From: Hymenobacter polaris
Lineage (GTDB): Bacteria; Bacteroidota; Bacteroidia; Cytophagales; Hymenobacteraceae
Assembly: GCF_012927305.1 (NCBI RefSeq)
Contig: NZ_JABBGH010000002.1
Span: 868,001-932,000, forward strand
Length of the DNA stretch: 64,000 nucleotides
Reading direction: 5' to 3'
The first letter of the stretch is position 1, and the number at the start of each line of letters is the position of its first letter. Positions 1-64,000 of this stretch are shown piece after piece. The notes under the pieces were generated by a model, which had not been told where the DNA came from, searched no databases, and was given only the letters and a program-made list of their open reading frames with translations. The position numbers were made by a program, and so were the translations under genes.

Positions 1-486
1 GACTTTGGCCAGCACGCCCGCGAAATTTATGAGCAGCCGCAGTGGCCCAGCCGGCCGCTGTTCTATGCCTCGGTGCCCAGCCGCACCGACCCCACGGTGG
101 CGCCCGCCGGCCAGGAAAACCTGTTTCTGCTGATACCCGTGGCCCACAGCCTCGACGACCCCGAAGCCACCCGTGAGAAATACTACAACCTGCTGATGGA
201 CCGGCTGGAGGCGCACTGCGGCCACCCCATCCGCGCGCACGTAGTGTTCAAGCGCAGCTACGCCCACCGCGACTTCGTGGCCGACTACCACTCCTTCAAG
301 GGCAACGCTTATGGCCTGGCTAACACCCTAGGGCAAACGGCCATTTTAAAGCCCTCGCTGAAAAGCAAAAAAGTTGATAATTTGTACTTCACCGGGCAGC
401 TGACCGTGCCAGGGCCGGGCGTGCCGCCCTCGCTCATTTCGGGGCAGGTAGTGGCCGGCGAGGTGTTGAAGGAAATGCAAAAATGA
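1..486 (+). CDS. crtI: Phytoene desaturase CrtI, C-terminal part (5' end outside window)
   Basis: The frame is open from base 1 to the stop at 484-486, so only the last 161 residues are present. Near the end is TGQLTVPGPGVP followed by SLISG, the FAD-binding C-terminal signature of CrtI-type carotenoid desaturases and isomerases. The family introduces double bonds into phytoene to give lycopene, using FAD at the membrane. The next gene on the same strand is phytoene synthase, which fits a carotenoid operon. A GTG at 73 is only an internal codon and not a real start. Which desaturase subtype (CrtI, CrtN or CrtD) cannot be settled from the tail alone; the crtB neighbour favours CrtI. Confidence 0.9.
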   Translation, partial: DFGQHAREIYEQPQWPSRPLFYASVPSRTDPTVAPAGQENLFLLIPVAHSLDDPEATREKYYNLLMDRLEAHCGHPIRAHVVFKRSYAHRDFVADYHSFKGNAYGLANTLGQTAILKPSLKSKKVDNLYFTGQLTVPGPGVPPSLISGQVVAGEVLKEMQK

Positions 487-489
487 AAG

Positions 490-583
490 AAGACCGTCAT
501 GCTGAGCTTGCCGAAGCATCTCTACTGCACTGCAACTGGATAATGCGGTAGAGATGCTTCGGCAAGCTCAGCATGACGGTCTT
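490..583. repeat. Family A inverted repeat (REP-like), 36-bp perfect arms
   Basis: The arms at 490-525 and 548-583 are exact reverse complements around a 22-base loop. The core TGAGCTTGCCGAAGCATC recurs at about 22.97, 26.27, 29.33 and 53.7 kb. It fills almost the whole gap between crtI and crtB and would form a very stable hairpin in the transcript. It resembles the REP-like TTCGACAAGCTCAG elements known from many bacteria; mobilisation by a RAYT transposase elsewhere is inference. Confidence 0.9.
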
Positions 584-600
584 TTACAAAATGATTACAG

Positions 601-1443
601 ATGGACCACCAGCAGCTTTTTACCGATACTAGCCTAGCGTGCGCGCAGCTCATCACGCGGCGCTATAGCACGTCGTTCTCGTTGGGCATCCGCACCCTGG
701 ATAAATCCCTGCACCGGGCCATTTACGCGGTGTACGGCTTCGTGCGCTGGGCCGATGAGATTGTGGACACCTTCCACGAGTATGATAAGGCCGCGCTGCT
801 GGCGGCCTTCGAGCAGGACACCTACGCGGCCATTGCGGCGGGCTTCAGCCTAAACCCGGTGCTGCACGCTTTTCAGTGGGCGGTGAACACCTACGGAATT
901 GAGCACGAGTTCATTGATGCGTTTTTGCGCAGTATGGAGATGGATTTGGAGGACCGCAACTATCGCCAGGAGCTGTACGAGAAATACATTTACGGCTCGG
1001 CCGAGGTGGTGGGGCTGATGTGCCTGCGCGTGTTTTGCCAGGGCCAGCCGGCCCTGTTTGCGCACCTGCGCGAGCCGGCGCGGCGGTTGGGTGCGGCGTT
1101 TCAGAAGGTGAATTTCCTGCGCGATATCCGCTCTGACTACGAGGACCGGGGCCGCGTGTACTTCCCTGGCCTGCGCTACGAGCAGTTCGACGATGCCGCC
1201 AAGCGGGCGGTGGAAGCCGACATCCGGGCCGATTTTGACGCTGCCTACGTGGGTATTCAGCAGCTGCCGCGCACCTCGCGCCTAGGGGTGTACCTGGCCT
1301 ACATCTACTACCTCAAGCTATTTCAGAAGCTGCGGCAGGCCCCCGCTACCCAGGTGCTGGCCGAGCGCGTGCGCCTGCCCGACAATACCAAGCTGCTGCT
1401 GCTGCTGGGCTCGTGGCTGCGCTTCCGGCTACGGGCAGAGTAG
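601..1443 (+). CDS. crtB: Phytoene synthase CrtB
   Basis: This 280-residue squalene/phytoene synthase family enzyme condenses two geranylgeranyl diphosphates into phytoene, the first committed carotenoid step. Both Asp-rich Mg2+/diphosphate motifs are visible: DEIVD at residues 52-56 and DIRSDYEDRGRVYFP starting at D175. RRYSTSF near residue 20 is the usual N-terminal block. Length is close to the family norm and the protein is complete. It lies 114 bp after crtI, a gap almost filled by an inverted repeat. Squalene synthase-like HpnC/D is the alternative, but position beside crtI supports CrtB. Confidence 0.95.
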   Translation: MDHQQLFTDTSLACAQLITRRYSTSFSLGIRTLDKSLHRAIYAVYGFVRWADEIVDTFHEYDKAALLAAFEQDTYAAIAAGFSLNPVLHAFQWAVNTYGIEHEFIDAFLRSMEMDLEDRNYRQELYEKYIYGSAEVVGLMCLRVFCQGQPALFAHLREPARRLGAAFQKVNFLRDIRSDYEDRGRVYFPGLRYEQFDDAAKRAVEADIRADFDAAYVGIQQLPRTSRLGVYLAYIYYLKLFQKLRQAPATQVLAERVRLPDNTKLLLLLGSWLRFRLRAE

Positions 1444-1494
1444 GCTAGTAAGCTCAGCATTAATTCATTAAAAATTCATTTAATAGCTAGTGTT

Positions 1495-1502
1495 TATCTT
1501 TA
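1495..1502 (+). promoter_or_regulatory. Possible Bacteroidota -7 element next to a start codon
   Basis: TATCTTTA matches 7 of 8 positions of the Bacteroidota -7 consensus TAnnTTTG and ends 4 bases before the ATG at 1507. No clear TTTG -33 element is seen. If it is used, transcription would begin at about the start codon. Confidence 0.25.
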
Positions 1503-1506
1503 CGGC

Positions 1507-2064
1507 ATGAGAGTGCCGCTGCTACTAGGCTTGTTCTTGCTACCCGCCACTGCTTCGGTGCGGGCCGAGCAACCGGCATTTCCCCTTTTCCACTCTATGT
1601 CTGCCTACACGCCCGCGGCCCTGCGCCGCCAATACGAGCTGGCCGCCGCCGGCAAAGAAGCCGGTGAAGCGTTCTACAACACCCTGCAAGCCTACCACGG
1701 CCAGGAGCCGCTGGTGCTGGGCTATAAGGCTGCCTCCGAGGCTATTAAAGCCCGCGATGCGTCGATGCTCAACAAGCTGAGCTACGTGCAGCAGGCGGCA
1801 CGCACCTTCGAGCAGGCCGTGGGCCTAGCCCCCCAAAGCGCCGAAATTCGCTTTCTGCGCTTCTCGGTTGAAAGCAATTTGCCGCCCTTTCTGGGGCTAA
1901 GCAAGCACGTGGACGAGGACAAAGGCTTCTTGCTGAATGCGGCGCTGCAGCACCCAAACTCGGGGCTCGACGACGAGGCTTTCCGCACGGTGCGGGGCTT
2001 TTTGGTAGGGCGCGGGCACGTGTCGGGCGAGGCGGCCGAGCAACTGGCGCGGGTGAAGGACTAA
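1507..2064 (+). CDS. Small secreted protein of unknown function in the carotenoid cluster
   Basis: This 185-residue protein begins with a probable signal peptide (MRVPLLLGLFLLPATASVRA) and has no later membrane segment. The body is mostly helical and alanine-rich, with a stretch around residues 90-125 (ARTFEQAVGLAPQSAEIRFLR) that reads like one or two TPR-type helical pairs. No catalytic motif was recognised. It sits on the same strand between crtB and ispH. Export suggests an envelope role, not a carotenoid enzyme. The gene is a recognisable reading frame with normal codon use, but its function is unknown. Confidence 0.8.
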   Translation: MRVPLLLGLFLLPATASVRAEQPAFPLFHSMSAYTPAALRRQYELAAAGKEAGEAFYNTLQAYHGQEPLVLGYKAASEAIKARDASMLNKLSYVQQAARTFEQAVGLAPQSAEIRFLRFSVESNLPPFLGLSKHVDEDKGFLLNAALQHPNSGLDDEAFRTVRGFLVGRGHVSGEAAEQLARVKD

Positions 2065-2238
2065 TAGTGCCGGTACCGCCATCTAGCCTAAGCGCGACCC
2101 TAGGGGGACTAGCTGCCAGCAAGGCCAGCAGCTTACTGGAAGCCAGGCGCTGACAGAGTGCATAACTCAGAAGCGAAATAGTTGAATTTTGGCGTGAAAA
2201 GATAAGCTCCGCAACAACCTTGCGGCGAGATTTTCAGT

Positions 2239-2246
2239 TAGCTTCG
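2239..2246 (+). promoter_or_regulatory. Possible -7 element just before ispH
   Basis: TAGCTTCG matches TAnnTTTG at 7 of 8 positions and again ends exactly 4 bases before the start codon at 2251, the same spacing as the element at 1495-1502. A TTG at 2220-2222 is a poor -33 candidate because the 16-base spacing is short. Confidence 0.25.
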
Positions 2247-2250
2247 CGGT

Positions 2251-3105
2251 ATGCAGTCCGGCTTGCACCTTAGCATTCGCATCGATTCCGGCTCCGGCTT
2301 TTGCTTTGGGGTGGTTTATGCCATTCAGATGGCCGAAGACCTGCTGGCCGAGCAAGGCTACCTCTACTGCCTGGGCGATATCGTGCACAACGACGAGGAG
2401 GTGCAGCGCTTGGAAAACAAGGGCTTACGCATCATCGACTACGAGCAGCTGGCGGTGTTGCACAACGAGGCGGTGCTCATCCGGGCCCACGGTGAGCCGC
2501 CCAGCACCTACCAGCGCGCCCTCGAAAACAACCTGACCCTGATTGATGCCAGCTGCCCGGTGGTGCTCAAGCTACAAAACCGCATTAAGGCCAGCTTCGA
2601 CCGCAAGGAGAAAATCTTAATTTACGGCAAGCACGGCCACGCCGAGGTGCGCGGCCTGCTGGGCCAGACCGGCGGTGAGGCGCTGGTATTTGAGAGCTTG
2701 GACGAGTTGCTGCGCCACGAGCTGCCGCCCAACGTGACGCTCTATAGCCAGACCACTAAGAGCACCGATTCGTTTTACCACATTAAGAACGAGCTGGAAA
2801 CCAGGGGCTACCAGGTGAACGCCAACGACACCATCTGCCGCCAGGTAAGCAACCGCGACCTGGACTTGCGCCGTTTCGCGGCACAGTTCGACCAGGTAGT
2901 GTTTGTGAGCGGCACCAAAAGCTCCAACGGCCGCGTGCTCTACCAGGCCTGCAAGGAAACCAACCCGCGCACGCACTTCGTGTCGCACCCCGGCGAATTG
3001 ACGCCCGAGTGGTTCGGGCCGGGGCAGTCGGTGGGTATCTGCGGAGCCACCAGCACCCCCATGTGGCTCATGGAGCAGGTGCGCGACGAACTGGCCCGCT
3101 TCTAG
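2251..3105 (+). CDS. ispH: 4-Hydroxy-3-methylbut-2-enyl diphosphate reductase IspH (LytB)
   Basis: IspH is the last enzyme of the MEP pathway and reduces HMBPP to IPP and DMAPP at a [4Fe-4S] cluster. The three cluster cysteines are C18 (GFCFGV), C102 (DASCPV) and C196 (DTICRQVSNR). Substrate-site motifs are also present: VHN, RAHGEP, GHAEV, SQTTKS, SSNGR and GATSTP. The protein has 284 residues, slightly short for the family but complete. Its place among crt genes suggests a local supply of C5 precursors for carotenoids. Whether it is the only ispH in the genome cannot be seen. Confidence 0.96.
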   Translation: MQSGLHLSIRIDSGSGFCFGVVYAIQMAEDLLAEQGYLYCLGDIVHNDEEVQRLENKGLRIIDYEQLAVLHNEAVLIRAHGEPPSTYQRALENNLTLIDASCPVVLKLQNRIKASFDRKEKILIYGKHGHAEVRGLLGQTGGEALVFESLDELLRHELPPNVTLYSQTTKSTDSFYHIKNELETRGYQVNANDTICRQVSNRDLDLRRFAAQFDQVVFVSGTKSSNGRVLYQACKETNPRTHFVSHPGELTPEWFGPGQSVGICGATSTPMWLMEQVRDELARF

Positions 3106-3172
3106 ACCGCAGATTTAACGGATTTAACAGATTCCGCGGATACGCTTGCCTGGCGGCAAGCTGGCTACGCGG
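3106..3172 (+). repeat. Family B repeat (GCAGATTTAACGGATTTAAC type)
   Basis: The element starts directly after the ispH stop codon with an A/T-rich half (two GGATTTAAC-like units) followed by a small hairpin around GCTTGCCTGGCGGCAAGC. Related copies lie at about 4.1, 4.27, 4.79, 52.4 and, degraded, 60.37 kb. The remainder of the gap to 3311 shows only A/T-rich sequence that may carry the crtW promoter. Confidence 0.75.
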
Positions 3173-3311
3173 CTGGGACGGGAGTGGAATAGAGGACTGA
3201 TATGGTAAATTAATTGGGGTAGAAACGACTTTCGGGGCAGTAAATAGGTTATAAGTAAGTTAGCAGATAGCAGAAGGGCCGGATGGCCGTCAGCGCTTTA
3301 TAGTATTTGCC

Positions 3312-4103
3312 GTGTCAGTCATCTATTCCCACTCCCCGAGTACCACCCACGTAGTCAGCCCGCCGCAGGAGAGCGTATCTGCGCTATCCGTTCAACCTGC
3401 GGTTCGGGTGGCGCCGCGGCCCCTAGGGGGGCGCGGGGTGCTGGCGGCGGGCGTCATCCTGGCGGCTTGGGCGGGGCTGCTTGCGTATCTGCTAGCCTTT
3501 TATCGGCCCGACTGGCACTCGGCGGCGCCCTACTTGCTGGTGCTGCTGCAGATGCACCTTTACACGGGCCTTTACATCACGGCGCACGACGCCATGCACG
3601 GCGTGGTAAGCCCGAATAAGACGTTGAACAACGCCATTGGGACGCTGTGCGCGCTGCTGTTTGCCTACAACTGGTTTCCCAGGCAGCTGCCCAAGCACCA
3701 CGACCACCACCACCACGTCGGCACCCAGGACGACCCCGATTTTCATCCCGAAAACCACTCCGGCTTCTTGCCCTGGCTGCTGCGCTTCGCCTGGAACTAC
3801 GTGACCTGGTGGCAGGTGCTGGCGATGGCTATCACCTACAACGTGCTCAAAATCTGGTTTCCGCAGGCCAACGTCATTGCCTTTTGGATGGTGCCGGCGG
3901 TGCTGGCCACCTTGCAGCTGTTCTTCTTCGGCACCTACCTGCCCCATCGCGGCGAGCACGAGGCCACCAACCAGCACAAGTCGCGCAGCCAGCTGCGGCA
4001 CCACGTCTGGGCCTTCGTAAGCTGCTACTTCTTCGGCTACCACTACGAGCACCACGACCAGCCCTACCTGCCCTGGTGGCGCCTGTGGCGGGCTAAAGCC
4101 TGA
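3312..4103 (+). CDS. crtW: Beta-carotene ketolase CrtW-type (fatty acid desaturase superfamily)
   Basis: This 263-residue integral membrane di-iron enzyme has the histidine clusters of the superfamily: HDAMH near residues 92-96, KHHDHHHH near 127, LPHRGEH near 211 and YHYEHHD near 245, ending with PWWRLWR. The HDAMHG, FFGTYLPHR and YHYEHH pattern is that of CrtW, which adds 4-keto groups to beta-ionone rings using O2. Several hydrophobic stretches separate the clusters. The start is GTG at 3312, since no in-frame ATG is better placed. With crtI, crtB and ispH it makes a ketocarotenoid set consistent with red or pink pigmentation. Another desaturase-like hydroxylase is possible. Confidence 0.85.
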   Translation: MSVIYSHSPSTTHVVSPPQESVSALSVQPAVRVAPRPLGGRGVLAAGVILAAWAGLLAYLLAFYRPDWHSAAPYLLVLLQMHLYTGLYITAHDAMHGVVSPNKTLNNAIGTLCALLFAYNWFPRQLPKHHDHHHHVGTQDDPDFHPENHSGFLPWLLRFAWNYVTWWQVLAMAITYNVLKIWFPQANVIAFWMVPAVLATLQLFFFGTYLPHRGEHEATNQHKSRSQLRHHVWAFVSCYFFGYHYEHHDQPYLPWWRLWRAKA

Positions 4104-4175
4104 CCGCAGATTTAGCGGATTTAACGGATTGCACAGATACGCTCGCCTGCCTCCGGCAGCGAGCTGACTACGCGA
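4104..4175 (+). repeat. Family B repeat, forward copy
   Basis: This copy starts right after the crtW stop codon with the GGATTTAACGGATT unit, then a hairpin built on CTCGCTGCC/GGCAGCGAG and an end reading GACTACGCGAA. It forms a mirrored pair with the reverse copy at 4266-4349. Confidence 0.75.
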
Positions 4176-4227
4176 ATTTCGTTGCTCAACTGTTCACAGC
4201 CCTTTGCATACAAGCTACTATTCAGCA

Positions 4228-4256
4228 AAAAGGCCACCCCAGGGTGGCCTTTTTTG
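4228..4256. terminator. Bidirectional rho-independent terminator
   Basis: A 12-bp stem of AAAAAGGCCACC and GGTGGCCTTTTT around a 4-base loop has A and T tracts on either side. It lies between the convergent crtW (+) and the HMA gene (-), so it can serve both. Confidence 0.85.
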
Positions 4257-4265
4257 TGTCTATGC

Positions 4266-4349
4266 TTCACGTTCGCGTAGTCAGCTCGCCGCCGGAGGCT
4301 GGCGAGCGTATCTGTGCAATCCGTTTAATCCGCTAAATCTGCGATTTAG
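4266..4349 (-). repeat. Family B repeat, reverse copy
   Basis: This is the reverse complement counterpart of the copy at 4104-4175, with GCGTAGTCAGCTCGCC at its outer part and AATCCGCTAAATCTGC at its gene-proximal part. The two copies flank the terminator symmetrically, and this one runs into the 3' end of the HMA gene. Confidence 0.75.
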
Positions 4350-4711
4350 TGGGCCGCGGCGGTTTTCTTGCAGCAGTCGGGCAGGCGGTCGTAGGCGCGG
4401 GCGTCGGCCTGGAGCTGGTCGGCGTCGTAGCCGGTTTTCTGCACGGCGGTTTGCAGGGCGGCGGGGGTGGTTTTGGCGGGGTTGTAGGTCACGGTCAGCA
4501 CCTTGCTGGGCACGTCGAGGTGGGCGGCCTGCACGCCTTTTTCGTAGGCCAGGCTCTTTTCGAGGCGGGCCTTGCACATGTCGCACACGGCCGAAGTTTT
4601 GAACTGCACCTGCTCGGGGGCGCCCTTTTTAGCGGCGGCAACGGGAGCAGTCTGGGCCTGGGCGGCGGTAGCCCCTAGGGCCAGCAGCATAGAAAATGCG
4701 AGAGCTTTCAT
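4346..4711 (-). CDS. Secreted heavy-metal-associated (HMA) domain protein
   Basis: The 121-residue protein has a signal peptide (cleavage after about AQAQ, residue 20) and a single HMA domain with the metal-binding CDMC motif at C43-C46. A second cysteine pair sits near the C terminus (PDCCKK). HMA domains bind Cu(I) and similar soft metals and pass them between proteins; here it would act outside the inner membrane. It is followed upstream on the same strand by a TonB receptor and an HYC_CC_PP-like gene, which suggests metal uptake or resistance, probably copper. The metal itself is inferred. Confidence 0.88.
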   Translation of the reverse strand: MKALAFSMLLALGATAAQAQTAPVAAAKKGAPEQVQFKTSAVCDMCKARLEKSLAYEKGVQAAHLDVPSKVLTVTYNPAKTTPAALQTAVQKTGYDADQLQADARAYDRLPDCCKKTAAAH

Positions 4712-4784
4712 GAGGTTAAAACAATTGAAAAAGTGAAATAAGTGCTAGTGAAGAGAAGAAGCTTTATGACTTAAAATCAAGCCA

Positions 4785-4858
4785 GAAACGTAATCAGCTC
4801 GCCGCCGCAGGCCGGCGAGCATATCTGCGTAATCCGTTAAATCCGCTAAATCTGCGGT
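4785..4858 (-). repeat. Family B repeat between the HMA and TonB receptor genes
   Basis: In reverse orientation it contains a CTCGCCGCCGCAGGCCGGCGAG hairpin, followed by AATCCGTTAAATCCGC. It fills half of the 148-bp gap and ends at the stop codon of the receptor gene. Confidence 0.7.
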
Positions 4859-4859
4859 C

Positions 4860-7196
4860 TTAATTAATCGTGTAGCGCACCCCGGCGTAGGTGAGGCGGC
4901 CGTAGACCGGGCCCCACACCATGGAGGCGTCGAAGCCGGGCGAGAAGGGCTGGGCGGCGTTCTGGATGGGGTTGGGCTGGCGGAAATTGGTAAGGTCCTC
5001 GACGCCCACGTACACCTCGAAGCGCTTGAAGGCGCGGGTAACCTGGGTGGTAAGGGTGGCGAAGCGCGGGGCGTACTCCAGGGTGCTGGTGCCGGTGCCG
5101 TGCTGGTGGCCGCCCCCTAGGCCATCGGCCGGCAGGTGGGCCAGCGGGCGCTGCCCAAACCACTGCACCGTGAGGTCGGCGCGCCATTTGTCGAAGGCCG
5201 TGGCGTAGCCCAGGTTCAGGAAGGCGCGGTGCTGGGGCGTGAGAGGCTTGGGCAGCAGCTGGCCGTCGTAAGTGCTTTGCACGTTCAGAAACTTGTAGGC
5301 GGCCTTCACTTGCAGGCCCCTCACGGGCTCGGCCTGCACCTCGGCCTGAACGCTGTGGGCAAAGGAGCGGGCGCCCGACTGCAGGTTGTCGAGGATGATG
5401 AACTGCGGGGCCGTGTACATATCGGCCACCAGCTGGTTCTGGAACATGGTGCTGTAGTAGTCGGCTACGAAGGTGGCCGGGCGGCCCAGCACTTCGAAGT
5501 AGCGCGTGTAGGAGCCGCCCACGTTCCAGGCAATTTCGGGGCGCAGGTTGGGGCCGATGTAGTACTGGCGGGCGCTGGCCAGCTGGGCCTGGTTGTCGGC
5601 AATGGGGTTGGGCACGCGCAGGCCCCGGCCGGCCGAAAGGCGCAGCGAGTTGGTGGGCGTCAGGTCGTACTTCAGGTTGAAGCGGGGCGTGACTTGCCAG
5701 CCGTAGAGGTTGTGGTAGTCGGTGCGCAAGCCCAGCACGGCGGTCAGGTTGCGGGTGTTGGTGTAGGTGTACTCCGCGAAGGCGCCAGGCACGCGCTCGG
5801 TGCGCAGGCGCAGCTCGCGGGCGTCGATGCTGGCCTGAGTGTCAGTGGAATACACGCGGTGGTCGCTCAGGCGCTCGCGGTAGTCGTCGTACAAGAAGCT
5901 CAGGCCGGCGCGGTAGGTGTGGCGCGTATCGCCGATGATGCTTTGGAAGAGCAGCGTGGCCTGACCGGTGTTCTGGTGGCCGTCGTAGGTGCGCGGGCCG
6001 CTGTCCTGGCGGTACGAGTAGGCGCTGGTGAAGTCGTGGCTGGTGGCGTTGGCCAGCAGCCCCAGGCTCTGGAACGGCCGGCCGGGCCAGGTGTAGCTGG
6101 TGCGCGACTGGGCAGTGTAGCGGTGGGTGGTTTGGCTGGTGCCGTAGTTGGCTACGTAAGCATTAGGCGCGTCTTTGTCGAAGCCCACCTGCCCCCCTAG
6201 GCGGTTTTCGACGATGGCGCCGGCGCCTAGCTCGGCCACCAGCCCGGTGCCGCTCATATACTTCACCTTGTCGTAGGCATTGAACTGGGTGGCCAGCGGC
6301 AAATCCAGAAACCCATCGCCGTTGCGGTCCACGCGATCGCCCAGGTGGTCGTTGTGCAGCAGCAGCTCGTTGCTCCACTTCTTAGTGATGCGCTGCGAGG
6401 CCACGGCGTTCAGGTCGAATTTGCCCAGGTCGTTGACGTAGGCGTTCAGCAGCAGGGCGTCGGTTTTGTCGGGCTCCTTGAGCTGCACGTTCACCTGGCC
6501 CGAGATGCCCTCGTAGCCGTTCACCACCGAGCCCGTGCCCTTGATGATGTCGATGTTGCCAATCCAGGGCCCCGCCAGGTACCCTAGGCGGTAGGGCGCC
6601 GAGAGGCCCCGCAGCGCCGGCTGGTTGTCCACGGTCAGCAGCGAGTAGGCGCCGTCGAGGCCCAGCAGCTGAATCTGCTTGGCCCCGCTCACGGCATCGG
6701 CGGTGCTCACCTCCACGGCAGCGTTGGTTTCGAAGCTCTCGGCCAGGTTGCAGCAGGCCGACTTGGTGAGGTCGCGGGCGCTGATGGTTTGCAGGCTGCC
6801 CACCGCCTTGGCCGAGTACGCCTGTTGGCGGCCGGTCACGGTCACTTCGCCCAAGGCCGTGCCGTCGCCGGTGAGGGCCACGCGCAGGTAGGGCGACATG
6901 CTGCCCACGGGCACGGCCACCGTATCGGCTTTATACCCCAGGCCGCTCACCACCACGCGGTGGCTTGCCTGGGCCGGGAAGGGCAGCGTAAATTGGCCGG
7001 CCCCGTCGGTGGCGGTGCTGGGGCCGTCGGCGCCGCCGGGCAGCAGCCAGCGCACCACGGCGCCGGGCAGCGGCCCGCGGGCGTCGCGCACCTCGCCGCG
7101 CACGGCCGCGCCGCTCTGGGCCCGCGCCAGCAGCGACGAGCCGCTTAGCAGCACCACTAAAAGAAGGCGCGAAATATTTCCGCTACTAGAAGTCAT
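4860..7196 (-). CDS. TonB-dependent outer membrane receptor, putative metal receptor
   Basis: The 778-residue protein has a signal peptide, a carboxypeptidase-regulatory-like beta-sandwich (about residues 28-110), a plug domain (about 120-245, with ALGEVTVTGRQQ at its start) and a 22-strand-type barrel to the C terminus. The plug holds an ACCNLAESFETN stretch, whose cysteine pair is a possible metal ligand. Receptors of this type move a substrate across the outer membrane using TonB energy. Flanking HMA and HYC_CC_PP-like genes point to copper or another soft metal as cargo; this is context, not proof. The protein is complete with an ATG start at 7196. Confidence 0.9.
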   Translation of the reverse strand: MTSSSGNISRLLLVVLLSGSSLLARAQSGAAVRGEVRDARGPLPGAVVRWLLPGGADGPSTATDGAGQFTLPFPAQASHRVVVSGLGYKADTVAVPVGSMSPYLRVALTGDGTALGEVTVTGRQQAYSAKAVGSLQTISARDLTKSACCNLAESFETNAAVEVSTADAVSGAKQIQLLGLDGAYSLLTVDNQPALRGLSAPYRLGYLAGPWIGNIDIIKGTGSVVNGYEGISGQVNVQLKEPDKTDALLLNAYVNDLGKFDLNAVASQRITKKWSNELLLHNDHLGDRVDRNGDGFLDLPLATQFNAYDKVKYMSGTGLVAELGAGAIVENRLGGQVGFDKDAPNAYVANYGTSQTTHRYTAQSRTSYTWPGRPFQSLGLLANATSHDFTSAYSYRQDSGPRTYDGHQNTGQATLLFQSIIGDTRHTYRAGLSFLYDDYRERLSDHRVYSTDTQASIDARELRLRTERVPGAFAEYTYTNTRNLTAVLGLRTDYHNLYGWQVTPRFNLKYDLTPTNSLRLSAGRGLRVPNPIADNQAQLASARQYYIGPNLRPEIAWNVGGSYTRYFEVLGRPATFVADYYSTMFQNQLVADMYTAPQFIILDNLQSGARSFAHSVQAEVQAEPVRGLQVKAAYKFLNVQSTYDGQLLPKPLTPQHRAFLNLGYATAFDKWRADLTVQWFGQRPLAHLPADGLGGGHQHGTGTSTLEYAPRFATLTTQVTRAFKRFEVYVGVEDLTNFRQPNPIQNAAQPFSPGFDASMVWGPVYGRLTYAGVRYTIN

Positions 7197-7278
7197 ATCG
7201 TCTGTAAGTTAGCTATTCCTGAAATAGTAAAGCCCAGCTTCGCCCGAAAGCAAAGCTGGTAACCGTTCAGAAAAAGCC

Positions 7279-7764
7279 CTAGACGATGAGGGTGCCGAGG
7301 AAGGCAAGCAGGACGCGCCCCGCCCTGGGGGCACCGGGCGGCGACGGCCCACCGGCCGTGCCCACGGCCACGCCGGCCGCCAGCGGCGCGGTGCCGCCCA
7401 GGCCCGCCCACACCAGCGCGGGCAGCAGGGCCGGCAGCCAGTGCGGCGGCTCGGGCAGCAACTTGGTGGGGCCGCCGGCGTGTTGCTTGGCGTCGAGCTT
7501 GTGCAGCACGTGGCTGATGTCGCAGCAGCCATCGGCGCGCTTGGCCAGGGCCAACTTGCGGGTGCCGCAGGGCTGGCCCGGTTTGGTGGGCGCCTCGGCG
7601 GCGGCATCGTGCCCTAGGCCCCCCGGCAGCACCAAGGCCACCGTACTGCGCCCGCTGATGCGGCAGCGGTGCCGCTCGGCCGTGAGGCCTACCGACGTAG
7701 CCAGCACCAGCAGCGCCAGAAAGGCGCTGAGCAGGCGGTAGCAGACGGGCAGTTGGCGCGGCAT
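7279..7764 (-). CDS. HYC_CC_PP-family-like small membrane/exported protein
   Basis: Starting at the ATG at 7764, the protein has 161 residues with an N-terminal hydrophobic segment (LLSAFLALLVLATSVG), then ERHRC, GCCDIS and EPPHW in that order. This matches the order of the HYC, CC and PP blocks that name a small Bacteroidota family often found beside HMA and TonB receptor genes. The first block here reads HRC, not HYC. A second hydrophobic, Gly/Ala/Pro-rich region fills the C terminus. A longer form starting at 7800 is possible but adds only charged residues ahead of the signal. Function is unknown; cysteine and histidine content fits metal handling. Confidence 0.7.
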   Translation of the reverse strand: MPRQLPVCYRLLSAFLALLVLATSVGLTAERHRCRISGRSTVALVLPGGLGHDAAAEAPTKPGQPCGTRKLALAKRADGCCDISHVLHKLDAKQHAGGPTKLLPEPPHWLPALLPALVWAGLGGTAPLAAGVAVGTAGGPSPPGAPRAGRVLLAFLGTLIV

Positions 7765-7840
7765 CACGGGCGCAAAGGTACGACGCAGCGGGGTGCGCAA
7801 TTAGGGTCGGAAGGTGCAGGATTTGCGCCGGGCGCCAGCA

Positions 7841-9847
7841 CTATTCGGCCACTACCACCCGGTGCTGACGGGCCTGCCCGGCGGTGGCCAGGATTAGCTG
7901 ATACACGCCGGGCGCCAGGCGCGGCACTAGCAGGCGGGCAGCCGAGCCACTGAACTGCGTGGTGAACACCACCTGGCCCAGCACGTTGCGCACAGTGGCT
8001 TGCGCGAGGCCAGTGGGGGTGCCGGCCGGCCGGCGCACTTGCCAGGGCTCGCCCGCGGCGGCGGGGTTAGGCCAGAGGGCGTCCTCGTCGGCGGGCGCGG
8101 CGGGCACGGCGGCCAGCGCCAGGGGCAGAAATACCGCTGGTGAAGTGGTGCTGCCACGGCTGGTGCGCACGCTAATGGGGCCGGGCACGACGCCCGCCGG
8201 CACGGTAGCCAGCAGCCGCGTGGCCGACTGCACCGTGAAAGCCGCCGCCGGCTTCTCATTGAACAGCACATCGGTAACGCCCGCGAAGCCGGTGCCGGTG
8301 ATGGTGACTACCTGGCCCGGCGCCCCGCTGGCGGGGGCGAACGCGGCCAGCACAGGCACCGTTGGGGCTAGCGTGACGAAGCCAGTAGTCGGCCCGCCCG
8401 TGCCGCCCGCCAGGGTAGTGTCGCCTAGGGTAAAGCTAGCCCCTTGAAAACTGCCGGCCAGGCTGAGGTTACCCCGCGCATCGGCGGCCAGGCAGGCCAG
8501 GCGCTGCCCCTCCCCGGCTTGGCTGCTAGTCGTGCCTAGCCAGGTGCCTCCTAGGCTGAGGTAAGACAGAAAAAGGCTGTTGGGATAGGGTACCACCCGC
8601 CCGCCCGCGGTATTAGTGAGCGTGGTGGCTCCAAACTGCGCCGTGCTGCTGGCGTAGCTGCCTACCACGGCCAGCCGGCCGGTACCATCGAGCACTAGGT
8701 CGCTGCCATAGTCATCGTTTGGGCCGCCAGCTTGAGTAGCCCACTTCCACTGGCCAGCGCTGGTAAGCTGCGCTACAAATACGTCGCCGTAGCCGCCCCC
8801 GCCGCTGTCGGTGTTGGTGAGGGTGGTAGTGCCAAACGTGGCCGTGGGGCTGGTAAACCGGCCAGTTACGTAGGCATTCCCCACCGCATCGACGGCGATG
8901 CCGTAGCCGTTATCGTCGTAAACCTGCCCCCCACCCAACACGGCCCACTGCCAGGTGCCGGCCGAGTCGAGTTTGGCTGCTAATACGTTTTCGTTGGTAC
9001 GGGCGGCGCCGGCTACCGTTAGCGGGCCGAAGGTGGCGCCGGCCGCTTGGGTCTGGCCCGTTAGGTACACGTTGGCGCTGGCGTCCAGTGCCAGCGCGCG
9101 GCCGGTATCACTGGCGCCGCCCCCGCCGCCGCGCGCCCACAGCCAAGCGCCCTGCGGCGAGAGCTTAGCCACAAACAGGTCGGCGGAGCTGGTGCGCCCT
9201 AGGGTAACGTTGGCCAGCTCCGTGGTGCCAAACGCAGCGGTGGCACTCATAAAGCCCCCGGTCACGTACACGTTGCCGGCCGCATCGAGGGCCAGCGCGT
9301 TGGAGGCGTCCTGCCCGGTGCCGCCCGCGCGGGCAGCCCACAGCCAGTTGCCGTTAGGGTCGATACGCGCCACGAAAATATCGGCCGTACCGTGCTGCGA
9401 GTCGGGGTTGACCAAGGTAATGGGGCCGAACGTAGCGGCCGTGGCAAACTCGCCGCTGATGGTGGCGTTGCCCGCCGCATCCACGGCCACATCGCCGCAG
9501 AAGCTGTTGACCGGGCTTTCCACCTGCCGCGCCCACTGGCAGGTACCCGCACCGTCGAACTTGGCGACAAACCCGTGCCCGTAATAGCTCGTCAGCGAAA
9601 TGCTGCCGAACTGCGCGGTGCCGTAAAAGCAGCCCGTTACGTACACGTTGCCCTGCGCGTCGAGCGCGTTGCTCGTGACCAAACTCTGGGCCGGCAAGGT
9701 ATAGCTGCCTACTACCACTGCCGGCCCCAGCGCGGGAGCTTGTGCTTTGCCAGCCAGCGGCAGCGTACCAAGCAGCCCAAGCAGATACAAAGCGCACGCC
9801 CTGGGTGAACGAGCTATAAACAGAACAATAAATAGAAAATGTATCAC
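7841..9847 (-). CDS. T9SS-secreted SBBP-type beta-propeller protein with IPT/TIG domain
   Basis: The 668-residue protein has an N-terminal signal region (start GTG at 9847; no ATG in the first 40 codons) and at least six repeats of about 60-65 residues of the form WQWA..GG..D.GN..ALDA.GNVYVTG.F..TATFG, typical of SBBP beta-propeller proteins. An IPT/TIG domain follows at about residues 495-575 (PASGAPGQVVTITGTGF). The C terminus is a T9SS type A sorting domain (LWPNP and then APGVYQLIL) that would direct export through the type IX system. The role on the cell surface is unknown; the propeller may bind a ligand or scaffold. It stands alone between the metal set and the kinase. Confidence 0.88.
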   Translation of the reverse strand: MIHFLFIVLFIARSPRACALYLLGLLGTLPLAGKAQAPALGPAVVVGSYTLPAQSLVTSNALDAQGNVYVTGCFYGTAQFGSISLTSYYGHGFVAKFDGAGTCQWARQVESPVNSFCGDVAVDAAGNATISGEFATAATFGPITLVNPDSQHGTADIFVARIDPNGNWLWAARAGGTGQDASNALALDAAGNVYVTGGFMSATAAFGTTELANVTLGRTSSADLFVAKLSPQGAWLWARGGGGGASDTGRALALDASANVYLTGQTQAAGATFGPLTVAGAARTNENVLAAKLDSAGTWQWAVLGGGQVYDDNGYGIAVDAVGNAYVTGRFTSPTATFGTTTLTNTDSGGGGYGDVFVAQLTSAGQWKWATQAGGPNDDYGSDLVLDGTGRLAVVGSYASSTAQFGATTLTNTAGGRVVPYPNSLFLSYLSLGGTWLGTTSSQAGEGQRLACLAADARGNLSLAGSFQGASFTLGDTTLAGGTGGPTTGFVTLAPTVPVLAAFAPASGAPGQVVTITGTGFAGVTDVLFNEKPAAAFTVQSATRLLATVPAGVVPGPISVRTSRGSTTSPAVFLPLALAAVPAAPADEDALWPNPAAAGEPWQVRRPAGTPTGLAQATVRNVLGQVVFTTQFSGSAARLLVPRLAPGVYQLILATAGQARQHRVVVAE

Positions 9848-9932
9848 TGCAAATAGCTGAAATATTGAGTTTTATACTTGGCTATGCAAGTATAGGCCAG
9901 CTATTTGGCAAGTGGTGCGTTGGCTGGCAGTC

Positions 9933-11246
9933 CTAGCCCCCCAGCGCCACGCTAAACGCCGTGCGCCCGCCCGGCCCCGCCTCTAGCCGAAACGCAAAGC
10001 CGTGGGCCAGCAGGATGTCGCGCACCAGCACCAGCCCGATGCCCTGGCCGCCCGGCTTAGTGCTGAAAAAGGGCGTGAACAGCCGCTGGCTGACTTCGGG
10101 AGTGAGCGGGGCGCCGTCGTTCTCGATGCTGAGCGTGGGCGGCGCGGCCGTGGTGCGCACCCATACGTTGCCCCCGGCGGGCCCGATGGCTTCCAGCGCA
10201 TTCTTGGCCACGTTGAGCAGGGCTTGGGTGAGCTGCTGCGAGTCGGCTTGCACCCACAACGGGGCGCCCCCGGCGGCCAGCTCCCAGTGCCAGGCTACCC
10301 CTAGGGCGGCGCTCTGCGGGGCCAGCAGCTGCCCCAGGCCCCGCAGCAACTGGTGCAGGTCGAGGGGGTGGGGGGCGGGCGGGGGCAGGCGCACCAGCCG
10401 GGCGTAGGCGGCCACGAAGTCAGCCAGCTGCGTGTTGCGCGTAATGCTCACTTCCAGGCCCTGGTGGAAGTCGTCCCGGTCGGCCGCAGTCAGCTGCGGG
10501 GCGTAGTGGCGGAAGCTGCCCAGCAGCGAGTTGACGGCCCCGATGGAGTTGTTGACCTCGTGGGCCACCAGCCGGATAAGCTGCTCATAGGTCTGCTTCT
10601 CCTGAGCCCGGATTTCCTGGGTCAACTCCTCCAGCACCACGAAGCGCCGCTGGAAGCCCCGGTCGAGGAAGTGGGCGGCCACGGCGCGGTAGGTTTGGCC
10701 GCCGGGCAGGCGCAGGGTGTGGGGCTGGCTGGCCCCTAGGGCCGCCAGCGCCGGCCCCCAGGGCGCGGGCAGCGCCGCTGCCGGCTGGCCTGGTAGGCTG
10801 GCGGCGGGCTGCCCCAGGGCCCGCGCCGCCGCCGCGTTGGCCTGGCTAATCTGCCCGTCGAAATTCAGCAGCAGGATGCCCGCCGGCGAGGCCGCTACCA
10901 GCCGCTCCAGCAGCACGCTCTGCTCGTGCTGGCTGATGCGCTCCTGGCGCAGGGCATCAAGCATCTGGTTGTACACGGCCGCCAGCCGGTCCAGCTCGGG
11001 CTGGCCCACGGGCTGAAACTTCAGGCTGAAATCCTGGGCCGCCAGCGCCGCCGTGCCCGCCTCGATGAGGCGCACCGGCCGCAGCAGCCCCCGGTACAAG
11101 TGCCAGGCCAGCCCTAGGCTCAGCGCCAGGCCCACCTCGCCCGCTACAAACAGCGCCGGGTGCGTAGCGCGCACGGCCACCAGCAGCACCGCCAGCAGTC
11201 CGTAGAGCAGCACCAGGAATAGCAGGAGTTGGTAGCGCAGGGGCAT
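9933..11246 (-). CDS. NtrY-like sensor histidine kinase
   Basis: With the ATG at 11246 the protein has 437 residues: two N-terminal membrane helices (LLLFLVLLYGLLAVLLVAV and a second near residues 35-55), a HAMP-like linker, a PAS domain (about 110-190), and a HisKA/HATPase module with phospho-acceptor H229 in LVAHEVNNS, N-box NVAKNALEAI and G-box FFSTKPGGQGIGL. In-frame starts at 11333 (ATG) or 11351 (TTG) would add a charged N-terminal extension. HEVNNS is typical of NtrB/NtrY-like kinases that partner NtrC regulators, and such a regulator lies at 11972-13354. The signal is probably envelope stress or a toxic compound, inferred from the nearby efflux operon. Confidence 0.9.
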   Translation of the reverse strand: MPLRYQLLLFLVLLYGLLAVLLVAVRATHPALFVAGEVGLALSLGLAWHLYRGLLRPVRLIEAGTAALAAQDFSLKFQPVGQPELDRLAAVYNQMLDALRQERISQHEQSVLLERLVAASPAGILLLNFDGQISQANAAAARALGQPAASLPGQPAAALPAPWGPALAALGASQPHTLRLPGGQTYRAVAAHFLDRGFQRRFVVLEELTQEIRAQEKQTYEQLIRLVAHEVNNSIGAVNSLLGSFRHYAPQLTAADRDDFHQGLEVSITRNTQLADFVAAYARLVRLPPPAPHPLDLHQLLRGLGQLLAPQSAALGVAWHWELAAGGAPLWVQADSQQLTQALLNVAKNALEAIGPAGGNVWVRTTAAPPTLSIENDGAPLTPEVSQRLFTPFFSTKPGGQGIGLVLVRDILLAHGFAFRLEAGPGGRTAFSVALGG

Positions 11247-11337
11247 GGGGGCAAGATAGAAAGCGAGGAGCCAGCTGACGCGGTGCCCCCCAAGGTAGGC
11301 AATCGCCAGCCGGGTGAAGCGGCGGATGTGCATAACC

Positions 11338-11349
11338 GGACACCTGTTC
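11338..11349. promoter_or_regulatory. Possible regulator half-sites near the kinase start
   Basis: GGACA-CC-TGTTC holds the same two half-sites as the TGTYC-N6-GGRCA palindromes at 15039 and 22897-22931, but in the opposite order. It lies around the 5' end of the kinase gene. The different geometry makes this weaker than the other sites. Confidence 0.25.
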
Positions 11350-11517
11350 AAATGCGGACGAATTTCATTGCCCGCGCAAGCGGCCTTGCTGTGTCAACTT
11401 TCAGAATATAAGTAATTTATAAAATTGGCATATCGCTTGGGAAACTAGTAGGCAGCAAGCGGCCGGCTGTCTGCCGATGGACACGCTGCCCTTGCATCCA
11501 CCTTTTTCTTGCTAACT

Positions 11518-11898
11518 ATGCGGTGCTTTCTCAAGGGGTCGGCGGGCCTTTCGTTTCAGTTCTTTCTGGCTTCGGCTACTTGCCCGGTGGCCGCGCAACA
11601 AGCCCCGGCCGCCGGGGTGCTGACGGCCTGTGGCCCGGCAAGCCTGCGGCTGCACGTGGCCAACTCTGACTCGCTGCCGGGCCAGGTGAGCGTGGTGCGG
11701 CTGGCTACGGGGCAGCCGCTTTTTACGGCCACTTACCGTGCTCCCTACGGTCACCGCTTCGATTTTGCCGGAGTACCAGCCGGTATGTACCTAGTGCGCC
11801 TGCGTCTGGGGAGCACGCGCACCAAGTACAGGGTATGGATGAGCGAGCAGGCGCAGCTTACGCTAGCGCCGGCCGGGCTGTCGCTGACGCGGCGCTAA
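11518..11898 (+). CDS. Small secreted protein of unknown function
   Basis: The ATG at 11518 gives 126 residues; an in-frame TTG at 11509 adds only three. An N-terminal hydrophobic segment ending at VAAQQ looks like a signal peptide. The middle (LRLHVANSDSLPGQVSVVRLATGQPLFTATY and FAGVPAGMYLVRLRLG) resembles the single beta-sandwich module found in T9SS C-terminal domains, with the GMYLVRL element. It is divergent from the kinase gene and convergent with the regulator gene, so it interrupts the two-component pair. No function is assigned. Confidence 0.65.
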   Translation: MRCFLKGSAGLSFQFFLASATCPVAAQQAPAAGVLTACGPASLRLHVANSDSLPGQVSVVRLATGQPLFTATYRAPYGHRFDFAGVPAGMYLVRLRLGSTRTKYRVWMSEQAQLTLAPAGLSLTRR

Positions 11899-11956
11899 CC
11901 AGCGCCTACCTCCCCTGGCTGCTAGTGGTCTGGTAGCCAGGAGAGGTAGGTGCTGG
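11899..11956. terminator. Long imperfect hairpin between convergent genes
   Basis: Arms 11899-11924 and 11931-11956 pair with about four mismatches (CCAGCGCCTACCTCCCCTGG against CCAGGAGAGGTAGGTGCTGG). It lies just after the stop codon of the small secreted gene and before the 3' end of the regulator gene on the other strand. There is no T tract, so factor-independent termination is uncertain. Confidence 0.6.
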
Positions 11957-11971
11957 GGTTTGCTGCCGGCC

Positions 11972-13354
11972 TCATTCCCCGGTCGGTATCCCAAACTTCT
12001 CCAGTCTTCTATACAGCGCCCCGCGGCTCAGCCCTAGGGCCCGCGCCACGCGGCTCAGGTTGCCTTGGTAGTGCGCCAAGCTTTGGCGAATCATCTGTTC
12101 TTCCAGCTGCTCCAGGGTCATGGTGCCGGGGGCGGGTAGGGTAGCTTCGGGGGCGGCGGGGGGCCTAGGGGTGGGCGCGGCAGTGGGCTGGAAGTCGGCG
12201 GGTGTTAGCTCGTCGTGGGGGGTGGTGAGGGCGGTGCGCTCCACCAGGTTCTTCAGCTCGCGGATGTTGCCGGGCAGCGGCTGCTCTTGCAGCCAGTGGG
12301 CGGCGGCGGGGCTCAGGCGCAGAGCGGGGCGGTGGTAGGTGGCTTGCAGCTGCTGCACGAAGTGGCGGGCCAGCGCCGGCACATCCTGGGCGCGCTCGCG
12401 CAGGGCCGGCAGGCGCAGCGTGATGAGGTTGAGGCGGTAATACAGGTCTTCGCGGAAACGGCCCTGGGTTACCAGCTCGGCCAGGTTCTTGTTGGTAGCC
12501 GCTACCACCCGGATATCCAGGCGGCGCGGTTTGCTGTCGCCCAGCACCTCGTAGGTGCGGTCTTGCAGCACGCGCAGCAGCTTCACTTGGCTGGCCAGCT
12601 CCAGCTCGCCAATCTCGTCGAGGAAAATGGTGCCGCCGTTGGCCAGCTCGAAGCGGCCTACCCGGTCGGCGCGCGCATCGGTGAAGGCGCCGCGCCGGTG
12701 CCCAAACAGCTCGCTCTCAAACAGCGACGACGAGATGCCGCCTAAATTTACCTTCACGAAGGGCTGGCCGCGCCGCCGGCTATTCTGGTGCAGGGCTTCG
12801 GCAATCAGCTCCTTGCCAGTGCCGCTCTCGCCCTCAATCAGCACCGAGGCATCGGTGGCCGCCACCTGGCCCACTTGGTGCAGCACGGCCAGCAGGCGCG
12901 GGTCGTCGCCCACAATGGCCCCCAGGGCAAACTGCCGGTCCAGCTCGCGGCGGGTGGGCGCCCCTGGGGCCGGCTGCGCGGCCGGCGCGTGCAGGGCCAG
13001 CACCGTGGCAATGGTTTGCAGCAGCGCCGCGTTATCCCAGGGCTTGGTCAGGAACTCGGCCGCGCCGGCCTTCATGCCCGCCACCGCCAGCGCGATGCTG
13101 CCCCAGCCCGTGAGCAGCACCACCGGCACCTGGGGGGCCAGGGCCTTTAGCTCGGCCAGCAGCCCTAGGCCGTCGGCCCCGCTGGTAGCGGCCGAGAAGT
13201 TCATGTCGAGCAGCACCAGCTGGGGCGCCGACGCCCGCACCGCCGCCAGCGCCTCGGCCGGGCCGGCCACGGCCGAGGCGGTGTAGCCGGCCTGCTTCAG
13301 CAGCAGCTTCAGCGAGGTGCGGATGGCCAGGTCGTCATCGACGATGAGAAGCAT
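11972..13354 (-). CDS. NtrC-family sigma-54-dependent response regulator
   Basis: The 460-residue protein has a receiver domain (acidic DDD at 6-8, phospho-acceptor D50 in LVLLDMNF, K in FLTKPW), an AAA+ domain (Walker A GESGTGKE, Walker B FLDEIGEL) and a C-terminal Fis-type helix-turn-helix (NLSRVARALGLSRGALYRRL). The sigma-54 contact loop reads GAFTDA where the proteobacterial form is GAFTGA; as far as I recall this variant is common in Bacteroidota. It activates RNA polymerase with sigma-54 after phosphorylation, most likely by the kinase at 9933-11246. Likely targets are the head-GIN pair and the efflux operon immediately upstream, which carry shared palindromes. Confidence 0.95.
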   Translation of the reverse strand: MLLIVDDDLAIRTSLKLLLKQAGYTASAVAGPAEALAAVRASAPQLVLLDMNFSAATSGADGLGLLAELKALAPQVPVVLLTGWGSIALAVAGMKAGAAEFLTKPWDNAALLQTIATVLALHAPAAQPAPGAPTRRELDRQFALGAIVGDDPRLLAVLHQVGQVAATDASVLIEGESGTGKELIAEALHQNSRRRGQPFVKVNLGGISSSLFESELFGHRRGAFTDARADRVGRFELANGGTIFLDEIGELELASQVKLLRVLQDRTYEVLGDSKPRRLDIRVVAATNKNLAELVTQGRFREDLYYRLNLITLRLPALRERAQDVPALARHFVQQLQATYHRPALRLSPAAAHWLQEQPLPGNIRELKNLVERTALTTPHDELTPADFQPTAAPTPRPPAAPEATLPAPGTMTLEQLEEQMIRQSLAHYQGNLSRVARALGLSRGALYRRLEKFGIPTGE

Positions 13355-13400
13355 GGGAAGGGAAAAGGAGCTTGGAAAAAGAACGCTATTCCAACCAAGA

Positions 13401-13511
13401 GCACGTCATTCCGAGCATCCTGGGAAATTTCGCCCGCGCCGCCTAGGGGTCGTATCAACGATTATCTACGCGGCGCGAGCGAGATTCCTCGCGGGGCTCG
13501 GAATGACGTGC
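13401..13511. repeat. Family F inverted repeat
   Basis: The outer 16-base arms GCACGTCATTCCGAGC (13401-13416) and its reverse complement (13496-13511) are perfect. Inner pairing around CGCGCCGCCTAG and CTACGCGGCGCG is partial. The element lies between the second head-GIN gene and the regulator gene and contains one CCTAGG. Only one copy is seen in the window. Confidence 0.75.
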
Positions 13512-13541
13512 TGGTAGGGTCAGGCAGCGCACAGAGTAGGG

Positions 13542-14240
13542 CTACCGCCCGCTCACGCTGCCACCGCTGCTGGTGCGCTTGGTGAGCTGGGGCGAGCCCT
13601 TGTAGCTGATGCTGCCGCCGCTGCTGGCTTCGGCCACCAAGTCGTTCTTCACGGCCAGGCGCACCGAGCTGCCGCTGCTGGCTTCGGCGCGGGCGCGCTC
13701 GGTTTGCAGCTCGTCGCCGTCGAGGGTGGCGCCGCTGCTGCTGCGCACATCCACGCTGGTGGCGCGGCCGCTGAGGTCGGCGGTGCTGCCGCTGCTTTGG
13801 CGCACGGTGAGGGCTGAGGTAGCCAGGCTGGCTTTCACCGAAGCCCCCGACGATACGTCGAGTTGGAAGTTGTCGGCGTCGAAGTCGCCCGCGGCGCGTA
13901 CCGAAGAGCCGCTGTGGGCCGAGAGGGCCGTGAGCTGGTCGGCCGTGACGGCGGCGCGCAGGTGCTTGTTGCGGCGCTGGCGGCCGTCGCGGTCATCGCG
14001 GTTGTCGTAGCGCAAGGTCAGCACGCCGTCTTTCACGGTGGATTCGATGTGGTCGCGCAGCTCGGGCGTGTCGGCGCTCACTTCTACGCGCTGGTTGTGG
14101 CCGGCCGTGAGAGTCAGCTCGATGCCGGTGCCCACGTTGATGGCGTGGAAGGCGGGTACGTTGCGCGTTTGGGCGTCTTGGGCCAGGGCGGGGGCTAGGG
14201 TGCCGGCGGCCAGCAGGGCGGTGAGCAGCAGGGTTTTCAT
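13542..14240 (-). CDS. Head-GIN domain (DUF2807) secreted protein 2
   Basis: The 232-residue protein has a signal peptide (cleaved near LAPALAQ) and a DUF2807 beta-helix-like domain, starting with the head motif FHAINVGTGIELTLTAG and continuing with repetitive Ser/Gly strands (SSGSSVRA, SSGATLDG, SSGGSISYKG). The family is described as putative auto-transporter adhesin-like and is common in Bacteroidota, with no proven role. It is a paralogue of the next gene upstream. Position between the efflux operon and the sigma-54 regulator suggests it belongs to the same envelope-response regulon. Confidence 0.88.
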   Translation of the reverse strand: MKTLLLTALLAAGTLAPALAQDAQTRNVPAFHAINVGTGIELTLTAGHNQRVEVSADTPELRDHIESTVKDGVLTLRYDNRDDRDGRQRRNKHLRAAVTADQLTALSAHSGSSVRAAGDFDADNFQLDVSSGASVKASLATSALTVRQSSGSTADLSGRATSVDVRSSSGATLDGDELQTERARAEASSGSSVRLAVKNDLVAEASSGGSISYKGSPQLTKRTSSGGSVSGR

Positions 14241-14298
14241 GGGATGCAGGGAAGAAGGTGAGAAAAGCGAATGCGGACGTAAGAAAGGGCCTAGGGGG

Positions 14299-14985
14299 CT
14301 AGCTGCCCTTGATGGTGCTGCTGCCGCTGACTTGCTTGGTTACCTGCGGCGAGCCGTGGTACTTGATGCTGGAGCCGCCGTCGGCGGTGGCCGTCAGGCT
14401 GTCCTTAGTAGTCAGCTTCACGATGCTGCCACCATTGACCTGCACCTGGCAGGTGCTGGTTTGCAGGCCGTTGCCGCCGAAGATGGAGCCGCCATCCACG
14501 GTCAGCGTTAGCTTGGCGGCTTGCCCCTCCAGGTTCACCACGCTGCCGCCGCTCAGGCGGGCCGTCAGGTCGCGGGTGCTCAGGTCGGCGCGCACCACGG
14601 TGCCCGATGAGGCCTCAAGGGCGAAGCTAGGGGCGGCAAAGGCGCCGGTGGCTTTCACGGCCGAGCCGCTGCTAGCCGTGAGGGCCGTAACCTGGTTGGC
14701 CGTCACGGCCACGTGCAGGCGCTGGGTGCGCACATTGCTGCTTGGGTGCTGGAAGCGCAGCACCAGCGTGCCATCCTCCACGGTGGTGGTCAGGTACTGG
14801 GCCATCTCGGCGGGCTCGGTGCTCACTTCTACGCGCTGCACGGGGCCAGCCACGAGGTCGAGCGCGATGCCGCCGCTAACCTTGATGGCGCGGAAGGCGG
14901 GCACGGTGCGCACCTGGGCATTTTGGGCCAGGGCAGCCCCTAGGGCCAGCAGCGAGAGCAGGGCGGTAAGCAGCAGGTTTTTCAT
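14299..14985 (-). CDS. Head-GIN domain (DUF2807) secreted protein 1
   Basis: The 228-residue protein has a signal peptide (MKNLLLTALLSLLALGAALAQ) and a DUF2807 domain starting FRAIKVSGGIALDLVAG, followed by stacked short beta strands ending YHGSPQVTKQVSGSSTIKGS. It is a clear paralogue of the 13542-14240 gene, sharing the C-terminal KGSPQLTK/HGSPQVTK block, and is separated from it by 58 bp. The pair probably arose by tandem duplication and is likely cotranscribed. A TGTTC-N6-GGACA palindrome 54-69 bp before this start may be a control site. Confidence 0.88.
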   Translation of the reverse strand: MKNLLLTALLSLLALGAALAQNAQVRTVPAFRAIKVSGGIALDLVAGPVQRVEVSTEPAEMAQYLTTTVEDGTLVLRFQHPSSNVRTQRLHVAVTANQVTALTASSGSAVKATGAFAAPSFALEASSGTVVRADLSTRDLTARLSGGSVVNLEGQAAKLTLTVDGGSIFGGNGLQTSTCQVQVNGGSIVKLTTKDSLTATADGGSSIKYHGSPQVTKQVSGSSTIKGS

Positions 14986-15038
14986 GGTAGCGAGGTGCTT
15001 GGGAAGTGGAAGTTGCCGGGGTTACCGGGCCGAGGGGG

Positions 15039-15054
15039 TGTTCGTTACCGGACA
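15039..15054. promoter_or_regulatory. Putative operator: TGTTC-N6-GGACA palindrome before head-GIN genes
   Basis: TGTTC (15039-15043), six bases, then GGACA (15050-15054). Length and half-sites match the two palindromes at 22897-22912 and 22916-22931 upstream of the efflux operon. This suggests one regulator, most simply the NtrC-like protein at 11972-13354. It is close to the gene for a sigma-54 enhancer site, so direct repression or another regulator is also possible. Confidence 0.4.
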
Positions 15055-15123
15055 GTTGAAAAATAATCCGGAACGCTTTTAGCGCCAGATGCCCCCTAGG
15101 GCCCTAGGGTTGCCTGGGCGGCC

Positions 15124-15170
15124 TTACTCCTCGCGCAAGGCCACGGCCGGCTGGATGCGCGCCGCGCTCA
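15124..15170 (-). pseudogene. Relic C-terminal tail of an ABC permease
   Basis: Read on the minus strand, the sequence after the S41 peptidase stop encodes ALSAARIQPAVALREE followed by TAA. This is nearly the same as the last residues of the intact permease at 16473-17675 (SRLAAGIRPAVALREE). An in-frame TAA directly precedes it, so no longer permease frame exists. It looks like what remains of a further FtsX/MacB permease whose body was lost or replaced when the S41 gene arrived. Confidence 0.7.
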
Positions 15171-16433
15171 GGGCTTAGGAGCGGCCTTACGTAATTGGGC
15201 TAGAGCAGCTTGCAGCGGCGCATCGGTTGTATCAGTGGCCGGTTGCACGTAAACCGGGGGCAGGTAGGCTTCGCGCGGGAGGCCATCGACCCGGTACAGC
15301 CGCTCGGTGGGGATGGAGAACCCGATGCCGGACTGCGGTAGCTGGTAGGAGGCGATGCTGCCGTTGAGCTGCGCCATCTCGGTGCCCATGACGGTGGCGC
15401 GTCGCATGGCGTCGAGGCCAATGGTGATGCCCTCGCCCATGCTGGCCGTCCAGCGGCCCACCAGCACCACCAGCGGGCCAGTGTAGGGCGCTGGCCGGGG
15501 CGACACCAGCTCCACCCAACTGCGCTTCACCCCAAAGCTGGCCTCCTCGGCCGGTAGCTCGTGGCGCTGGTAGGGCTGCTCCTGCGTGATGAAGCGCCCC
15601 ATGAGGGCGCGGGCCACCGTCGTGTTGCCGCCGTTGGGCGTGTCGCGCAGGTCGAGCACGAGGCCGGCGGGGTGCCCTAGGGTGGTGAGCGCGCTGTCGA
15701 AAACCGAAATCAAGCGGTTGTTGCCGAGGCTGTTGTTGATTTTTACGTAGCCGATGGCGCCGTAGTGCCGCGCTTCCAGCAGCTTCGGGTTGCCATCGCT
15801 TTCCAGGCCTAGGCCGTTCTGGTCGGGGAAGATGTCTTGGCGGCGGCCCTGCGTGCGCACCGTCCATTTGCGCGGGGTGCGGTGGTCGCCGGCCAGTGCG
15901 TGGTTGAGGGCTACTTCGCGGGCGGCGGCGTCCACGGTTTTCAGGTGCTTGCCGAGCAGCGCCTGCGTCGCCGCCTCGATGGGCACGTCGTTGACGGCCA
16001 GTAGCTCCATGCCCGGCCGCAGCCCCGCCTGCGCGGCCCCGAAGCCCGGCCGCACGGCCTGCACCACCGCGCGCCTACCGCTAAACTGCGCCCACGCATC
16101 GGTGCCCGACGGTACCAGCCGGCGCGAGTCGGGCAGGTTGGTATTGAGGGCAGCGTGGTTGTCGTAGAGTTCAGCCAGAACGTTTTCCAGCAGCCGCACA
16201 AACTGGCCGCGGGTCTTAACGGCTGGCAGGGCGGCTTCGCCCGCTTGCCGCACCTGTTCCCAGTCGGTTTGCTTCTTGTCGAAGTAGGCGTAGTTGTCGC
16301 GCACCGTTTCCCAGAAGTACCTAAAATCTTGCTGGTACTGGGTTGCCGTAAGGGCCGGCCGCGGCTGGCCGAGCGCAACCAACGGGACGACCTGCACCCA
16401 CAGCACCCACAGCACCCAATAAACGCTTTTCAT
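15168..16433 (-). CDS. S41 family (C-terminal-processing-like) peptidase, secreted
   Basis: From the ATG at 16433 the protein has 421 residues with a signal peptide (VYWVLWVLWVQVVPLVALGQ). An upstream in-frame start at 16460 would put charged residues before it. A tri-helical N-terminal segment is followed by a PDZ-like region (about residues 110-180, VRPGFGAAQAGLRPGMELLAV) and the S41 catalytic core with the nucleophile serine in RWTASMGEG. S41 peptidases cleave proteins at the C-terminal side of non-polar residues in the periplasm. It is the last gene of the efflux operon, starting 40 bp after the permease. Its final codons overlap the permease relic, suggesting it was recruited into the operon by recombination. 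Confidence 0.85.
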   Translation of the reverse strand: MKSVYWVLWVLWVQVVPLVALGQPRPALTATQYQQDFRYFWETVRDNYAYFDKKQTDWEQVRQAGEAALPAVKTRGQFVRLLENVLAELYDNHAALNTNLPDSRRLVPSGTDAWAQFSGRRAVVQAVRPGFGAAQAGLRPGMELLAVNDVPIEAATQALLGKHLKTVDAAAREVALNHALAGDHRTPRKWTVRTQGRRQDIFPDQNGLGLESDGNPKLLEARHYGAIGYVKINNSLGNNRLISVFDSALTTLGHPAGLVLDLRDTPNGGNTTVARALMGRFITQEQPYQRHELPAEEASFGVKRSWVELVSPRPAPYTGPLVVLVGRWTASMGEGITIGLDAMRRATVMGTEMAQLNGSIASYQLPQSGIGFSIPTERLYRVDGLPREAYLPPVYVQPATDTTDAPLQAALAQLRKAAPKP

Positions 16434-16472
16434 CTCAGTACAGAAGTTGGTTTGAGGCAAATGTGGGATGAA

Positions 16473-17675
16473 TTATTCTTCGCGCAAAGCCACCGCTGGC
16501 CGGATGCCCGCCGCCAGCCGGCTCGGGTAGAGCGCGCAAATGGTGGCCAGCAGGTAGAGCGCCCCGGCCGCCAGCGCAATGGCCGTGAGGTACACGCTGG
16601 TGCGCTCGCCCAAAGCGCCCAGCAGCGGAAACTGCACCGCTACCAGTAGCCCCAGCACCAGCCCAAAGGTGGTGAGGGCTAATGTTTCGCCCACTATCAG
16701 GCGCGCGATGGCGCCGGCCGGCGCCCCCAAGGCCCGGCGCACCCCCAATTCGGCCCGGCGGGCGCTGATGGCCAGCCACAGCACCCCAAACAGCCCTAGG
16801 GCCACGTTAAGTAGTAAGAAGATGCTCATCACGCTCAGCAGCAGCGGCCGGGTTATCACCTGCTTGAGCTGGCTGCTGTGCATCTCGTCGAGGGTGCGAA
16901 TGGTGCTCGTCCAGCCCGGCCCGATGCGGCGAATATCGTCGGCCAGGCGCTTTTCGAGGGCGGCCCCGCTGCCGGGCGCCACCCGCACCAGCAGCGACTG
17001 CGGTAGAAAGAGGGTATCGGCCGGGGCGATGGGCCCGAAAATGGCGGGTAGTGGCTCCTTCAGCTCCCCATCGGTGCGGTAGGCGCGCACCACCCCAATG
17101 ATGCGCCACTGTTTGTCTTTATTCAGCGTCAGTAGTTTGCCAAGCGCCGATTCTCCCGTCGGAAACATCGCGCGCTGCATCTGCTCGTCGATAACCAGCG
17201 GCGGGTGCGAGCCAGCCACGGCATCGCGCTGGTCAAACCAGCGGCCCTTTGTTACTTCCAGACCCATTACGTCGCGCAGCTCCGGTCCCACGGCGTAAGA
17301 GTTGATGTTATTGATAGGGCGCTTGGGGCCGCCCGGCCGGTCGGCAAAGTCGATAGCCGTGCGGCTGTCGTTGAACGAGAAGGGCGTATTGGAAGCGGTG
17401 ACGGCCACGCCCAGCACGCCGGGTGTGGCGCGCAGGCGCGCCAGTACTTGTTGCAGCGTGCCAAGTGCCTCGGCCTTGGGCTGCGTGCCGGGTAAAAAGT
17501 TGACCTGCCACACGTTATCGAAGCGAAAGCCCAGTGGCTGGCGGTAATTTTCCCACAGGCTGCTGCCGATGGTGCCCACGGCAAACAGTACGACGTAGGC
17601 CAGAAAGATTTCCAGAACCAGCAGGCCGTTGGCGCGGCGGCGGTTCCACATCAGGGTAAATATGTGGCGTATCAT
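16473..17675 (-). CDS. ABC transporter permease, FtsX/MacB type (second)
   Basis: The 400-residue protein has an N-terminal membrane helix (about residues 18-40), a large periplasmic MacB-PCD-like domain, and three C-terminal helices with an FtsX core (ARRAELGVRRALGAPAGAIARLIVGE). It ends in AGIRPAVALREE, the common C terminus of these permeases. MacB/FtsX permeases couple cytoplasmic ATP hydrolysis to periplasmic conformational work and do not transport through the membrane themselves. Its start overlaps the stop of the upstream permease (ATGA at 17672-17675), indicating translational coupling and a heterodimer with that protein. Confidence 0.9.
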   Translation of the reverse strand: MIRHIFTLMWNRRRANGLLVLEIFLAYVVLFAVGTIGSSLWENYRQPLGFRFDNVWQVNFLPGTQPKAEALGTLQQVLARLRATPGVLGVAVTASNTPFSFNDSRTAIDFADRPGGPKRPINNINSYAVGPELRDVMGLEVTKGRWFDQRDAVAGSHPPLVIDEQMQRAMFPTGESALGKLLTLNKDKQWRIIGVVRAYRTDGELKEPLPAIFGPIAPADTLFLPQSLLVRVAPGSGAALEKRLADDIRRIGPGWTSTIRTLDEMHSSQLKQVITRPLLLSVMSIFLLLNVALGLFGVLWLAISARRAELGVRRALGAPAGAIARLIVGETLALTTFGLVLGLLVAVQFPLLGALGERTSVYLTAIALAAGALYLLATICALYPSRLAAGIRPAVALREE

Positions 17676-18934
17676 GCGGTAATGCGTCCTTTTAAGGCTT
17701 GATTAGCAGGTAGCTTCGACATCTTGTAGGCGGGGTAGGCGCCCGAGAGTAGCCCAAATAGAAGCGCCAACCCTAGCCCCACACCAAACACCGGCGCGCT
17801 GAGGCTGAGGTGGGCGTAGGGAATAAATTGGCTGCTATTGAGTAAGTGCATTACCCCGGCCGCCAGCCCTAGGCCCAGCACGCCGCCCACCAGCGTCAGC
17901 AGCACGTTCTCGACCAGGAACTGCCCGGCCAGCCGCCCTGCCGTGGCCCCGAAGGCCTTGCGCACCCCAATCTCGGCGGCGCGCTCCAGCGTGCGGCTCA
18001 CGTTGATGTTGACTAGGTTGAGGGCCGGCAGCAGCATAAATAGTAGCCCCAGGCCCACCCACCGGCGCCAAAAGGCGGCGGCGTCGCCGTCCTGACCGGC
18101 GTCATTGCTGTGGTTGGCCATGTAGTGCGCCAGCGGAGTGCGGGCATAGGAGCGGATTTCCTTAAACTGCTCGGGGTCGGGGATGGGTAAGCGGCGCAGC
18201 ACCTGCTGATACTCGGCCTGGATGGCCGGCACGTCGGCCGCCTGTCGCGCTAGCACAACGGCCTGAAAATCGCCCAGGTAGTTGCGTTGGTTATTGGGGT
18301 CTTGCAGGTCGGCGGTGGTAGTCGTTACGGGCAGCCAGCACTCGGCATAGGTCAACTCGCGCGAGGTGGGCACATCGGCTACCACGCCCACCACCTGGTA
18401 GGGCCGGCCTTCGAGCTGCACAGCCCGGCCCACGGCCGCCGCTGCTGTGCCAAAGCAGCGGCGAGCTACTGTTTCGTTAAGGACCATCACGTGGGCGGCG
18501 TCGCGCACCTCGGTAGCCGTATAGGGCCGGCCGGCTACGAAGTCAAAGTTCAGTACCCGCCAGAGGTTACTGTCGGTGTAGCGACGGTCGGCTTTTAATG
18601 CCTGCTGGCCCACGTACAGTGTAATATTAATCGGATAAGCCTCGCTCACGGCGATGGCTTCGGGCGTACGCAACGTAAGCACGTGCCGCTGCAAAAAGTT
18701 GTAGCCTAGGCTGGAGGAACTCTGCGACTCGGGTCCGCGCAACACCATGCGGCTGATGAACAGCAGGCGGTCGGTGTGGCGCTCGGGGGCCCTAGCCCCC
18801 ACGGCGTGGTCGAAGAGGGCAAACAACACCACCAACATCATCAGCGTGAAGCTGATGCCGAACAGGCTGATGGCTGTGAAGAACTTGCGCCGCTGCCAGC
18901 CGCGCCAAGCCAGTTTGAGGTAACTCAGTAACAT
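17672..18934 (-). CDS. ABC transporter permease, FtsX/MacB type (first)
   Basis: From the ATG at 18934 the protein has 420 residues and begins MLLSYLKLAWRGWQRRKFF, a classical FtsX/MacB opening followed directly by the first membrane helix. A longer frame from 19012 would translate the upstream inverted repeat and is rejected. The periplasmic domain spans roughly residues 45-280, and the C-terminal FtsX core includes RAAEIGVRKAFGATAGRLAGQF. It is coupled to the second permease by a 4-base overlap and follows the ATPase gene. Together with adaptor and TolC it would form a MacAB-TolC-like tripartite exporter; the substrate is unknown. Confidence 0.9.
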   Translation of the reverse strand: MLLSYLKLAWRGWQRRKFFTAISLFGISFTLMMLVVLFALFDHAVGARAPERHTDRLLFISRMVLRGPESQSSSSLGYNFLQRHVLTLRTPEAIAVSEAYPINITLYVGQQALKADRRYTDSNLWRVLNFDFVAGRPYTATEVRDAAHVMVLNETVARRCFGTAAAAVGRAVQLEGRPYQVVGVVADVPTSRELTYAECWLPVTTTTADLQDPNNQRNYLGDFQAVVLARQAADVPAIQAEYQQVLRRLPIPDPEQFKEIRSYARTPLAHYMANHSNDAGQDGDAAAFWRRWVGLGLLFMLLPALNLVNINVSRTLERAAEIGVRKAFGATAGRLAGQFLVENVLLTLVGGVLGLGLAAGVMHLLNSSQFIPYAHLSLSAPVFGVGLGLALLFGLLSGAYPAYKMSKLPANQALKGRITA

Positions 18935-18942
18935 GATTGGTA

Positions 18943-19033
18943 ATGAGCAATAAACAGTGAGCAATGAGCAAGTAGGAAAATGAGCGAACGGCGGGTTAGC
19001 ACAATTGCTCATTGTTCATTGCTCATTGATAAT
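18943..19033. repeat. Family H inverted repeat (TGAGCAAT type)
   Basis: The left part AATGAGCAATAAACAGTGAG pairs imperfectly with TTGTTCATTGCTCATTGATA on the right. The element fills the gap between the ATPase gene and the first permease. Low-complexity repeats of this kind are frequent in intergenic gaps here. Confidence 0.65.
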
Positions 19034-19036
19034 TAC

Positions 19037-19762
<726 letters not shown>

Positions 19763-19794
19763 GAAGAGGAGGTTGTAAGTAATTGTTCTGGTGG

Positions 19795-19910
19795 GCGCCT
19801 CACCCCTAGCCCCTCTCCGAAAAGGAGAGGGGAACTAGCTCTAGTTTTTAATTCTAGTACTAGAAACTAGTCCCCCTCTCCTTTTCGGAGAGGGGCTAGG
19901 GGTGAGGCGC
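19795..19910. repeat. Family D2 inverted repeat, 38-bp perfect arms
   Basis: The arms at 19795-19832 and 19873-19910 are exact reverse complements. Each arm contains its own small palindrome (CCCTCTCC GAAA GGAGAGGG). The loop is A/T-rich and also self-complementary in part (ACTAGCTCTAG and CTAGTACTAG). It separates the tolC gene from the ATPase gene within one transcription unit and may attenuate or stabilise the message. Confidence 0.9.
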
Positions 19911-19920
19911 TCGTTGGCAT

Positions 19921-21450
19921 TCATTCGGCCCCTAGGGGCTGCTGGGTGGCGAAATCGAATAAGGTGAGGCTGCGCAGGCGGTAGTGGGCTACCCAGCCGG
20001 CGCGCAGGACCAGGATGTAGCCGCGGCGGGCCAGGTCTTTGGCGGCCGAGGCCAGGGTGAGGTCGGTGAGGGAGAGGCGGCCGGCCTCGTAGGTGGCGCG
20101 GCTGATGGCGTAGCGACGCTGGGCCAGCGAGTCGGCGCGGGCGGCCAGGCGCACCTGCCCGACCAGGGTAGGTAGTTGGGAGGCCTGGGTGAGCACGGTT
20201 TGCTCGAAGTTGCGCTCGTCCTGGGCTACGGCGGCCTGGGTTTGGTCGCGCAGCAGCTCGGCAGCCCGGATGGTGGCGCGGCGCCGGCCCCAGTCCATGA
20301 GCGGCAGCGAGAACGCCAGGGCCACCTGCTGTTGGTTTTGCAGGGCCAGGTAGCTGTCTACCAAGTGGGGCGCCTGGTTGACGTAGCCCAGGTTGGCGGT
20401 GAGGGTGGCCAGCAGGCCGGTGGTGCCGCGGGCCTGGGCCACGTCGCGGTCGGTTTGCAGGCGCTGGCGGGCAAAGGCCAGCACGGCGGCCCGGCGCTGG
20501 CGGGCCTGCCCTAGGGCCTCGGCGGGCACGATAACCGGGGCGGGGGCGGCTTCGGGCACGGCCAGGGCCGGTAGCGCTTCGGAGCCGGGCAGGGCGCAGT
20601 AGGTGCGCAAACTCACGGCGGCGCTTTCGGCGTCCAGCTGGGCCTGGGCCTGGGCCTGCTGGGCGTTCAGCAGGTTCAGCTCCAGCTGCACCTGGTCGCT
20701 CTGCGAGAGGCGGCCGAGGGCAAATTTTTCGCGGCCCACGCGCAGCAGCTCGGCGGCGGCTTGGGCGTTTTGGCCGGCCACGGCGGCATTCACCTGCTGC
20801 AACAACACGTCGAAATACAGCTCCGTAACGCGCTGGGCCAGGGTTTCGCGGTCCTCCAGGTACTGGCGCTGGCTTTCCTGGTAGCGCAGCGGCTCGATGC
20901 GGCGGGCCCACTTCAGGAGGTTGAAGTACCCGATGGGCTGCGTCAGGCCCAGGGTAAAGGGCTGGTTGTTGTAGCGCTTCTCGGTGCGGATGAAGTCGTC
21001 GAAGCGCTGGAGCTGCGAGCCCACCACCACTTGCCCGCCCGTCAGGCCGATGTTCTGGGTGAGGCCCACGGCCAGCAGCGAGTTGTTGTAGCGCACGGTC
21101 TGGAAGGCGGTAGTGCCGTCGGGCTGTACCACCGGCAAGATGGCGCGATTGAAGTTGGGCACCGTGCCGCTCAACCCCAGCTGTGGGCGGTAGCTGGCCT
21201 GGTAGGCGCGGTAGCTCCAGTAGCCGGCCTCGCGGGCGGCGCGGGCCTGCACGCTGGCGGCCGAGGTGGCCAGCGTCTGCTCGATGAGGCCCGGCAGGGT
21301 GAGCGTTTGGGCGGTGGTGTTGAAGGTTACTAGCAGAAGTAGGCCTAGGGTGTAGCCCCACCCCCGGCCCCTCCCCTGCGGGGGAGGGGAGCCTGACGCC
21401 GTTTGGGGCAGTGTCTTATCAGACAGGTATTTTTTGCAGAAGGAAAGCAC
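19921..21450 (-). CDS. TolC-family outer membrane efflux protein
   Basis: The 509-residue protein has a late signal-like segment (YTLGLLLLVTFNTTAQ, about residues 33-48) followed by two tandem outer-membrane-efflux domains rich in long helices and the usual alternation of alpha-barrel and beta strands. TolC-like trimers form the outer membrane duct of tripartite exporters. The only plausible start is GTG at 21450, inside the loop of an inverted repeat. As a result the left arm of that repeat is translated (GSPPPQGRGRGWG) ahead of the signal segment. No ATG lies between the arm and the signal, so either the arm is truly part of the protein or initiation uses a rarer codon. Confidence 0.88.
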   Translation of the reverse strand: MLSFCKKYLSDKTLPQTASGSPPPQGRGRGWGYTLGLLLLVTFNTTAQTLTLPGLIEQTLATSAASVQARAAREAGYWSYRAYQASYRPQLGLSGTVPNFNRAILPVVQPDGTTAFQTVRYNNSLLAVGLTQNIGLTGGQVVVGSQLQRFDDFIRTEKRYNNQPFTLGLTQPIGYFNLLKWARRIEPLRYQESQRQYLEDRETLAQRVTELYFDVLLQQVNAAVAGQNAQAAAELLRVGREKFALGRLSQSDQVQLELNLLNAQQAQAQAQLDAESAAVSLRTYCALPGSEALPALAVPEAAPAPVIVPAEALGQARQRRAAVLAFARQRLQTDRDVAQARGTTGLLATLTANLGYVNQAPHLVDSYLALQNQQQVALAFSLPLMDWGRRRATIRAAELLRDQTQAAVAQDERNFEQTVLTQASQLPTLVGQVRLAARADSLAQRRYAISRATYEAGRLSLTDLTLASAAKDLARRGYILVLRAGWVAHYRLRSLTLFDFATQQPLGAE

Positions 21451-21535
21451 GGCCTTAGTTTATAAGTCAGTCGATAGGTATTGCTTTTCGTTTGGCTCCC
21501 CTCCCCCGCAGGGGAGGGGCCGGGGGTGGGGCTAC
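21352..21535. repeat. Family D3 inverted repeat, 42-bp perfect arms, overlapping tolC
   Basis: The arms at 21352-21393 and 21494-21535 are exact reverse complements (GTAGCCCCACCCCCGGCCCC at the outer end). The loop is 100 bases. The left arm lies in the 5' coding part of tolC; the right arm reaches the stop codon of the adaptor gene. The inner flank GGGGAGCCTGACGCC also follows the left arm of the D1 element at 27.7 kb. Confidence 0.92.
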
Positions 21536-22779
21536 TCCACCCGTAGCTCGGGCACGTCCACAAATTCCTTGGTGTCCGACACAATCACCTGCTCGCCCTG
21601 GCGCAAGCCGCTGATTATTTGCACGTAGTCGGTATTGCTGTCGCCCAGGCGCACTAGGCGGCGCGTGGCCCGGCCACCAGCCAGCACGAACACCGGCTGC
21701 TCCTGGCCGCCCTGGTAGTAAGGACCGTTTTTGAGGCGCAGCACGCCGCGGTGGGCGCGGGTCAGCACAAACACGTCGGCCCGCAGGTTGGCGCGCAGGG
21801 CGGGGTGGTGGTCGTTGGTGAGGGTGGCGTAGAAGGTGACGGTGCCCTTGTCCACGGCCGGGCTGATGCTGGCGATGGTGCCGGGCAGGTCGGTGCCGGG
21901 GCCCAGGCGCACCAGCACCGCGTCGCCGGGGTGCAGCTGGTCGGCGTAGGTGTCGGCGATGGTGGCGCGCACCCGGTAGCGGCTCAGGTCGGCCACGCGG
22001 GCCAGGGCCTCGCCGGCCTGCACGGTGGTGCCCAGGTTGTCATTCACCCAGGTGAGCACGCCCGGCAGCGGGCTGCTGATGTCGGCCTGCCGCAGCTTGG
22101 CCGCCTGCTCCTGAATGCTGCGCTGCTGCACCGACACCGTAAAGCCCAGCTCGCGGCGGTCGGCGGCGCTGGCCTGGCGCTGGTTGGCGAGCTGCTGGCC
22201 GAGGCGCTGGGCTTCCAGGCGGGCGGTGCGCAGGTTCAGCTCGGCTTGGCGCACGGCTTCGGCGGTGCCGCCGCCTATCTCCAGCAGGTGCTGCTCGTCG
22301 CGCAGGGCCGACTGCAAGCTGCTCACCTTCAGGTCCTGGGCTTGCTGCTGAGCTTCCAGGTCGGTGAGAGCGCGGGCCAGGGTCAGGCGCAGCTGGTCGT
22401 TCTTGTTTTGGTTGCGCAGCTGTTCGTCGTCGAGCTTGGCCAGGGCCGAGGCCGCTAGCTCCTTGTCCAGCTCCAGGATGGGCTGGCCGGGCTGCACCCG
22501 CGCGCCCACCGCCAGCAGCACCCGCCGGATGGTGCTCTGCAGGGGGCTCGTCAGCACCGCCTCGCGGGCCGGAATGACGGTGCCGGCGGCCGTGAGGGTG
22601 GCGTCCACGTCGCCCACTTCTACCGGGGCCGTGAGGATGTCGGCACGGCGCAGGGTGGGCTGCAGCGCGCGGCGCAGCCCTAGGGCCCCGGCCGCCAGCA
22701 AAGCCAGAATGCCCAGGCCCAGCAGCCAGCGGCGCAGCTGGCGGTGGCGCAGCGTAGTAGTTGAAATGGCTCTGTCCAT
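21532..22779 (-). CDS. Periplasmic adaptor (membrane fusion protein), MacA/HlyD type
   Basis: The 415-residue protein has an N-terminal membrane anchor (LLGLGILALLAAGALGL, about residues 17-33), a biotinyl-lipoyl-like half motif (ILTAPVEVGDVDATLTAAGTV), a long coiled-coil hairpin (about residues 110-235), then lipoyl and beta-barrel domains (SSPLPGVLTWVNDNLGTTVQAGEALARV). Adaptors of this class join inner membrane ABC or RND pumps to TolC. It is the first gene of the operon, which then continues into tolC, ATPase and permeases, so it should work with the MacB-like pump. A candidate sigma-54 promoter and two palindromic sites lie upstream. Confidence 0.92.
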   Translation of the reverse strand: MDRAISTTTLRHRQLRRWLLGLGILALLAAGALGLRRALQPTLRRADILTAPVEVGDVDATLTAAGTVIPAREAVLTSPLQSTIRRVLLAVGARVQPGQPILELDKELAASALAKLDDEQLRNQNKNDQLRLTLARALTDLEAQQQAQDLKVSSLQSALRDEQHLLEIGGGTAEAVRQAELNLRTARLEAQRLGQQLANQRQASAADRRELGFTVSVQQRSIQEQAAKLRQADISSPLPGVLTWVNDNLGTTVQAGEALARVADLSRYRVRATIADTYADQLHPGDAVLVRLGPGTDLPGTIASISPAVDKGTVTFYATLTNDHHPALRANLRADVFVLTRAHRGVLRLKNGPYYQGGQEQPVFVLAGGRATRRLVRLGDSNTDYVQIISGLRQGEQVIVSDTKEFVDVPELRVE

Positions 22780-22816
22780 TAGCGGGCAGGTAGGAGGGAG
22801 GTTTCCTTTACCTAAG

Positions 22817-22831
22817 CCAAGGCCCGTGCCG
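22817..22831 (-). promoter_or_regulatory. Candidate sigma-54 promoter of the efflux operon
   Basis: On the minus strand the sequence CGGCACGGGCCTTGGC resembles the -24/-12 pattern TGGCAC-N5-TTGC, with a mismatch in the first base and TTGG in place of TTGC. It lies about 40-50 bp before the adaptor start, and the palindromes at 22897-22931 lie about 70-110 bp further upstream, the usual place for NtrC-type enhancer sites. This fits the sigma-54 regulator encoded at 11972-13354, but the match is imperfect. Confidence 0.35.
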
Positions 22832-22896
22832 TTTTTATAAATAATTGATTGTTAGAATATTAATTGTTAAATAGTGCTTGTGGCGCGGCAGAATAC

Positions 22897-22931
22897 TGTC
22901 CGGTTGCGGGCAGGGTGTCCAGAAGTGGACA
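22897..22931. promoter_or_regulatory. Two tandem palindromes TGTCC-N6-GGRCA upstream of the efflux operon
   Basis: TGTCC-GGTTGC-GGGCA at 22897-22912 and TGTCC-AGAAGT-GGACA at 22916-22931 start 19 bases apart. A site of identical geometry, TGTTC-GTTACC-GGACA, lies before the head-GIN genes at 15039-15054. Shared geometry at two promoters next to a DNA-binding regulator gene suggests that they are its binding sites. Confidence 0.5.
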
Positions 22932-22963
22932 GGAGCCTAGGGCCGGTAAAAAAGAAAAGCCAA

Positions 22964-23080
22964 AAACCAGCCGGTCAGGCTGAGCTGGCCGAAGCATCTC
23001 TACTGCGTAAGCAACCTCTGACGTTGGGATTACTTGCGCGGGAGAGAGGCTTCGGCCAGCTCAGCCTGCCCGGCTGGTTT
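22964..23080. repeat. Family A inverted repeat, diverged copy
   Basis: Left arm AACCAGCCGGTCAGGCTGAG and right arm CTCAGCCTGCCCGGCTGGTT pair with few mismatches, and the core GCTGAGCTGGCCGAAGC differs from the main form (GCTTGCCGAAGC) in both arms in a compensating way. Together with the operator sites and the leader it accounts for the 319-base gap between the adaptor and DUF4886 genes. Confidence 0.8.
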
Positions 23081-23098
23081 CAGGCTATGCCAAGGGCC

Positions 23099-24010
23099 CT
23101 AGGGCCTCCCGGCCTTTACCTGCTCCCAGGCTATTTGCTGCAGCTTTTTGGCAATCTCGGGCGCGATGCCCAGCGCGGCGGCGGCCTGCTCCTGGCGGCC
23201 TAGCTTGCGCGGGTCGTAGCCGGTTACCTCAGCCAGTAGCACGCAGGCGTTGAGGTACGAGCCGTAGCGGCTGGGATGGTAATGGTCGCGGCCCCAGAGG
23301 TCGAGCTTGCCCGCGTCGGTGCCATCGTAGGGGTTGGGGTCGGCCAGGCCCTGGCGGATGGCGCGCAGCCAGGCATCACCGGCCGGGGCCACGCCGCTAA
23401 AGCCTTTGTCTTGGGCAGCTTCCTGGTAGTAGGCGCGGTGCAAGTCGGTTTGCATCGAGTCGAGGGGCAGGCCTGAGTAGCCCTTGCCCTCGGGGTAGGT
23501 CTGGTCAGCTCGCGCCCAGGTTTCGTAGAGGTAGACTTTGGCGCGGGGGTTGGCCTCGTGCACGGCCTGCTCCAGCTTGGTGGCGTAGGTGTAGAAGCGC
23601 TCGGGCGAGCCCGTGTGGCGGGCGGGCGTCGGGCCCAGGCTGTGGTCGTGCATCACCACCGTGTTCCAGCGCGGCTGCTTGATAACGTCGAGCGCGTTGT
23701 CGTAGTGGTACTTCAGGGTTTCGCCGGTAATGACTTCCAGATGTATTTCGTAGTTGAAGCCGGCCTCATCGGTAAGCTTCTTGAAAATGCCCGGGATGCC
23801 GGCCCAAGGCCCATCCGCATGTTGGCGCGGGCTGCGCGGCCCGGTGGTATTCAGGTTCTCGTCGGTCACCAGCGCCGTGTTGTAGCCCAGCACCGGCGCA
23901 AAGGCCCCGTGCGTAAAGCTGTTGCCAATGAACAGGATAACGTTGGGCTGGGCTGGCTGGGCGAGGGCCCCTAGGGACAGGCCGGCCAGCAGAAGCGGAA
24001 GGAGGCGCAT
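23099..24010 (-). CDS. DUF4886/SGNH-like secreted protein, copy 2
   Basis: The ATG at 24010 gives 303 residues with a signal peptide (MRLLPLLLAGLSLGALAQ); the longer frame from 24085 is not needed. The core begins NVILFIGNSFTHGAF, a GNSFT block like the SGNH nucleophile elbow, and has DHYHPSRYG near the C terminus, the likely catalytic Asp/His block. DUF4886 proteins are SGNH-hydrolase-like and of unknown substrate; deacylation of a carbohydrate is a reasonable guess in this locus. It is a tandem paralogue of the next gene and closes the polysaccharide locus. Confidence 0.85.
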   Translation of the reverse strand: MRLLPLLLAGLSLGALAQPAQPNVILFIGNSFTHGAFAPVLGYNTALVTDENLNTTGPRSPRQHADGPWAGIPGIFKKLTDEAGFNYEIHLEVITGETLKYHYDNALDVIKQPRWNTVVMHDHSLGPTPARHTGSPERFYTYATKLEQAVHEANPRAKVYLYETWARADQTYPEGKGYSGLPLDSMQTDLHRAYYQEAAQDKGFSGVAPAGDAWLRAIRQGLADPNPYDGTDAGKLDLWGRDHYHPSRYGSYLNACVLLAEVTGYDPRKLGRQEQAAAALGIAPEIAKKLQQIAWEQVKAGRP

Positions 24011-24136
24011 AGGTGGGAAAGTAGCGGAAGAGTGGGCCGGATAAGATACGGCTGGCGCAAAAAAGCCGCCATTGCTGCCTTGCACCCGCGGCGGCTGTCG
24101 ATTCTTATGCAGCTGCCTGCTATTGCTACCGAGCGC

Positions 24137-25072
24137 CTAGCCCTTGCGACCGGCTTTCACCTGCTCCCACGCCACTTTTTGCAGCCGGGCGGCTACCTCG
24201 GGCGCGATGCCCAGCGCGGCGGCGGCCTGCTCCTGGCGGCCTAGCTTGCACGGGTCGTAGCCTGTAATCTCGGCCAGTAGTACGCAGGCGTTGAGGTAGG
24301 CGCCGTAGATGCTAGGATGGTAGTGGTCGGGCCCCCACAGGTCTACTTTGCCCGCGTCGGTGCCGTCGTAGGGGTTGGGGTCGGCCACGCCCTGGCGGAT
24401 GGCGCGCAGCCAGGCGTCGCCGGCCGGCGCCACGCCCGCAATCTGCTTATCCTGCGCGGCTTCGCGGTAGTAGGCGCGGTGCAGGTCGGTCTGCATCGAG
24501 TCGAGGGGCAGGCCCGAGTAGCCCTTGCCCTCGGGATAGGTTTGGTCGGCGCGGGTCCAGGTTTCGTAGAGGTACACCTGGGCCCTAGGATTGGCCTTGT
24601 GCACGGCCTGTTCCAGCTTGGTAGCGTAGGTGAAGAAGCGCGCGGGCTGGCCGCCGTGGCGGGTGGGCACCGGACCAGTGCTGTAGTCGTGCATCACCAC
24701 CGTGTTCCACTTGGGCTGCTTAATTACGGCCAGCGCGCTGTCGTAGTGGAACTGCAGCGTCTGCCCGCTGATGGCCTCCAAGTGCACCTCGTAGTTCAGC
24801 CCCGCCTCGTCGGTGAGCTTCTTGAAGATGCCTGGGATGCCGCCCCAGGGGCCCTCCTCGTGCTCATACTGGCGGCGGCGCTGCCCGCTGCGGCCCGGCC
24901 GGAAGTTCTCGTCGGTAATGGCCGCCGCGTTGTAGTTCAGCACCGGCTTGAAGGCGCCGTGAAAGAAGCTGTTGCCCACGAAGAGGATAACCGTCGGCTT
25001 AGTAGGCGGCGCGGCGGGGTGGGCGAGGGCCCCTAGGGGCAGGGCGGCGAGCAGGAGAGTGGGGAGGTTCAT
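24137..25072 (-). CDS. DUF4886/SGNH-like secreted protein, copy 1
   Basis: The 311-residue protein has a signal peptide (MNLPTLLLAALPLGALAHP) and the same blocks as its neighbour: ILFVGNSFFHGAF near residue 30, WTRADQTYPEGKGYSG in the middle and DHYHPSIYGAYLNACV near the C terminus. The two copies are similar over their full length at both protein and DNA level, so the duplication is fairly recent. GNSFFHG replaces GNSFTHG but keeps the serine. The 126-bp gap to copy 2 holds a weak hairpin (24064-24097, AGCCGCC and GGCGGCT). Substrate unknown. Confidence 0.85.
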   Translation of the reverse strand: MNLPTLLLAALPLGALAHPAAPPTKPTVILFVGNSFFHGAFKPVLNYNAAAITDENFRPGRSGQRRRQYEHEEGPWGGIPGIFKKLTDEAGLNYEVHLEAISGQTLQFHYDSALAVIKQPKWNTVVMHDYSTGPVPTRHGGQPARFFTYATKLEQAVHKANPRAQVYLYETWTRADQTYPEGKGYSGLPLDSMQTDLHRAYYREAAQDKQIAGVAPAGDAWLRAIRQGVADPNPYDGTDAGKVDLWGPDHYHPSIYGAYLNACVLLAEITGYDPCKLGRQEQAAAALGIAPEVAARLQKVAWEQVKAGRKG

Positions 25073-25088
25073 AGGAGTTGTTCAACGG

Positions 25089-25185
25089 ATTTCCCGCAGA
25101 GGGCGCAGTGTTTGCGCAGAAGACGCAGAGGCTAACGTCCGCGCTCTGCGTCTTCTGCGCAAACACTGCGCCCTCTGCGGGAAAT
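25089..25185. repeat. Family C1 inverted repeat, 42-bp perfect arms
   Basis: The arms at 25089-25130 and 25144-25185 are exact reverse complements around a 13-base loop. Arm sequence features GCAGAAGACGCAGAG. A shorter relative lies at 50933-51014 before murD. It occupies most of the gap between the esterase and the first DUF4886 gene. Confidence 0.93.
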
Positions 25186-25201
25186 CTACCTGTTTAGTTG
25201 G

Positions 25202-26251
25202 CTACTCAAAATCCAGATGCTTATTAAAGAACGGCAGCACATGCTGATACACCCGCCCGGTGGGCCCCATGATGCGGCTGCCGTGGGTGCCCTGGTACTC
25301 CTCGGCCGTGTGCGGCAGGCCGAATACCGTGAGCAAGTTGCTGAACTGGTGGCAGGTAGGCGGAATGTGCTTCACCTCGTCCTGGGCGCCCCAGTCGAAG
25401 GCGAAGCCGCGCAGCTGGCGCAGGGCAGCGGCGTGGGTGGGCAGGGTGTAGAGGGGCGTCTGGGGCACGCTGCGGGCCAGCACGGCATCGCGCCGGGCCA
25501 GGCTGTCGGCGCCGAGCGAGCCGGGCAGGTCGGCGCCGAAGGGCTTAGCGGCGGGGTCGGGCGTGAAGGCGCGGGCGCCCGAAATGACGGACAGCACGGC
25601 GTGGTTGCCCAGTACGTCGGCCATGCTGCGGGCCCGGAGCGCCGCCCCTAGGCCCGGCCCCGGCGTGTAGCTGGGGTGCGGGCCCAGCAGCGCCGGGCTC
25701 AGGGCGTAGGCGGCCGCCCAGGTGCCGGGGTAGGCCAGGGCCAGGCGCACGGTGCCGCCGCCGCCCATCGAGTGGCCGGCCAGGCCGCGGCTGCCGGGCT
25801 TGGCCAGCGTGCGGAAGTTCTTGTCGATAAATGCCACCAACTCGCGGGCCGTGAAGTCGCCCCAGGGTCCGTTGGTGGCCGAGTTAACGTACCAGCTACC
25901 GCCAAAGCGCGTCTGCTCGTCGGGCACCACCATAATGAAGGGCCGGATTTGCCCGGCGGCGATGGCCTGGTCGAGCAGCGCCTTCATGCCGTCCTGGTTG
26001 AAAATCAGGCTGTCATTCCACGTAAAGCCGTGCAGAAAGTACACCACCGGGTAGCGCTTGCCGGGGCTGGCGTCGTAGCCGGCCGGCAGGTACACGCTCA
26101 CCCGGCGCCTAGGGTTCTCGCCGCCGGGGTTGCCGCGCAGCAGCTTCGAGTCGAGGTGCGTGACGACGAGCCGCCCGGCCGCCGGGGCCGTTTGGGCGCG
26201 GGCGGGGCCTAGGGCGGCGAGGAGCAGCAGGAGGCAGAATAGACGGCGCAC
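25202..26251 (-). CDS. Secreted alpha/beta hydrolase, esterase family
   Basis: The 349-residue protein (GTG start at 26251) has a signal peptide ending near ARAQ and an alpha/beta hydrolase fold with YFLHGF forming the oxyanion region near residue 70, the nucleophile elbow GHSMGGGG near residue 160 and a late histidine in GTHGS. It belongs to the esterase D/putative feruloyl esterase group, which removes acyl or aromatic ester groups from polysaccharides. Position among GH5 and GH30 genes supports a role in de-esterifying the same substrate. Confidence 0.87.
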   Translation of the reverse strand: MRRLFCLLLLLAALGPARAQTAPAAGRLVVTHLDSKLLRGNPGGENPRRRVSVYLPAGYDASPGKRYPVVYFLHGFTWNDSLIFNQDGMKALLDQAIAAGQIRPFIMVVPDEQTRFGGSWYVNSATNGPWGDFTARELVAFIDKNFRTLAKPGSRGLAGHSMGGGGTVRLALAYPGTWAAAYALSPALLGPHPSYTPGPGLGAALRARSMADVLGNHAVLSVISGARAFTPDPAAKPFGADLPGSLGADSLARRDAVLARSVPQTPLYTLPTHAAALRQLRGFAFDWGAQDEVKHIPPTCHQFSNLLTVFGLPHTAEEYQGTHGSRIMGPTGRVYQHVLPFFNKHLDFE

Positions 26252-26268
26252 AGATTAGCAGTTGAAAA

Positions 26269-26379
26269 AAAGGCGGTCATGCTGAGCTTGCCGAAGCATC
26301 TCTACCGCGCAAGTAGAACCAATGTCAAGAGTTAGTTACGCAGTAGAGATGCTTCGGCAAGCTCAGCATGACCGCCTTT
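26269..26379. repeat. Family A inverted repeat, 37-bp perfect arms
   Basis: The arms at 26269-26305 and 26343-26379 are exact reverse complements with core TGAGCTTGCCGAAGCATC. The flanking bases GGCGGTC and GACCGCC differ from the copy at 490-583, but are again complementary between the arms. Confidence 0.92.
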
Positions 26380-26392
26380 CTTGATTTTTATA

Positions 26393-27691
26393 TTACCGCT
26401 TCAATTCCGCTCCTAGGGCCTTCACCACGCCTTCGTTGGGCACGCAGTTCTTAAACTTGATGTCTTCCAGAATCACCGGTAGGTCGGCGGCACTTTTTAC
26501 GTCCACCAGGTAGGGGGGCTTGATGCGCAGCAGCGAGGCAATGGGCTGGTCGGAGAAGCGCTTGTAAGTCCAGTTGCACCAGCCGATGCCGGCGGCGTTG
26601 AGGTTGCGGGCGGCCTCGCCCATCCACTCGGGCGAGTTCTCGCCGGTTTCGCCCACCCACACCGGCACCTGCTGTGCCTGCCGGAAAGCCACCAAGTTGC
26701 CGATGGCGCCGAGCTGGTTGGCGTCGGGGTTGCTGGCATCGGGCGCGTTGCTGAGCGGGTACTTGGGCAGGATGCTGTAGCGGTGCGAGTTGTACACCAG
26801 GTTCTGGTGGTGCGTGAAGCTACTGGGCAGCAGCTCGTTGTAGTTGTTGCCGAAGCCGTTGCCTTCCAGCAGCAGCAGGTGCTCGTCGCCCTGGGCCCGC
26901 ACGGTGTTGATGAGCCGCTCCAGCATGGTGTGGATGGCCGCGTTGCCGCCGGGCACGTTGTTGGGCTCGTTCACGAGGTCATACATGGCAATGCGGCCGT
27001 CGTTTTTGTAGCGCTTCGCCAGCGTGGCCCACAGCTCATTGGTGATGGTCTGGTACACCGGCTCGTTCCAGAAGTCGTTGGGCTGCAGCGCGTCGGCAAT
27101 GTTGGTATCGGTGCCCTGGGCGCCGGGCGCGGCGTGCAAATCCAGCACTACGTAGAGCTTATTGGCCGCGCACCACCCTAGGGTCTGGTCGATGAGCCGG
27201 ATGGCGTCGAGCTGCTCGGGCTTCCGAAACAGCTCGCCCTGCTGCTGCCACTCGCGCAGCTTGGCCACGTAGTCGGCGTAGGGCACCGTGCCCTTGATGA
27301 CCCCGTTGCGCACCGCCCGCTGCTGGGCGGTCAGAAACAGCTCGTAGTGCAGTGGCAGGCGCACGCAGTTGAAGCCCTGCTGCGCGATGTAGTCGATGTC
27401 GGCCTTGGTGATGAAAGTGGCGCGCCACTGCTGGTAGAACTTCTCCACCGCCGCCTCGCTCAGGCCCGCGCCGTAGAGCACCTTCTTCACCGAGCCCTGG
27501 GTGCCACCGTAGCCGGGCTTCATCATGTAGCCCTCTTGCAGCAGCCAGCCGCCCACGTTCATGCCCTGCAGCAGCACGTCGCGGTGCTGGGCATCCACGA
27601 TTTTGGGGCCTTCGGCGCGCAGCAGCGGGGCGGTGGTGGTTTGGGCCAGGGCGGGGAGGGCGGCGAGGAAAAGGAACGGGAGGAGTTTCAT
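26393..27691 (-). CDS. Glycoside hydrolase family 5 (cellulase-like), secreted
   Basis: The 432-residue protein has a short signal peptide (KLLPFLFLAALPALAQ) and a (beta/alpha)8 barrel with GH5 features: MNVGGWLLQEGYM near the N terminus, LVNEPNN with the acid/base glutamate around residue 240 and VGETGENSPEW with the nucleophile glutamate around residue 350. GH5 enzymes cleave beta-linked glucans, mannans or related chains with retention. No carbohydrate-binding module or lipobox is visible, so it is probably periplasmic or secreted. Next to three GH30 genes, a beta-glucan substrate is likely. Confidence 0.92.
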   Translation of the reverse strand: MKLLPFLFLAALPALAQTTTAPLLRAEGPKIVDAQHRDVLLQGMNVGGWLLQEGYMMKPGYGGTQGSVKKVLYGAGLSEAAVEKFYQQWRATFITKADIDYIAQQGFNCVRLPLHYELFLTAQQRAVRNGVIKGTVPYADYVAKLREWQQQGELFRKPEQLDAIRLIDQTLGWCAANKLYVVLDLHAAPGAQGTDTNIADALQPNDFWNEPVYQTITNELWATLAKRYKNDGRIAMYDLVNEPNNVPGGNAAIHTMLERLINTVRAQGDEHLLLLEGNGFGNNYNELLPSSFTHHQNLVYNSHRYSILPKYPLSNAPDASNPDANQLGAIGNLVAFRQAQQVPVWVGETGENSPEWMGEAARNLNAAGIGWCNWTYKRFSDQPIASLLRIKPPYLVDVKSAADLPVILEDIKFKNCVPNEGVVKALGAELKR

Positions 27692-27715
27692 GGGAAAAGT
27701 CTTGTTCTGACGAAA

Positions 27716-27829
27716 GGCCTCACCCCCCGGCCCCCTCTCCTTCAGAGAGGGGGAGCCTGACGCCTACCAACGTTAGGCTTGTGCTGTGGCTCCCCCTCTC
27801 TGAAGGAGAGGGGGCCGGGGGGTGAGGCC
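27716..27829. repeat. Family D1 inverted repeat, 42-bp perfect arms
   Basis: The arms at 27716-27757 and 27788-27829 are exact reverse complements (GGCCTCACCCCCCGGCCCCC at the outer end) with a 30-base loop. It lies between the first GH30 and the GH5 gene. D1, D2 and D3 share the pattern C-rich block, CCCTCTCC or CCCTCCCC, then a purine mirror, but are not simple copies of each other. Confidence 0.92.
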
Positions 27830-27837
27830 CCTCATTG

Positions 27838-29292
27838 CTAGTTAACCACATACGTGGCCATGGAGTGGGCGGGGCTGGTGGTGGCCACGGCCTGGCCCTT
27901 TATCCAGAGCTGAAACTCCTGGGGCTGGTCGCCGCGGTTCATCACCACCACGGCCAGCTTGCCGTCGGTGTTCTGGAAGGCGGTGGCTTGCAGCCAGTCG
28001 CGGTTGGTGCTCACGGCCACGCGCTTGGCGCCGGGGCGGATAAACTTCGAGAAGTGCCCGATGTAGTAGTAGGCGTTGGTATAAATCAGCTCGCCGGTGC
28101 GCAGGTCGGCGTGCACCGGGGCAAAGCAGAAGTTGCCCACGTGGTTGGGGCCGCCCTGCTCGTCGAGCAGGATGTTCCAGTCGGTCCAGCCCGCCGTGCC
28201 GGCGTTGAAGTCATTAATCATCGAGTAGCCGTAGCGCTCGCCCAGGCGCCACTCCTTCACTTGGTCGAGCTTGAAGTTCTCGACGCAGCCCTCGGTGAAG
28301 AACAGCTGCTTATCGGGATACATCTCGTGCACGCGCGCCACGTTGCCAAACAGCATGCCGCTGCCGGTCCAGGTTTCGTACCAGTGGTAGCCCAGGCCCC
28401 AGAGGTACTTGGCGCTCTCGGGGTCGTCGAACACGGCGCTGGCCCGCTGCTGCACCAGGTCGCGGTTGTGGTCCCAGGCCATGAGCTTCTTATCGCTCAG
28501 CCCGTTTTTCTGCAGCGTGGGCCCTAGGAAACCCTTCACGAAGTCGCGCTCCTCCTCGGCCGTGTACACGCACGACTCCCACTTCTGGGTGGCCATCTCT
28601 TCGTTTTGCACTGTGAGGCCCCACACCGGCACGCCTAGCCTCTCGTAGGCCTGCACAAACTTCACGAAGTGCTCGGCCCAGGCCTGGCGGTACTCGGGCA
28701 GCAGGTGGCCGCCGTGCAGCAGGTCGTGGTTGGTTTTCATCCAGGCCGGGGGCGTCCAGGGGCTGGCAAAGAGCGTGAGCTGGCCGCCCGCCGCCGCCGT
28801 GGCCTGCTTGATGAGCGGCAGCTTGTACTTCTCGTCGTGCTTCACGCTGAACGACTTAAGACTCTTGTCGTTGTCCTTCACATACGTGTAGCTGTCGCTC
28901 GAAAAGTCGCAGCTGCCGATGTTGGTGCGGGCCAGCGTGTAGCCGATGCCGGCCGTAGGGCTGTAGTAGGCTTGCAGCAACTCCTGCTGCTTGGCCTTGG
29001 GCAGCTTGGCAAACACCTCGGCCGAGGCATCCGTCAGCGCCCCCCCGATGCCCACCAGCGTCTGAAACTGGCGCTCGGGGTTCACGAATACGCACACCTG
29101 GGTTTCCACCGGCTGGCCCACTTCCTTGAACGGGAGGGCGCCGCCGGCCGCCAGGCGCTGGTCGGTGCCCTGGGCGGTGGTGTACACCTGGGCCGATTTG
29201 CCGGCGGCCGAGTAGGTGGTTTGGGCCGCGGCCGGCTGGGCGAGCCCTAAGGCCGCTAGCAGCCCTAGGGCGGGTAAAAAATGCTTGGTCAT
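27838..29292 (-). CDS. Glycoside hydrolase family 30, enzyme 1
   Basis: The ATG at 29292 gives 484 residues with a signal peptide (HFLPALGLLAALGLAQPAAAQ); a longer frame from 29361 would read the family A repeat. The (beta/alpha)8 catalytic domain has the acid/base glutamate in TVQNEEM (about residue 229) and the nucleophile in FFTEGCVE (about 333), and the C-terminal beta domain ends near residue 480. GH30 members include beta-glucosylceramidases, endo-beta-1,6-glucanases and xylanases. This copy is more distant from the other two in the locus, so it may act on another linkage or chain length. Confidence 0.9.
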   Translation of the reverse strand: MTKHFLPALGLLAALGLAQPAAAQTTYSAAGKSAQVYTTAQGTDQRLAAGGALPFKEVGQPVETQVCVFVNPERQFQTLVGIGGALTDASAEVFAKLPKAKQQELLQAYYSPTAGIGYTLARTNIGSCDFSSDSYTYVKDNDKSLKSFSVKHDEKYKLPLIKQATAAAGGQLTLFASPWTPPAWMKTNHDLLHGGHLLPEYRQAWAEHFVKFVQAYERLGVPVWGLTVQNEEMATQKWESCVYTAEEERDFVKGFLGPTLQKNGLSDKKLMAWDHNRDLVQQRASAVFDDPESAKYLWGLGYHWYETWTGSGMLFGNVARVHEMYPDKQLFFTEGCVENFKLDQVKEWRLGERYGYSMINDFNAGTAGWTDWNILLDEQGGPNHVGNFCFAPVHADLRTGELIYTNAYYYIGHFSKFIRPGAKRVAVSTNRDWLQATAFQNTDGKLAVVVMNRGDQPQEFQLWIKGQAVATTSPAHSMATYVVN

Positions 29293-29331
29293 GAAAAGAA
29301 GAGGGGGGTGGGAAAAGTGGTTAGGTGTAAC

Positions 29332-29440
29332 AAGAACGTCATGCTGAGCTTGCCGAAGCATCTCTAGCGCGTAAGTGACTCCTGACGTTAGGATTACCTA
29401 CGCGGTAGAGATGCTTCGACAAGCTCAGCATGACGTTCTT
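29332..29440. repeat. Family A inverted repeat, 35-bp arms with one mismatch
   Basis: Arms at 29332-29366 and 29406-29440 pair with a single mismatch (TTGCCGAAGC against GCTTCGACAA). The right arm therefore contains TTCGACAAGCTCAG, the widespread REP-like form. The loop matches that of the 22.97 kb copy (CTGACGTTAGGATTAC). Confidence 0.9.
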
Positions 29441-29456
29441 TTCCGGGCACGGTCAG

Positions 29457-30929
29457 CTACCACACATACGTAGCCACCGCGCCGGCGTAGAGCGACGTGC
29501 TCACCACCTTGCCTTTGTACTGAATATTGAAGGCCTGCTGGGTGTTACCCGTGTTCAGCACCACCAGGCAGCGCTTGCCGTTGGGGGTTTTGTAGGCTAC
29601 GTTGGGCAGGTTGGCGGGCAGGTTGGTCGCCACGCGCACCGAGCCGGGCCGCACAAACTTGCTGCTGTGGGCCACCGTGTAGTAGGCCGGGTTGCGCGTT
29701 ACCTGGTCGCCGCTGATGGTGACGGCCCCCAGGCACTGGGTGCAGCCGCCGTTGGTGTGCGGGCCGTAGGTGGCGTCGGTGGCCAGGTTCCACTCCAGCA
29801 CGGCCTTGGCCCAGTTGCGCGAGGCCCCAATCTCCAGGTTGTTCACGTGGTAGCTGAGGTCGCTGGCGAAATTGCCGGGCGCCTGCGTCCACTGCTCGGT
29901 GAAGTACACGTTCTTATCGGGAAAGGCATTGTGCACCGGGGTGAGGGCGTCGATGGTGCCGCCGTAGAGGTGAAAGGCCGAGCCATCGACGTAGGGGTTG
30001 GCCTGGGCGTCGGCCAGCACCGCCTCGGGGTAGTCGGGCCGGTCGCAGTTGTGGTCGTAGGCAATAATCTTGGTATTGATGCCCGCCGCCTTGAACGCCG
30101 GCCCCACGTTGTTCTTGATGAAGGTGGTTTGCTCGGCCGCGCTCATCAGCATGCTCGGGTTGTTGCCCCCGTAAAGGGGCTCGTTCTGCAGCGTCACCGC
30201 GTCGATGGTGATGCCCGCCGCCCGCATCCCCTGAATGTACTTGACGAAGTACCGGGCGTAGGCGTCGTAGTACTGCGGCAGCAGTGAGCCCCCCACGGGG
30301 TTGTTGTTGCTTTTCATCCACGAGGGGGCCGTCCAGGGCGAGCCCAGGATTTTGATGTTCGGGTTCACGGCCAGAATCTCCTTCAGCACCGGAATGAAGT
30401 ACGCCTGGTCGGGCGCCAAACTGAAGCTGGCCAGCGTGGGGTCGGGCGTGCCCGCGTCGTCGTAGGTATACACCTGGTCGTTGAGGTCCGAGGCCCCGAT
30501 GCTCACGCGCAGGTAGCTCACCCCTAGGGAGGTGCTATCGGTAGCAAACAACTCCTTGATGAGCGCGGCCCGCGCCGAAGCGCTCATCTTGCTCATCACC
30601 TGGGCGCTGCCCCCGGTCAGGCAGTAGCCAAAGCCATCCATCGTCTGGTAGGTCTGGGTGGTATCGACCGCAATGGTGGGGTTCTGGTTGGTGTTGGCCG
30701 CAAACTGCAGGCTCACCTGCTGGCGATTGAACAGGGCGCCCCGGTCGGAGGTGGTCAGCCACACGGCCACCTGCGACGAGGTGGTGGGCGTAGGGGTGGG
30801 CGTGGGCGTAGGGGTCGGCGTGGGCGTCACGGGGTCGCCGCCGCTGCTTTTGCAGGCCCCGGCCAGCAGGGCCAGCGAAGCCAGCAAAAGCGCCGGCCGG
30901 CGCCAGCGGGTGAGGGTGGGAAAAGGCAT
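29457..30929 (-). CDS. Glycoside hydrolase family 30, enzyme 2 (lipoprotein)
   Basis: The 490-residue protein starts with a lipoprotein signal (LASLALLAGACKSS, lipid-modified cysteine near residue 26) followed by a Thr-Pro linker of about 14 residues, then the GH30 barrel with acid/base glutamate in LQNEPLYGG (about residue 249) and nucleophile in YFTEQWTQ (about 344), and a C-terminal beta domain. It is a closer paralogue of enzyme 3 than of enzyme 1 and resembles the beta-1,6-glucanase branch. The lipid anchor and linker place it at the outer membrane surface, where it could cut the polymer before SusCD import. Confidence 0.92.
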   Translation of the reverse strand: MPFPTLTRWRRPALLLASLALLAGACKSSGGDPVTPTPTPTPTPTPTPTTSSQVAVWLTTSDRGALFNRQQVSLQFAANTNQNPTIAVDTTQTYQTMDGFGYCLTGGSAQVMSKMSASARAALIKELFATDSTSLGVSYLRVSIGASDLNDQVYTYDDAGTPDPTLASFSLAPDQAYFIPVLKEILAVNPNIKILGSPWTAPSWMKSNNNPVGGSLLPQYYDAYARYFVKYIQGMRAAGITIDAVTLQNEPLYGGNNPSMLMSAAEQTTFIKNNVGPAFKAAGINTKIIAYDHNCDRPDYPEAVLADAQANPYVDGSAFHLYGGTIDALTPVHNAFPDKNVYFTEQWTQAPGNFASDLSYHVNNLEIGASRNWAKAVLEWNLATDATYGPHTNGGCTQCLGAVTISGDQVTRNPAYYTVAHSSKFVRPGSVRVATNLPANLPNVAYKTPNGKRCLVVLNTGNTQQAFNIQYKGKVVSTSLYAGAVATYVW

Positions 30930-31043
30930 GGGAGGCTAGGGGAAGGAAGTGGGTAAGTAGTAAATGAGTAAGTAGCTGTTTGTAAATAATTTATAGTTAT
31001 ATGTGGTGTGTCTGGCTGCTTGGTATAGCGCGGGCCGGCGCAA
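30930..31043. other. A/T-rich leader before GH30 enzyme 2
   Basis: About 110 bases of A/T-rich sequence rich in AGTAAGTAG-like units lie between the terminator at 31044-31081 and the GH30 lipoprotein gene. A separate promoter for this gene is likely because a terminator precedes it, but no convincing -33/-7 pair was found. Confidence 0.4.
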
Positions 31044-31081
31044 AAAAGTGCCCGCTGGCGGGGTAGCCAGCGGGCACTTTT
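31044..31081. terminator. Rho-independent terminator after the T9SS gene
   Basis: A perfect 16-bp stem, AAAAGTGCCCGCTGGC and its complement, around the loop GGGGTA, with T-rich ends on both strands. It lies directly after the stop codon of the T9SS protein gene (minus strand). Confidence 0.9.
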
Positions 31082-31083
31082 GG

Positions 31084-32178
31084 CTAGCGCACCACCACGC
31101 GCTGGGTGCTGAGCTGGTCGCCAGCCCGCACGTGCAGCAGGTACACGCCGGCGGCCAGGCGCTGCAGCGGCGCCAAGGCCAGGGTGTGCTCGCCCGCGGG
31201 CTGGGGGGCGCCGTCGAGCAGCGTGAGGGCAGGCTGGCCCAGGGTGTTGTAGGCCACTACGCTCACGGGGGCGCTGGCGCCGGCCACGGTGTAGCTCAGG
31301 CGGCTGTCGGCCCCTAGGGGGTTGGGGTAGGCGCTGGTGGCCAGGGTGCTGCTAGCCGCGCGGCTGACCAGCACGCCGGTGCCCACCTGGTAGGTGTAGT
31401 ACTGCTTGCCGGCAATGGTGGTGAAGTTGGGGTTGAGGCCCAGGTCGGTGGTTTGGCCCGCAATTTGGGGCAGCACGTCCGAGTAGAAGCCCTTGTCCGA
31501 GTCGCGCACGTAGCCCACCATCACGTTGATGTTGCTGCCCGCGGCGGCCCCCCCTAGGGCACTCAGCGGAATCGAAAACTCCCAGCCGGTGGTGGTATTG
31601 GCCGCCACGCTGCTCGACGTTTTATAGGCCGTAGTGGCCCCCGACGGGTCGTTGCCGTCCGAGGTGACGGTGCCATTCTTGCCGGCCGAGCCCATGTTCA
31701 CTTCCACGGGCGTGGCCACGGTGTAGTCGGCCCGGCTCAGGTACATGGCGCCCGGCTGGTCGTCGAGCGGCGAGGTAGTGATGCGGAACACGTAGTCCGT
31801 GTTGGGCAGGTCGAGGGTCGGCTTCTGGGTGAGCGGCGTGTTGCCCGACACGCCCGGCAGCGCCGTGCCAGCGGCCACGCCCGTTTTGCCCGGCACGTCC
31901 AAATACAGCAGCGTGTGGGTATACACCCCGCTGGCTTGCTCGGGCGTGCACACCACCAGCACGTTGAGGGTAGTGGCGGTGGTGCCCATATAGAGGGCTT
32001 TCAGGCCGCGGTCACTCACCGAGTGGGTGCCGGTGTAGGTGCCCACCAGCTGGTACTTGCCGGTGCCGGTGCCCAGCTCCGACGACCCTAGGGTACCATC
32101 GACGGTAAACTGCGCCTGAGCGCTGAAGCCGGCAGCCAGCAGGGCAGCCAGGGCAGAGAGGGTAAATGTGTTTTTCAT
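31084..32178 (-). CDS. T9SS-sorted secreted protein in the polysaccharide locus
   Basis: The 364-residue protein has a signal peptide ending at SAQAQ and a beta-rich body without a recognised enzyme motif. Its C-terminal region (about 285-364) has the T9SS type A pattern: SAYPNPLGADSRLSYTV, then VVAYNTLGQ and LAAGVYLLHVRAG. The N-terminal 250 residues contain many Thr/Gly/Ser strands with FTVDGTLGSSELG at the start, similar to domains found on sugar-binding surface proteins in this phylum. Placement between two GH30 genes suggests it binds the substrate at the surface (comparable to a SusE/F-like role); this is inference. Confidence 0.8.
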   Translation of the reverse strand: MKNTFTLSALAALLAAGFSAQAQFTVDGTLGSSELGTGTGKYQLVGTYTGTHSVSDRGLKALYMGTTATTLNVLVVCTPEQASGVYTHTLLYLDVPGKTGVAAGTALPGVSGNTPLTQKPTLDLPNTDYVFRITTSPLDDQPGAMYLSRADYTVATPVEVNMGSAGKNGTVTSDGNDPSGATTAYKTSSSVAANTTTGWEFSIPLSALGGAAAGSNINVMVGYVRDSDKGFYSDVLPQIAGQTTDLGLNPNFTTIAGKQYYTYQVGTGVLVSRAASSTLATSAYPNPLGADSRLSYTVAGASAPVSVVAYNTLGQPALTLLDGAPQPAGEHTLALAPLQRLAAGVYLLHVRAGDQLSTQRVVVR

Positions 32179-32242
32179 ACAACTGAGTGGGAAAAAAGGG
32201 TGAAAGGGAAACTAGTAGTAATTCAAAAATTGGCCCTAGGGC

Positions 32243-33673
32243 CTACCACACGTAGGTAGCCACCGCGCCGGCCGGCAGCGTGGCCGTGGCCGCGCGCGCG
32301 CCACCCGGCCGGATGCTGAAGGTCTGGGCCTGCTTCTGGTCGTTTTGCACCAGCAGCACGTGCTGGCCCTGGGGCGTGCGAAAAGCCACGTTGGGCAGGC
32401 CCGCCACCTCCGTCGAGCCCAGGCGCACCGAGCCGGTGGGCACAAACTTGCTGGCATGGGCCACCGTGTAGTAGGCCACGTTGCGCGTCACCTGGTCGCC
32501 GGGGGCCAGGGTGAGGGCCCCTAGGCACTCGGTGCAGCCGCCGGGCGTGTGGGGGTTTTGCTGCGGGTCGGCGGCCAGGTTCCACTCCAGCACGGCTTTG
32601 GCCCAGTTGCGCGGGGCCCCAATCTCTAGGTTCTTCACGTGCCAACCCAGGTTATCAGCAAAGGTTGATTTCGAGCCCGTCCACTGCTCAGTGAAGTACA
32701 CGTTCTTCTGCGGGTAGGCGTCGTGCACCTTGCTCAGGGCCGAAATAGGGCCGGCGTAGAGGTGGAAGGCCGAGCCATCGACGTAGGGGTTGGCCTGCGC
32801 ATTGCCCAGCACCGTGAGCGGGTACTCGGGCTTGTCACAGTTGTGGTCGTAGCAGATAATCTTGGTTTTGAGACCTGCCGCCTTGAGGGCCGGCCCCAGG
32901 TGCTGGCCGATAAACTCGGCCTGGGGCTCAGCCGTCATCAGCAGGCTGGGGTTGTTGCCGGGGTGCAGGGGCTCGTTTTGCACCGTCACGGCATCGAGCA
33001 CGATGCCCTGGGCGGCCATGCCCCGCAGGTACTTCACGAAGTACTGCGCGTAGGCGGGGTAAAACTCCGGCTTTAGCGAGCCGCCCTTGCTGGCCTCGTT
33101 GGTTTTCATCCAGGCCGGCGGGCTCCAGGGCGAGCCCAGCAGCTTGATGCCGGGCTGAATGGCTAGAATCTCCTTCAGCACCGGAATCAGGTGCTTTTCG
33201 TCAGGCGCCAGGCTGAAATGCGCCAGCGTGGGGTCGGTTTGGCCGGCGGGCAGGTCGTCGTAGCTAAACACGCTGGCGTCCAGGTCCGAGGCCCCGATGC
33301 TGACGCGCAGGTAGCTCACGCCAATGCCGCCGGGCCCCTGCCCAAACAGCTCGCGCAGCAGCTTGGCGCGGGCCGGGGCGCTCATGGCGTGCAGCAGCTC
33401 GGCGCTGCCCCCGGTCAGGCAGTAGCCAAAGCCGTCCATGGTTTGGAAGCGCTGGGCATCGTCCACCGCAATAACGCCCCCGTCGGCGGGTACGGCCTTA
33501 ACCCACGCCAGCGGCGCCTGAGGCTGCAGCAGCTGGGTTTGGTCGGGGGTAGTCAGCCAGCAGCTTACGCCGCCGGCGGGGCGCGCTGCCCGCGGGGCCT
33601 TTTGGGCGCGGGCGGGGCCTAGGGGCAGTAGCCCCAGCGCCAGCAAGCTATACCGGGCCAGCAAGTACTTCAT
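32243..33673 (-). CDS. Glycoside hydrolase family 30, enzyme 3
   Basis: The 476-residue protein has a signal peptide (YSLLALGLLPLGPARAQ) without lipobox, then a GH30 barrel with acid/base glutamate in VQNEPLHPG (about residue 233) and nucleophile in YFTEQWTG (about 328), followed by the C-terminal beta domain ending LPAGAVATYVW. It shares the ATYVW end and most blocks with enzyme 2, so the two are duplicates now separated by the T9SS gene and kept in different places: one lipid-anchored and this one periplasmic. Division into outer and inner cutting of the same glucan is a likely reason. Confidence 0.92.
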   Translation of the reverse strand: MKYLLARYSLLALGLLPLGPARAQKAPRAARPAGGVSCWLTTPDQTQLLQPQAPLAWVKAVPADGGVIAVDDAQRFQTMDGFGYCLTGGSAELLHAMSAPARAKLLRELFGQGPGGIGVSYLRVSIGASDLDASVFSYDDLPAGQTDPTLAHFSLAPDEKHLIPVLKEILAIQPGIKLLGSPWSPPAWMKTNEASKGGSLKPEFYPAYAQYFVKYLRGMAAQGIVLDAVTVQNEPLHPGNNPSLLMTAEPQAEFIGQHLGPALKAAGLKTKIICYDHNCDKPEYPLTVLGNAQANPYVDGSAFHLYAGPISALSKVHDAYPQKNVYFTEQWTGSKSTFADNLGWHVKNLEIGAPRNWAKAVLEWNLAADPQQNPHTPGGCTECLGALTLAPGDQVTRNVAYYTVAHASKFVPTGSVRLGSTEVAGLPNVAFRTPQGQHVLLVQNDQKQAQTFSIRPGGARAATATLPAGAVATYVW

Positions 33674-33973
33674 AACGAGCGGGAATTCAACGCCGGCCCT
33701 AGGGCCGGCCGTGGGAAAAAGGAGAAGTAAAACTGTATGCTATAAGGTGGTAGCTGAGATGCTGGGAGGGAAGCAAGCGAGCCGCCCGCCCGGCGACCAC
33801 CAAAAAATAGGTAAGCCACCGGCCCCCACCGGCCGGCGACCTACCTAGGCATACTGCCCAGGGACTAGAGGATTCTTTTCACTTTCCCCGCCCCCGCAGC
33901 AGCAGCCAACTTTTTTCAATTATCAGTGACCAATTATCAGTTAGCAGCCAAGCATTGCGCACTGCTAATTGAC
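33674..33973. other. 300-bp gap between GH30 enzyme 3 and SusD
   Basis: It holds a GCCGGCCCTAGGGCCGGC palindrome near 33695-33712, an imperfect hairpin around 33809-33846 (AGGTAAGCCACCGGC with GCCGGCGACCTACC) that could be an attenuator between susD and the enzyme gene, and a TTATCAG repeat block (33917-33958, CAATTATCAGTGACCAATTA) of the low-complexity type seen elsewhere. No gene was found. Confidence 0.55.
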
Positions 33974-35446
33974 TTAATAACCTGGGTTTTGCGTGATGAG
34001 CGGGTTGGTGTTCAGCTCGGTTTGCGGAATGGGAAACACCAAGTAATTCTGGTTGGCCGCGCCCGTGAACTGCTGAATAATAGTGAGGGCCGTGACGGGG
34101 TGCGTGGCCGAGGGGTCGGCGATGGTGTGGCGGGCGTAGCGGGTAAGGTCCCACCAGCGCTCGCCCTCGAAGGCCAACTCCAGGCGGCGCTGGCGGTCAA
34201 TTTCGGCGCGCAGAGCTTGCTTGCTCAGCGCCTGCGTCGAGGCCAGCGTGAGGGCGGCCAGGCCGGCGCGCTGCCGCACCTGGTTGAGGGGCGAGAGGGC
34301 CGCGGCGGTGGGGCCGTTCAGCTCGTTGCTGGCTTCGGCGGCCGTCAGCAGGGTTTCGGCGTAGCGCAGCACGTAGGTGTTATCCACCGAGTTGAAGCCG
34401 TTGCCGATGCTGCGCCACTTGTACACGAAGGGTCCCTGGTCGTTGTTGTTGCTGCCGGTGCCAATAATCATGCTCACGTAGCTGCGGCCCACGCGGCTGC
34501 CGTTGCTGGCGTTCACCACCCCGCTGTTGGTCCAGCGGCGGTCGCCGTTGGCGCGGGTGGTGTCGGCGTAGGCAATCAGCTCGCTGGTGGGGATGTTGAA
34601 CTTCGGAAACGAGTAGGTAGCCAGCGGCGAGGGCAGCGACAGGTCGGGCACGATGTTGCCGCCGTCGCTATTGCCCGCAAACTGCACCTCGAAGAGCGAC
34701 TCGCTGCCCTTGTTCTCGGCCGGGTACAGGCTGTTGGGCGTTGTGTTCAGCGTCACGCCCGTTACGGCGTTGGCGGCGGCCAGGGCGGCGGCCCAGTTGC
34801 GGCGCGTCAGCTGCACGCGCGCCAGCAGGGCGCGGGCCGAGTTCTTGGTGGCGCGGTTGGCCTGGCTGCTGCTCATCCGCACAATAGCCTGCTGCAAGTC
34901 GCTCACCACCTGGTCATACACCTGGTCCTGGGTCGAGCGGGCGGTGTTTACGTCCGAGGGGGCGCCGCTTTCGCTGGGCTGCAGGCGCAGGGGCACCCCG
35001 CCGTAGGCCCGCGCCAGGTTGAAGTAGTAGAGCGCCCGCAAAAACTGGGCCTCGCCCACAATCTGGCTGCGGCGGGCGGTGTCCATGCTCACGGTGGGCA
35101 CGTACTTAATCACGACGTTGGCCCGGTTCACGCCCAAAAAATTGCTCTGGTACACATTGTTCACCTGGCTAGTGGTGGTGCTCCAAATAATTTTTTCCAA
35201 CGCGTTCACGTCGCCGTTAGTGGTGGTGCAGTTGTCGCTGGGCATCTCGCCCATCTCAATCTGGTCCTGGCCGTAGGAGCCCGTCTGCTGCAGGCCGTCG
35301 TACACGGCTGTGAGGCTAGCCTCCGCGTCGCTGGAAGTCTTAAAGAAGTTGTTGGGCGAAATAGTCCCTAGGGGCTGCTTGTCAAGGAAGTTGCAGCTCG
35401 CCAGCAGCGCAAGCGCGCCGAGCGCGGGTGATAGTAGCTTTTTCAT
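33974..35446 (-). CDS. susD: SusD/RagB family outer membrane lipoprotein
   Basis: The 490-residue protein has a lipoprotein signal (LGALALLASCNFLD, lipidated cysteine near residue 18) and the SusD fold: N-terminal TPR-like helices, TISPNNFFKTSSDAEASLTAVYDGL, and a C-terminal domain ending with WWDLTRYARHT and FPIPQTELNTNPLITQNPGY, the standard SusD C-terminal block. It caps the SusC channel and binds glycan at the surface. It follows susC with a 24-base gap and is clearly the same transcription unit. Specificity cannot be read from the sequence; the GH30/GH5 enzymes suggest a beta-glucan. Confidence 0.96.
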   Translation of the reverse strand: MKKLLSPALGALALLASCNFLDKQPLGTISPNNFFKTSSDAEASLTAVYDGLQQTGSYGQDQIEMGEMPSDNCTTTNGDVNALEKIIWSTTTSQVNNVYQSNFLGVNRANVVIKYVPTVSMDTARRSQIVGEAQFLRALYYFNLARAYGGVPLRLQPSESGAPSDVNTARSTQDQVYDQVVSDLQQAIVRMSSSQANRATKNSARALLARVQLTRRNWAAALAAANAVTGVTLNTTPNSLYPAENKGSESLFEVQFAGNSDGGNIVPDLSLPSPLATYSFPKFNIPTSELIAYADTTRANGDRRWTNSGVVNASNGSRVGRSYVSMIIGTGSNNNDQGPFVYKWRSIGNGFNSVDNTYVLRYAETLLTAAEASNELNGPTAAALSPLNQVRQRAGLAALTLASTQALSKQALRAEIDRQRRLELAFEGERWWDLTRYARHTIADPSATHPVTALTIIQQFTGAANQNYLVFPIPQTELNTNPLITQNPGY

Positions 35447-35470
35447 GGGGAATTCTAGGCTGGCTGAAGC

Positions 35471-38400
35471 TTAAAAAGTTGCGTTGAGGCCCACCGTGTA
35501 GGTGCGCGTCTGCGGGTACACGCCGTAGTCCACACCGGGGTTGGTGGTCGAGAAGGGATTGGCGCTTACCTCGGGGTCGTAGCCCAGGTAGTGGGTCCAG
35601 GTTATCAGGTTCTGGCCCGTCACGTACACCCGAATGTTGCTCAAAGCGGCCCGCTTGCTAATGCTCGTGGGGATGGTATAAGCCAGCGTCACGTTCTTGA
35701 GGCGCACGTAGGAGCCGTCTTCCAGCCAGCGGTTCGAGAAGCGGTTGTTGCCGGCCGGGTCGTAGCGCACCGGGCGCGGAATGTCGGTATTCGTGTTGGT
35801 GGGCGACCAGTGGTTGAGCACCCGCGTGGTTTGGTTGTTGGGGTCCGATTGCGACTCCAAAATCTGGCGCGTCTGGTTGTAAATCTCGTTGCCAAACTGG
35901 CCCTGAAAGAATACGCTCAGCTCCAGGCCCTTGTACGAGAAGTTATTGGTCACGCCTGCGAAGGCCTTGGGGTTGGGGTTGCCAATTATAACTCGGTCAC
36001 TATCGTTGATAACGCCGTCGTTGTTCACGTCCACGTATTTGACGTCGCCCGGCTGGGCCGCAACGCCGTAGTGTTTAGGCTCAGCAGTCGCCTCGGCAGT
36101 GGTCTGCACGATGCCGTTGGTGCGCAGCCCGTAAAATACCCCTAGGGGCTGCCCTGCCTGCGAAATCTGCGCGCCGCTGATGATGACGGTCGGCGCGGCT
36201 ACCCCATCGGCATTCACCCGAGTGCCTAAGTCACGAATCATGTTGCGGTTGCCGCTCACATTCAAGCTAGTCGTCCAGCCGAAGCTGCCTTCATTCGACT
36301 CAATATTGGTCGTACTCAAGCCAATCTCCAGACCTTTATTTTGAATGCTGCCCAGATTTTGTAGCACAGTGGGTGCCTGACCCAGGTTTGCCTGGGCACC
36401 GGTGCTTAGCGGAATGGGCACATTCAGCAGCAGGTCGCGGGTCTGCTTGTTGTACACGTCTACGTTCAGCGTCAGGCGGTTGCTAAACATCCCAATGTCG
36501 ATGCCGGCGTTGTACTGGTAGGTGGTTTCCCAGCGTAGGTCATTGTTGCCGATGGTGGTTTGGGTGGTGCCGCCCGCAATGCTAGAGCCGGTGCCCTGGT
36601 AGTTCGAGCCGGGGCCATACTGCGCAAAGCGCTGGTAGGTGTACACCTCCTGATTGCCGTTGGCCCCGAAGCTGGCACGCAGCTTCACGTCGCTCACGGT
36701 GTTGTTCTCCGGGAAGAAGCTTTCCTTCGAGATGCGCCAGGCCGCCGACGCCGCCGGGAAGTAGCCGAAGCGGTACTGATTGGCGAAGCGGCTGGTGCCG
36801 TCGGCGCGGGCACTTATTTGCAGCAAGTACTTACCATCGTAGTCGTAGTTGGCGCGGGCAAAGTAGCTGAGCAGCGACCACGAGTCGGCGTAGCTGTACG
36901 GGATGCCTACTACTGCCGTGCCGGCGCTCAGGTACGGTACGGCGTTGGAGTTGAAGCCCTGCACCGTGGCGCCCGCCGTGTTGCGGAACGACTCCTGCAT
37001 CGACTCGCCCCCTAGGAGGGTCAGGTGGTGCTTCTCGCCAAAGGTCGGGTTCCAGGTAATCGTGTTCTCGTTCAGCCAGATAACCTGGGTGTTGGCCGCC
37101 GTCTGGGCCCGGCCGCGGGTGCTGGGGTCGGCGTTGCTGGTGCCGGGGTAGTTGGTAGTCTGGAAGTAGTTCTCGCTTTGGTTGCGGAAGTCGATGCCCA
37201 GGTTCGAGCGCACCCGCAGGTTGGGCAGGATGTCAAACTCGCCGTAAATGTTGCCCACCGTCTGGTACACCACGGCCTGGTTGGTGGTTTCCAGCAGGTT
37301 ACCCACCGGGTTGTCCGACTGGTTGAAGGGGTTGGTGCCGTAGATGCCGCTGGGCTTGTAAATCGGGATGGTCGGTATCTGGGTCAGCACCCCCAGCACC
37401 GTGCCGCCGTTGGCCAGGGCTGCTTCCGAGCGCACCGAGCTGTTGGTGTGCGAGCGGCTCAAATTCAGGTTGGTGCCCACCCGGAAGCGCTTGCTCAGCT
37501 CCTGGGTCAGGTTCACCTTAAAGTTGTAGCGGTCGAAGCCCGAGTTGAGGCTGATGCCCTGCTGGTTGAAGTAGCCGCCGCTCACGTAGTAGCGCGTCTT
37601 CTCGGTGCCGCCGCTCACGTTGAGCTGGTAGTTCTGGATGTTGGCGCCGCGGTACACGGCGTCCTGCCAGTCGGTGTTGTAGGGGCCGGGGGCGGCGGGG
37701 TCGGGGCTAACGGGGTTGGTGGGGTCGGTGAAGGCCGGGGCCAGGCCCGCGTTAGTCTGAATCTGGTTGAACTCCGAAGCAAACTGCTGGGCGTTGAGCA
37801 CGTCGAGCTTCTTGCGCAGCATCTGCCGCCCGAAGTACGCCGTGAGGCCCACCTGCGCTGCGCCCACCTTGCCGCGCTTGGTCGTAATCACCACCACGCC
37901 GTTGGCGGCGCGCACGCCGTAGATGGCAGCAGCAGCCCCGTCTTTCAGCACGTCGATGCTCTCGATGTCGTCGGGGTTCAGCGTGTTGAGCGGGTTGATG
38001 CGCTGGTTGTTGGTCGTGATTTCCTGCTGGTAGTCGGGCACGATGGGCACCCCGTCAATCACGTACAGCGGCGAGGCATTCAGGTTGAGCGTAGCCGAGC
38101 CGCGGATGCGCAGGTTGATGCCGCCGCCGGGCGCGCCCGAGGGCGTCGTCACCTGCACGCCGGGCGCCTGGCCCTGCAAGGCCTGGTCGAAGCCCGCCAC
38201 GGGCTGGCGGGCCAGGGCCGCCCCGCCCACCGAGGCTACCGAGGTGCTCAGGTCCTGGCGGCTCTGGGTGCCGTAGCCCACTACCACTACCTCGTTCAGG
38301 GCCTGCTGGTCGTCGCTCAGGCGCACTTCCAGGGTGCTGGTAGGCCCGTTCAGCGGCGGCAGCTCCTGGGTGCGGTAGCCCACCGAGCTAAACACCAGCG

Positions 38401-38953
38401 TGGCGCCGTTGGACACGCTCAGCGTAAAGCGGCCGTCGGCGTCGGTGCTGGTGCCATTAGTAGTGCCTTTCACCAGCACCGTCACGCCGGGCAGGGGCTG
38501 GCCCTTATTATCAAGCACGCGGCCCGCCACCGGAATGTCTTGCGGGGCGGCAGCGGCCCTAGGGCCCGCGGCGCCAGCCTCGGCCCGGCTCGTTACCACA
38601 AAGTAGTTTTCGCGCAGCTCCTTGTACTGCAGGTTGGCTTGGGGCAGCACGGCGGCCAGCTTCTCGGCCAGCGAGCCGGCCGCGGGCTGGGCCCGCACGC
38701 GCTTATTGTCTACCAGCCGGCTCTCGTAAAAAATGGTGGCGTGGTACTCACGCTCCCACTGCTTGAGCAGCGCCTTGAGCTGCACCGACTCGGCGGCCGG
38801 GGCGGGGGCGGCGCTCTGGTACGAGGCATTGACGGCTAGCAGCTGCGCGGCGGCCGGGGCACTGTGTAGCTGCAACAGCAGCACGCTGCCCACGAGGCAG
38901 GCCGCAGGCCGCCGGTAGCGACCTAGGCCCAGGTTCGTAAGGGGTCCGTTCAT
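35471..38953 (-). CDS. susC: SusC/RagA TonB-linked outer membrane channel with STN domain
   Basis: The 1160-residue protein has a leader (to about residue 37), an STN domain (about 50-115, LKALLKQWEREYHATIFYE), a carboxypeptidase-regulatory-like domain (about 137-212, GRVLDNKGQPLPGVTVLVKG), the SusC plug with NEVVVVGYGTQ and a beta barrel ending YPQTRTYTVGLNATF. SusC imports oligosaccharides with SusD. The STN domain is the part that touches a FecR anti-sigma factor, so substrate import can switch on the sigma factor. The fecR gene lies just upstream (39004-40026), matching a cell-surface-signalling circuit. Confidence 0.96.
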   Translation of the reverse strand: MNGPLTNLGLGRYRRPAACLVGSVLLLQLHSAPAAAQLLAVNASYQSAAPAPAAESVQLKALLKQWEREYHATIFYESRLVDNKRVRAQPAAGSLAEKLAAVLPQANLQYKELRENYFVVTSRAEAGAAGPRAAAAPQDIPVAGRVLDNKGQPLPGVTVLVKGTTNGTSTDADGRFTLSVSNGATLVFSSVGYRTQELPPLNGPTSTLEVRLSDDQQALNEVVVVGYGTQSRQDLSTSVASVGGAALARQPVAGFDQALQGQAPGVQVTTPSGAPGGGINLRIRGSATLNLNASPLYVIDGVPIVPDYQQEITTNNQRINPLNTLNPDDIESIDVLKDGAAAAIYGVRAANGVVVITTKRGKVGAAQVGLTAYFGRQMLRKKLDVLNAQQFASEFNQIQTNAGLAPAFTDPTNPVSPDPAAPGPYNTDWQDAVYRGANIQNYQLNVSGGTEKTRYYVSGGYFNQQGISLNSGFDRYNFKVNLTQELSKRFRVGTNLNLSRSHTNSSVRSEAALANGGTVLGVLTQIPTIPIYKPSGIYGTNPFNQSDNPVGNLLETTNQAVVYQTVGNIYGEFDILPNLRVRSNLGIDFRNQSENYFQTTNYPGTSNADPSTRGRAQTAANTQVIWLNENTITWNPTFGEKHHLTLLGGESMQESFRNTAGATVQGFNSNAVPYLSAGTAVVGIPYSYADSWSLLSYFARANYDYDGKYLLQISARADGTSRFANQYRFGYFPAASAAWRISKESFFPENNTVSDVKLRASFGANGNQEVYTYQRFAQYGPGSNYQGTGSSIAGGTTQTTIGNNDLRWETTYQYNAGIDIGMFSNRLTLNVDVYNKQTRDLLLNVPIPLSTGAQANLGQAPTVLQNLGSIQNKGLEIGLSTTNIESNEGSFGWTTSLNVSGNRNMIRDLGTRVNADGVAAPTVIISGAQISQAGQPLGVFYGLRTNGIVQTTAEATAEPKHYGVAAQPGDVKYVDVNNDGVINDSDRVIIGNPNPKAFAGVTNNFSYKGLELSVFFQGQFGNEIYNQTRQILESQSDPNNQTTRVLNHWSPTNTNTDIPRPVRYDPAGNNRFSNRWLEDGSYVRLKNVTLAYTIPTSISKRAALSNIRVYVTGQNLITWTHYLGYDPEVSANPFSTTNPGVDYGVYPQTRTYTVGLNATF

Positions 38954-39003
38954 AAGTGAAAATGAAAGGGTGGGGGAAAGTGTAGAAGCAAAAAGGAGGA
39001 AGG

Positions 39004-40026
39004 TTATTCGGATAATACCAGGCGGTTGCCCTGCCGGGTGATGCGCAGGTGGAAGGTTTCTTCCAGGGCCTGCAGCAGCACGTCCAGCTCGCGCACGGGC
39101 ACGGTGCCCGTCACGCGGCGATTGTTCAGCTCGGGGGTAGTTACTTCCACGTCCAGGCCGTAGGTGTCGTGCAGGCGGGTGGCCAGCTCGGCAATGGTGG
39201 TTTCGTCCAGCACCAGCTCGGCGTCTTTCCAGGCGGCGTAGGGGGCGGTGTGCACCCGCTGGTGGGTTGTCACTACCGGGGCGGCGCCGGGCGTGGGGGC
39301 GTCCTGGGTTTCCACCAGCTCGCCGGGTTTCAACAGCACATCGGGCTGGCGGCGGTCGTCAAACTCCACGCGCACCTTGCCTTGCAGCAGCACCACGCGG
39401 GTTTGGGTGCGGCGGCGGGCCACCACAAACTGGGTGCCTAGCACCTCCACCTGCAAGCCCGCGTCGGTGTGCACCAAAAAGCGCTGGTTGTCGGCGGTGT
39501 GCTTAATGGCAAAGTAGCCCTCGCCTTGCAGCCACACCTCGCGGGGCTGGCCGGGCGCCCAGGCGGCGGCGTAGCGCAACTGCGAGTGCCCATTCAGCGT
39601 CACCTGCGAGCCGTCGCTCAGGCGCAGGGTGCGGGTTTGGCCGTAGGCGGTGCGGGTGGCCAGGGGCGCGGCGGGCGCCGGGCCGCGCTGGCTTTGGTAG
39701 AGCCAGCCGCCCGCGGCGACGGTGCCGGCCAGCGCCGCCGCGGCCGCCCAGCGCCGCCACGTGGCGGGCGGGGCCCGGTATGGAGCAACCGGGGGGGCTA
39801 GGCGGGGGTGCAGGCTGGTTAGCAGCGCATCGTAGTCGGGGTCGCCGGGCAGCGCGGCCAGGGGTAGCGTGGTCGCCAGCTCGTCCCAATGCTGCTGCAG
39901 CCAGTGCGTGGCCAGCAGCTGGTTGGCGGGTTGGCTGAGCCAGGCGCGGACGGCTTCGGCTTCGGCTGGGCTGGCCGTGCCGCGCGCGTAGGCTGCTACC
40001 AGGGCTTGGGTAACGGTAGGGGTCAT
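39004..40026 (-). CDS. FecR family anti-sigma factor
   Basis: The ATG at 40026 gives 340 residues; a longer frame from 40083 has no support. The N-terminal cytoplasmic part (about 1-85) should bind the sigma factor, and a membrane helix (WRRWAAAAALAGTVAAGGWL) lies near residue 90. The FecR domain follows (TRTLRLSDGSQVTLNGHSQLRY, then GYFAIKH and VLLQGKVRVEF), and a C-terminal STN-like domain (about 280-340, VRELDVLLQALEETFHLRI) contacts SusC. It receives the signal from the STN domain of SusC and controls the ECF factor at 41907-42521. Unusually, an SGNH hydrolase gene lies between sigma and anti-sigma. Confidence 0.93.
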   Translation of the reverse strand: MTPTVTQALVAAYARGTASPAEAEAVRAWLSQPANQLLATHWLQQHWDELATTLPLAALPGDPDYDALLTSLHPRLAPPVAPYRAPPATWRRWAAAAALAGTVAAGGWLYQSQRGPAPAAPLATRTAYGQTRTLRLSDGSQVTLNGHSQLRYAAAWAPGQPREVWLQGEGYFAIKHTADNQRFLVHTDAGLQVEVLGTQFVVARRRTQTRVVLLQGKVRVEFDDRRQPDVLLKPGELVETQDAPTPGAAPVVTTHQRVHTAPYAAWKDAELVLDETTIAELATRLHDTYGLDVEVTTPELNNRRVTGTVPVRELDVLLQALEETFHLRITRQGNRLVLSE

Positions 40027-40398
40027 AGCGTAGCGTTGAAGCAGCAAACTGATTAGAATCCCCGCCCGCAGGCCAGGTAACAATCGTTTGCAGTACTACA
40101 CTGCGCGCGCGCACTCCCCCTTAGCAGCCACCTTAGAAAAGTTGCCGCGTACTACTTATCTTATTGACTATCAAAAACAAAAAAAAGTGAGTAAGTAACT
40201 ACCTTTGTTTTAAGCCGCTCACTGTAATCCTTTGGTAGCATCTTTTGCCACTGTCTTTAAGAAGGCTCAACAGGCTAGAAAAAGACCCAGCGGTCCAGCC
40301 GAGCCGTGCCGCGCCGGCTCCCTAGCCCTAGGCTGCCATAAGTGCCCTAGGGTCTTGGCTAAAGAAAAAGCAGTTAGTCGGCTTGCTCTTGCGCCGGG
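40027..40398. other. 372-bp gap upstream of fecR
   Basis: This A/T-rich leader (40120-40260) probably carries the promoter of the fecR-susCD unit on the minus strand, but no clear -33/-7 pair could be found. A TACCTTTG on the plus strand at 40200 has no gene to serve. Near 40327 and 40345 are two CCTAGG copies 20 bases apart. No open frame of note was found. Confidence 0.5.
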
Positions 40399-41757
40399 CT
40401 AGCGCGCTGCCGGGCGTGCCGGCCGCCGGGCTGGCGAAGAAGACGCCCGCGGCCGCCGGGCAGGGGCCGCGGGCGGCAGTGGTTGGAGCCGGTTGGTGCT
40501 TTGAGCCAGGTTGCTCAGGGCGGCTTTGGGGCCGGCCAGGGGGGCGTACACTTCCAGGCTCGATTTTAGCAGCGAGTCGGCGGCCAGGGCGTGCACCTCC
40601 TCGGCGTTCATGCCGGCGCGGTAAAGCAGCCAGTTGCGGTACTTGCCGCCCGGCCGCGCCGGGTGGCCGCCTAGCGTAAGCTGGCGCAGTAGCAGCTTTT
40701 CGGGCAGGCTGCCCACGCGGGTGCTATCGAGGTAAAGCACGGTTTCGCCCCGCGCGTAGTAGTGCGTCAGCACCAGGTGGTGCCAGCGGGCCCCGGTGGC
40801 GCGCCCGGTGCTTGCCAAGCGCCCGCCCCTGGCCGAGGCGTAGGTGAGGGTACCTACCGCGTCGAGGTCCACAAAGCCCGTGCCCAGGCTGTCGGTCAGC
40901 GTCAGCAGCCGCCCCGCCGGGCCCGCCCCCCAAAAGCTAACCGCCTGCGTAAAGGCGTGCAGCCCCGCCTCGGGCACCACCCGCAGGGCAGCCCCAGGGG
41001 CTAGGGCCGTGCCGGAGCTGGGCTGCCAGCGCGGCACCGGCTTGCCCGCCCGCAGCGCGTCAAACAGCGAGGGCACAATGGCGCGGGCCAGCTCGGCGTG
41101 GCCGCGGTCGTTGGGGTGCAGCGCGTCGTCCCAGTAGCCGGGCGCCCAGTGGCCCTGGCCGTCGTCCACGGCCCCGAGCAGGTTCACGGTGGGCACCGTC
41201 CAGGCGTGCAGCAGCAAATTCATTTGCTTGGTGAACGCGTAGTCCTCGGGCGTGAAGTCGTTGCGGGTGTAGCAGTTCGTGATTACCGGCACCCGGCCGT
41301 CGGCCCGCGCCCGCGCCACCAGCGCCGCCAGGTTGCGCCCAAACTGCTCGAATATCGGCTGCCCGCCCCCGTGGATGCCCTCGTTGCCCAAACTCAGGGC
41401 CAGCACCACGTAGCGCCCGCGCTGGGGTAGCAAGTCGCGCCGCCAGCGGGCCGCCACCTTGCTGGTGTTGTCGCCCGGCACCGAGGCGTTGGCGCTCGTC
41501 CAGGCCCGGCCCAGGCCGGCCGCGTGGCGCTGCTGCAGCTCGGCAGTGTAGCGGCTGGTATAGCCATACTTGTTGGTAGCGCCCTGCCCATACGGCACCG
41601 ACGAGCCCAGGTACACGATTTTCAGCGCGTCGAGCGAGTCGGCCGCGGCGCCGAATGGCCGGGCGGTAGTGGCCGCGGCCGTGGGCCGGCCGGCTAGCCC
41701 TAGGGCAGTGAGGCCGAGCCCGGCCAGCAGCGTGTAAAGCGGGAGCTTGTGTAGCAT
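40399..41757 (-). CDS. Secreted SGNH/GDSL hydrolase with LamG-like C-terminal domain
   Basis: The ATG at 41757 gives 452 residues with a signal peptide (LHKLPLYTLLAGLGLTALGLAG). The SGNH core has block I IVYLGSSVPYGQGAT near residue 50, block II glycine in LGNEGIHGG, block III asparagine in TNCYTRNDF and block V DDALHPNDRGH around residue 220. The remaining C-terminal 230 residues contain WHHLVLTHYYARGETVLYLD, typical of LamG/concanavalin-A-like domains that bind sugars, then an Arg/Pro-rich tail. The predicted role is deacetylation or deacylation of a polysaccharide. The apparent frame continues upstream to 42315 but overlaps the sigma gene and is not real there. Confidence 0.83.
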   Translation of the reverse strand: MLHKLPLYTLLAGLGLTALGLAGRPTAAATTARPFGAAADSLDALKIVYLGSSVPYGQGATNKYGYTSRYTAELQQRHAAGLGRAWTSANASVPGDNTSKVAARWRRDLLPQRGRYVVLALSLGNEGIHGGGQPIFEQFGRNLAALVARARADGRVPVITNCYTRNDFTPEDYAFTKQMNLLLHAWTVPTVNLLGAVDDGQGHWAPGYWDDALHPNDRGHAELARAIVPSLFDALRAGKPVPRWQPSSGTALAPGAALRVVPEAGLHAFTQAVSFWGAGPAGRLLTLTDSLGTGFVDLDAVGTLTYASARGGRLASTGRATGARWHHLVLTHYYARGETVLYLDSTRVGSLPEKLLLRQLTLGGHPARPGGKYRNWLLYRAGMNAEEVHALAADSLLKSSLEVYAPLAGPKAALSNLAQSTNRLQPLPPAAPARRPRASSSPARRPARPAAR

Positions 41758-41906
41758 CGCAAGGAAAGCAAAGAAGAAACGCCGCAAAAGTGGGCGGCAA
41801 AAATTGAGGCAGCCCCGGCTGCTACCCGCCCCAGACCGCCCTAGGGGCCTGCCGGGGGGCAGCTGCCTAGGCCGGTTAGCAAACGCGGCGGCGCACGGCC
41901 AGCCAG

Positions 41907-42521
41907 CTAGCGCCCTAGCGTCAGCATCAGCAGCACGCCGATGACGCCCCCCCCGTGCAGCCGGAAATACGAGCGCAGCGTTTTTAGGGCCTGCATAATG
42001 TGCGTTTCCACGGTTTTGACGGACACACCCTGCCGCTCGGCAATCTCGGGGTAGGAGAGACCCTGCTGCCGGCTCAGCAAAAAAGCCTCGCGCTGCTTGG
42101 GCGGCAGCTTGTCGAGGGCGGCCAGGTAGAGCGCCTCCATTTCCTGGTACTCGGCTTCGTTGGCCACGCTGGGGCTGCTGGTAGCCGCCACCTGCCCGGC
42201 CAGGCGCAGCTGGTGCTGGTCGCGCCGCAGCTCGTTGAGGATGGCATGGTGCGCCACCGTAAACAGGTAGCCCTTCAGCGGCACGTCCTCGCGCAGCTGC
42301 CCGCGCTTTTCCCAAATCTTAATAAAGCATTCCTGCACAATCTCCTCGGCCGCCGCCCGCGACTTGAGGTAGCCAAACGCGAAGCGGTACACCAAGGCGC
42401 TGTAGTGCCGAAACAGGGCATCGAAAGCCCGTTGGTCGTCTTCTTTCAGACGGCGCAGGCAGTCGGGCTCCGAAAAGGCAGGCTTGGTTGGCAAGGTGGG
42501 GGAGAGGGGAGAAGCCAGCAA
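41907..42521 (-). CDS. ECF-type RNA polymerase sigma factor (Bacteroidota FecI-like)
   Basis: The 204-residue protein has sigma-70 region 2 (about residues 28-95: FDALFRHYSALVYRFAFGYL and AAEEIVQECFIKIW) and region 4 (about 135-185: LPPKQREAFLLSRQQGLSYPEIAERQGVSVKTVETH split over its helix-turn-helix). The start is TTG at 42521; a later in-frame start is possible. It directs RNA polymerase to the SusCD locus when FecR releases it. A TAnnTTTC -7-like element on the minus strand just ahead of the start suggests its own promoter. A hydrophobic C-terminal end (GVIGVLLMLTLGR) is unusual for the family. Confidence 0.93.
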   Translation of the reverse strand: MLASPLSPTLPTKPAFSEPDCLRRLKEDDQRAFDALFRHYSALVYRFAFGYLKSRAAAEEIVQECFIKIWEKRGQLREDVPLKGYLFTVAHHAILNELRRDQHQLRLAGQVAATSSPSVANEAEYQEMEALYLAALDKLPPKQREAFLLSRQQGLSYPEIAERQGVSVKTVETHIMQALKTLRSYFRLHGGGVIGVLLMLTLGR

Positions 42522-42806
42522 AACTTTTGCGGAAATTTAACGCAAATTTTGTGGAGACTGGTCACGCCCGCTGGCCTAGCCGCCACTAAGCGGCAAGGCG
42601 AAGTTGCGGGAGCTTCGGCGGGAGGCGGCGCCCGGCACTACCCGCCGGGTAAATACATTTTTGCAACATAGTTGCTGATAAAAATTATTTTTACTGGCCC
42701 AGTTTTTTGGCGTCCTGCCAGCCTCAAATGCACCTTCTATGGCCTGTTAAAATAAAGCAACATTGTTGCATAAGAGCTAAAACAAGCGTTTCTAAGCTGT
42801 TTGAGC
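42522..42806. other. Divergent region between the sigma gene and the dcw cluster
   Basis: The region has a GC-rich part (42560-42655) and A/T-rich flanks. On the minus strand TAAATTTC (around 42534-42541) is a fair -7 for the sigma gene. Nothing else was recognised until the MraZ box at 42819. Confidence 0.4.
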
Positions 42807-42818
42807 GGTTTTGGGAGT

Positions 42819-42848
42819 GTGGTAGAAAGTGGTAAAAGGTGGTGGCTT
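42819..42848 (+). promoter_or_regulatory. MraZ box: three 10-bp direct repeats GTGGT
   Basis: GTGGTAGAAA, GTGGTAAAAG and GTGGTGGCTT follow each other at an exact 10-base step, about 65-95 bases before mraZ. MraZ binds such repeats (TGGGN in Escherichia, AAAGTGG-like in Mollicutes) with a 10-bp period and regulates its own operon, so this is very likely the MraZ operator of the dcw cluster. Confidence 0.8.
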
Positions 42849-42863
42849 TTCTGGCAAGGCTTG

Positions 42864-42871
42864 TAATTTTG
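42864..42871 (+). promoter_or_regulatory. dcw operon promoter, -7 element
   Basis: TAATTTTG is a full match to the Bacteroidota -7 consensus TAnnTTTG. It lies 15 bases after the MraZ box and 42 bases before the mraZ ATG, so MraZ bound at the box would cover the -33 region. No distinct TTTG -33 is visible. Confidence 0.6.
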
Positions 42872-42913
42872 TAGCCTATCGGCCCGCCCTAGGCCCCGCT
42901 CTCTCACCCAACC

Positions 42914-43396
42914 ATGCACCAGTCCCTGTCCGGCGAATACGACTGCAAGCTCGACCCCAAGGGGCGGCTGGTGCTGCCGGCCAAGGTGAAAGCGGCCCTG
43001 CCCGCCACGTTTGCCAACCAGCTGGTGCTGGTGCGCGGCTTCGAGCCCTGCCTCACGCTCTACCCGCGGGCCGCCTGGGAGCTGATTCACGCCAAGGTGA
43101 CGGCCCTCGACGAGTTCAACGAGGAAAACCGGCAGTTTCAGCGCAATTTCTTTCGGGGCATGACGGAGGTAGAGCTAGATAGCATCGGGCGCTTTGGGCT
43201 GCCGGGTTCCATGCGCCGCTACGCCGGTATCGAGAAGGACGCCGTGATAGTAGGCCTGGGCAACCGCTGCGAGCTGTGGGACCCTGCCCGCTACGACGAT
43301 TTCTTAATTAAGGACATGAGCCAGCTTTCGAGCATGGCGCAGAAGTTCTTAGCCACTCCCCTCGACACGCCGGGCACGCCGGCCCCCCTGGCCTGA
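42914..43396 (+). CDS. mraZ: Transcriptional regulator MraZ
   Basis: The 160-residue protein has two SpoVT/AbrB-type halves with the characteristic blocks YDCKLDPKGRLVLPAKVK at residues 8-25 and DSIGRFGLPGSMRRYAGI about residues 90-107, each holding the DxxGR-P motif. MraZ forms a ring-shaped oligomer and binds the repeats upstream of its own gene. The C terminus ends with a short Pro-rich tail. Its stop shares bases with the rsmH start (TGATG at 43394), which indicates coupled translation. It is the first gene of the division cluster. Confidence 0.97.
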   Translation: MHQSLSGEYDCKLDPKGRLVLPAKVKAALPATFANQLVLVRGFEPCLTLYPRAAWELIHAKVTALDEFNEENRQFQRNFFRGMTEVELDSIGRFGLPGSMRRYAGIEKDAVIVGLGNRCELWDPARYDDFLIKDMSQLSSMAQKFLATPLDTPGTPAPLA

Positions 43397-44337
43397 TGGA
43401 GTCCCGCGCCAACGATACCGCCTACCACCGCCCGGTGCTGCTGGCCGAGTGCTTGGATGCCCTGGCCCTTGTGCCCGGTGGCCGCTACGTGGACGTGACC
43501 TTCGGTGGCGGCGGCCACTCGGCCCGGATAGTAGAGCAACTGCTTGACGGCCACTTGTATAGTTTCGACCAGGACGACGCGGCCGAGCGCGAAGCGGCTG
43601 CGCTGGCCCGGCCGCAGTTTACGTTCGTGCGGGCCAATTTTCGGCACCTGGCCGGCGAGCTGGCCGCGCGCGAAGCCTTGCCCGTGGATGGGCTGCTGGC
43701 CGACCTAGGGGTATCGTCGCACCAGTTCGACACCGCCCAGCGCGGCTTTAGCACTCGCTTCGACGGGCCGCTGGATATGCGCATGAACCCCGAGGATGCC
43801 AGCGCCCCCACGGCTGCCGACGTGCTCAACGACTACGACGAAGCCGCGCTGCACCGCATTTTTGGCATGTACGGCGAGGTGACCAACGCCCGCACGCTGG
43901 CCGCCACCGTGGTGCAGGCCCGGCGCCAGCGCTCGCTGCGCACCATTGCCGAGCTGAAGCAGGCCATTGCGCCGGTTACCCCTAGGGGCAAAGAGAATAA
44001 ATACCTGGCGCAAGTATTTCAAGCCCTGCGCATTGAGGTAAACGACGAGCTGGCGGCCCTGCAAGAGATGCTGACCCAGACGGCCCAGGTACTGCGCCCC
44101 GGCGGCCGGCTGGTCGTCATGAGCTACCACTCGCTGGAAGACCGGCTGGTGAAGAATTTCCTGGCCCAGGGCAAGTTCTTCGGCCAGGCCGAAAAGGACT
44201 TATACGGCCGCACGCAGCTGCCTTTCGAGGCCCTGACGCGCAAACCCGTAGAGGCTTCGGCCGAAGAAATTGCCCTTAATAGCCGCGCCCGCAGTGCCAA
44301 GCTGCGGGTGGGCGTTCGCACTACTAACCCGGCATAA
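43396..44337 (+). CDS. rsmH: 16S rRNA (cytosine-N4)-methyltransferase RsmH
   Basis: The 313-residue SAM-dependent enzyme methylates C1402 of 16S rRNA. SAM-binding blocks are visible: YVDVTFGGGGHS near residue 32, SFDQDD near residue 55, and LLADLGVSSHQFD near residue 99. An inserted helical domain lies around residues 135-210, and the C terminus has VVMSYHSLEDRLVKNF, the RsmH signature. The LADLGVS block uses CTA GGG codons, producing a CCTAGG. Length matches the family, and it is coupled to mraZ. Confidence 0.97.
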   Translation: MESRANDTAYHRPVLLAECLDALALVPGGRYVDVTFGGGGHSARIVEQLLDGHLYSFDQDDAAEREAAALARPQFTFVRANFRHLAGELAAREALPVDGLLADLGVSSHQFDTAQRGFSTRFDGPLDMRMNPEDASAPTAADVLNDYDEAALHRIFGMYGEVTNARTLAATVVQARRQRSLRTIAELKQAIAPVTPRGKENKYLAQVFQALRIEVNDELAALQEMLTQTAQVLRPGGRLVVMSYHSLEDRLVKNFLAQGKFFGQAEKDLYGRTQLPFEALTRKPVEASAEEIALNSRARSAKLRVGVRTTNPA

Positions 44338-44341
44338 GGCT

Positions 44342-45340
44342 ATGGCTACCAACACTCTGCGCCCTGGGCCCGCCGGCCCGCCCCGCACCAATACGGTGCG
44401 CCCCCGCCTTGCCCCGCCCGAGGAGGTGGCCGCCGAGCCCGTGGCCGCCCCGGCCGCGGTAGCTGCCCCTGTGCCCACCCCTACCCCCACGCCAGAGCCA
44501 ACTCCGGCACCGGGCCCCGGCGATGGGCCGCGCCGCCAGCCCCGCCCCGGCCCTAGGCCCCTCACGGCTGAGGAAGCCGATGCCCAAGCCAGCGAGTGGA
44601 AGCAAGCCCCCGCCGGCGCCACGGCCACCGGCTGGAGTTTGTTTTCGCTGCTCGACCGCTTTACGGGCCTCGATGGACTATTCCGTGAAGGCCTGCCGGT
44701 GCGCTACCTGCCCAAGCTGCTGTTCGTGATGGCGCTCACGCTGCTTTACATCGGCAACACGCACTACGGCAACCGCATGAACCGTAACATCCAGCGCCTC
44801 AAGCAGGAAACCGAGGACTTGCGCGCCGACTACACCACCCTGAAGTCGGACTACATGGAAGCTAGTAAGCAAAGCGAGGTGGCGCGCAAGGTGGCCGCCA
44901 TCGGGCTGGTGGAAAGCTCCTCGCCGCCCTTCCGCATCACGGTGCCGGCCGGCCGCCTCGACGAGGCTGAGCTGGAAACGATGCCCGTGCTGACGTCCGA
45001 CACCCTGGCCGCCCGCGCCGCCCGCGACTCGGTGGCCGCAGCCCGCGCCGACTCGGTAGAGGGCCGCGTGCGCCGCCAGCAGTTTGGCCTGCCCACCGAC
45101 GACACGCCCGAAGCCGGTGCGCCCCCGCCCGGCCTCTCGCCCGACGATTCGCTGGCGGCACCTAACAGCCAGGCGGGCAATACGCTGAGCAGCGGGCGAG
45201 CCGGCGAAAGCAAGCGCCGTAGCAAAGCTAATAGTACAAAAAAGCACAAAACAGCGCAAGAAGTTCAGGCGGTTCCTAGCCCCCGCGGCGCTAAAAAGGC
45301 GGCTTCCCATTCTTCTTCGCACGGCCCGGCAACCCGATGA
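44342..45340 (+). CDS. ftsL: FtsL-like cell division protein with extended termini
   Basis: The ATG at 44342 gives 332 residues; a longer frame from 44270 overlaps rsmH and is rejected. The core is one membrane helix (LLFVMALTLLYIGNTHYGN, near residue 130) and a coiled coil (about 145-180, NIQRLKQETEDLRADYTTLK). This is the FtsL plan and position between rsmH and the PBP gene. Compared with the usual 100-150 residues, it has a Pro-rich cytoplasmic N terminus of about 105 residues and a low-complexity C terminus ending in a Lys/Ser-rich stretch. Its stop overlaps the next start (ATGA at 45337). FtsL links FtsQ/FtsB-type proteins to the septal synthase. Confidence 0.85.
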   Translation: MATNTLRPGPAGPPRTNTVRPRLAPPEEVAAEPVAAPAAVAAPVPTPTPTPEPTPAPGPGDGPRRQPRPGPRPLTAEEADAQASEWKQAPAGATATGWSLFSLLDRFTGLDGLFREGLPVRYLPKLLFVMALTLLYIGNTHYGNRMNRNIQRLKQETEDLRADYTTLKSDYMEASKQSEVARKVAAIGLVESSSPPFRITVPAGRLDEAELETMPVLTSDTLAARAARDSVAAARADSVEGRVRRQQFGLPTDDTPEAGAPPPGLSPDDSLAAPNSQAGNTLSSGRAGESKRRSKANSTKKHKTAQEVQAVPSPRGAKKAASHSSSHGPATR

Positions 45341-47928
45341 AAAGCAGCGTAAAAAAATCCATCGTCACGCGGGTGCGGCTCGCGTTTCTGGGCGTGACGC
45401 TGTTTTCGGGCGCCATTGCCTGGAAAATCTCGCACATCCAGTACCAGGAAGGCGCCAAGTGGCGCGCCCTGGAGCAGGAGCGCCGCATCAGCTACCAGCC
45501 GGTGCCGGCCACGCGGGGCAACATCTACTCCGACAACGAGAGCATTATGTCTACCTCGCTGCCTTTCTACCGGGTGGCCTGGGACCCCGGCGTGGTCGAT
45601 GACGCGCTGTTTCGCCAGAAGGTGGACTCGCTGGCCCACCGGCTGGCCAATTTCTTCCAGGACCGCAGCTGGCAGGAATACAAGCGCAAGCTGGTGGAAG
45701 CCCACAACGACCACGATGTGCGCTACATCCGGCTGAACTCGCGGCAGATTAACTTCCAGGAGAAGAAGGAGTTTGCCAGCTGGCCCATCTTCCGGGCCAA
45801 GCGGCGGGGCGGCGTTATTTTCGAGAAGGTGGACAAGCGCTTCCGGCCGTTTGGGGGGCTGGCCCAGCGCACGGTAGGCTTCGTGAACGAGGACAAGAAC
45901 GGCGCGGGCCTGGAGTTTACCTTCCAGCAGAAGCTGGCCGGCCGGCCAGGCGAGGCGCTGTTTGAGCGCGTGCCGGGCGGGCTCAAGCCCGTGTACGACG
46001 GCACCGAGGTGAAGCCCCAGCCGGGCTACGACGTGAAGACGACCCTCGACATCAACCTGCAGGACGGCGCCGAGGATGCCCTCTACAAGGCCCTGGTGGC
46101 CAACGACGCCAAGTACGGCTGCGTGATTTTGATGGAAGTAAAAACCGGCGCCATCAAGGCTGTGGCCAACTTGGGCAAGGCTACCGACGGCACCTACAAG
46201 GAGGACTACAACTACGCCTTTGCCGACCAGGGCCGCACCGAGCCGGGCTCGACTTTCAAGCTGGCTTCGATGATGGCCGTGCTGGAGGCCGACCCGAACC
46301 TGAGCCTCGACGACAAGGTGAATACCGGGCCGGGGCGCATGTTTATTGGCGGGGCGGTGAAAACCGACTCGCACGCCAACGGCGTGATTACGGTGCAGCA
46401 GGTGTTCGAGAAATCGAGCAACATTGGGGTGGCGCGCCTGGCGCAGGAGCACTTCGGCAGCAACCCCACGCAGTACACTGACTACCTCAAGCGCTTTGGG
46501 CTGGACAAGCCCCTAGGGTTCCAGATGAATGGCGAGGCCCTGCCCTACGTGAAGGACCCCAAGGACCGCAGCTGGAGCCGCACCTCGCTCAGCACCATGA
46601 GCATCGGCTACGAGTTGAAGCTGGCGCCGCTGCAAACGCTGGCCTTTTACAACGCCGTGGCCAACGGTGGGGTGAAGGTGGCGCCCATGATTGTGAAGGA
46701 AATAAAGGAAGCCGACCAGGTGGTGGAAAGCTTCGACACGCGGGTGCTGAACCCGCAGATATGCTCGGAAGCCACCCTGCGCAAGGTGCGCGCCATGCTG
46801 GAGGGCGTGGTGCTGGAAGGCACGGCCAAGGCCATCCGGCCCAAGGACTACAGCATCGCGGGCAAAACGGGCACGGCCTGGAAGTTCAAGAATGGGCAGT
46901 ACACCAAGACGTACTCGACCAGCTTCTGCGGCTATTTCCCGGCCGACAAGCCCAAGTATAGCTGCATTGTAGTGATTGACTCGCCGAGCAAGGGCCGCAT
47001 TTACGGCGGCGACGTGGCGGCGCCGGTGTTCCGCGACATTGCCGACCGCTGCATGGCCCGCGACCAGGCCAGCCAGCGCCCCATGCTGGCGCGGGTGCCC
47101 GCCCGGCGCTCGCCGGTGCCGCTGGTGCGCGCCGGCTTGCAGGATGAAATTGCGCTGGTGTGCGAGCGCATCGGCCTGCCCGGCCAAACCCGCGCCACCG
47201 GCGGCGAGGACTGGGTGCGCGCCGCCCCCGCCCGCGACACGGCCTTCGTGGCCCGCACTGTAAGCCTGCGGCCCGACCCCAGCGTGACGCACCCAGGCCG
47301 GATGCCCGACGTGCGCGGCCTCACGCTGCGCGACGCGCTGTTCCTGCTCGAAAACCGCGGCCTGCACGTAGTAAGCGCCGGCACCGGCCGCGTGCGGGCG
47401 CAGTCGCTGGCCCCCGGCGAGCCGGCCAAGCGCGGCGCCACCGTCAGCCTGGCCCTGACGCCCACCGCCACCATTGCCGCCACGCCGCTGGCCTTGCCCG
47501 AGCCCGAGCACACCGAAATCGAGGAGAATACCCTGCTGGTGCCCGCCGAAATGGACGCTCACGCCACCAAGGCGCCTAGGGCCAACAGCGCCGCCAAGGC
47601 CAAGCCCACCAAAGCGGCCAGCCGCCCGGCTGCCCCTAGGGGCAGGGAGCAAGAGAAAGCCGCTGCCAGAACCACCGCCGCTAGCCCGGCCAAGGATGCC
47701 AAAGCCAAAGCCGCCCCAGAAAAAGCGGCCGCCAAGCCAGCAGCCCCTAGGGCCGACAGCAAGGCTAAAGCTGCTAAGCCAACCGCCGAGCCTAGGGGTG
47801 GCGAAGGGAAGGAAAAGGCCAGCGGCGCGAAGGCAAAAGGCGACAAGAAAAACAAGGACAAGCCCAAAGCCCGCCAGCCCGAAACCCGCCTCACGGCCCG
47901 GCCGGGGCCTAGGGGCAGCAATGGATAA
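45337..47928 (+). CDS. ftsI: Septal penicillin-binding protein (FtsI type) with PASTA domain and basic tail
   Basis: The 863-residue protein has an N-terminal membrane helix (VRLAFLGVTLFSGAIAWKIS), a PBP dimerisation domain (about 45-225) and a transpeptidase domain with S305 in EPGSTFKL, SSN near residue 361 and KTGT at 510-513. A PASTA domain follows (about 660-710, MPDVRGLTLRDALFLLENRG). It cross-links septal peptidoglycan with FtsW. After the PASTA domain comes a tail of about 120 residues that is almost only Ala, Lys, Pro, Arg and Glu, unusual for a PBP. The tail contains five CCTAGG sites, read as PRG or PRA. FtsI and Spv-type PBPs are the only alternatives. Confidence 0.93.
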   Translation: MKSSVKKSIVTRVRLAFLGVTLFSGAIAWKISHIQYQEGAKWRALEQERRISYQPVPATRGNIYSDNESIMSTSLPFYRVAWDPGVVDDALFRQKVDSLAHRLANFFQDRSWQEYKRKLVEAHNDHDVRYIRLNSRQINFQEKKEFASWPIFRAKRRGGVIFEKVDKRFRPFGGLAQRTVGFVNEDKNGAGLEFTFQQKLAGRPGEALFERVPGGLKPVYDGTEVKPQPGYDVKTTLDINLQDGAEDALYKALVANDAKYGCVILMEVKTGAIKAVANLGKATDGTYKEDYNYAFADQGRTEPGSTFKLASMMAVLEADPNLSLDDKVNTGPGRMFIGGAVKTDSHANGVITVQQVFEKSSNIGVARLAQEHFGSNPTQYTDYLKRFGLDKPLGFQMNGEALPYVKDPKDRSWSRTSLSTMSIGYELKLAPLQTLAFYNAVANGGVKVAPMIVKEIKEADQVVESFDTRVLNPQICSEATLRKVRAMLEGVVLEGTAKAIRPKDYSIAGKTGTAWKFKNGQYTKTYSTSFCGYFPADKPKYSCIVVIDSPSKGRIYGGDVAAPVFRDIADRCMARDQASQRPMLARVPARRSPVPLVRAGLQDEIALVCERIGLPGQTRATGGEDWVRAAPARDTAFVARTVSLRPDPSVTHPGRMPDVRGLTLRDALFLLENRGLHVVSAGTGRVRAQSLAPGEPAKRGATVSLALTPTATIAATPLALPEPEHTEIEENTLLVPAEMDAHATKAPRANSAAKAKPTKAASRPAAPRGREQEKAAARTTAASPAKDAKAKAAPEKAAAKPAAPRADSKAKAAKPTAEPRGGEGKEKASGAKAKGDKKNKDKPKARQPETRLTARPGPRGSNG

Positions 47929-48125
47929 GTGCCCGGTGGCCCTTGGGGGCGACGCGAGGCCCTAGGGGAGGCGAAAGGTGCCGGGTTGTGTAAATTCGAG
48001 ATTCCGTGCTTTCAGAAACATAGTCCAGCTGCCGAGGCTAAGCACTGGAAGTAACCAGGTAGCAAAGCAGGCCACCCGAATAAAAAGCCAACGGCTAACC
48101 ACCCGCGGCGACCAGCTAAAAAACG
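47929..48125. other. Gap between ftsI and murE
   Basis: The first part holds one CCTAGG near 47962. The rest is A/T-richer and shows no strong inverted repeat, terminator or promoter. It is the only larger gap of the dcw cluster in which no repeat family was recognised, apart from the A/T-rich gaps before murC, ftsQ and ftsA. Confidence 0.4.
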
Positions 48126-49595
48126 ATGAACCTGCCCCTTTTCTCCCTGCTCACCGACGTGCATGTGCTGACCCAGCAGGGTTCGGCCGACGTGCCCGTG
48201 GTGGGCCTCACGCTCGATTCGCGGCAGGCGGGGCCGGGCATGCTGTTTTGCGCCCTGCGCGGCACCGCCACCGATGGTCATAAGTTTATTGGGCAGGCGG
48301 TGGCCCTGGGGGCGGCCGTGGTGCTGTGCGAGGAGCTGCCCGCCGAGCTGAACCCGGCCACCACCTACGTGCAGGTACCCGACGCGGCCGCGGCCCTAGG
48401 GCCGGTGGCCAGCGCGTTCTACGGCCATCCCTCGCGCCAGCTGCAGCTGGTGGGCGTGACGGGCACCAACGGCAAAACCACCTGCGCCACGCTGCTGCAC
48501 AAGCTGCTGCGCGAGCTGGGCTACCACTGCGGCCTGCTAAGCACGGTGCAAAACCAGATTGACGAAACCGTGGTGCCCAGCACCCACACCACCCCCGATG
48601 CCATTCGGCTGAACGAGCTGCTGGCGCGCATGGTGGCCGCCGGCTGCACCCACGCTTGCATGGAAGTGAGCAGCCACGCCGTGGCCCAGCACCGCATTGG
48701 CGGGCTGCGCTTCGCGGGCGGCGTGTTCACCAACCTCACCCACGACCACCTCGACTACCACGGCACCTTCGGCAACTACCGCGACGCTAAAAAAGGCTTT
48801 TTTGATGCGCTGCCCCGCGCCGCCTTCGCCCTCACCAACGCCGACGACCGCAACGGCGCGGTGATGCTGCAAAACACCGCCGCCCGCCGCGAAACCTACT
48901 CCCTGCGCTCGGCCGCTACCTTCCGCGCCCGGCTGGTGGATAATAGCCTGGCCGGCTTGCTGCTCGAAATCGAAAACCGGGAGGTGCATTTCCGGCTTAT
49001 CGGCGTGTTTAATGCCTACAACCTACTGGCCGTGTACGGCGCGGCCGTGCTGCTGGGCGAAGACGCCACCGAAGTGCTCACCATTCTCTCGGGCCTGACG
49101 ACGGCGCCCGGCCGCTTCGAGCCAGTGACCGTGCCGGGCCGGGCCATCATCGGCCTCGTGGACTACGCCCACACGCCCGACGCGCTCGAAAACGTGCTCC
49201 AAACCTTGCAGCAGACGCGCCGGCCGGGGCAGCGCATCATCACGGTGGTGGGCTGCGGCGGCAACCGCGACGCCGCCAAGCGCCCCGTGATGGCCCGGCT
49301 GGCCGCCCAGCTCTCCGACGAGGTTATCCTCACCGCCGACAACCCGCGCGACGAAGACCCGCTCGACATCCTGCGCCAGATGCAGGCCGGCCTCACCCCG
49401 CCCGCCGATGCCCATGCCCAAACCATTGCCGACCGCCGCCAGGCCATTCGGGCCGCCGTGGCCCTGGCCCGCCCCGGCGACCTGGTGCTGCTGGCCGGCA
49501 AAGGCCACGAAACCTACCAGGAAATAAAGGGCATCAAAGCCCACTTCGACGACCGCGAGGAGCTGCGGAAAGCACTTTCTGAACTTAGTACCTAA
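48126..49595 (+). CDS. murE: UDP-MurNAc-tripeptide synthetase MurE (meso-diaminopimelate type)
   Basis: The 489-residue Mur ligase has the ATP loop [10 protein letters not shown] near residue 113, the carbamylated lysine region, and the substrate selectivity motif DNPRDEDP near residue 405. DNPR is the signature for meso-diaminopimelate addition, so the cell wall is of the usual Gram-negative A1gamma type. It adds the third residue to UDP-MurNAc-L-Ala-D-Glu in the cytoplasm. It is followed by mraY after a gap filled by an inverted repeat. Confidence 0.97.
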
Positions 49596-49600
49596 CGACT

Positions 49601-49691
49601 TGTCAGTGCGAGCGCAGCGAAGCAATCGCATCAGCACGATACCCGAACGATTACCGCCCGGTGCGATTACTTCGCTGCGCTCGCACTGACA
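49601..49691. repeat. Family E inverted repeat (TGCGAGCGCAGCGAAGCAAT type)
   Basis: Arms at 49601-49630 and 49662-49691 pair over 30 bases with one mismatch. It fills the gap between murE and mraY. The arm TGTCAGTGCGAGCGCAGCGA belongs to a repeat type I recall as widespread in bacteria; only one copy is in this window. Confidence 0.88.
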
Positions 49692-49708
49692 GGCAATGGC
49701 TGACCATT

Positions 49709-50929
49709 ATGCTCTACTACCTCTTTCGCTACCTGCACGAACACTACCACCTGCCGGGGGTGGGCGTGTTTCAGTACACCACCTTCCGGGCGGCGCTGGC
49801 CGTCGTGACCTCGCTGCTCATTGCCCAGATTTTTGGGGGCCGGCTCATCGGGGCGCTGCAGCGCAAGCAAGTGGGCGAAAGCATCCGCGACCTAGGCCTG
49901 CAAGGGCAGATGGAGAAGAAGGGCACTCCCACTATGGGCGGCCTCATCATTCTGCTGGCTATTCTGGTGCCAGTGCTGCTGTTTGCGCGCCTGCGCAACA
50001 TCTACATCATCCTGATGCTGCTGAGCACCGTGTGGCTGGGGCTGATTGGCTTTCTCGACGACTACATCAAGGTGTTTCGCAAGAACAAGGAAGGCTTGAG
50101 CGGGCGCTTTAAGGTGCTGGGCCAAATTGGCCTAGGCCTGACGGTGGGCTGGGTGCTCTACTACAGCAACGAGGTGACGGTGCGCGAGTACCTGCTGCCC
50201 AACGGCCAGCTCTCGGCCGTGGACGCCACCAAGGTGTGGCGCGACGTGCACCTGACTATCACGACGGTGCCCTTTCTGAAAAACAACGAGCTGAACTACA
50301 GCGACTTGTTTGCCAACGCGCAGTTCGTGTTCAAGGAGTTTTACGGCCTGCTCTACATCCCGCTGGTAATCGTCATCATCACGGCCGTGAGCAACGGCGC
50401 CAACATCACCGACGGTCTCGACGGGCTGGCGGCCGGCACCTCGGCCATTATCGGCATTACGCTGGCCATTTTCGCCTTCGTGAGCGGTAATGCGCTGCTG
50501 GCTGATTACCTGGATATTATGTTCATCCCGGATTCCAGCGAGCTGGTTATCTTTTGCACGGCCTTCGTGGGGGCGTGCATCGGGTTTTTGTGGTACAACT
50601 CGTACCCAGCGCAGGTATTCATGGGCGACACCGGCTCGCTGGCCCTAGGGGGTATTATCGCGGTGCTGGCCCTCATCGTGCGCAAAGAGCTGCTGATTCC
50701 AGTATTGTGCGGCGTATTTCTGATTGAAAACTTGTCGGTTATCGTGCAGGTGAGCTGGTTTAAGTATACCAAGCGCAAGTACGGCGAGGGCCGCCGCCTG
50801 CTGCGCATGTCGCCGCTGCACCACCACTACCAGAAGCTGGGCTACCACGAATCTAAAATCGTGTCGCGGTTCTGGATTGTGGGGATTATGCTGGCGGTTA
50901 TCACCTTGGTTACGTTGAAGTTACGTTAA
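49709..50929 (+). CDS. mraY: Phospho-N-acetylmuramoyl-pentapeptide transferase MraY
   Basis: The ATG at 49709 gives 406 residues; the frame from 49661 would include the repeat arm and is rejected. Around ten membrane helices are visible together with family motifs: KKGTPTMGG near residue 70, FLDDYIKV near residue 115, [11 protein letters not shown] near residue 230 and HHHYQKLG near residue 370. It transfers phospho-MurNAc-pentapeptide to undecaprenyl phosphate to form lipid I. The MraY insertion between residues 150 and 210 is long, as in other Bacteroidota. Confidence 0.97.
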
Positions 50930-50932
50930 TGC

Positions 50933-51014
50933 TGTTTTCACCGCAGAAGGACCGCGGAGGCCGTTCTTCTACGCTTCCTCTGCGAAGCCCTCTGCGTCTT
51001 CTGCGGTGAAAACA
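50933..51014. repeat. Family C2 inverted repeat
   Basis: The outer arms TGTTTTCACCGCAGAAG (50933-50949) and its complement (50998-51014) are perfect over 17 bases; the inner part (CCGCGGAGG, CCTCTGCG) pairs loosely. It is a relative of the 42-bp family C element at 25.1 kb by its CTCTGCGTCTTCTGCG core. It lies between mraY and murD. Confidence 0.85.
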
Positions 51015-51026
51015 CCCGAAAAGAAT

Positions 51027-52385
51027 ATGAAAAATATCGTTATCCTCGGAGCTGCCGAAAGCGGCGTGGGCGCGGCCCTGCTGGCCCAAGCCAAAGGCCA
51101 CGCCGTGTTCGTGTCGGACCGCGGCGAAATCAAGCCCGACTACAAGCAGAAGCTAACCCAGGCCGGTATCGAGTTCGAGGAGAATATGCACTCGCTGGAT
51201 AGAATCCTAGGGGCCGATGAAGTAGTAAAGAGCCCCGGCATCCCGGAGAAGGCGCCGGTTATCAAGGCGCTGCGGGAGAAAAATATTCCGATTATTTCCG
51301 AGATTGAGTTTGCCAGCCGCTACACCCAGGCGCGCTACATCGCCATCACGGGCACCAACGGCAAAACCACAACTACCCTGCTCACTTACCACCTGCTGAA
51401 GGAAGCGGGCTACAACGTGGGGCTGGCCGGCAACATCGGCTACTCGCTGGCCGAGCAGGTTATCGAAAACAACTTTGACTACTACGTGCTGGAGCTGAGC
51501 AGCTTCCAGCTCGACGACATCAGCTACTTCCAGCCCTGGATTGCGCTGCTGCTCAATATCACCCCCGACCACCTCGACCGCTACGACTACTCGCTGGCTA
51601 AGTACGCCGAGTCGAAGCTGCGCATCGTGCGCAACCAGGACAGCAGCTGCTCCTTCATCTACAACGCCGACGACGAGAATATCCAGCGCTACTTCAAGGC
51701 GGCGCTGCGGCCCATGCAGCAGCTGCCCTTTAGCCTGCACCACCGTCCCGACTTTCACCTGGGCGGCTACTACAAGGAGGAAAACGAAATCTGCCTCGAC
51801 TTGCTGCCCGGCTACTACAGCGAGACGGAGCGCGTCAACACCGCAGCCTCGCCCCTCATCGGCGAGCACAACCGCCAGAACGTGCTGGCCGCCGTGCTGG
51901 CCGCCCGCGTGGCCGGCGTCAGCCGCCCGGCTATCGAGCAAGCCCTAGGCACCTTCCATAACGCCGAGCACCGCCTGCAGCCCGTGGCCGACCTAGGGGG
52001 GGTGACGTACATCAACGACAGCAAGGCCACCAACGTGGAGGCCGCCTGGTATGCGCTCGACGGCGTGAAAAGCAACCTCATCTGGATTGCCGGCGGCACC
52101 GACAAGGGCAACGACTACGCCCCGCTGCAGCCCCTGGCCCAGCAAAAAGTAAAGGCCCTCATCTGCCTAGGGGTCGATAATGCCAAACTCGTGGCCGCCT
52201 TCGCCGACTACGTGCCCCTTATCGAAGAAACCCAGGATATGGCCGACGCCGTGCGCCGCGCCGCCGCCCACGCTGCCCCCGGCGACGTGGTGCTGCTGTC
52301 GCCGGCCTGCGCCAGCTTCGACTTATTTCAGAACTACGAAGACCGCGGCCGCCAGTTTATCGCGGCAGTGCGGGCCCTAGAGTAG
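51027..52385 (+). CDS. murD: UDP-MurNAc-L-alanine:D-glutamate ligase MurD
   Basis: The ATG at 51027 gives 452 residues starting MKNIVILGAAESGVG; a GTG at 51006 lies in the repeat and is rejected. The ATP loop is GTNGKTTTTLL near residue 110, the central domain has NITPDHLDRY near residue 177, and the C-terminal Mur ligase domain carries YINDSKATN and SPACASFDLFQNYEDRG, the MurD C-terminal block. It adds D-Glu to UDP-MurNAc-L-Ala. Three CCTAGG sites lie in conserved LG-coding positions. Confidence 0.97.
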   Translation: MKNIVILGAAESGVGAALLAQAKGHAVFVSDRGEIKPDYKQKLTQAGIEFEENMHSLDRILGADEVVKSPGIPEKAPVIKALREKNIPIISEIEFASRYTQARYIAITGTNGKTTTTLLTYHLLKEAGYNVGLAGNIGYSLAEQVIENNFDYYVLELSSFQLDDISYFQPWIALLLNITPDHLDRYDYSLAKYAESKLRIVRNQDSSCSFIYNADDENIQRYFKAALRPMQQLPFSLHHRPDFHLGGYYKEENEICLDLLPGYYSETERVNTAASPLIGEHNRQNVLAAVLAARVAGVSRPAIEQALGTFHNAEHRLQPVADLGGVTYINDSKATNVEAAWYALDGVKSNLIWIAGGTDKGNDYAPLQPLAQQKVKALICLGVDNAKLVAAFADYVPLIEETQDMADAVRRAAAHAAPGDVVLLSPACASFDLFQNYEDRGRQFIAAVRALE

Positions 52386-52397
52386 TTTTTTGCTAAA

Positions 52398-52465
52398 AAG
52401 CGCAGTCAGCCCGCCGCTGGCGGGCGTATCCGCGAAATCCGTTAAATCCGTTAAATCTGCGGTCC
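52398..52465 (-). repeat. Family B repeat before ftsW
   Basis: A reverse-orientation copy with CAGCCCGCCGCTGGCGGGCG hairpin followed by AATCCGTTAAATCCG. It ends one base before the ftsW ATG, so the start codon sits directly against the element and there is no typical ribosome-binding site. Confidence 0.75.
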
Positions 52466-52466
52466 T

Positions 52467-53663
52467 ATGCAGCCCACCTTTCGCCTCACCTGGCTCCAGC
52501 GCAACCTCAAGGGCGACCCCATTCTGTGGGCCATCGTCATCCTGTTTTCGCTCATTAGCATCGCGGTGGTGTACTCGGCCACCGGCACGCTGGCCTACCG
52601 CAACGAGCTGCACGGCCGCTCGGGCTCAGTCGAGGGTATTGCCTTGAAGCACAGTAGTTTGATACTGGGCGGCCTCGTGCTGGCCTGGGCCGCCCACCGC
52701 ATCGACTATCGCCACTACTCACGCCTGTCGCTCTACGCGCTGCTCATTTCGGTGCCGCTACTGTTGTTCACCTATTTCATGGGCGGCGACATCAACGGGG
52801 CCTCGCGCTGGCTGGTTATTCCAGTTATCAACCAAACGTTTCAGCCCTCCGACCTGGCCAAGCTGGCGCTCATCACGCACCTGGCCAGCATGCTCAGCCG
52901 CCGCCAGCAGCACCTGCACGACTTCTGGAACACCCTGTTTCCGGTGATGCTGTGGGTGGGCGTCATCTGCGGGCTCATCATTTTGTCGAACGCCTCCACG
53001 GCGCTGCTGCTCTTCATCACCTGCCTGCTGCTCATGTTCATCGGCCGCGTGCCCATGAAGCAGATGCTGCTGATGGTGGCCATTGGCGTGACCCTAGGGG
53101 GCGCGGGCCTCGCGGCCGGGCAGCGCCTGGGCACGGTGGTGTCGCGCGTGTCCAACTTCACCGACAAAACCAAGAAGCCCCAGTTTCAGCTCGAACACTC
53201 GTTTATCGCCATTGCCACGGGCGGCGTCACGGGCAAGGGCCCCGGCAAAAGCACCGAGCGCAACATCATGCCCCACCCGTATTCCGACTTTATCTACGCC
53301 ATCATTATCGAGGAATACGGCATGCTGGGCGGCCTGGTAGTGCTCTTTCTGTACCTCGCTTTTTTGTACCGCGGGCTGAAAACGGTGATGAACAGCCAGG
53401 GGGCATTTGGCGGCTTGCTGTCGGCGGGCCTCAGTTTCAGCCTGGTGCTGCAAGCTATGGTGAATATGGGCGTGGCCGTGGGCCTAGGACCCGTGACGGG
53501 TCTGCCGCTGCCGCTGCTCAGCATGGGTGGCACTTCCTTGATTTTCACTGGTTTGAGCATCGGTATCATCCTGGCAGTGAGCCGGGGTGACCGCGAAATC
53601 CGCCCCATGAAGGGCGAGCCCGCCGATACGGCGCGCATTCCTAGCAAAAGGGCGGGGTACTAA
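52467..53663 (+). CDS. ftsW: Septal peptidoglycan polymerase FtsW (SEDS family)
   Basis: The 398-residue protein has ten membrane helices with the SEDS family residues, including GINGASRWL-like DINGASRWL near residue 113, the catalytic-Asp loop region, and the C-terminal GLPLPLLSMGGTSL near residue 350. FtsW polymerises lipid II glycan strands at the septum with the FtsI-type PBP encoded upstream. The start ATG at 52467 directly follows a family B repeat. RodA is the alternative, but context is decisive for FtsW. Confidence 0.96.
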   Translation: MQPTFRLTWLQRNLKGDPILWAIVILFSLISIAVVYSATGTLAYRNELHGRSGSVEGIALKHSSLILGGLVLAWAAHRIDYRHYSRLSLYALLISVPLLLFTYFMGGDINGASRWLVIPVINQTFQPSDLAKLALITHLASMLSRRQQHLHDFWNTLFPVMLWVGVICGLIILSNASTALLLFITCLLLMFIGRVPMKQMLLMVAIGVTLGGAGLAAGQRLGTVVSRVSNFTDKTKKPQFQLEHSFIAIATGGVTGKGPGKSTERNIMPHPYSDFIYAIIIEEYGMLGGLVVLFLYLAFLYRGLKTVMNSQGAFGGLLSAGLSFSLVLQAMVNMGVAVGLGPVTGLPLPLLSMGGTSLIFTGLSIGIILAVSRGDREIRPMKGEPADTARIPSKRAGY

Positions 53664-53668
53664 TAAAA

Positions 53669-53785
53669 AGGGTGGTCATGCTCATCTGGCGTCCGCCTGC
53701 CGAAGCATCTCTATCGCAGCACTAGCCCTAGCGTCTGAGATTACTTACGCGGTAGAGATGCTTCGGCAAGCTCAGCATGACCATC
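53669..53785. repeat. Family A inverted repeat, damaged left arm
   Basis: The right arm GGTAGAGATGCTTCGGCAAG is intact. In the left arm the core GGTCATGCT is followed by a roughly 14-base insert and then by CTGCCGAAGCATCTCTA, so pairing is broken in the middle. It lies between ftsW and murG and shows how these elements decay. Confidence 0.8.
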
Positions 53786-53808
53786 GCTTAATTACAAGAA
53801 AAAATCTA

Positions 53809-54897
53809 ATGAAATTCATCATTTCCGGCGGCGGAACGGGCGGGCACATCTTCCCGGCGGTGGCAATTGCCAACGAGATTCGGCGGCGGCAGCCCGACGC
53901 CGAAATTCTGTTCGTGGGCGCCAACGGCCGCATGGAAATGACGCGCGTGCCCGAGGCCGGCTACAGCATTGTGGGCCTCGACATTACCGGCTTGCAGCGC
54001 CGCCTCACGCCCCAAAACCTTTTGTTTCCGGTGCGGGTATTTCGCTCGGTGCGGGCCGCGGGCAAATTAATTGAGCAGTTCCGGCCCGATGCCGTGGTGG
54101 GCGTGGGCGGCTACGCCTCGGCGCCGGTGCTGCTGGCGGCCACCTCGCGCGGCATTCCTAGCCTCATTCAGGAGCAAAATTCCTACGCCGGGCTCGTGAA
54201 TAAGCTGCTGGCGCGCCGCGTAAGTAAGATATGCGTGGCGTATGATGGCATGGAAAAGTTCTTTCCGGCCGACAAGCTGGTGCTCACCGGCAACCCCATC
54301 CGCACCGAAATTGCCCTCGGCGACCGCGCCGAAGCCCTCGCGTTTTTCAACCTGGACCCCGCCAAAAAAACGCTGCTCGTAATTGGCGGCAGCCTAGGGG
54401 CCCGCACCCTCAACCAAGCTACCGCCGCCGCCCTGCCCCGCCTGGCCGAAGCCGGCGTGCAACTACTCTGGCAAACCGGCAAGCTTTATTACCCCGAGGC
54501 CCGGCAGCAGGTAGCCCCCTACGCCGCCCAGCACCTGCACGCCCTGGAGTTTATTCAACGCATGGACCTGGCCTACGCCGCGGCCGACGTGGTTATCAGC
54601 CGGGCCGGGGCCCTCTCCGTATCAGAGCTTTGCCTTACGGGCAAGGCGAGCGTGCTGGTGCCCTCGCCCAACGTGGCCGAAGACCACCAAACTAAAAATG
54701 CCCTAGCCCTGGTGAGCAAAGGCGCTGCCGTACTCGTCACCGACGAGCACGCGGCCGTCCGCCTCTACGACGAAACCCTGCGCCTGCTGGCCGACCCCGC
54801 CCGCCAGCAAACGCTTAGCGAACGGGTGCGCGAACTGGCCCGGCCCGCCGCTACCACGGCGATAGTGGACGAATTATTCAGGTTAATTAAAAACTGA
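53809..54897 (+). CDS. murG: UDP-GlcNAc:lipid I transferase MurG
   Basis: The ATG at 53809 gives 362 residues; the frame from 53758 reads the repeat arm and is rejected. The N terminus is ISGGGTGGHIFPA, the MurG glycine-rich loop. Further blocks are GVGGYASAPVLLAA near residue 102, IQEQNSYAGLVNKL near residue 120, GGSLGARTLN near residue 194 and SRAGALSVSELC near residue 264. It is a GT28 glycosyltransferase making lipid II at the inner membrane face. GGSLGAR uses CTA GGG. Confidence 0.97.
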   Translation: MKFIISGGGTGGHIFPAVAIANEIRRRQPDAEILFVGANGRMEMTRVPEAGYSIVGLDITGLQRRLTPQNLLFPVRVFRSVRAAGKLIEQFRPDAVVGVGGYASAPVLLAATSRGIPSLIQEQNSYAGLVNKLLARRVSKICVAYDGMEKFFPADKLVLTGNPIRTEIALGDRAEALAFFNLDPAKKTLLVIGGSLGARTLNQATAAALPRLAEAGVQLLWQTGKLYYPEARQQVAPYAAQHLHALEFIQRMDLAYAAADVVISRAGALSVSELCLTGKASVLVPSPNVAEDHQTKNALALVSKGAAVLVTDEHAAVRLYDETLRLLADPARQQTLSERVRELARPAATTAIVDELFRLIKN

Positions 54898-54986
54898 AGA
54901 ATATGCAGTAAGAATTACGCCCTTGCGCAAGTGTTGCCGCTTGGCCGCAACTCATAATTCATAACTCCTAATTTAAATTAAAAAAG

Positions 54987-56375
54987 GTGCAGCAATTTCC
55001 TTACGTATTTTTTCTGGGTATTGGGGGCATCGGGATGTCGGCGCTGGCGCGGTGGTTTAAAGCCAACGGCCACCAAGTAAGCGGCTACGATAAAACTGAA
55101 ACGCCCCTGACGCAAGCCTTGCAAGCCGAAGGAATTGCCGTGCACTACCATGACGACGTAGCGAATATTCCGGCGGTAATTCGGGAAAATAAAAACCAGG
55201 TACTAGTCGTGCTGACGCCCGCCATCCCGGCCGATAGCCGCGAGTGGGCCTGGCTACGCGCCGAGGGTTACGATATTCGCAAGCGCAGTCAGGTGCTGGG
55301 CGTGCTCACGGCCGGCCGGCCTACCATTGCGGTGGCCGGCACCCACGGCAAAACCACTACCAGCAGCATGGTGGCCCACTTGCTGCACCACGCCGGCCTC
55401 GACGCGGGCGCCTTCCTAGGGGGTATTTCGGTGAACCTGGGCAGCAACCTGCTGCTACCCCAGACGCCCGCCGCGCCCGTGGTGGTAGAGGCCGACGAGT
55501 ACGACCGCAGCTTCCTGACCCTGCATCCCGACGTGGCCATCGTCACCAGCACCGATGCCGACCACCTCGATATTTACGGCGAGCAAAGCGCGCTAATTGA
55601 TTCCTTCTGCCAGTTTGTAAGCCAAATTAAGCCCGGCGGCACCCTGCTGCTCAACCACACCGCCGATGCGCGCGTGGCCGCCGCTGTGCCGCCCGGCACC
55701 CGCGTGCTGCGCTACGGCCTCACGGCCGCGCAGGGCCCCGATCTATTTGCCGAGCACATTGCCGCCGCAGGCCACGAGTTTACCTTCGACTTGCACGGCC
55801 CCCTAGGAATGGTGCCGGGGCTGCAATTGGCCGTGCCGGGCTTTCACAACGTGGAGAACATGCTGGCGGCGGCGGCAGCGGCGCAGCTTTTTGGCGTGGC
55901 CAGCGCGCAGCTGCCCGCGGCCGTGGCGGCTTATCAGGGCGTGAAAAGGCGGTTTGAATTCGTTGTGACCGGGCCCAATAAGGTGTACGTGGATGACTAC
56001 GCGCACCACCCGCGCGAGATAGAAACTTTCCTGCGCTCGCTGCGGGCGCTGTATCCGGGCAAGCGCCTGCGCGTCATTTTTCAGCCCCATTTATTTACCC
56101 GCACCCGCGATTTTGCCGAGGGATTTTCACAAAGCTTGAGCCTGGCCGACGAAGTGGTTTTGCTGGATATTTACCCGGCCCGCGAATTACCAATTCCTGG
56201 AATTACTTCGGACATATTATTGGCCAAAATTTCTTCCGCTAAATCATTGCAAACCAAAGAAGAAGTATTGCAAAACGCCCAAGATTCGCCTACATTTGAC
56301 ATATTAGCAACGGTTGGCGCGGGCGATATTGATACGTTGGTTCCGAAGCTGAAAAAAATAGTGCAGGCAGCCTGA
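54987..56375 (+). CDS. murC: UDP-MurNAc:L-alanine ligase MurC
   Basis: The GTG at 54987 gives 462 residues starting MQQFPYVFFLGIGGIGMSALA, the usual MurC N terminus; no ATG fits better. ATP loop GTHGKTTTSSM near residue 116, EADEYDRSFL near residue 173 and the C-terminal YDDYAHHP-like VDDYAHHPREI near residue 335 are visible. It adds L-Ala to UDP-MurNAc. The 89-base gap from murG contains an A/T-rich block of low complexity (TAATTCATAACTCCTAATT) common in this phylum. Confidence 0.96.
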   Translation: MQQFPYVFFLGIGGIGMSALARWFKANGHQVSGYDKTETPLTQALQAEGIAVHYHDDVANIPAVIRENKNQVLVVLTPAIPADSREWAWLRAEGYDIRKRSQVLGVLTAGRPTIAVAGTHGKTTTSSMVAHLLHHAGLDAGAFLGGISVNLGSNLLLPQTPAAPVVVEADEYDRSFLTLHPDVAIVTSTDADHLDIYGEQSALIDSFCQFVSQIKPGGTLLLNHTADARVAAAVPPGTRVLRYGLTAAQGPDLFAEHIAAAGHEFTFDLHGPLGMVPGLQLAVPGFHNVENMLAAAAAAQLFGVASAQLPAAVAAYQGVKRRFEFVVTGPNKVYVDDYAHHPREIETFLRSLRALYPGKRLRVIFQPHLFTRTRDFAEGFSQSLSLADEVVLLDIYPARELPIPGITSDILLAKISSAKSLQTKEEVLQNAQDSPTFDILATVGAGDIDTLVPKLKKIVQAA

Positions 56376-56504
56376 ATAATCGCGGTAAATAGAGGTTTTT
56401 ACCACGGGTGTTTTACTGGATTAATCCAAAAAACGCCAGCTAATTATTTTAGAAAACAAGTTAAATTAATTCCGGTGCCGACTACTGGTCAGGAATAAAA
56501 ATGC

Positions 56505-57263
56505 ATGCAAAAAAATGTTCGTAACCTGCTCGTTGCGTTCGCCTGCCTGCTGGGCCTAGGCGGCATGGCCACCTTTGCGGTGGTGCGGCAGGCGCACAAG
56601 CCGGTCGAGAATATCGTGGTGACTATTGCCAACGACTTAAACACGTTTTTCATCAGCGAGCGTGGCGTCACGGCGCTGCTTACCGCCGGGGGCAAAGACC
56701 CGGTGCTGGGCACCGTGCCCGAGGGCCCGCGCCTGCGCCAGCTAGAGAGCCGCCTGCGGGCGCATCCTTTCGTGCGCGACGCCCAGGTGTACCGCGACCT
56801 GGCGGGCAACCTGCACGCCGACGTGCGCCAAAACCGCCCCATTGCCCGCTTGGTGCACGCCGACGACCGCCTGGATAGCTACCTTGATGCCAGCGGCAAG
56901 CGTCTGCCGCTTTCGCCGCTCTACACGGCGCGGGTGGCTACGGTGAGCCGCGCCGGCGGTGGGGCGCTGCCCCCCAGCTTCTTTCAAGACAGCGTGGGGC
57001 GCGGCTACCTTGATTTTCTGCGCTACGTAGACGAGCATCCGTTTTGGCGGGCGCAGGTGGCCGAGGTATTCGTGGAGCCGGGCGGCAAGCTCAGCTTTAC
57101 GCAACAGGTCGGCGACCAGCGCGTAGAGTTTGGCTCACCCAGTGACATTGCTGGAAAATTCGCTAAATTGATAGTATTTTACCGACAAATTCCGTCAGTT
57201 TTGGGCTGGGATACCTACCATCGGGTAAATGTGGAATACCAAAACCAAATAATTTGTGAGTAG
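56505..57263 (+). CDS. ftsQ: Cell division protein FtsQ
   Basis: The 252-residue protein has one N-terminal membrane helix (NLLVAFACLLGLGGMATFAV), a POTRA-like part (about 70-110, RLRQLESRLRAHPFVRDAQV) and a beta domain. It has the size and position expected between murC and ftsA. FtsQ links early and late division proteins. Sequence conservation in this family is low, so the order of the cluster is the main evidence. The ATG at 56505 is preferred to the overlapping out-of-frame ATG at 56501. Confidence 0.88.
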   Translation: MQKNVRNLLVAFACLLGLGGMATFAVVRQAHKPVENIVVTIANDLNTFFISERGVTALLTAGGKDPVLGTVPEGPRLRQLESRLRAHPFVRDAQVYRDLAGNLHADVRQNRPIARLVHADDRLDSYLDASGKRLPLSPLYTARVATVSRAGGGALPPSFFQDSVGRGYLDFLRYVDEHPFWRAQVAEVFVEPGGKLSFTQQVGDQRVEFGSPSDIAGKFAKLIVFYRQIPSVLGWDTYHRVNVEYQNQIICE

Positions 57264-57349
57264 AAATTACTTGCAAATCAATTCTTTCTTTTTTAAATAA
57301 ACGGCTAACAAACTTAGCTTTCGTTCTTTCACTGCTCGCCTCGACTCCC

Positions 57350-58750
57350 ATGCAACAAGATAAAATCGTCGTCGGCCTCGACATTGGCACCACTAAAATT
57401 TGTGCCTTGGTGGGCCGCAAAAACGAGTATGGCAAACTCGAAATTCTGGGCATGGGCAAGGCGACGTCGGAAGGCGTGCAGCGCGGCGTGGTGCTCAACA
57501 TCGACAAAACCGTGGATGCTATTCGGCGCGCCATCCGGCAGGCTGAGGAGCAGTCGGGCATCGATATTGGCGTGGTGAACGTGGGCATTGCCGGGCAGCA
57601 CATCCGCAGCCTGCAGCACAATGGCTCCATTACGCGGCCCAACGCCGACAGCGAGATTTCGCAGGACGACGTGAACCGCCTCACCGCCGATATGTACCGG
57701 CTGGTAACGCCGCCCGGCTCGCAAATCATTCACGTGATGCCGCAGGACTACAAGGTGGACTTTGAGGGCGGCGTCACTGACCCCATCGGCATGGCCGGGG
57801 TACGCCTGGAGGGTAACTTCCACATCATCACGGCGCAGAGCGCGGCCATCAACAACATCAACAAGTGCGTGACCAAGGCGGGCCTGGCCATCGCCGACCT
57901 CATTCTGGAGCCGCTGGCGTCGAGCGTATCGGTGCTGAGCGACGAGGAAAAGGAAGCCGGCGTGGCGCTGATTGACATTGGCGGCGGCACCACCGACCTG
58001 GCCGTATTCAAGGACGGCGTGATTCGGCACGCGGCCGTGCTGCCGTTTGGCGGCAATATCATCACCCAGGACATTCGCCAGGGGTGCAACGTGACGCCTA
58101 GCCAGGCCGAGCAGCTAAAGGTAAAATTCGGCAAGGCCATTGCCGAGGAAGCCAGCGATTACGAAATCGTGAGCATTCCGGGCTTGCCCAACCGGCCGCC
58201 TAAAGAAGTGTCGCTCAAGAACCTGGCGCACATCATTGAGGCGCGCATGTCGGAGATTGTGGAGTTGGTGTACGCGGAGATTTACCGCATGGGCCTGCAA
58301 GACAAGCTCTCGGCCGGCATTGTGCTGACCGGCGGCGGGTCGCAGCTCCAAAACCTGGAGCAGCTGACCGAGTACCTTACCGGCCTCGATACGCGCATCG
58401 GTTACCCCAACCAACACCTGGGCAAGGGCAAGATTGAGGCCGTGAAGTCGCCCATGCACGCGACGGGCGTGGGCCTGGTGCTGGCCGGCTACCAAGCCGT
58501 AACCGACGAGCGCCTGGTGCGCCCCGTGTACGGCGAGGAAGAGCCTGCTGCTTATGCCTACTCGGCCCCCGCGCCAGTGGCGGCCCCGGTGGTGCCCTCC
58601 TTCACGGCGGCCCCGGCGCCAGCTCCCGCGCCCGAGCCAGAAAAGCCCAAGGAACCCAAAGGCCCCAGCAAGTTTGGCAGCTACCTCAAGGGCATGACCG
58701 ACAAGCTAAAGGGAATTTTGATTGACGATTTCGACGACAAGCAATACTAA
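57350..58750 (+). CDS. ftsA: Cell division protein FtsA
   Basis: The 466-residue actin-like ATPase has the phosphate 1 block VVGLDIGTTKICALVG near the N terminus, the SHS2/1C domain (about 85-165), phosphate 2 block ALIDIGGGTTDLAVF near residue 205 and adenosine block IVLTGGGSQLQNLEQL near residue 325. A Pro/Ala-rich linker leads to a C-terminal amphipathic helix (FGSYLKGMTDKLKGILIDDF) that should bind the membrane. FtsA anchors FtsZ filaments. It comes just before ftsZ. Confidence 0.97.
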   Translation: MQQDKIVVGLDIGTTKICALVGRKNEYGKLEILGMGKATSEGVQRGVVLNIDKTVDAIRRAIRQAEEQSGIDIGVVNVGIAGQHIRSLQHNGSITRPNADSEISQDDVNRLTADMYRLVTPPGSQIIHVMPQDYKVDFEGGVTDPIGMAGVRLEGNFHIITAQSAAINNINKCVTKAGLAIADLILEPLASSVSVLSDEEKEAGVALIDIGGGTTDLAVFKDGVIRHAAVLPFGGNIITQDIRQGCNVTPSQAEQLKVKFGKAIAEEASDYEIVSIPGLPNRPPKEVSLKNLAHIIEARMSEIVELVYAEIYRMGLQDKLSAGIVLTGGGSQLQNLEQLTEYLTGLDTRIGYPNQHLGKGKIEAVKSPMHATGVGLVLAGYQAVTDERLVRPVYGEEEPAAYAYSAPAPVAAPVVPSFTAAPAPAPAPEPEKPKEPKGPSKFGSYLKGMTDKLKGILIDDFDDKQY

Positions 58751-58754
58751 ATAG

Positions 58755-58862
58755 CAAGCTGTTAGCTGCTGGCTATTAGCTGTTGGCTTCACGTTTTCGA
58801 TTGCAGTTTTTTTATTGACCATATAAGCTGACAGCTAATGGCTGATGGCTAACAGCTAGTAG
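58755..58862. repeat. Family G inverted repeat between ftsA and ftsZ
   Basis: The left block AAGCTGTTAGCTGCTGGCTA and the right block CTAATGGCTGATGGCTAACA are imperfect complements built from short units of the type AGCTGTTAGC. The A/T-rich middle (TTTTTTTATTG) separates them. It ends three bases before the ftsZ ATG. Confidence 0.75.
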
Positions 58863-58865
58863 ACG

Positions 58866-60368
58866 ATGACTTTTATTTTTGAAGTTCCTTCCCAAAGCCG
58901 CTCAATTATTAAGGTAGTTGGGGTGGGCGGCGGGGGCTCCAATGCCGTGAAGCACATGCACAAGCAGGGCATCAAGGACGTGGAGTTTATTATCTGCAAT
59001 ACCGACCGGCAGGCGCTGGAAAGCTCAACCGTGCCCAACAAGCTCCAGATTGGGGTGGACCTGACGGAGGGCCTAGGGGCGGGGGCCAAGCCCGAGCGTG
59101 GCCGCCAGGCGGCCATCGAGAGCCGCGAGCAGATTCGGGAACTGCTCAACAACGGCACCAAGATGCTGTTTATCACGGCGGGCATGGGCGGCGGCACCGG
59201 CACCGGCGCGGCACCGGTGATTGCGCAGGTGGCGCAGGAGCTGGGTATTCTCACGGTGGGCATCGTGACGGCGCCATTCCTATTTGAGGGCAAGAAGAAG
59301 CGCGAGCAGGCCGAGCAGGGTATCCGCGAGCTGAGTGAGCACTGCGACACGGTGCTGGTGATTCTCAACGACAAGCTGCGCCAGCTCTACGGCAACCTGC
59401 CCATGGGCGCGGCCTTCGCCAAGGCCGATTCAGTGCTGACCACGGCGGCCAAGTCGATTGCCGAGATTATCACGGTGACGGCGGACATCAACGTGGACTT
59501 TGAGGACGTGAAGACGGTGATGAAGGACTCGGGCGCCGCCGTGATGGGTAGCGCCATTACGGAGGGGGAAAACCGCGCCCGCCGCGCCGCCGAAGAAGCC
59601 CTTAATTCGCCGCTGCTCAACAACACCGACATTCAAGGCGCCCAGAAAATCCTGCTCAGCATCATGTCCGGCGACCAAGCCGAGCTGGAAATGGATGAGC
59701 TGTCGGAAATCACGGAGTACATCCAGCATAAAGCGGGCGAGGATGCCGAGATGATTTTTGGCCACGGCACCGACGAAACCCTCGGCCAGAGCATCCGCGT
59801 GACGGTGATTGCGACTGGCTTTGCCCGCGAGGCCCACGACATTGGGGCCGGCTCGGCCGCCCCGCGACCCGAGCCGGTAGCCGAGGCCGCGCCAGTAGCA
59901 GTTGACCCGCAAATCAACGTCTTCGACAAAGAGCGGCAGGGTTTGCCCACGCCGCTGGTGCCGAGCTTCACGGCATCGGCCGCCCCCGAGCCTGCCCGCG
60001 TGGTCATCGACCTCAACGGCCCCGCCCTGCCCAGCGCCCAAACCGGCCTGACCGGGGCGCCCATCACGGCGCCCGGCGAGCCGGTGCTGCTGCCTAGCCC
60101 AGCCGCCGGCCAGCAGCCCGCCACCCCGCGCCCCCGCCCGGTGCTGCCCCCCGCCCAAATGGAGGAGCGCCACCGCCGCCTACAGCAGCTCAACCAGGGC
60201 CTGACGCCCGAAACCACGGCCCACCTCGATACCCCCGCCTACCTGCGCCGCGGCCAGAAGCTGGACCCCGTGACGCCGAGCAGCGCCCAAAATATTTCGC
60301 GCTTTAACCTCAGCGACGATAACGAGCTGCTGGGTGACAACCGGTTTCTGCACGACAACGTGGACTAG
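58866..60368 (+). CDS. ftsZ: Cell division GTPase FtsZ
   Basis: The 500-residue tubulin homologue has the GTP loop GGGTGTGAAPVIAQ near residue 108, GVGGGGSNAVKHM near residue 19, the synergy loop NVDFEDVKTVM near residue 210 and a C-terminal domain to about residue 320. A long Pro/Ala-rich linker of about 150 residues leads to the C-terminal peptide ISRFNLSDDNELLGDNRFL, which differs from the proteobacterial DIPAFLR type as usual in Bacteroidota. It forms the division ring and closes the dcw cluster. Confidence 0.98.
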   Translation: MTFIFEVPSQSRSIIKVVGVGGGGSNAVKHMHKQGIKDVEFIICNTDRQALESSTVPNKLQIGVDLTEGLGAGAKPERGRQAAIESREQIRELLNNGTKMLFITAGMGGGTGTGAAPVIAQVAQELGILTVGIVTAPFLFEGKKKREQAEQGIRELSEHCDTVLVILNDKLRQLYGNLPMGAAFAKADSVLTTAAKSIAEIITVTADINVDFEDVKTVMKDSGAAVMGSAITEGENRARRAAEEALNSPLLNNTDIQGAQKILLSIMSGDQAELEMDELSEITEYIQHKAGEDAEMIFGHGTDETLGQSIRVTVIATGFAREAHDIGAGSAAPRPEPVAEAAPVAVDPQINVFDKERQGLPTPLVPSFTASAAPEPARVVIDLNGPALPSAQTGLTGAPITAPGEPVLLPSPAAGQQPATPRPRPVLPPAQMEERHRRLQQLNQGLTPETTAHLDTPAYLRRGQKLDPVTPSSAQNISRFNLSDDNELLGDNRFLHDNVD

Positions 60369-60411
60369 ACCACTGATTAGCACGGATTTTAGCGGATTCC
60401 ACGGATTTTGT
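60369..60411 (+). repeat. Degraded family B repeat after ftsZ
   Basis: Only the A/T-rich half is left (GCACGGATTTTAGCGGATTC, then CACGGATTTTG); the GC hairpin is missing. It begins directly after the ftsZ stop codon, like the copies after ispH and crtW. Confidence 0.55.
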
Positions 60412-60439
60412 AGACGATTCGCTTAGTATTTAATTTTTC

Positions 60440-60476
60440 ATAAAGAAAGGCCGCTAAACTAGCGGCCTTTCTTTAT
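60440..60476. terminator. Bidirectional rho-independent terminator after ftsZ
   Basis: A perfect 16-bp stem (ATAAAGAAAGGCCGCT and its complement) around AAACT, with A/T-rich ends on both sides. It lies between convergent ftsZ and the acyltransferase gene. Confidence 0.92.
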
Positions 60477-60513
60477 GGCGTTGGCCCTAGGGCAGTAGGC
60501 GCTAGAGTAGGCG

Positions 60514-61632
60514 CTAGATTTGCTGGGGCACGGCGGCCGGCTCGTAAGCGTAGCGGGTTTTAAGGCGCTCCAGCGGGGCTTCGAGCCAGTGCCAGGACAG
60601 CGCGCTCAGGCTGACAAGCAGCGGCAGTAGCGCCAGGGCCATGACGAGTGGCTGGAGCAGCCAGGGCCGCCACGCGCTAGCCGCCGGGAGGAAGTAATAG
60701 ATAAGCCGCTGGTAAAAAACGGGCAGCATTAAGTGAAAGAGGTACATGCCGTAGCTGCGCTTGCCTAGCCACTGCGCCAGCGGGTGCGCCAGCCAGCGGC
60801 CTTGGCGCGGCGAACTCATCAGCCAGCGCAGGGTGAAATAGCTGACTACGGCCCCCAGGCCCGGCGCCAGCACCGACCACAGCTGCTCGGCCGGCAGCGT
60901 GGCGCGCGTGCCGGCCCAAAGCAGGCCCCAGGCGGCACCGGCCGCGGCGGCGGGCCAGCCGGGGTAGGGACGCCGCTGCCCCGGCCGGGCGCGCGCCGCC
61001 GCAGTATGAAGCCGCAGCAGCGCCCCTAGGGCAAATAAATCGAGGCAGGCCGGCAGCAGCACCGTGGCGTAAACGGGCGTGGCGGGCACCAGGTAAAGCA
61101 CGGCGTAGCAGCGGTAGGCCAGCCCGGCCGCCACCAGCAGCCACAGCCCGGCCGCCCGCTGCCGCAGTAGGCCCAGCGCCAAGGGCCAGATTAAGTAAAA
61201 CTGCTCTTCAAGCGCCATGGTCCAGTAATGGCCCACGCCTTCGGGCCAGCTGCGGAGCTGGTAGCATAGGACGTTGGTGAGGGGCAGCAAAAACCAGCCG
61301 GGGTACTGGTACAGCGTAGCCAGCGGCAGCAGGGCCCCTAGGGCCAGCGAGAGGTAGTAGGGCGGAATGATGCGCAAAAAGCGCCGCGTGTAAAAAATAC
61401 CCAGGCGGCGCGTCCAGCCGGGGCTGCCGCCCCAATAGATATCATTTTTCCAGATAATGCCCGAAATGAGGTAGCCGCTGAGCACAAACAGCGGCAAGCG
61501 CCCCACCTCGCTGAGCGGAAAAGGCGGCAGAAGCCAGTGCCCCAGCACCACCAGCCCGATGGCCACGGCCCGAAACCCCATTAGCTCGGGCTGGTAACGC
61601 AGGGCGGTAGGCGGGTTGGGCAGAGGCAGCAT
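60514..61632 (-). CDS. Acyltransferase family 3 membrane protein (OafA/YrhL-like)
   Basis: The ATG at 61632 gives 372 residues (in-frame start at 61650 also possible). About ten membrane helices are visible, with YQPELMGFRAVAIGLVVLGH at the N terminus, where the arginine and His of this family lie, and FTRRFLRIIPPYYL near residue 90, the typical FYxRRxxRIxPxY block. Members transfer acetyl or other acyl groups from CoA to sugars, often on exopolysaccharide, O-antigen or carotenoid glycosides. No neighbour fixes the acceptor. The gene stands alone next to the peroxidases. Confidence 0.9.
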   Translation of the reverse strand: MLPLPNPPTALRYQPELMGFRAVAIGLVVLGHWLLPPFPLSEVGRLPLFVLSGYLISGIIWKNDIYWGGSPGWTRRLGIFYTRRFLRIIPPYYLSLALGALLPLATLYQYPGWFLLPLTNVLCYQLRSWPEGVGHYWTMALEEQFYLIWPLALGLLRQRAAGLWLLVAAGLAYRCYAVLYLVPATPVYATVLLPACLDLFALGALLRLHTAAARARPGQRRPYPGWPAAAAGAAWGLLWAGTRATLPAEQLWSVLAPGLGAVVSYFTLRWLMSSPRQGRWLAHPLAQWLGKRSYGMYLFHLMLPVFYQRLIYYFLPAASAWRPWLLQPLVMALALLPLLVSLSALSWHWLEAPLERLKTRYAYEPAAVPQQI

Positions 61633-61670
61633 AAAGGCGATTGTACCCAAAAATACGCGCGGCGGCCAGC

Positions 61671-62789
61671 CTAGTGCGGGTCCGCGAAGCGCTTGTCGGC
61701 CACGAAGGACGAGTCGGTGAGGGTTTTGAGAAAGGCAATGACTTGCCGTTTCTCGGTGGCCGTGAGGTCCATGTGGGTGCCGAAGGGCGGGTTGTTGAGA
61801 CCCTGGATGAGGTTGTTATCCAGGTTGGGGCTGGCCATTTGCACGTGGTCGGAGTAGTGGTCGAGCACTTCCTCCAGGGTTTTGAAGCGCCCGTCGTGCA
61901 TGTAGGGCGCCGTGAAAACGAGGTTGCGCAGGGTGGGCGCGATGAACTTGCCCTGGTCGACGGCCAGGCCCGTGACGGCGCCGCGACCGGTATCGGCGAA
62001 GGTGAGGTCGAGGCCGTTGTTGAAGAACTGACCCGCGTACTGCGATGACATCAGCGGCTGGGTGTGGCAGTGGAAGCACTCGGCTCCGCGCACCACGCCG
62101 GGCGCAATGTGGGTGGTGTAAAGTTGCAAGCCCGCCTGCTCGTCGGCCGTGAAGCCGGTGCGGCTGGTGATGAACTTGTCGTAGCGCGAATTGGCCGAGA
62201 TGAGCGTGCGCTCGAATTGCGCCAGGGCCTTCAGGGTCAGGTCGTTGGTGATGGTGCTGGTGCCGAAGGCGGCCCGGTACAGCGGCGGGTAGGTACTGGT
62301 AGCCTGCAGCTTGGCTACGCCCGCCGCCAGCGACTGGTGCAGCTCAATCGGGTTTTCGATGGGGTGCTGGGCCTGGGCCTCTAGGGTCGCAAAGGCGCCA
62401 TCCCAGTCGAAGGCGCTGCTCCAGAGCACGTTGGTGAGCGACATGGCCCCGCGCGGATTGGCTACGCCATCAACCCCCACGGCCAGGGCCCGGCCGTCGG
62501 TAAAGGCCTTGCTTTGCTGGTGGCACGAGCCGCACGCCATGGTGCCAGTGCTCGACAGGGCCTTCTCGTAAAAAAGCATGCGCCCGAGGGCCACGCCCTC
62601 GTTGGTGAGCGGGTTATCGGCCGGAATGATAGGGGCGGGGAAGCCTGGCGGCACCGTAAGTGTATAAGGCGTGGGGGCCGGGGCGGGAGCGTCGGGCTCG
62701 GTGCCGCCGCCCTTTTGGCAGCTGGCTACTACCAGCCCTAGGGCGCTCAGCAGGGTCGAAACGAGCAGGCAGGTAGTGCGTAGCGACAT
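61671..62789 (-). CDS. Di-haem cytochrome c peroxidase, lipoprotein
   Basis: The ATG at 62789 gives 372 residues with a lipoprotein signal (STLLSALGLVVASCQKGGG, lipidated cysteine near residue 24). Two haem c sites are present: CGSCH near residue 90 and CFHCH near residue 236, typical of the bacterial CcpA/MauG family. The C terminus has GKFIAPTLRNLVFTAPYMHDGRFKTLEEV, the family block around the second haem. It reduces H2O2 in the periplasm or acts as a MauG-like oxidase. Its neighbour upstream is a paralogue. Confidence 0.93.
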   Translation of the reverse strand: MSLRTTCLLVSTLLSALGLVVASCQKGGGTEPDAPAPAPTPYTLTVPPGFPAPIIPADNPLTNEGVALGRMLFYEKALSSTGTMACGSCHQQSKAFTDGRALAVGVDGVANPRGAMSLTNVLWSSAFDWDGAFATLEAQAQHPIENPIELHQSLAAGVAKLQATSTYPPLYRAAFGTSTITNDLTLKALAQFERTLISANSRYDKFITSRTGFTADEQAGLQLYTTHIAPGVVRGAECFHCHTQPLMSSQYAGQFFNNGLDLTFADTGRGAVTGLAVDQGKFIAPTLRNLVFTAPYMHDGRFKTLEEVLDHYSDHVQMASPNLDNNLIQGLNNPPFGTHMDLTATEKRQVIAFLKTLTDSSFVADKRFADPH

Positions 62790-62852
62790 AGGCAAAAGGC
62801 CAGGAAAGGCAAACGAAGCCGGGGCGCCACCAGAACGACGAAGCCGGCCGGC

Positions 62853-63998
62853 TTAGTTTCGGGCGGCCAGCCAAGCGGGCGTAAATACTGAAAAAAGCCG
62901 ACCGGGCAGTGCCGGGGCTGTCGGCGCGGGAGCCAGCAGGCGGCGGTCGGTCAGGAAGTCGCGGTCGGTCAGGGTGCGCAGAAACGCCAGCAAGTTGGCT
63001 CGCTCCGGCGCCGAAAGCGGAATGCCGAGCCGCCCATTCGGCTGGCGCAGCCGCGGGTCGAGGGTGCGCGAGGGTTGCACACCGTGGTCGTAGTGGGCCA
63101 GCACCTGCCCTAGGGTGCCGAAGCGCCCATCGTGCATGTAGGGGGCAGTGCGGGCCACGTTGCGCAAGCTCGGCACCTTGAAGCGGCCCACGTCGCCGGG
63201 CTTGAGGCTGATGCGCGCCCGGCCCGAGTCGAGGGGAAACGTGCGGTCGAGACCGTTGTTGCGGTAGCTCTCGTCCGTGAACAAGTCGGTGGCGTGGCAG
63301 CCGGCGCACTTTGCTTGGAATAGCGCTAAGCCGCTTATTTCCTGGCTGGTAAGCTGGCCGCCGGCTTCGTGGCGCACGTAGTGGTCGTAGCGCGAATTGG
63401 CCGAGGTAAGCGCGGCCGTGAACTGCGCCAGCGCCCGCAAAAACTGCGCGGTGCCAATGGGCCCCGGCCCATAAATAGCCGCGAACTGCCGCCGGTAGTC
63501 GGCGTCGGCGTTGAGCTGGGCGAGGGCTGCCGCTAGCGGCCGGTGCATTTCCCTAGGGTCGGTGAGGGGCGCCAGGGCCTGCAGCTCCAGCCCCAGGGCG
63601 CCGCCATCGGCCATGAAGCCACGGCGCCAGCGCAGGTTTTGCAGAGCCGGGGCGTTGCGGGCGGCCAGCTGCCTGCCCACGCCGGGGCTAAGGCGGTGGC
63701 CCGCGTGCGCAAACGCCGCCGCCGGCCGGTGGCACGACCCGCACGACACGGTGCCGTCGGCCGAAAGGCGCGCATCGTAAAAGAGCTGCCGGCCCAGGGC
63801 GAAGGTGGCCGCATCGGGCGGGTTGCCGGCCAGCCCATACACCATGGGCGGAAAGTTGGCGGGCTGCGCAGTGCCGGGCACCGCTGCTACCGGGCGGCTG
63901 CCCGCGCCCGCCAGCAGCCCGGCCAGCCCGAGGCCGGCCACCAGCCCCAGGCGGGCCAGCGGCCGGTGCGGGGCCGGTATAAGCTGGGCTAGCCGCAT
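62853..63998 (-). CDS. Di-haem cytochrome c peroxidase, soluble form
   Basis: The 381-residue protein has a signal peptide (LGLVAGLGLAGLLAGAGSRPVAAVPG) without lipobox, two haem c motifs, CGSCH near residue 82 and CAGCH near residue 232, and the family block GRFKVPSLRNVARTAPYMHDGRF near residue 270. The start is ATG at 63998, two bases from the window end; an earlier start outside cannot be excluded. It and the next gene (63-bp gap) are tandem paralogues, one soluble and one lipid-anchored. Confidence 0.92.
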   Translation of the reverse strand: MRLAQLIPAPHRPLARLGLVAGLGLAGLLAGAGSRPVAAVPGTAQPANFPPMVYGLAGNPPDAATFALGRQLFYDARLSADGTVSCGSCHRPAAAFAHAGHRLSPGVGRQLAARNAPALQNLRWRRGFMADGGALGLELQALAPLTDPREMHRPLAAALAQLNADADYRRQFAAIYGPGPIGTAQFLRALAQFTAALTSANSRYDHYVRHEAGGQLTSQEISGLALFQAKCAGCHATDLFTDESYRNNGLDRTFPLDSGRARISLKPGDVGRFKVPSLRNVARTAPYMHDGRFGTLGQVLAHYDHGVQPSRTLDPRLRQPNGRLGIPLSAPERANLLAFLRTLTDRDFLTDRRLLAPAPTAPALPGRLFSVFTPAWLAARN

Positions 63999-64000
63999 GA

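Follow-up and report, generated by a model that had tools for sequence, protein, structure and literature searches.

The locus described here raises the question of why the last codons of an ABC permease gene stand directly behind a peptidase gene, and what was lost or inserted at this place. The window, which is the whole stretch of DNA analysed (64,000 nt of Hymenobacter polaris), contains the operon listed in Table 1. Six operon proteins were scanned against Pfam, and the remaining labels were given by sequence likeness. MacB_PCD and FtsX domains in both permeases, P1 and P2, together with the adjoining ABC ATPase, characterize the operon as a MacAB/FtsX-type ABC exporter. The term scaffold is used below for the genes ahead of the permease pair (adaptor, outer-membrane factor, ATPase) and behind it (GIN, regulator, kinase). 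Genomes, contigs and loci are designated G, C and L. The H. polaris genome contains no other close copy of P2; the four further matches are only 26-30% identical, which rules out an intact donor of the tail surviving in this genome. No published work on this operon was found in the titles and abstract beginnings returned by a literature search.

Table 1. Features of the H. polaris operon, with positions in the window
Feature	Position	Strand	Basis
HlyD-like periplasmic adaptor	21532..22779	(-)	sequence likeness; operon order conserved
TolC-like outer-membrane factor	19921..21450	(-)	sequence likeness; operon order conserved
ABC ATPase	19037..19762	(-)	Pfam PF00005; 87-92% identical to ATPases of 13 related operons
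P1, intact first permease (MacB_PCD + FtsX)	17672..18982	(-)	Pfam
P2, intact second permease (MacB_PCD + FtsX), C terminus AAGIRPAVALREE	16473..17675	(-)	Pfam
S41 peptidase gene, own stop TGA	15168..16430	(-)	Pfam
Orphan 3' end of P2-family permease gene, codons AARIQPAVALREE and stop TAA	15124..15165	(-)	P2 tail match
Spacer element GTAACGAACACCC...CCCGGTAACC	15020..15048	(-)	common to P2-GIN spacers of relatives
GINa, DUF2807 head-GIN protein	14299..14985	(-)	Pfam PF10988
GINb, second DUF2807 protein	13542..14240	(-)	Pfam
Sigma-54-type response regulator	11972..13354	(-)	sequence likeness
Sensor histidine kinase	9933..11249	(-)	sequence likeness

The orphan permease end and the DNA behind it

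On the minus strand the peptidase gene ends with CCT AAG CCC TGA, its stop lying at 15170-15168. Two nucleotides (GC) follow, and the tail then reads GCG GCG CGC ATC CAG CCG GCC GTG GCC TTG CGC GAG GAG TAA, its own stop lying at 15126-15124. The frame of the tail is closed upstream by a TAA three codons ahead of the residues AAR; the body of a P2 gene is absent, and the codons of the peptidase gene are found in its place. The tail is identical to that of the intact P2, 1.35 kb upstream, at 35 of 42 nt (32 of the 39 coding nt), with seven differences. It agrees with the consensus of 49 other P2 tails at 39/42, the value for the tail of the H. polaris P2 itself being 34/42. The next best 42-mer on either strand of the 64-kb window reaches 29/42, at 48297, inside an open reading frame that we take to be MurE-like. 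The closest P2 tails are those of G070 (40/42) and G083 (39/42), when the best tail per locus is taken, a comparison biased towards the orphan tail; the count that takes in all 49 other complete tails gives 31 closer to the orphan tail than the resident P2 is, seven equal and 11 less close. A DNA search of 120 genomes of the genus matched the tail region in 59 of them (H. polaris included). Most of the matches lie at P2 3' ends and a few elsewhere, and the top E-values are 3.3e-13 (G083) and 7.7e-13 (G070). Some variant of the tail signature closes each of the 50 P2 genes whose tail is complete, those of G015 and G016 being the most divergent; the last P2 of G018, whose tail is incomplete in the alignment, was left out. 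The 42-nt stretch is the conserved 3' end of the P2 permease family, a gene relic.

An earlier note on this DNA had described a permease remnant of 16 codons, fused to the end of the peptidase gene and enclosing the peptidase stop. The remnant proved real, given its match to the P2 consensus against the background of the window, and its extent had to be revised. Since the first three of the 16 codons (ALS) have no match in P2 genes, where S-R-L or similar is found at this place, and overlap the peptidase stop, only 13 codons are homologous and nothing is fused. The stop sits just ahead of the homologous part, and no fusion protein is encoded.

In the fetched loci, tails at least 400 nt from the start of a locus were scored, and no second orphan tail was present among them. 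Apart from the orphan, a short open frame upstream was seen for a single tail, which ends a P2 of G018 that is frameshifted. For the orphan tail, an RNA element and a terminator were both ruled out (fold z-score -0.41, no terminator-like site). It most likely has no function.

The spacer beyond the tail keeps the arrangement GGCAAC-16 nt-GCATCT found behind P2 in relatives (read by eye), and also GTAACGAAC...CCGGTAACC, which is likewise present there. In local alignment of the spacer, nine of 18 relatives scored above all 200 shuffles (G090 38 versus 28), and the other nine scored no better than shuffles. As these spacer elements recur in relatives, the tail probably occupies the place where P2 normally ends. 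They also suggest that the tail is followed by DNA of the resident operon, a reading that is supported, if less firmly than the identity of the tail. A motif like GTTGG(G/T)GTAAGG...GTTGGGATAAT precedes the GIN gene in G080, G078, G057, G070, G086, G104, G107 and G027; it is absent in H. polaris, where only 9 nt separate the tail stop from GGCAAC.

The peptidase gene and its usual sites

The S41 protein contains the domains PF03572 (E 7.3e-14) and PF14684 (Tricorn C1, E 7.7e-12), a PDZ domain slightly below the cut-off, and by eye a signal-peptide-like N terminus. From its length and domains the predicted peptidase gene is taken as intact. Of the 119 other genomes of the genus, 34 have an orthologue (55-71% identical), and comparing operon order in relatives, as the earlier note had proposed, places these orthologues elsewhere: an S41 gene is found in none of the 37 operon loci fetched (tblastn layout). 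Conversely, none of 38 fetched S41 neighbourhoods (34 of orthologues, four of paralogues) contains a match to P1, P2, ATPase, TolC or HlyD near the peptidase gene; weak matches (25-35%) to GIN, regulator or kinase occur in five. Recurrent neighbours of S41 include lpd, a pseudouridine synthase gene and a cold-shock-like gene (named by sequence likeness). On H. polaris contig C3, lpd and the pseudouridine synthase gene lie 6 kb apart with no S41 gene between them, at a site that holds S41 in relatives. Two small adjacent genes behind this lpd (L163:3565-4292), presumably of HEPN/MNT toxin-antitoxin type, lie in the stretch where some relatives have S41.

A close S41 orthologue is absent from the scaffold relatives G101, G080, G078 and G057, in which the best matches have E-values of 1.5e-4, 3.3e-61 (a 35% identical paralogue), 2.3e-8 and 5.1e-6, respectively. 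In the gene tree the H. polaris S41 falls among Hymenobacter sequences, where its branch is long and no sister is well supported. Its absence from all 37 operon loci, the location of its orthologues elsewhere and the empty stretch between lpd and the pseudouridine synthase gene make S41 look like a newcomer to this operon. A plasmid search using the junction gave no match.

The earlier note had named the same tail behind S41 genes of other species as the observation that would speak against a permease history. Scoring of 62 and 63 loci ruled out that S41 genes are normally followed by the tail. In a stretch extending from 20 nt ahead of the S41 stop to 300 nt past it, the best score at 62 other loci is 27/42, about 200 nt away in L064 and L065; shuffles of these two reach 25/42, and shuffles of other S41 loci up to 28. 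The 62 loci include records of the same genomes from two collections and four paralogues of 33-35% identity; L207 fell below the cut-off, and in L060, L069 and L204 the frame is broken, so that the stop used is not the end of the gene. Over the whole length and both strands of all 63 S41 loci, the tail is found in none, the best score being 28/42.

Gene order and spacing lead us to infer that S41 is co-transcribed with the rest of the operon. Between P2 and S41 (16431-16472 in the window) lies CACATTTGCC, which we take to resemble the Bacteroidota -7 promoter element, and some S41 orthologues carry TTTGCCGC directly ahead of the start codon; S41 may have kept a promoter of its own. The S41 orthologue of G060 (C1:1906560-1907749) was matched as two overlapping pieces in different frames and is therefore probably frameshifted.

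Exchange of permease pairs in related operons

A search for P2 covered 120 genomes of the genus, and 36 of the 119 other than H. polaris, for the most part those in which P2 matched best, supplied 37 operon loci; contig ends truncate several of these. A single P1-P2 pair is present in 26 of the 37 loci, and two or three pairs in ten: two in G058, G114, G049, G113, G079 and G035, and three in G077, G011, G018 and G073. The remaining locus (L136:7760-10747) is a second copy of the operon in G018 that has decayed, with pieces of HlyD and ATPase and with P1 and P2 each in two pieces; G018 also carries a three-pair operon (L151). The decayed copy was left out of the identity comparison, the tail attachment and the tree test.

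P2 is adjacent to GIN in many relatives, G080 and G057 among them, and is directly followed by the regulator in G017, G088, G055, G063 and G002; in the loci of G015 and G016, GIN, regulator and kinase were not seen behind P2. The gap between P2 and GIN contains a DUF5694 protein in G058 (L138) and, by sequence likeness, in G001 (L140), G114 (L144) and G035 (L181), a DUF4932 protein in G106 (L143), and a protein without Pfam match in G027 (L170). The gap behind P2 houses different accessory genes according to species, S41 in H. polaris being one more. Secreted-looking proteins with a DTG motif (L148:6880-7976 in G077, L169:9753-10971 in G028), aspartic-protease-like by eye and without Pfam match, are located between GIN and the regulator or between two GIN genes.

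The identity comparison covered 14 operons (13 of the 37 loci and the window; 91 pairs), with the regulator or kinase missing for some. Identities were 87-99% for the ATPase, 83-96% for the regulator and 74-94% for the kinase, and in the same operons 52-87% for P2 and 56-90% for P1. The identities of P1 and P2 are correlated (Spearman 0.87), as are those of regulator and kinase (0.79, pairs having both); P2 shows no such relation to the kinase (0.006), the regulator (-0.05) or the ATPase (0.02), and the correlation of ATPase and regulator is itself only 0.42.

For the tree test, 19 of the 37 loci and the window were used, with rows anchored on the window proteins and the best P1 and P2 match per locus, so that in multi-pair operons the two may stem from different pairs; scaffold rows are incomplete for G107, G090, G077, G093 and G083. 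The scaffold tree unites G080, G078 and G057 (100/100), G086 and G070 (100/100), and G083 and G028 (99/97). P1 and P2 together reject these clades, with losses of 346, 452 and 194 log-likelihood units, respectively; the clades were picked after the identities had been seen, so the p-values are not to be read literally. None of the three contains the H. polaris window. The order of the genes is conserved, and the trees of scaffold and permeases conflict, as in mosaic operons.

The DNA around the P2 stop was compared within the same groups. Between G078 and G057, and between G080 and G057, P2 is 59-60% identical, and the 50 nt past the P2 stop are 98% and 96% identical; in G078 and G057 the near-identical DNA starts about 90 nt ahead of the P2 stop and runs to 50 nt behind it. 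G086 and G070 show a similar pattern, less strongly, and G083 and G028 have no conserved spacer behind the swap. Because P2 is divergent and the DNA around its stop nearly identical, the right-hand end of the swapped unit often lies near the P2 3' end. The boundaries are scattered over the last 90-100 nt or so of P2, and do not fall exactly at the start of the tail. P1-P2 pairs are swapped as units between species, and repeatedly so.

As for the H. polaris pair, P1 and P2 weakly unite the window with G080, G078 and G090 (70/81), a group that the scaffold rejects (p-AU 3e-6), with G090 represented by only 321 of 1554 scaffold residues; this conflict may concern G057 or G090 and not the pair of H. 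polaris. A clear breakpoint in the last 420 nt of its P2 was looked for by comparison with G080 and ruled out: identity in 60-nt blocks is 75-90% with no step, and a dip to 77% falls inside this spread.

Origin of the tail and comparison with known systems

The tail is best explained as the leftover of a displaced P2, whose body was lost through pair exchange or through loss of an extra pair, with S41 placed before it; we would give this reading a little more than even credence. The P1-P2 pair behaves as an exchangeable unit within the conserved scaffold. The P2 3' end, strongly conserved between otherwise differing P2 genes, often lies near the right-hand boundary of exchanges. A rearrangement near that end would have taken out the resident, or an extra, P2 and left the present P1-P2 pair, and S41 would have been put directly ahead of the resident tail, so coming to lie between P2 and GIN. 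The loss of the former body by either route, and the order of the events, are inferred. No genome examined contains an intermediate, be it a P1-P2-S41 arrangement that still has a complete second P2 or a P2-S41 neighbourhood at another place. That a permease gene was replaced or deleted by recombination, as the earlier note had held, agrees with the P2-type tail at the normal place of a P2 end, with a peptidase gene absent from all 37 operon loci of relatives and with the exchange of pairs in relatives.

The tail could instead have been copied from the 3' end of the present P2, by an insertion of S41 with a short target duplication and later divergence of the two copies, possibly through integration by a single crossover in the P2 tail. 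We consider this unlikely, while giving it weight: one event would suffice, the present pair has relatives in G080, G078 and G090, which are single-pair operons without a relic, and the two H. polaris tails share ATC and TAA against G080. The two tails nevertheless differ at seven of 42 positions, and most other P2 tails are closer to the orphan, as counted above. Moreover, it is the coding tail that has moved away from the consensus and the orphan tail that has stayed near it; an unconstrained copy would be expected to behave the other way round, though the numbers are small. In an attachment analysis on a quick tree of 51 P2 genes (99 attachment points, 2000 replicates), the likelihood favours the P2 of G070 and G028, and attachment to the resident P2 lies 4.9 log-likelihood units below that to G070 (p-KH 0.034, p-SH 0.35), the 39 coding nt being weakly informative; the AU values of this run are unreliable (too few replicates, with a program warning). 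Assigning the tail to a permease class from its 39 coding nt failed. Tails are poor markers: in the control, the nearest match of a tail includes the real nearest relative of the gene in only 15 of 50 P2 genes.

Within the displaced-P2 reading, the present pair may have been followed by a second one, of which S41 replaced all but 42 nt. This version is a minority share of that reading and, taken by itself, improbable. The operons with two or three pairs in ten of the 37 loci lend plausibility to it, and to the third permease invoked by the earlier note; against it, only a single pair is present in each of the scaffold relatives G101, G080, G078 and G057. An extra permease is only one of several versions leaving the same trace: replacement of a single pair, loss of an extra pair and duplication of the resident tail would all end in this arrangement, and 42 nt, carrying too little signal, cannot separate them. 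A chance similarity, or a shared protein motif lacking common history, could appeal to the P-x-x-A-L-R-x-E in which FtsX-family permeases commonly end, and is refuted, with next to no probability left to it, by the 39/42 match and the correctly placed stop set against the 29/42 of the next background match.

More broadly, the efflux operon of Hymenobacter might be a diversifying locus, in which pairs are exchanged via conserved ends with the P2 3' end as right-hand anchor, the gap behind collects accessory genes, and S41 with its tail is one scar. We offer this tentatively and hold it to be rather doubtful as a whole. The 42-nt relic marks a site of gene replacement in an operon and points to repeated swaps of permease pairs with recognisable ends. 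If selection acts on these swaps, the range of what is exported or sensed is probably determined by the permeases, while the ATPase, the adaptor, the outer-membrane factor and the regulators stay in place. A single scar is of modest interest; repeated pair exchange bounded near the P2 3' end is the larger result.

Xenologous displacement in situ, in which a gene of an operon is replaced by the homologue of another lineage, leads to conflict between the trees of the scaffold and of the replaced gene. Mosaic operons formed in this way resemble the present case in the conserved operon, the replacement in place and the conflicting trees. Here, however, it is two neighbouring permease genes that move together, time and again in a single genus, and an orphan 3' end preceded by an unrelated gene is kept in one of the operons. 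With the MacAB/FtsX-type (type VII) ABC transporters the operon shares the run of ATPase, MacB_PCD/FtsX permeases, and adaptor-like and outer-membrane-factor-like genes. It differs in having two different permease genes per unit, in up to three repeats, with a two-component pair alongside and, in many relatives, GIN-domain proteins. The S41 peptidase is like others with a Tricorn C1 domain in domain content and full length, and only the place of its gene is unusual.

Follow-up and report, generated by a model that had tools for sequence, protein, structure and literature searches.

Template switching between arms probably maintains long inverted repeats in intergenic DNA of Hymenobacter

Results

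Inverted repeats in the window

The window, meaning the whole stretch of DNA analysed, comprises 64,000 nucleotides (G000:C2:868001-932000) of a 5.59 Mb Hymenobacter genome. The genes near the repeats encode an ABC transporter, an OEP efflux protein, a HlyD-type protein, two DUF4886 paralogues, an esterase, a GH5 cellulase and a GH30 enzyme. All of the repeats are intergenic except D3, which overlaps the predicted 5' end of one open reading frame (ORF). The elements are as follows, with positions counted from the first letter of the window and no strand assigned to any of them:

490..583, family A dimer; arms 40 nt with 1 mismatch, loop 14
4105..4343, family F inverted repeat of CGCAGATTTAGCGGATTTAACGGATT type; arms 72 nt with 3 mismatches, loop 95
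19795..19910 (arms 19795-19838 and 19867-19910), D2, family D dimer; arms 44 nt with 1 mismatch, loop 28
21352..21535 (arms 21352-21393 and 21494-21535), D3, family D dimer in the OEP–HlyD-type gap; perfect arms 42/42, loop 100
22964..23080, family A dimer; arms 48 nt with 5 mismatches, loop 21
25088..25186 (arms 25088-25130 and 25144-25186), C1, in the DUF4886–esterase gap; perfect 43-nt arms, loop 13
26269..26379, family A (CGTC-REP-like) dimer in the esterase–GH5 gap; arms 41 nt with 1 mismatch, loop 29
27716..27829 (arms 27716-27757 and 27788-27829), D1, family D dimer in the GH5 cellulase–GH30 gap; perfect arms 42/42, loop 30
29332..29440, family A dimer; arms 42 nt with 2 mismatches, loop 25
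49601..49691, family E inverted repeat of TGCGAGCGCAGCGAAGCAATCGC type; arms 30 nt with 1 mismatch, loop 31

The family A dimer at 26269..26379 is bordered by an A-run on its left and by T-rich sequence on its right. In the OEP ORF, the GTG start (21450) lies inside the D3 loop, involving the span 21352-21450 of the element, and the left arm of D3 would be translated upstream of a signal-peptide-like stretch; the real start of the gene may be elsewhere. The two DUF4886 paralogues sit side by side (23099-25072) and are probably a tandem duplication.

The initial annotation had described these repeats as unrelated in sequence but alike in geometry. The coordinates confirm that the arms of D1 and D3 are perfect and exactly 42 nt long. 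The arms of C1, also given as 42 nt, are perfect over 43 nt, and those of the family A copies in the window measure 40-48 nt with 1-5 mismatches rather than 35-37 nt. In D2, the reported 38 matched bases do come first, but the arm continues to 44 nt after a single mismatch. Nor are the repeats all unrelated, as D1, D2 and D3 belong to one family.

Repeat families and their distribution

Genome figures were obtained from a 1.22 Mb (1.224 Mb) sample representing 22% of the genome. The elements fall into several unrelated families of dispersed, non-autonomous repeats between genes, most of them being REP-like dimers. The dimeric arrangement, two inverted REP-like units around a short spacer, is seen in 81 family A and 44 family D elements.

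Family A (CGTCATGCTGAGCTTGCCGAAGCATCTC) has about 570-575 single-unit matches in the genome. It was found in 61 of the 61 Hymenobacter genomes searched, a count that includes the present genome, which holds the most copies. Its units start with CGTC or GGTC followed by ATGC, and pairing of ATGCT with AGCAT is visible, with the inner stem mismatched in the commonest core. CGTC-REPs as described (PMC3733652) have a unit with CGTC (or TGTC, CCTC) as a tag at one end, a stem of 8-9 bp and a loop of 4-5 nt; the GGTC start is a variant that is not among these listed tags. Family D has 33 matches in the genome to one form of its unit. It is widespread in Hymenobacter and rare in the rest of the phylum, and in a search of public genomes the matches listed comprised Hymenobacter records and a single Hymenobacteraceae metagenome-assembled genome. 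No consistent GTAG tag was found at the unit end of families A and D. Families C, E and F are smaller, with the C1 arm having two partial relatives in the genome sample, and some other repeats are unique or of low complexity.

A perfect 88-bp palindrome with zero loop is present elsewhere in the genome (L027:9227-9314; G000:C1:89227-89314), and another zero-loop palindrome is common to two congeners, G020 and G005, its differences being mostly mirrored. The short palindrome CCTAGG, or CCCTAGGG, is highly iterated: 1667 copies of CCTAGG occur in 1.22 Mb (1.36 per kb), where composition predicts 410, and of 16 copies checked in one stretch (e.g. 19001-29400) 13 fall within genes. Its density is 0.04-0.07 per kb in four congeners and above 2 per kb in G021 and G033 (8-kb blocks), while G012 and G053 iterate GGGGCCCC in its place. 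This iteration resembles the HIP1 phenomenon of cyanobacteria.

Abundance and arm length

When arms of 20 nt or longer and loops of up to 300 nt are counted, the 1.224 Mb sample contains 195 inverted repeats, 182 of which are at least 90% identical between arms; order-3 Markov sequence of the same length yields one at that identity. Inverted repeats are far above chance level. Perfect arms of at least 30 nt are found in 55 repeats. Loss of SbcCD was rejected as the cause of this abundance, since both SbcC and SbcD are found in the genome.

Arm length varies broadly. Among repeats whose arms reach 25 nt or more at 95% identity or better (n = 134), the median is 40 nt, with quartiles of 34-46 and a 5-95% range of 28-59, and arm length is uncorrelated with loop length (Spearman 0.03, P = 0.74). 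Arms of exactly 42 nt occur in only 8 of the 134. The family D unit, CTCACCCC..CCTCTCC..GAGAGGGGGAGCC, spans 37-43 nt, and D1, D2 and D3 are similar in length because they are all of one family, their length being that of the unit. The 42-nt length common to repeats in the window is a coincidence.

A fixed arm length was therefore rejected, the genome sample having the kind of broad distribution that the initial annotation had itself set against its proposal. A process that measures arm length would give arms of 38-42 nt whatever their sequence. Nothing beyond the agreement of D1, D3 and C1 in the window speaks for such a process, and C1 is in fact 43 nt, the length of D arms is explained by their unit, and 42-nt arms are a small minority; we consider its existence exceedingly improbable. 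The suggested length-measuring transposase is not supported either, and in addition none of the RAYT (REP-associated transposase) loci described below is flanked by family A or D.

Arms resemble each other within elements

In family A (n = 81 dimers), the arm-to-arm core distance is 0.019 within elements and 0.078 between them, and the lowest value among 2000 random pairings of arms was 0.061. Among the 33 elements with a left core outside the two commonest forms, the right core is identical in 24. The match also extends beyond the core. Outward from it, the exact match averages 7.2 nt (1.5 nt when permuted), is at least 12 nt long in 17% of cases (0.2% when permuted) and reaches up to 35 nt, into sequence outside the unit. 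A family A arm is thus a core plus an outward extension of variable length. Family D behaves likewise (n = 44 dimers), with an arm distance of 0.048 within elements versus 0.134 between elements and a lowest permuted value of 0.109.

Short loops are associated with more frequent identity of arm cores in family A (P = 0.008). The effect is gone when all families are pooled (Spearman 0.02), and loop length was rejected as a general predictor of arm identity, as it applies to family A only.

The arm of D1 is identical over 41-42 nt to those of two other family D elements in the genome (L043:4711-4835 and L038:2392-2542), whereas the loops of the three (27716-27829 for D1) are largely unrelated. 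Arms therefore seem to have been spread or homogenised between loci without their loops, and for such elements copying within the element is by itself an insufficient explanation.

Mirrored changes and loop inversion at orthologous sites

D3 is common to at least three congeners (G051, G043 and G089), and D3 together with a neighbouring repeat is present in species with roughly 80-88% gene identity. The loops are alignable but diverged, and the arms in the present genome match at 42/42 positions. Species differ in the arm variant that they carry, and a variant tends to occur in both arms of an element, as with CCCCTCCCC..GGGGAGGGG here and CCCCCTCTCC..GGAGAGGGGG in G051; private insertions are also present in some of the right arms from other species. 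Arm identity in D3, an element shared across species with diverged loops, is thus not simply a matter of recency. The initial annotation had offered recent formation or continuing correction as the meaning of perfect arms. A recent origin may apply to D1, as its arm recurs unchanged in two other elements, but does not suit D3, which is found in three or more other species. Correction between arms, with template switching as a candidate process, is well supported by the mirrored substitutions, mirrored indels and loop inversions found at orthologous sites.

Indels are carried in both arms as well. The esterase–GH5 gap of five species holds a family A element whose loops can be aligned. Of these species, G019 carries a 20-nt insertion in its right arm alone, G082 carries it in both arms and the other three lack it, the direction, gain or loss, not being fixed by a tree. 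At the D1 gap, both arms of a D element in G112 contain an insert of ~26 nt, and an element common to G114 and G102 has mirrored arm differences.

Two close pairs of genomes were compared by scoring sites that are paired in one species. Between G020 and G005 (94% identical), there are 25 mirrored changes, 2 double non-mirrored changes and 69 single changes, with ~1.7 mirrored changes expected under independence. Between G012 and G053 (about 89%), the corresponding counts are 10, 0 and 17, with 0.6 expected. Both pairs together thus give 35 mirrored versus 2 non-mirrored double changes, where about 2 mirrored changes are expected. Single-arm changes outnumber mirrored ones in each pair, indicating that correction is not immediate.

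Some of the changes involve blocks of sequence. At G012 105672, a block of three adjacent bases (ATT/GGC) is changed in each arm around an identical 23-nt loop, and at about 156.9 kb in the G012/G053 comparison a 10-nt indel is mirrored in both arms. In three dimers, the loop is inverted between orthologues. One family A dimer in G012 has a presence/absence site. Among the very few empty sites examined, which could show whether arm extensions came from native flanking DNA, the clearest has no trace of the extension. It also has no obvious target-site duplication of the kind that, with conserved terminal repeats, marks miniature inverted-repeat transposable elements (MITEs) of DDE transposons.

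Discussion

How the arms are kept identical

Block transfer of changes between arms and inversion of the spacer are marks of template switching, and both were found. When it occurs between the arms of inverted repeats, template switching is reported both to homogenise them and to invert their spacer (PMC8604942), quasipalindromes in E. coli are made perfect or more perfect by it (PMC7202029), and the maintenance of RNA stems by the same route has been argued (PMC8794818). With arm homogenisation and loop inversion both observed, template switching during replication probably maintains the arms. We consider it likely that this process keeps them identical and sometimes lengthens them, with no enzyme measuring their length. 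The nascent strand would fold back or cross to the other strand, and one arm would then be copied into the other, homogenising the two. Such copying would carry indels across and would occasionally flip the loop, and arm length would equal the unit length of the family plus the distance that copying ran outward.

Both signatures would also follow from RecA-dependent recombination or gene conversion between arms, which would likewise homogenise arms and flip loops. For homologous recombination, mismatched arms of 25-45 nt and loops below 50 nt are short, and this counts against it; we judge it unlikely, and replication template switching rather than recombination appears to be the cause. Mirrored point changes by themselves could instead reflect selection on hairpins, in which ordinary compensatory mutations preserve the pairing of a transcribed terminator or mRNA 3' stabiliser and neither arm is copied into the other. 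Family A shows several features that such selection would explain. Its dimers are rare in divergent gaps (3/94 versus 138/648 gaps, P = 4e-6, gene calls following a simple longest-ORF rule), their arm ends bear an A-run or a T-run in 62 of 94 cases, and mirrored changes also occur in short terminator-like stems (G020 188750). Independent hits, however, would not be expected to produce mirrored indels of 10, 20 and 26 nt or three-base blocks around an unchanged loop, and selection for pairing does not invert loops. Moreover, D dimers mostly lack T-runs (A- or T-runs in 1 of 13) and their arms match anyway. As a sole explanation, hairpin selection is very unlikely. It is likely a second factor for family A, whose pattern resembles that of bidirectional terminators, and we infer that many family A copies are in addition retained as two-way transcription terminators or 3'-end hairpins. 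A consensus terminator scan of the window region, covering loops of 3-8 nt only, did not pick out the long hairpins and gave no clear excess over shuffles.

A RAYT-type HUH transposase could also account for matching arms if it makes and spreads fresh perfect hairpins, so that the arms agree through recent insertion. The genome has no match to the PF01797 profile; PF04986 has none here, but as it has none in any control genome either, that result carries no information. The NF047646 profile identifies two RAYT-like genes (L179 and L180), both below the curated cut-off of the model. L180 has HUH and YxxxN motifs and lies between repeats of the GTAG-tagged GTAGAGACGC type; L179 is without a clear tyrosine motif and without flanking repeats. 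Many of 20 RAYT loci in congeners likewise adjoin cognate inverted repeats, several of them GTAG-tagged. The presence/absence site of the family A dimer in G012 would suit such mobility, as would the median of 80.5 family A copies in genomes with a PF01797 match versus 39 in those without (P = 0.018), a comparison that probably misses some RAYTs by resting on that profile. Against this, families A and D flank none of the 22 RAYT loci (2 in this genome and 20 in congeners), which places them outside the RAYT/REPIN system of the genus as far as tested. The genome richest in family A, the present one with about 575 copies, is also one without a PF01797 match, and orthologous D3 and family A elements are old, yet their arms match and their differences are mirrored. 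This explanation thus seems quite unlikely. Several RAYT-repeat pairs are present in the genus (L159-L178, in congeners), with the repeats GTAGCGCGRACT, GTAGGGTGCGGGGC, GGTAAGCTTTAGCTT and CTGGCGCGAGTTT; these distinct pairs within one genus are useful for matching transposase with repeat.

Turnover at intergenic gaps

Orthologous gaps do not always hold the same repeat. The D1 gap (27691-27838) contains a D element here and in G019, family A in G014, G040, G047 and G034, a GTAGAGACGC repeat in G065 and GTAGCGYGGACT repeats in G005 and G024. In G051 and G089, GTAG-type repeats occupy the D2 gap (19762-19921). Among these orthologous gaps, nested repeats were seen in G051. As a lead from these sequence comparisons, one gap may often be occupied by different repeat families in different Hymenobacter species.

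A wider and tentative reading, which we regard as possible but rather doubtful, is that replication template switching in Hymenobacter is strong enough to write new hairpins, as long perfect inverted repeats, from many kinds of intergenic sequence, to extend them outward and to let families replace one another at gaps that retain a hairpin. If true, a mutational process would renew the hairpins at gene ends across the genus.

How long stems keep perfect pairing through time is an old question, and the genus offers a natural series at orthologous gaps in which one-arm changes, both-arm changes and flipped loops can be followed. Ordinary genome comparison can thereby be used to measure how often template switching occurs and how long its tracts are. 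A caution also follows, in that mirrored changes in bacterial hairpins alone are not proof of selection on RNA structure.

Comparison with known systems

REP-like dimers are a known kind of element and the mutational process that probably maintains them is known too; it is seen unusually clearly here. The elements are like REPINs (Bertels and Rainey 2011, PMC3116915) in consisting of two REP units that face each other across a variable spacer and form one long hairpin, and compensatory changes across the hairpin have been noted in REPINs (PMC3116915). In contrast to REPIN/RAYT systems, families A and D lack a RAYT partner at the 22 loci, whereas the GTAG families of the genus have one.

CGTC-tagged REPs have been reported in Bacteroidetes (Di Nocera et al. 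2013, PMC3733652). By the features given there, families A and E are similar: their units begin with CGTCATGC.. or GTCATTGC.., have AT at the base of the stem, form facing dimers, and lie between co-directional and convergent genes without an associated transposase, a point covered here by the 22 RAYT loci, none of which is flanked by family A. That paper describes heterodimers as predominant in several CGTC families, and the present elements differ in that most have two identical arms, with the match extending past the unit.

With the template-switch systems described previously (PMC8604942, PMC7202029, PMC8794818), the repeats share arm homogenisation, multi-base changes and spacer inversion. 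They differ in having long arms (25-70 nt), in being dispersed bacterial intergenic repeats that are compared across one genus, and in the transfer of indels of 10-26 nt between arms. Evidence that one arm is copied into the other comes here from comparison between species and is unusually direct.
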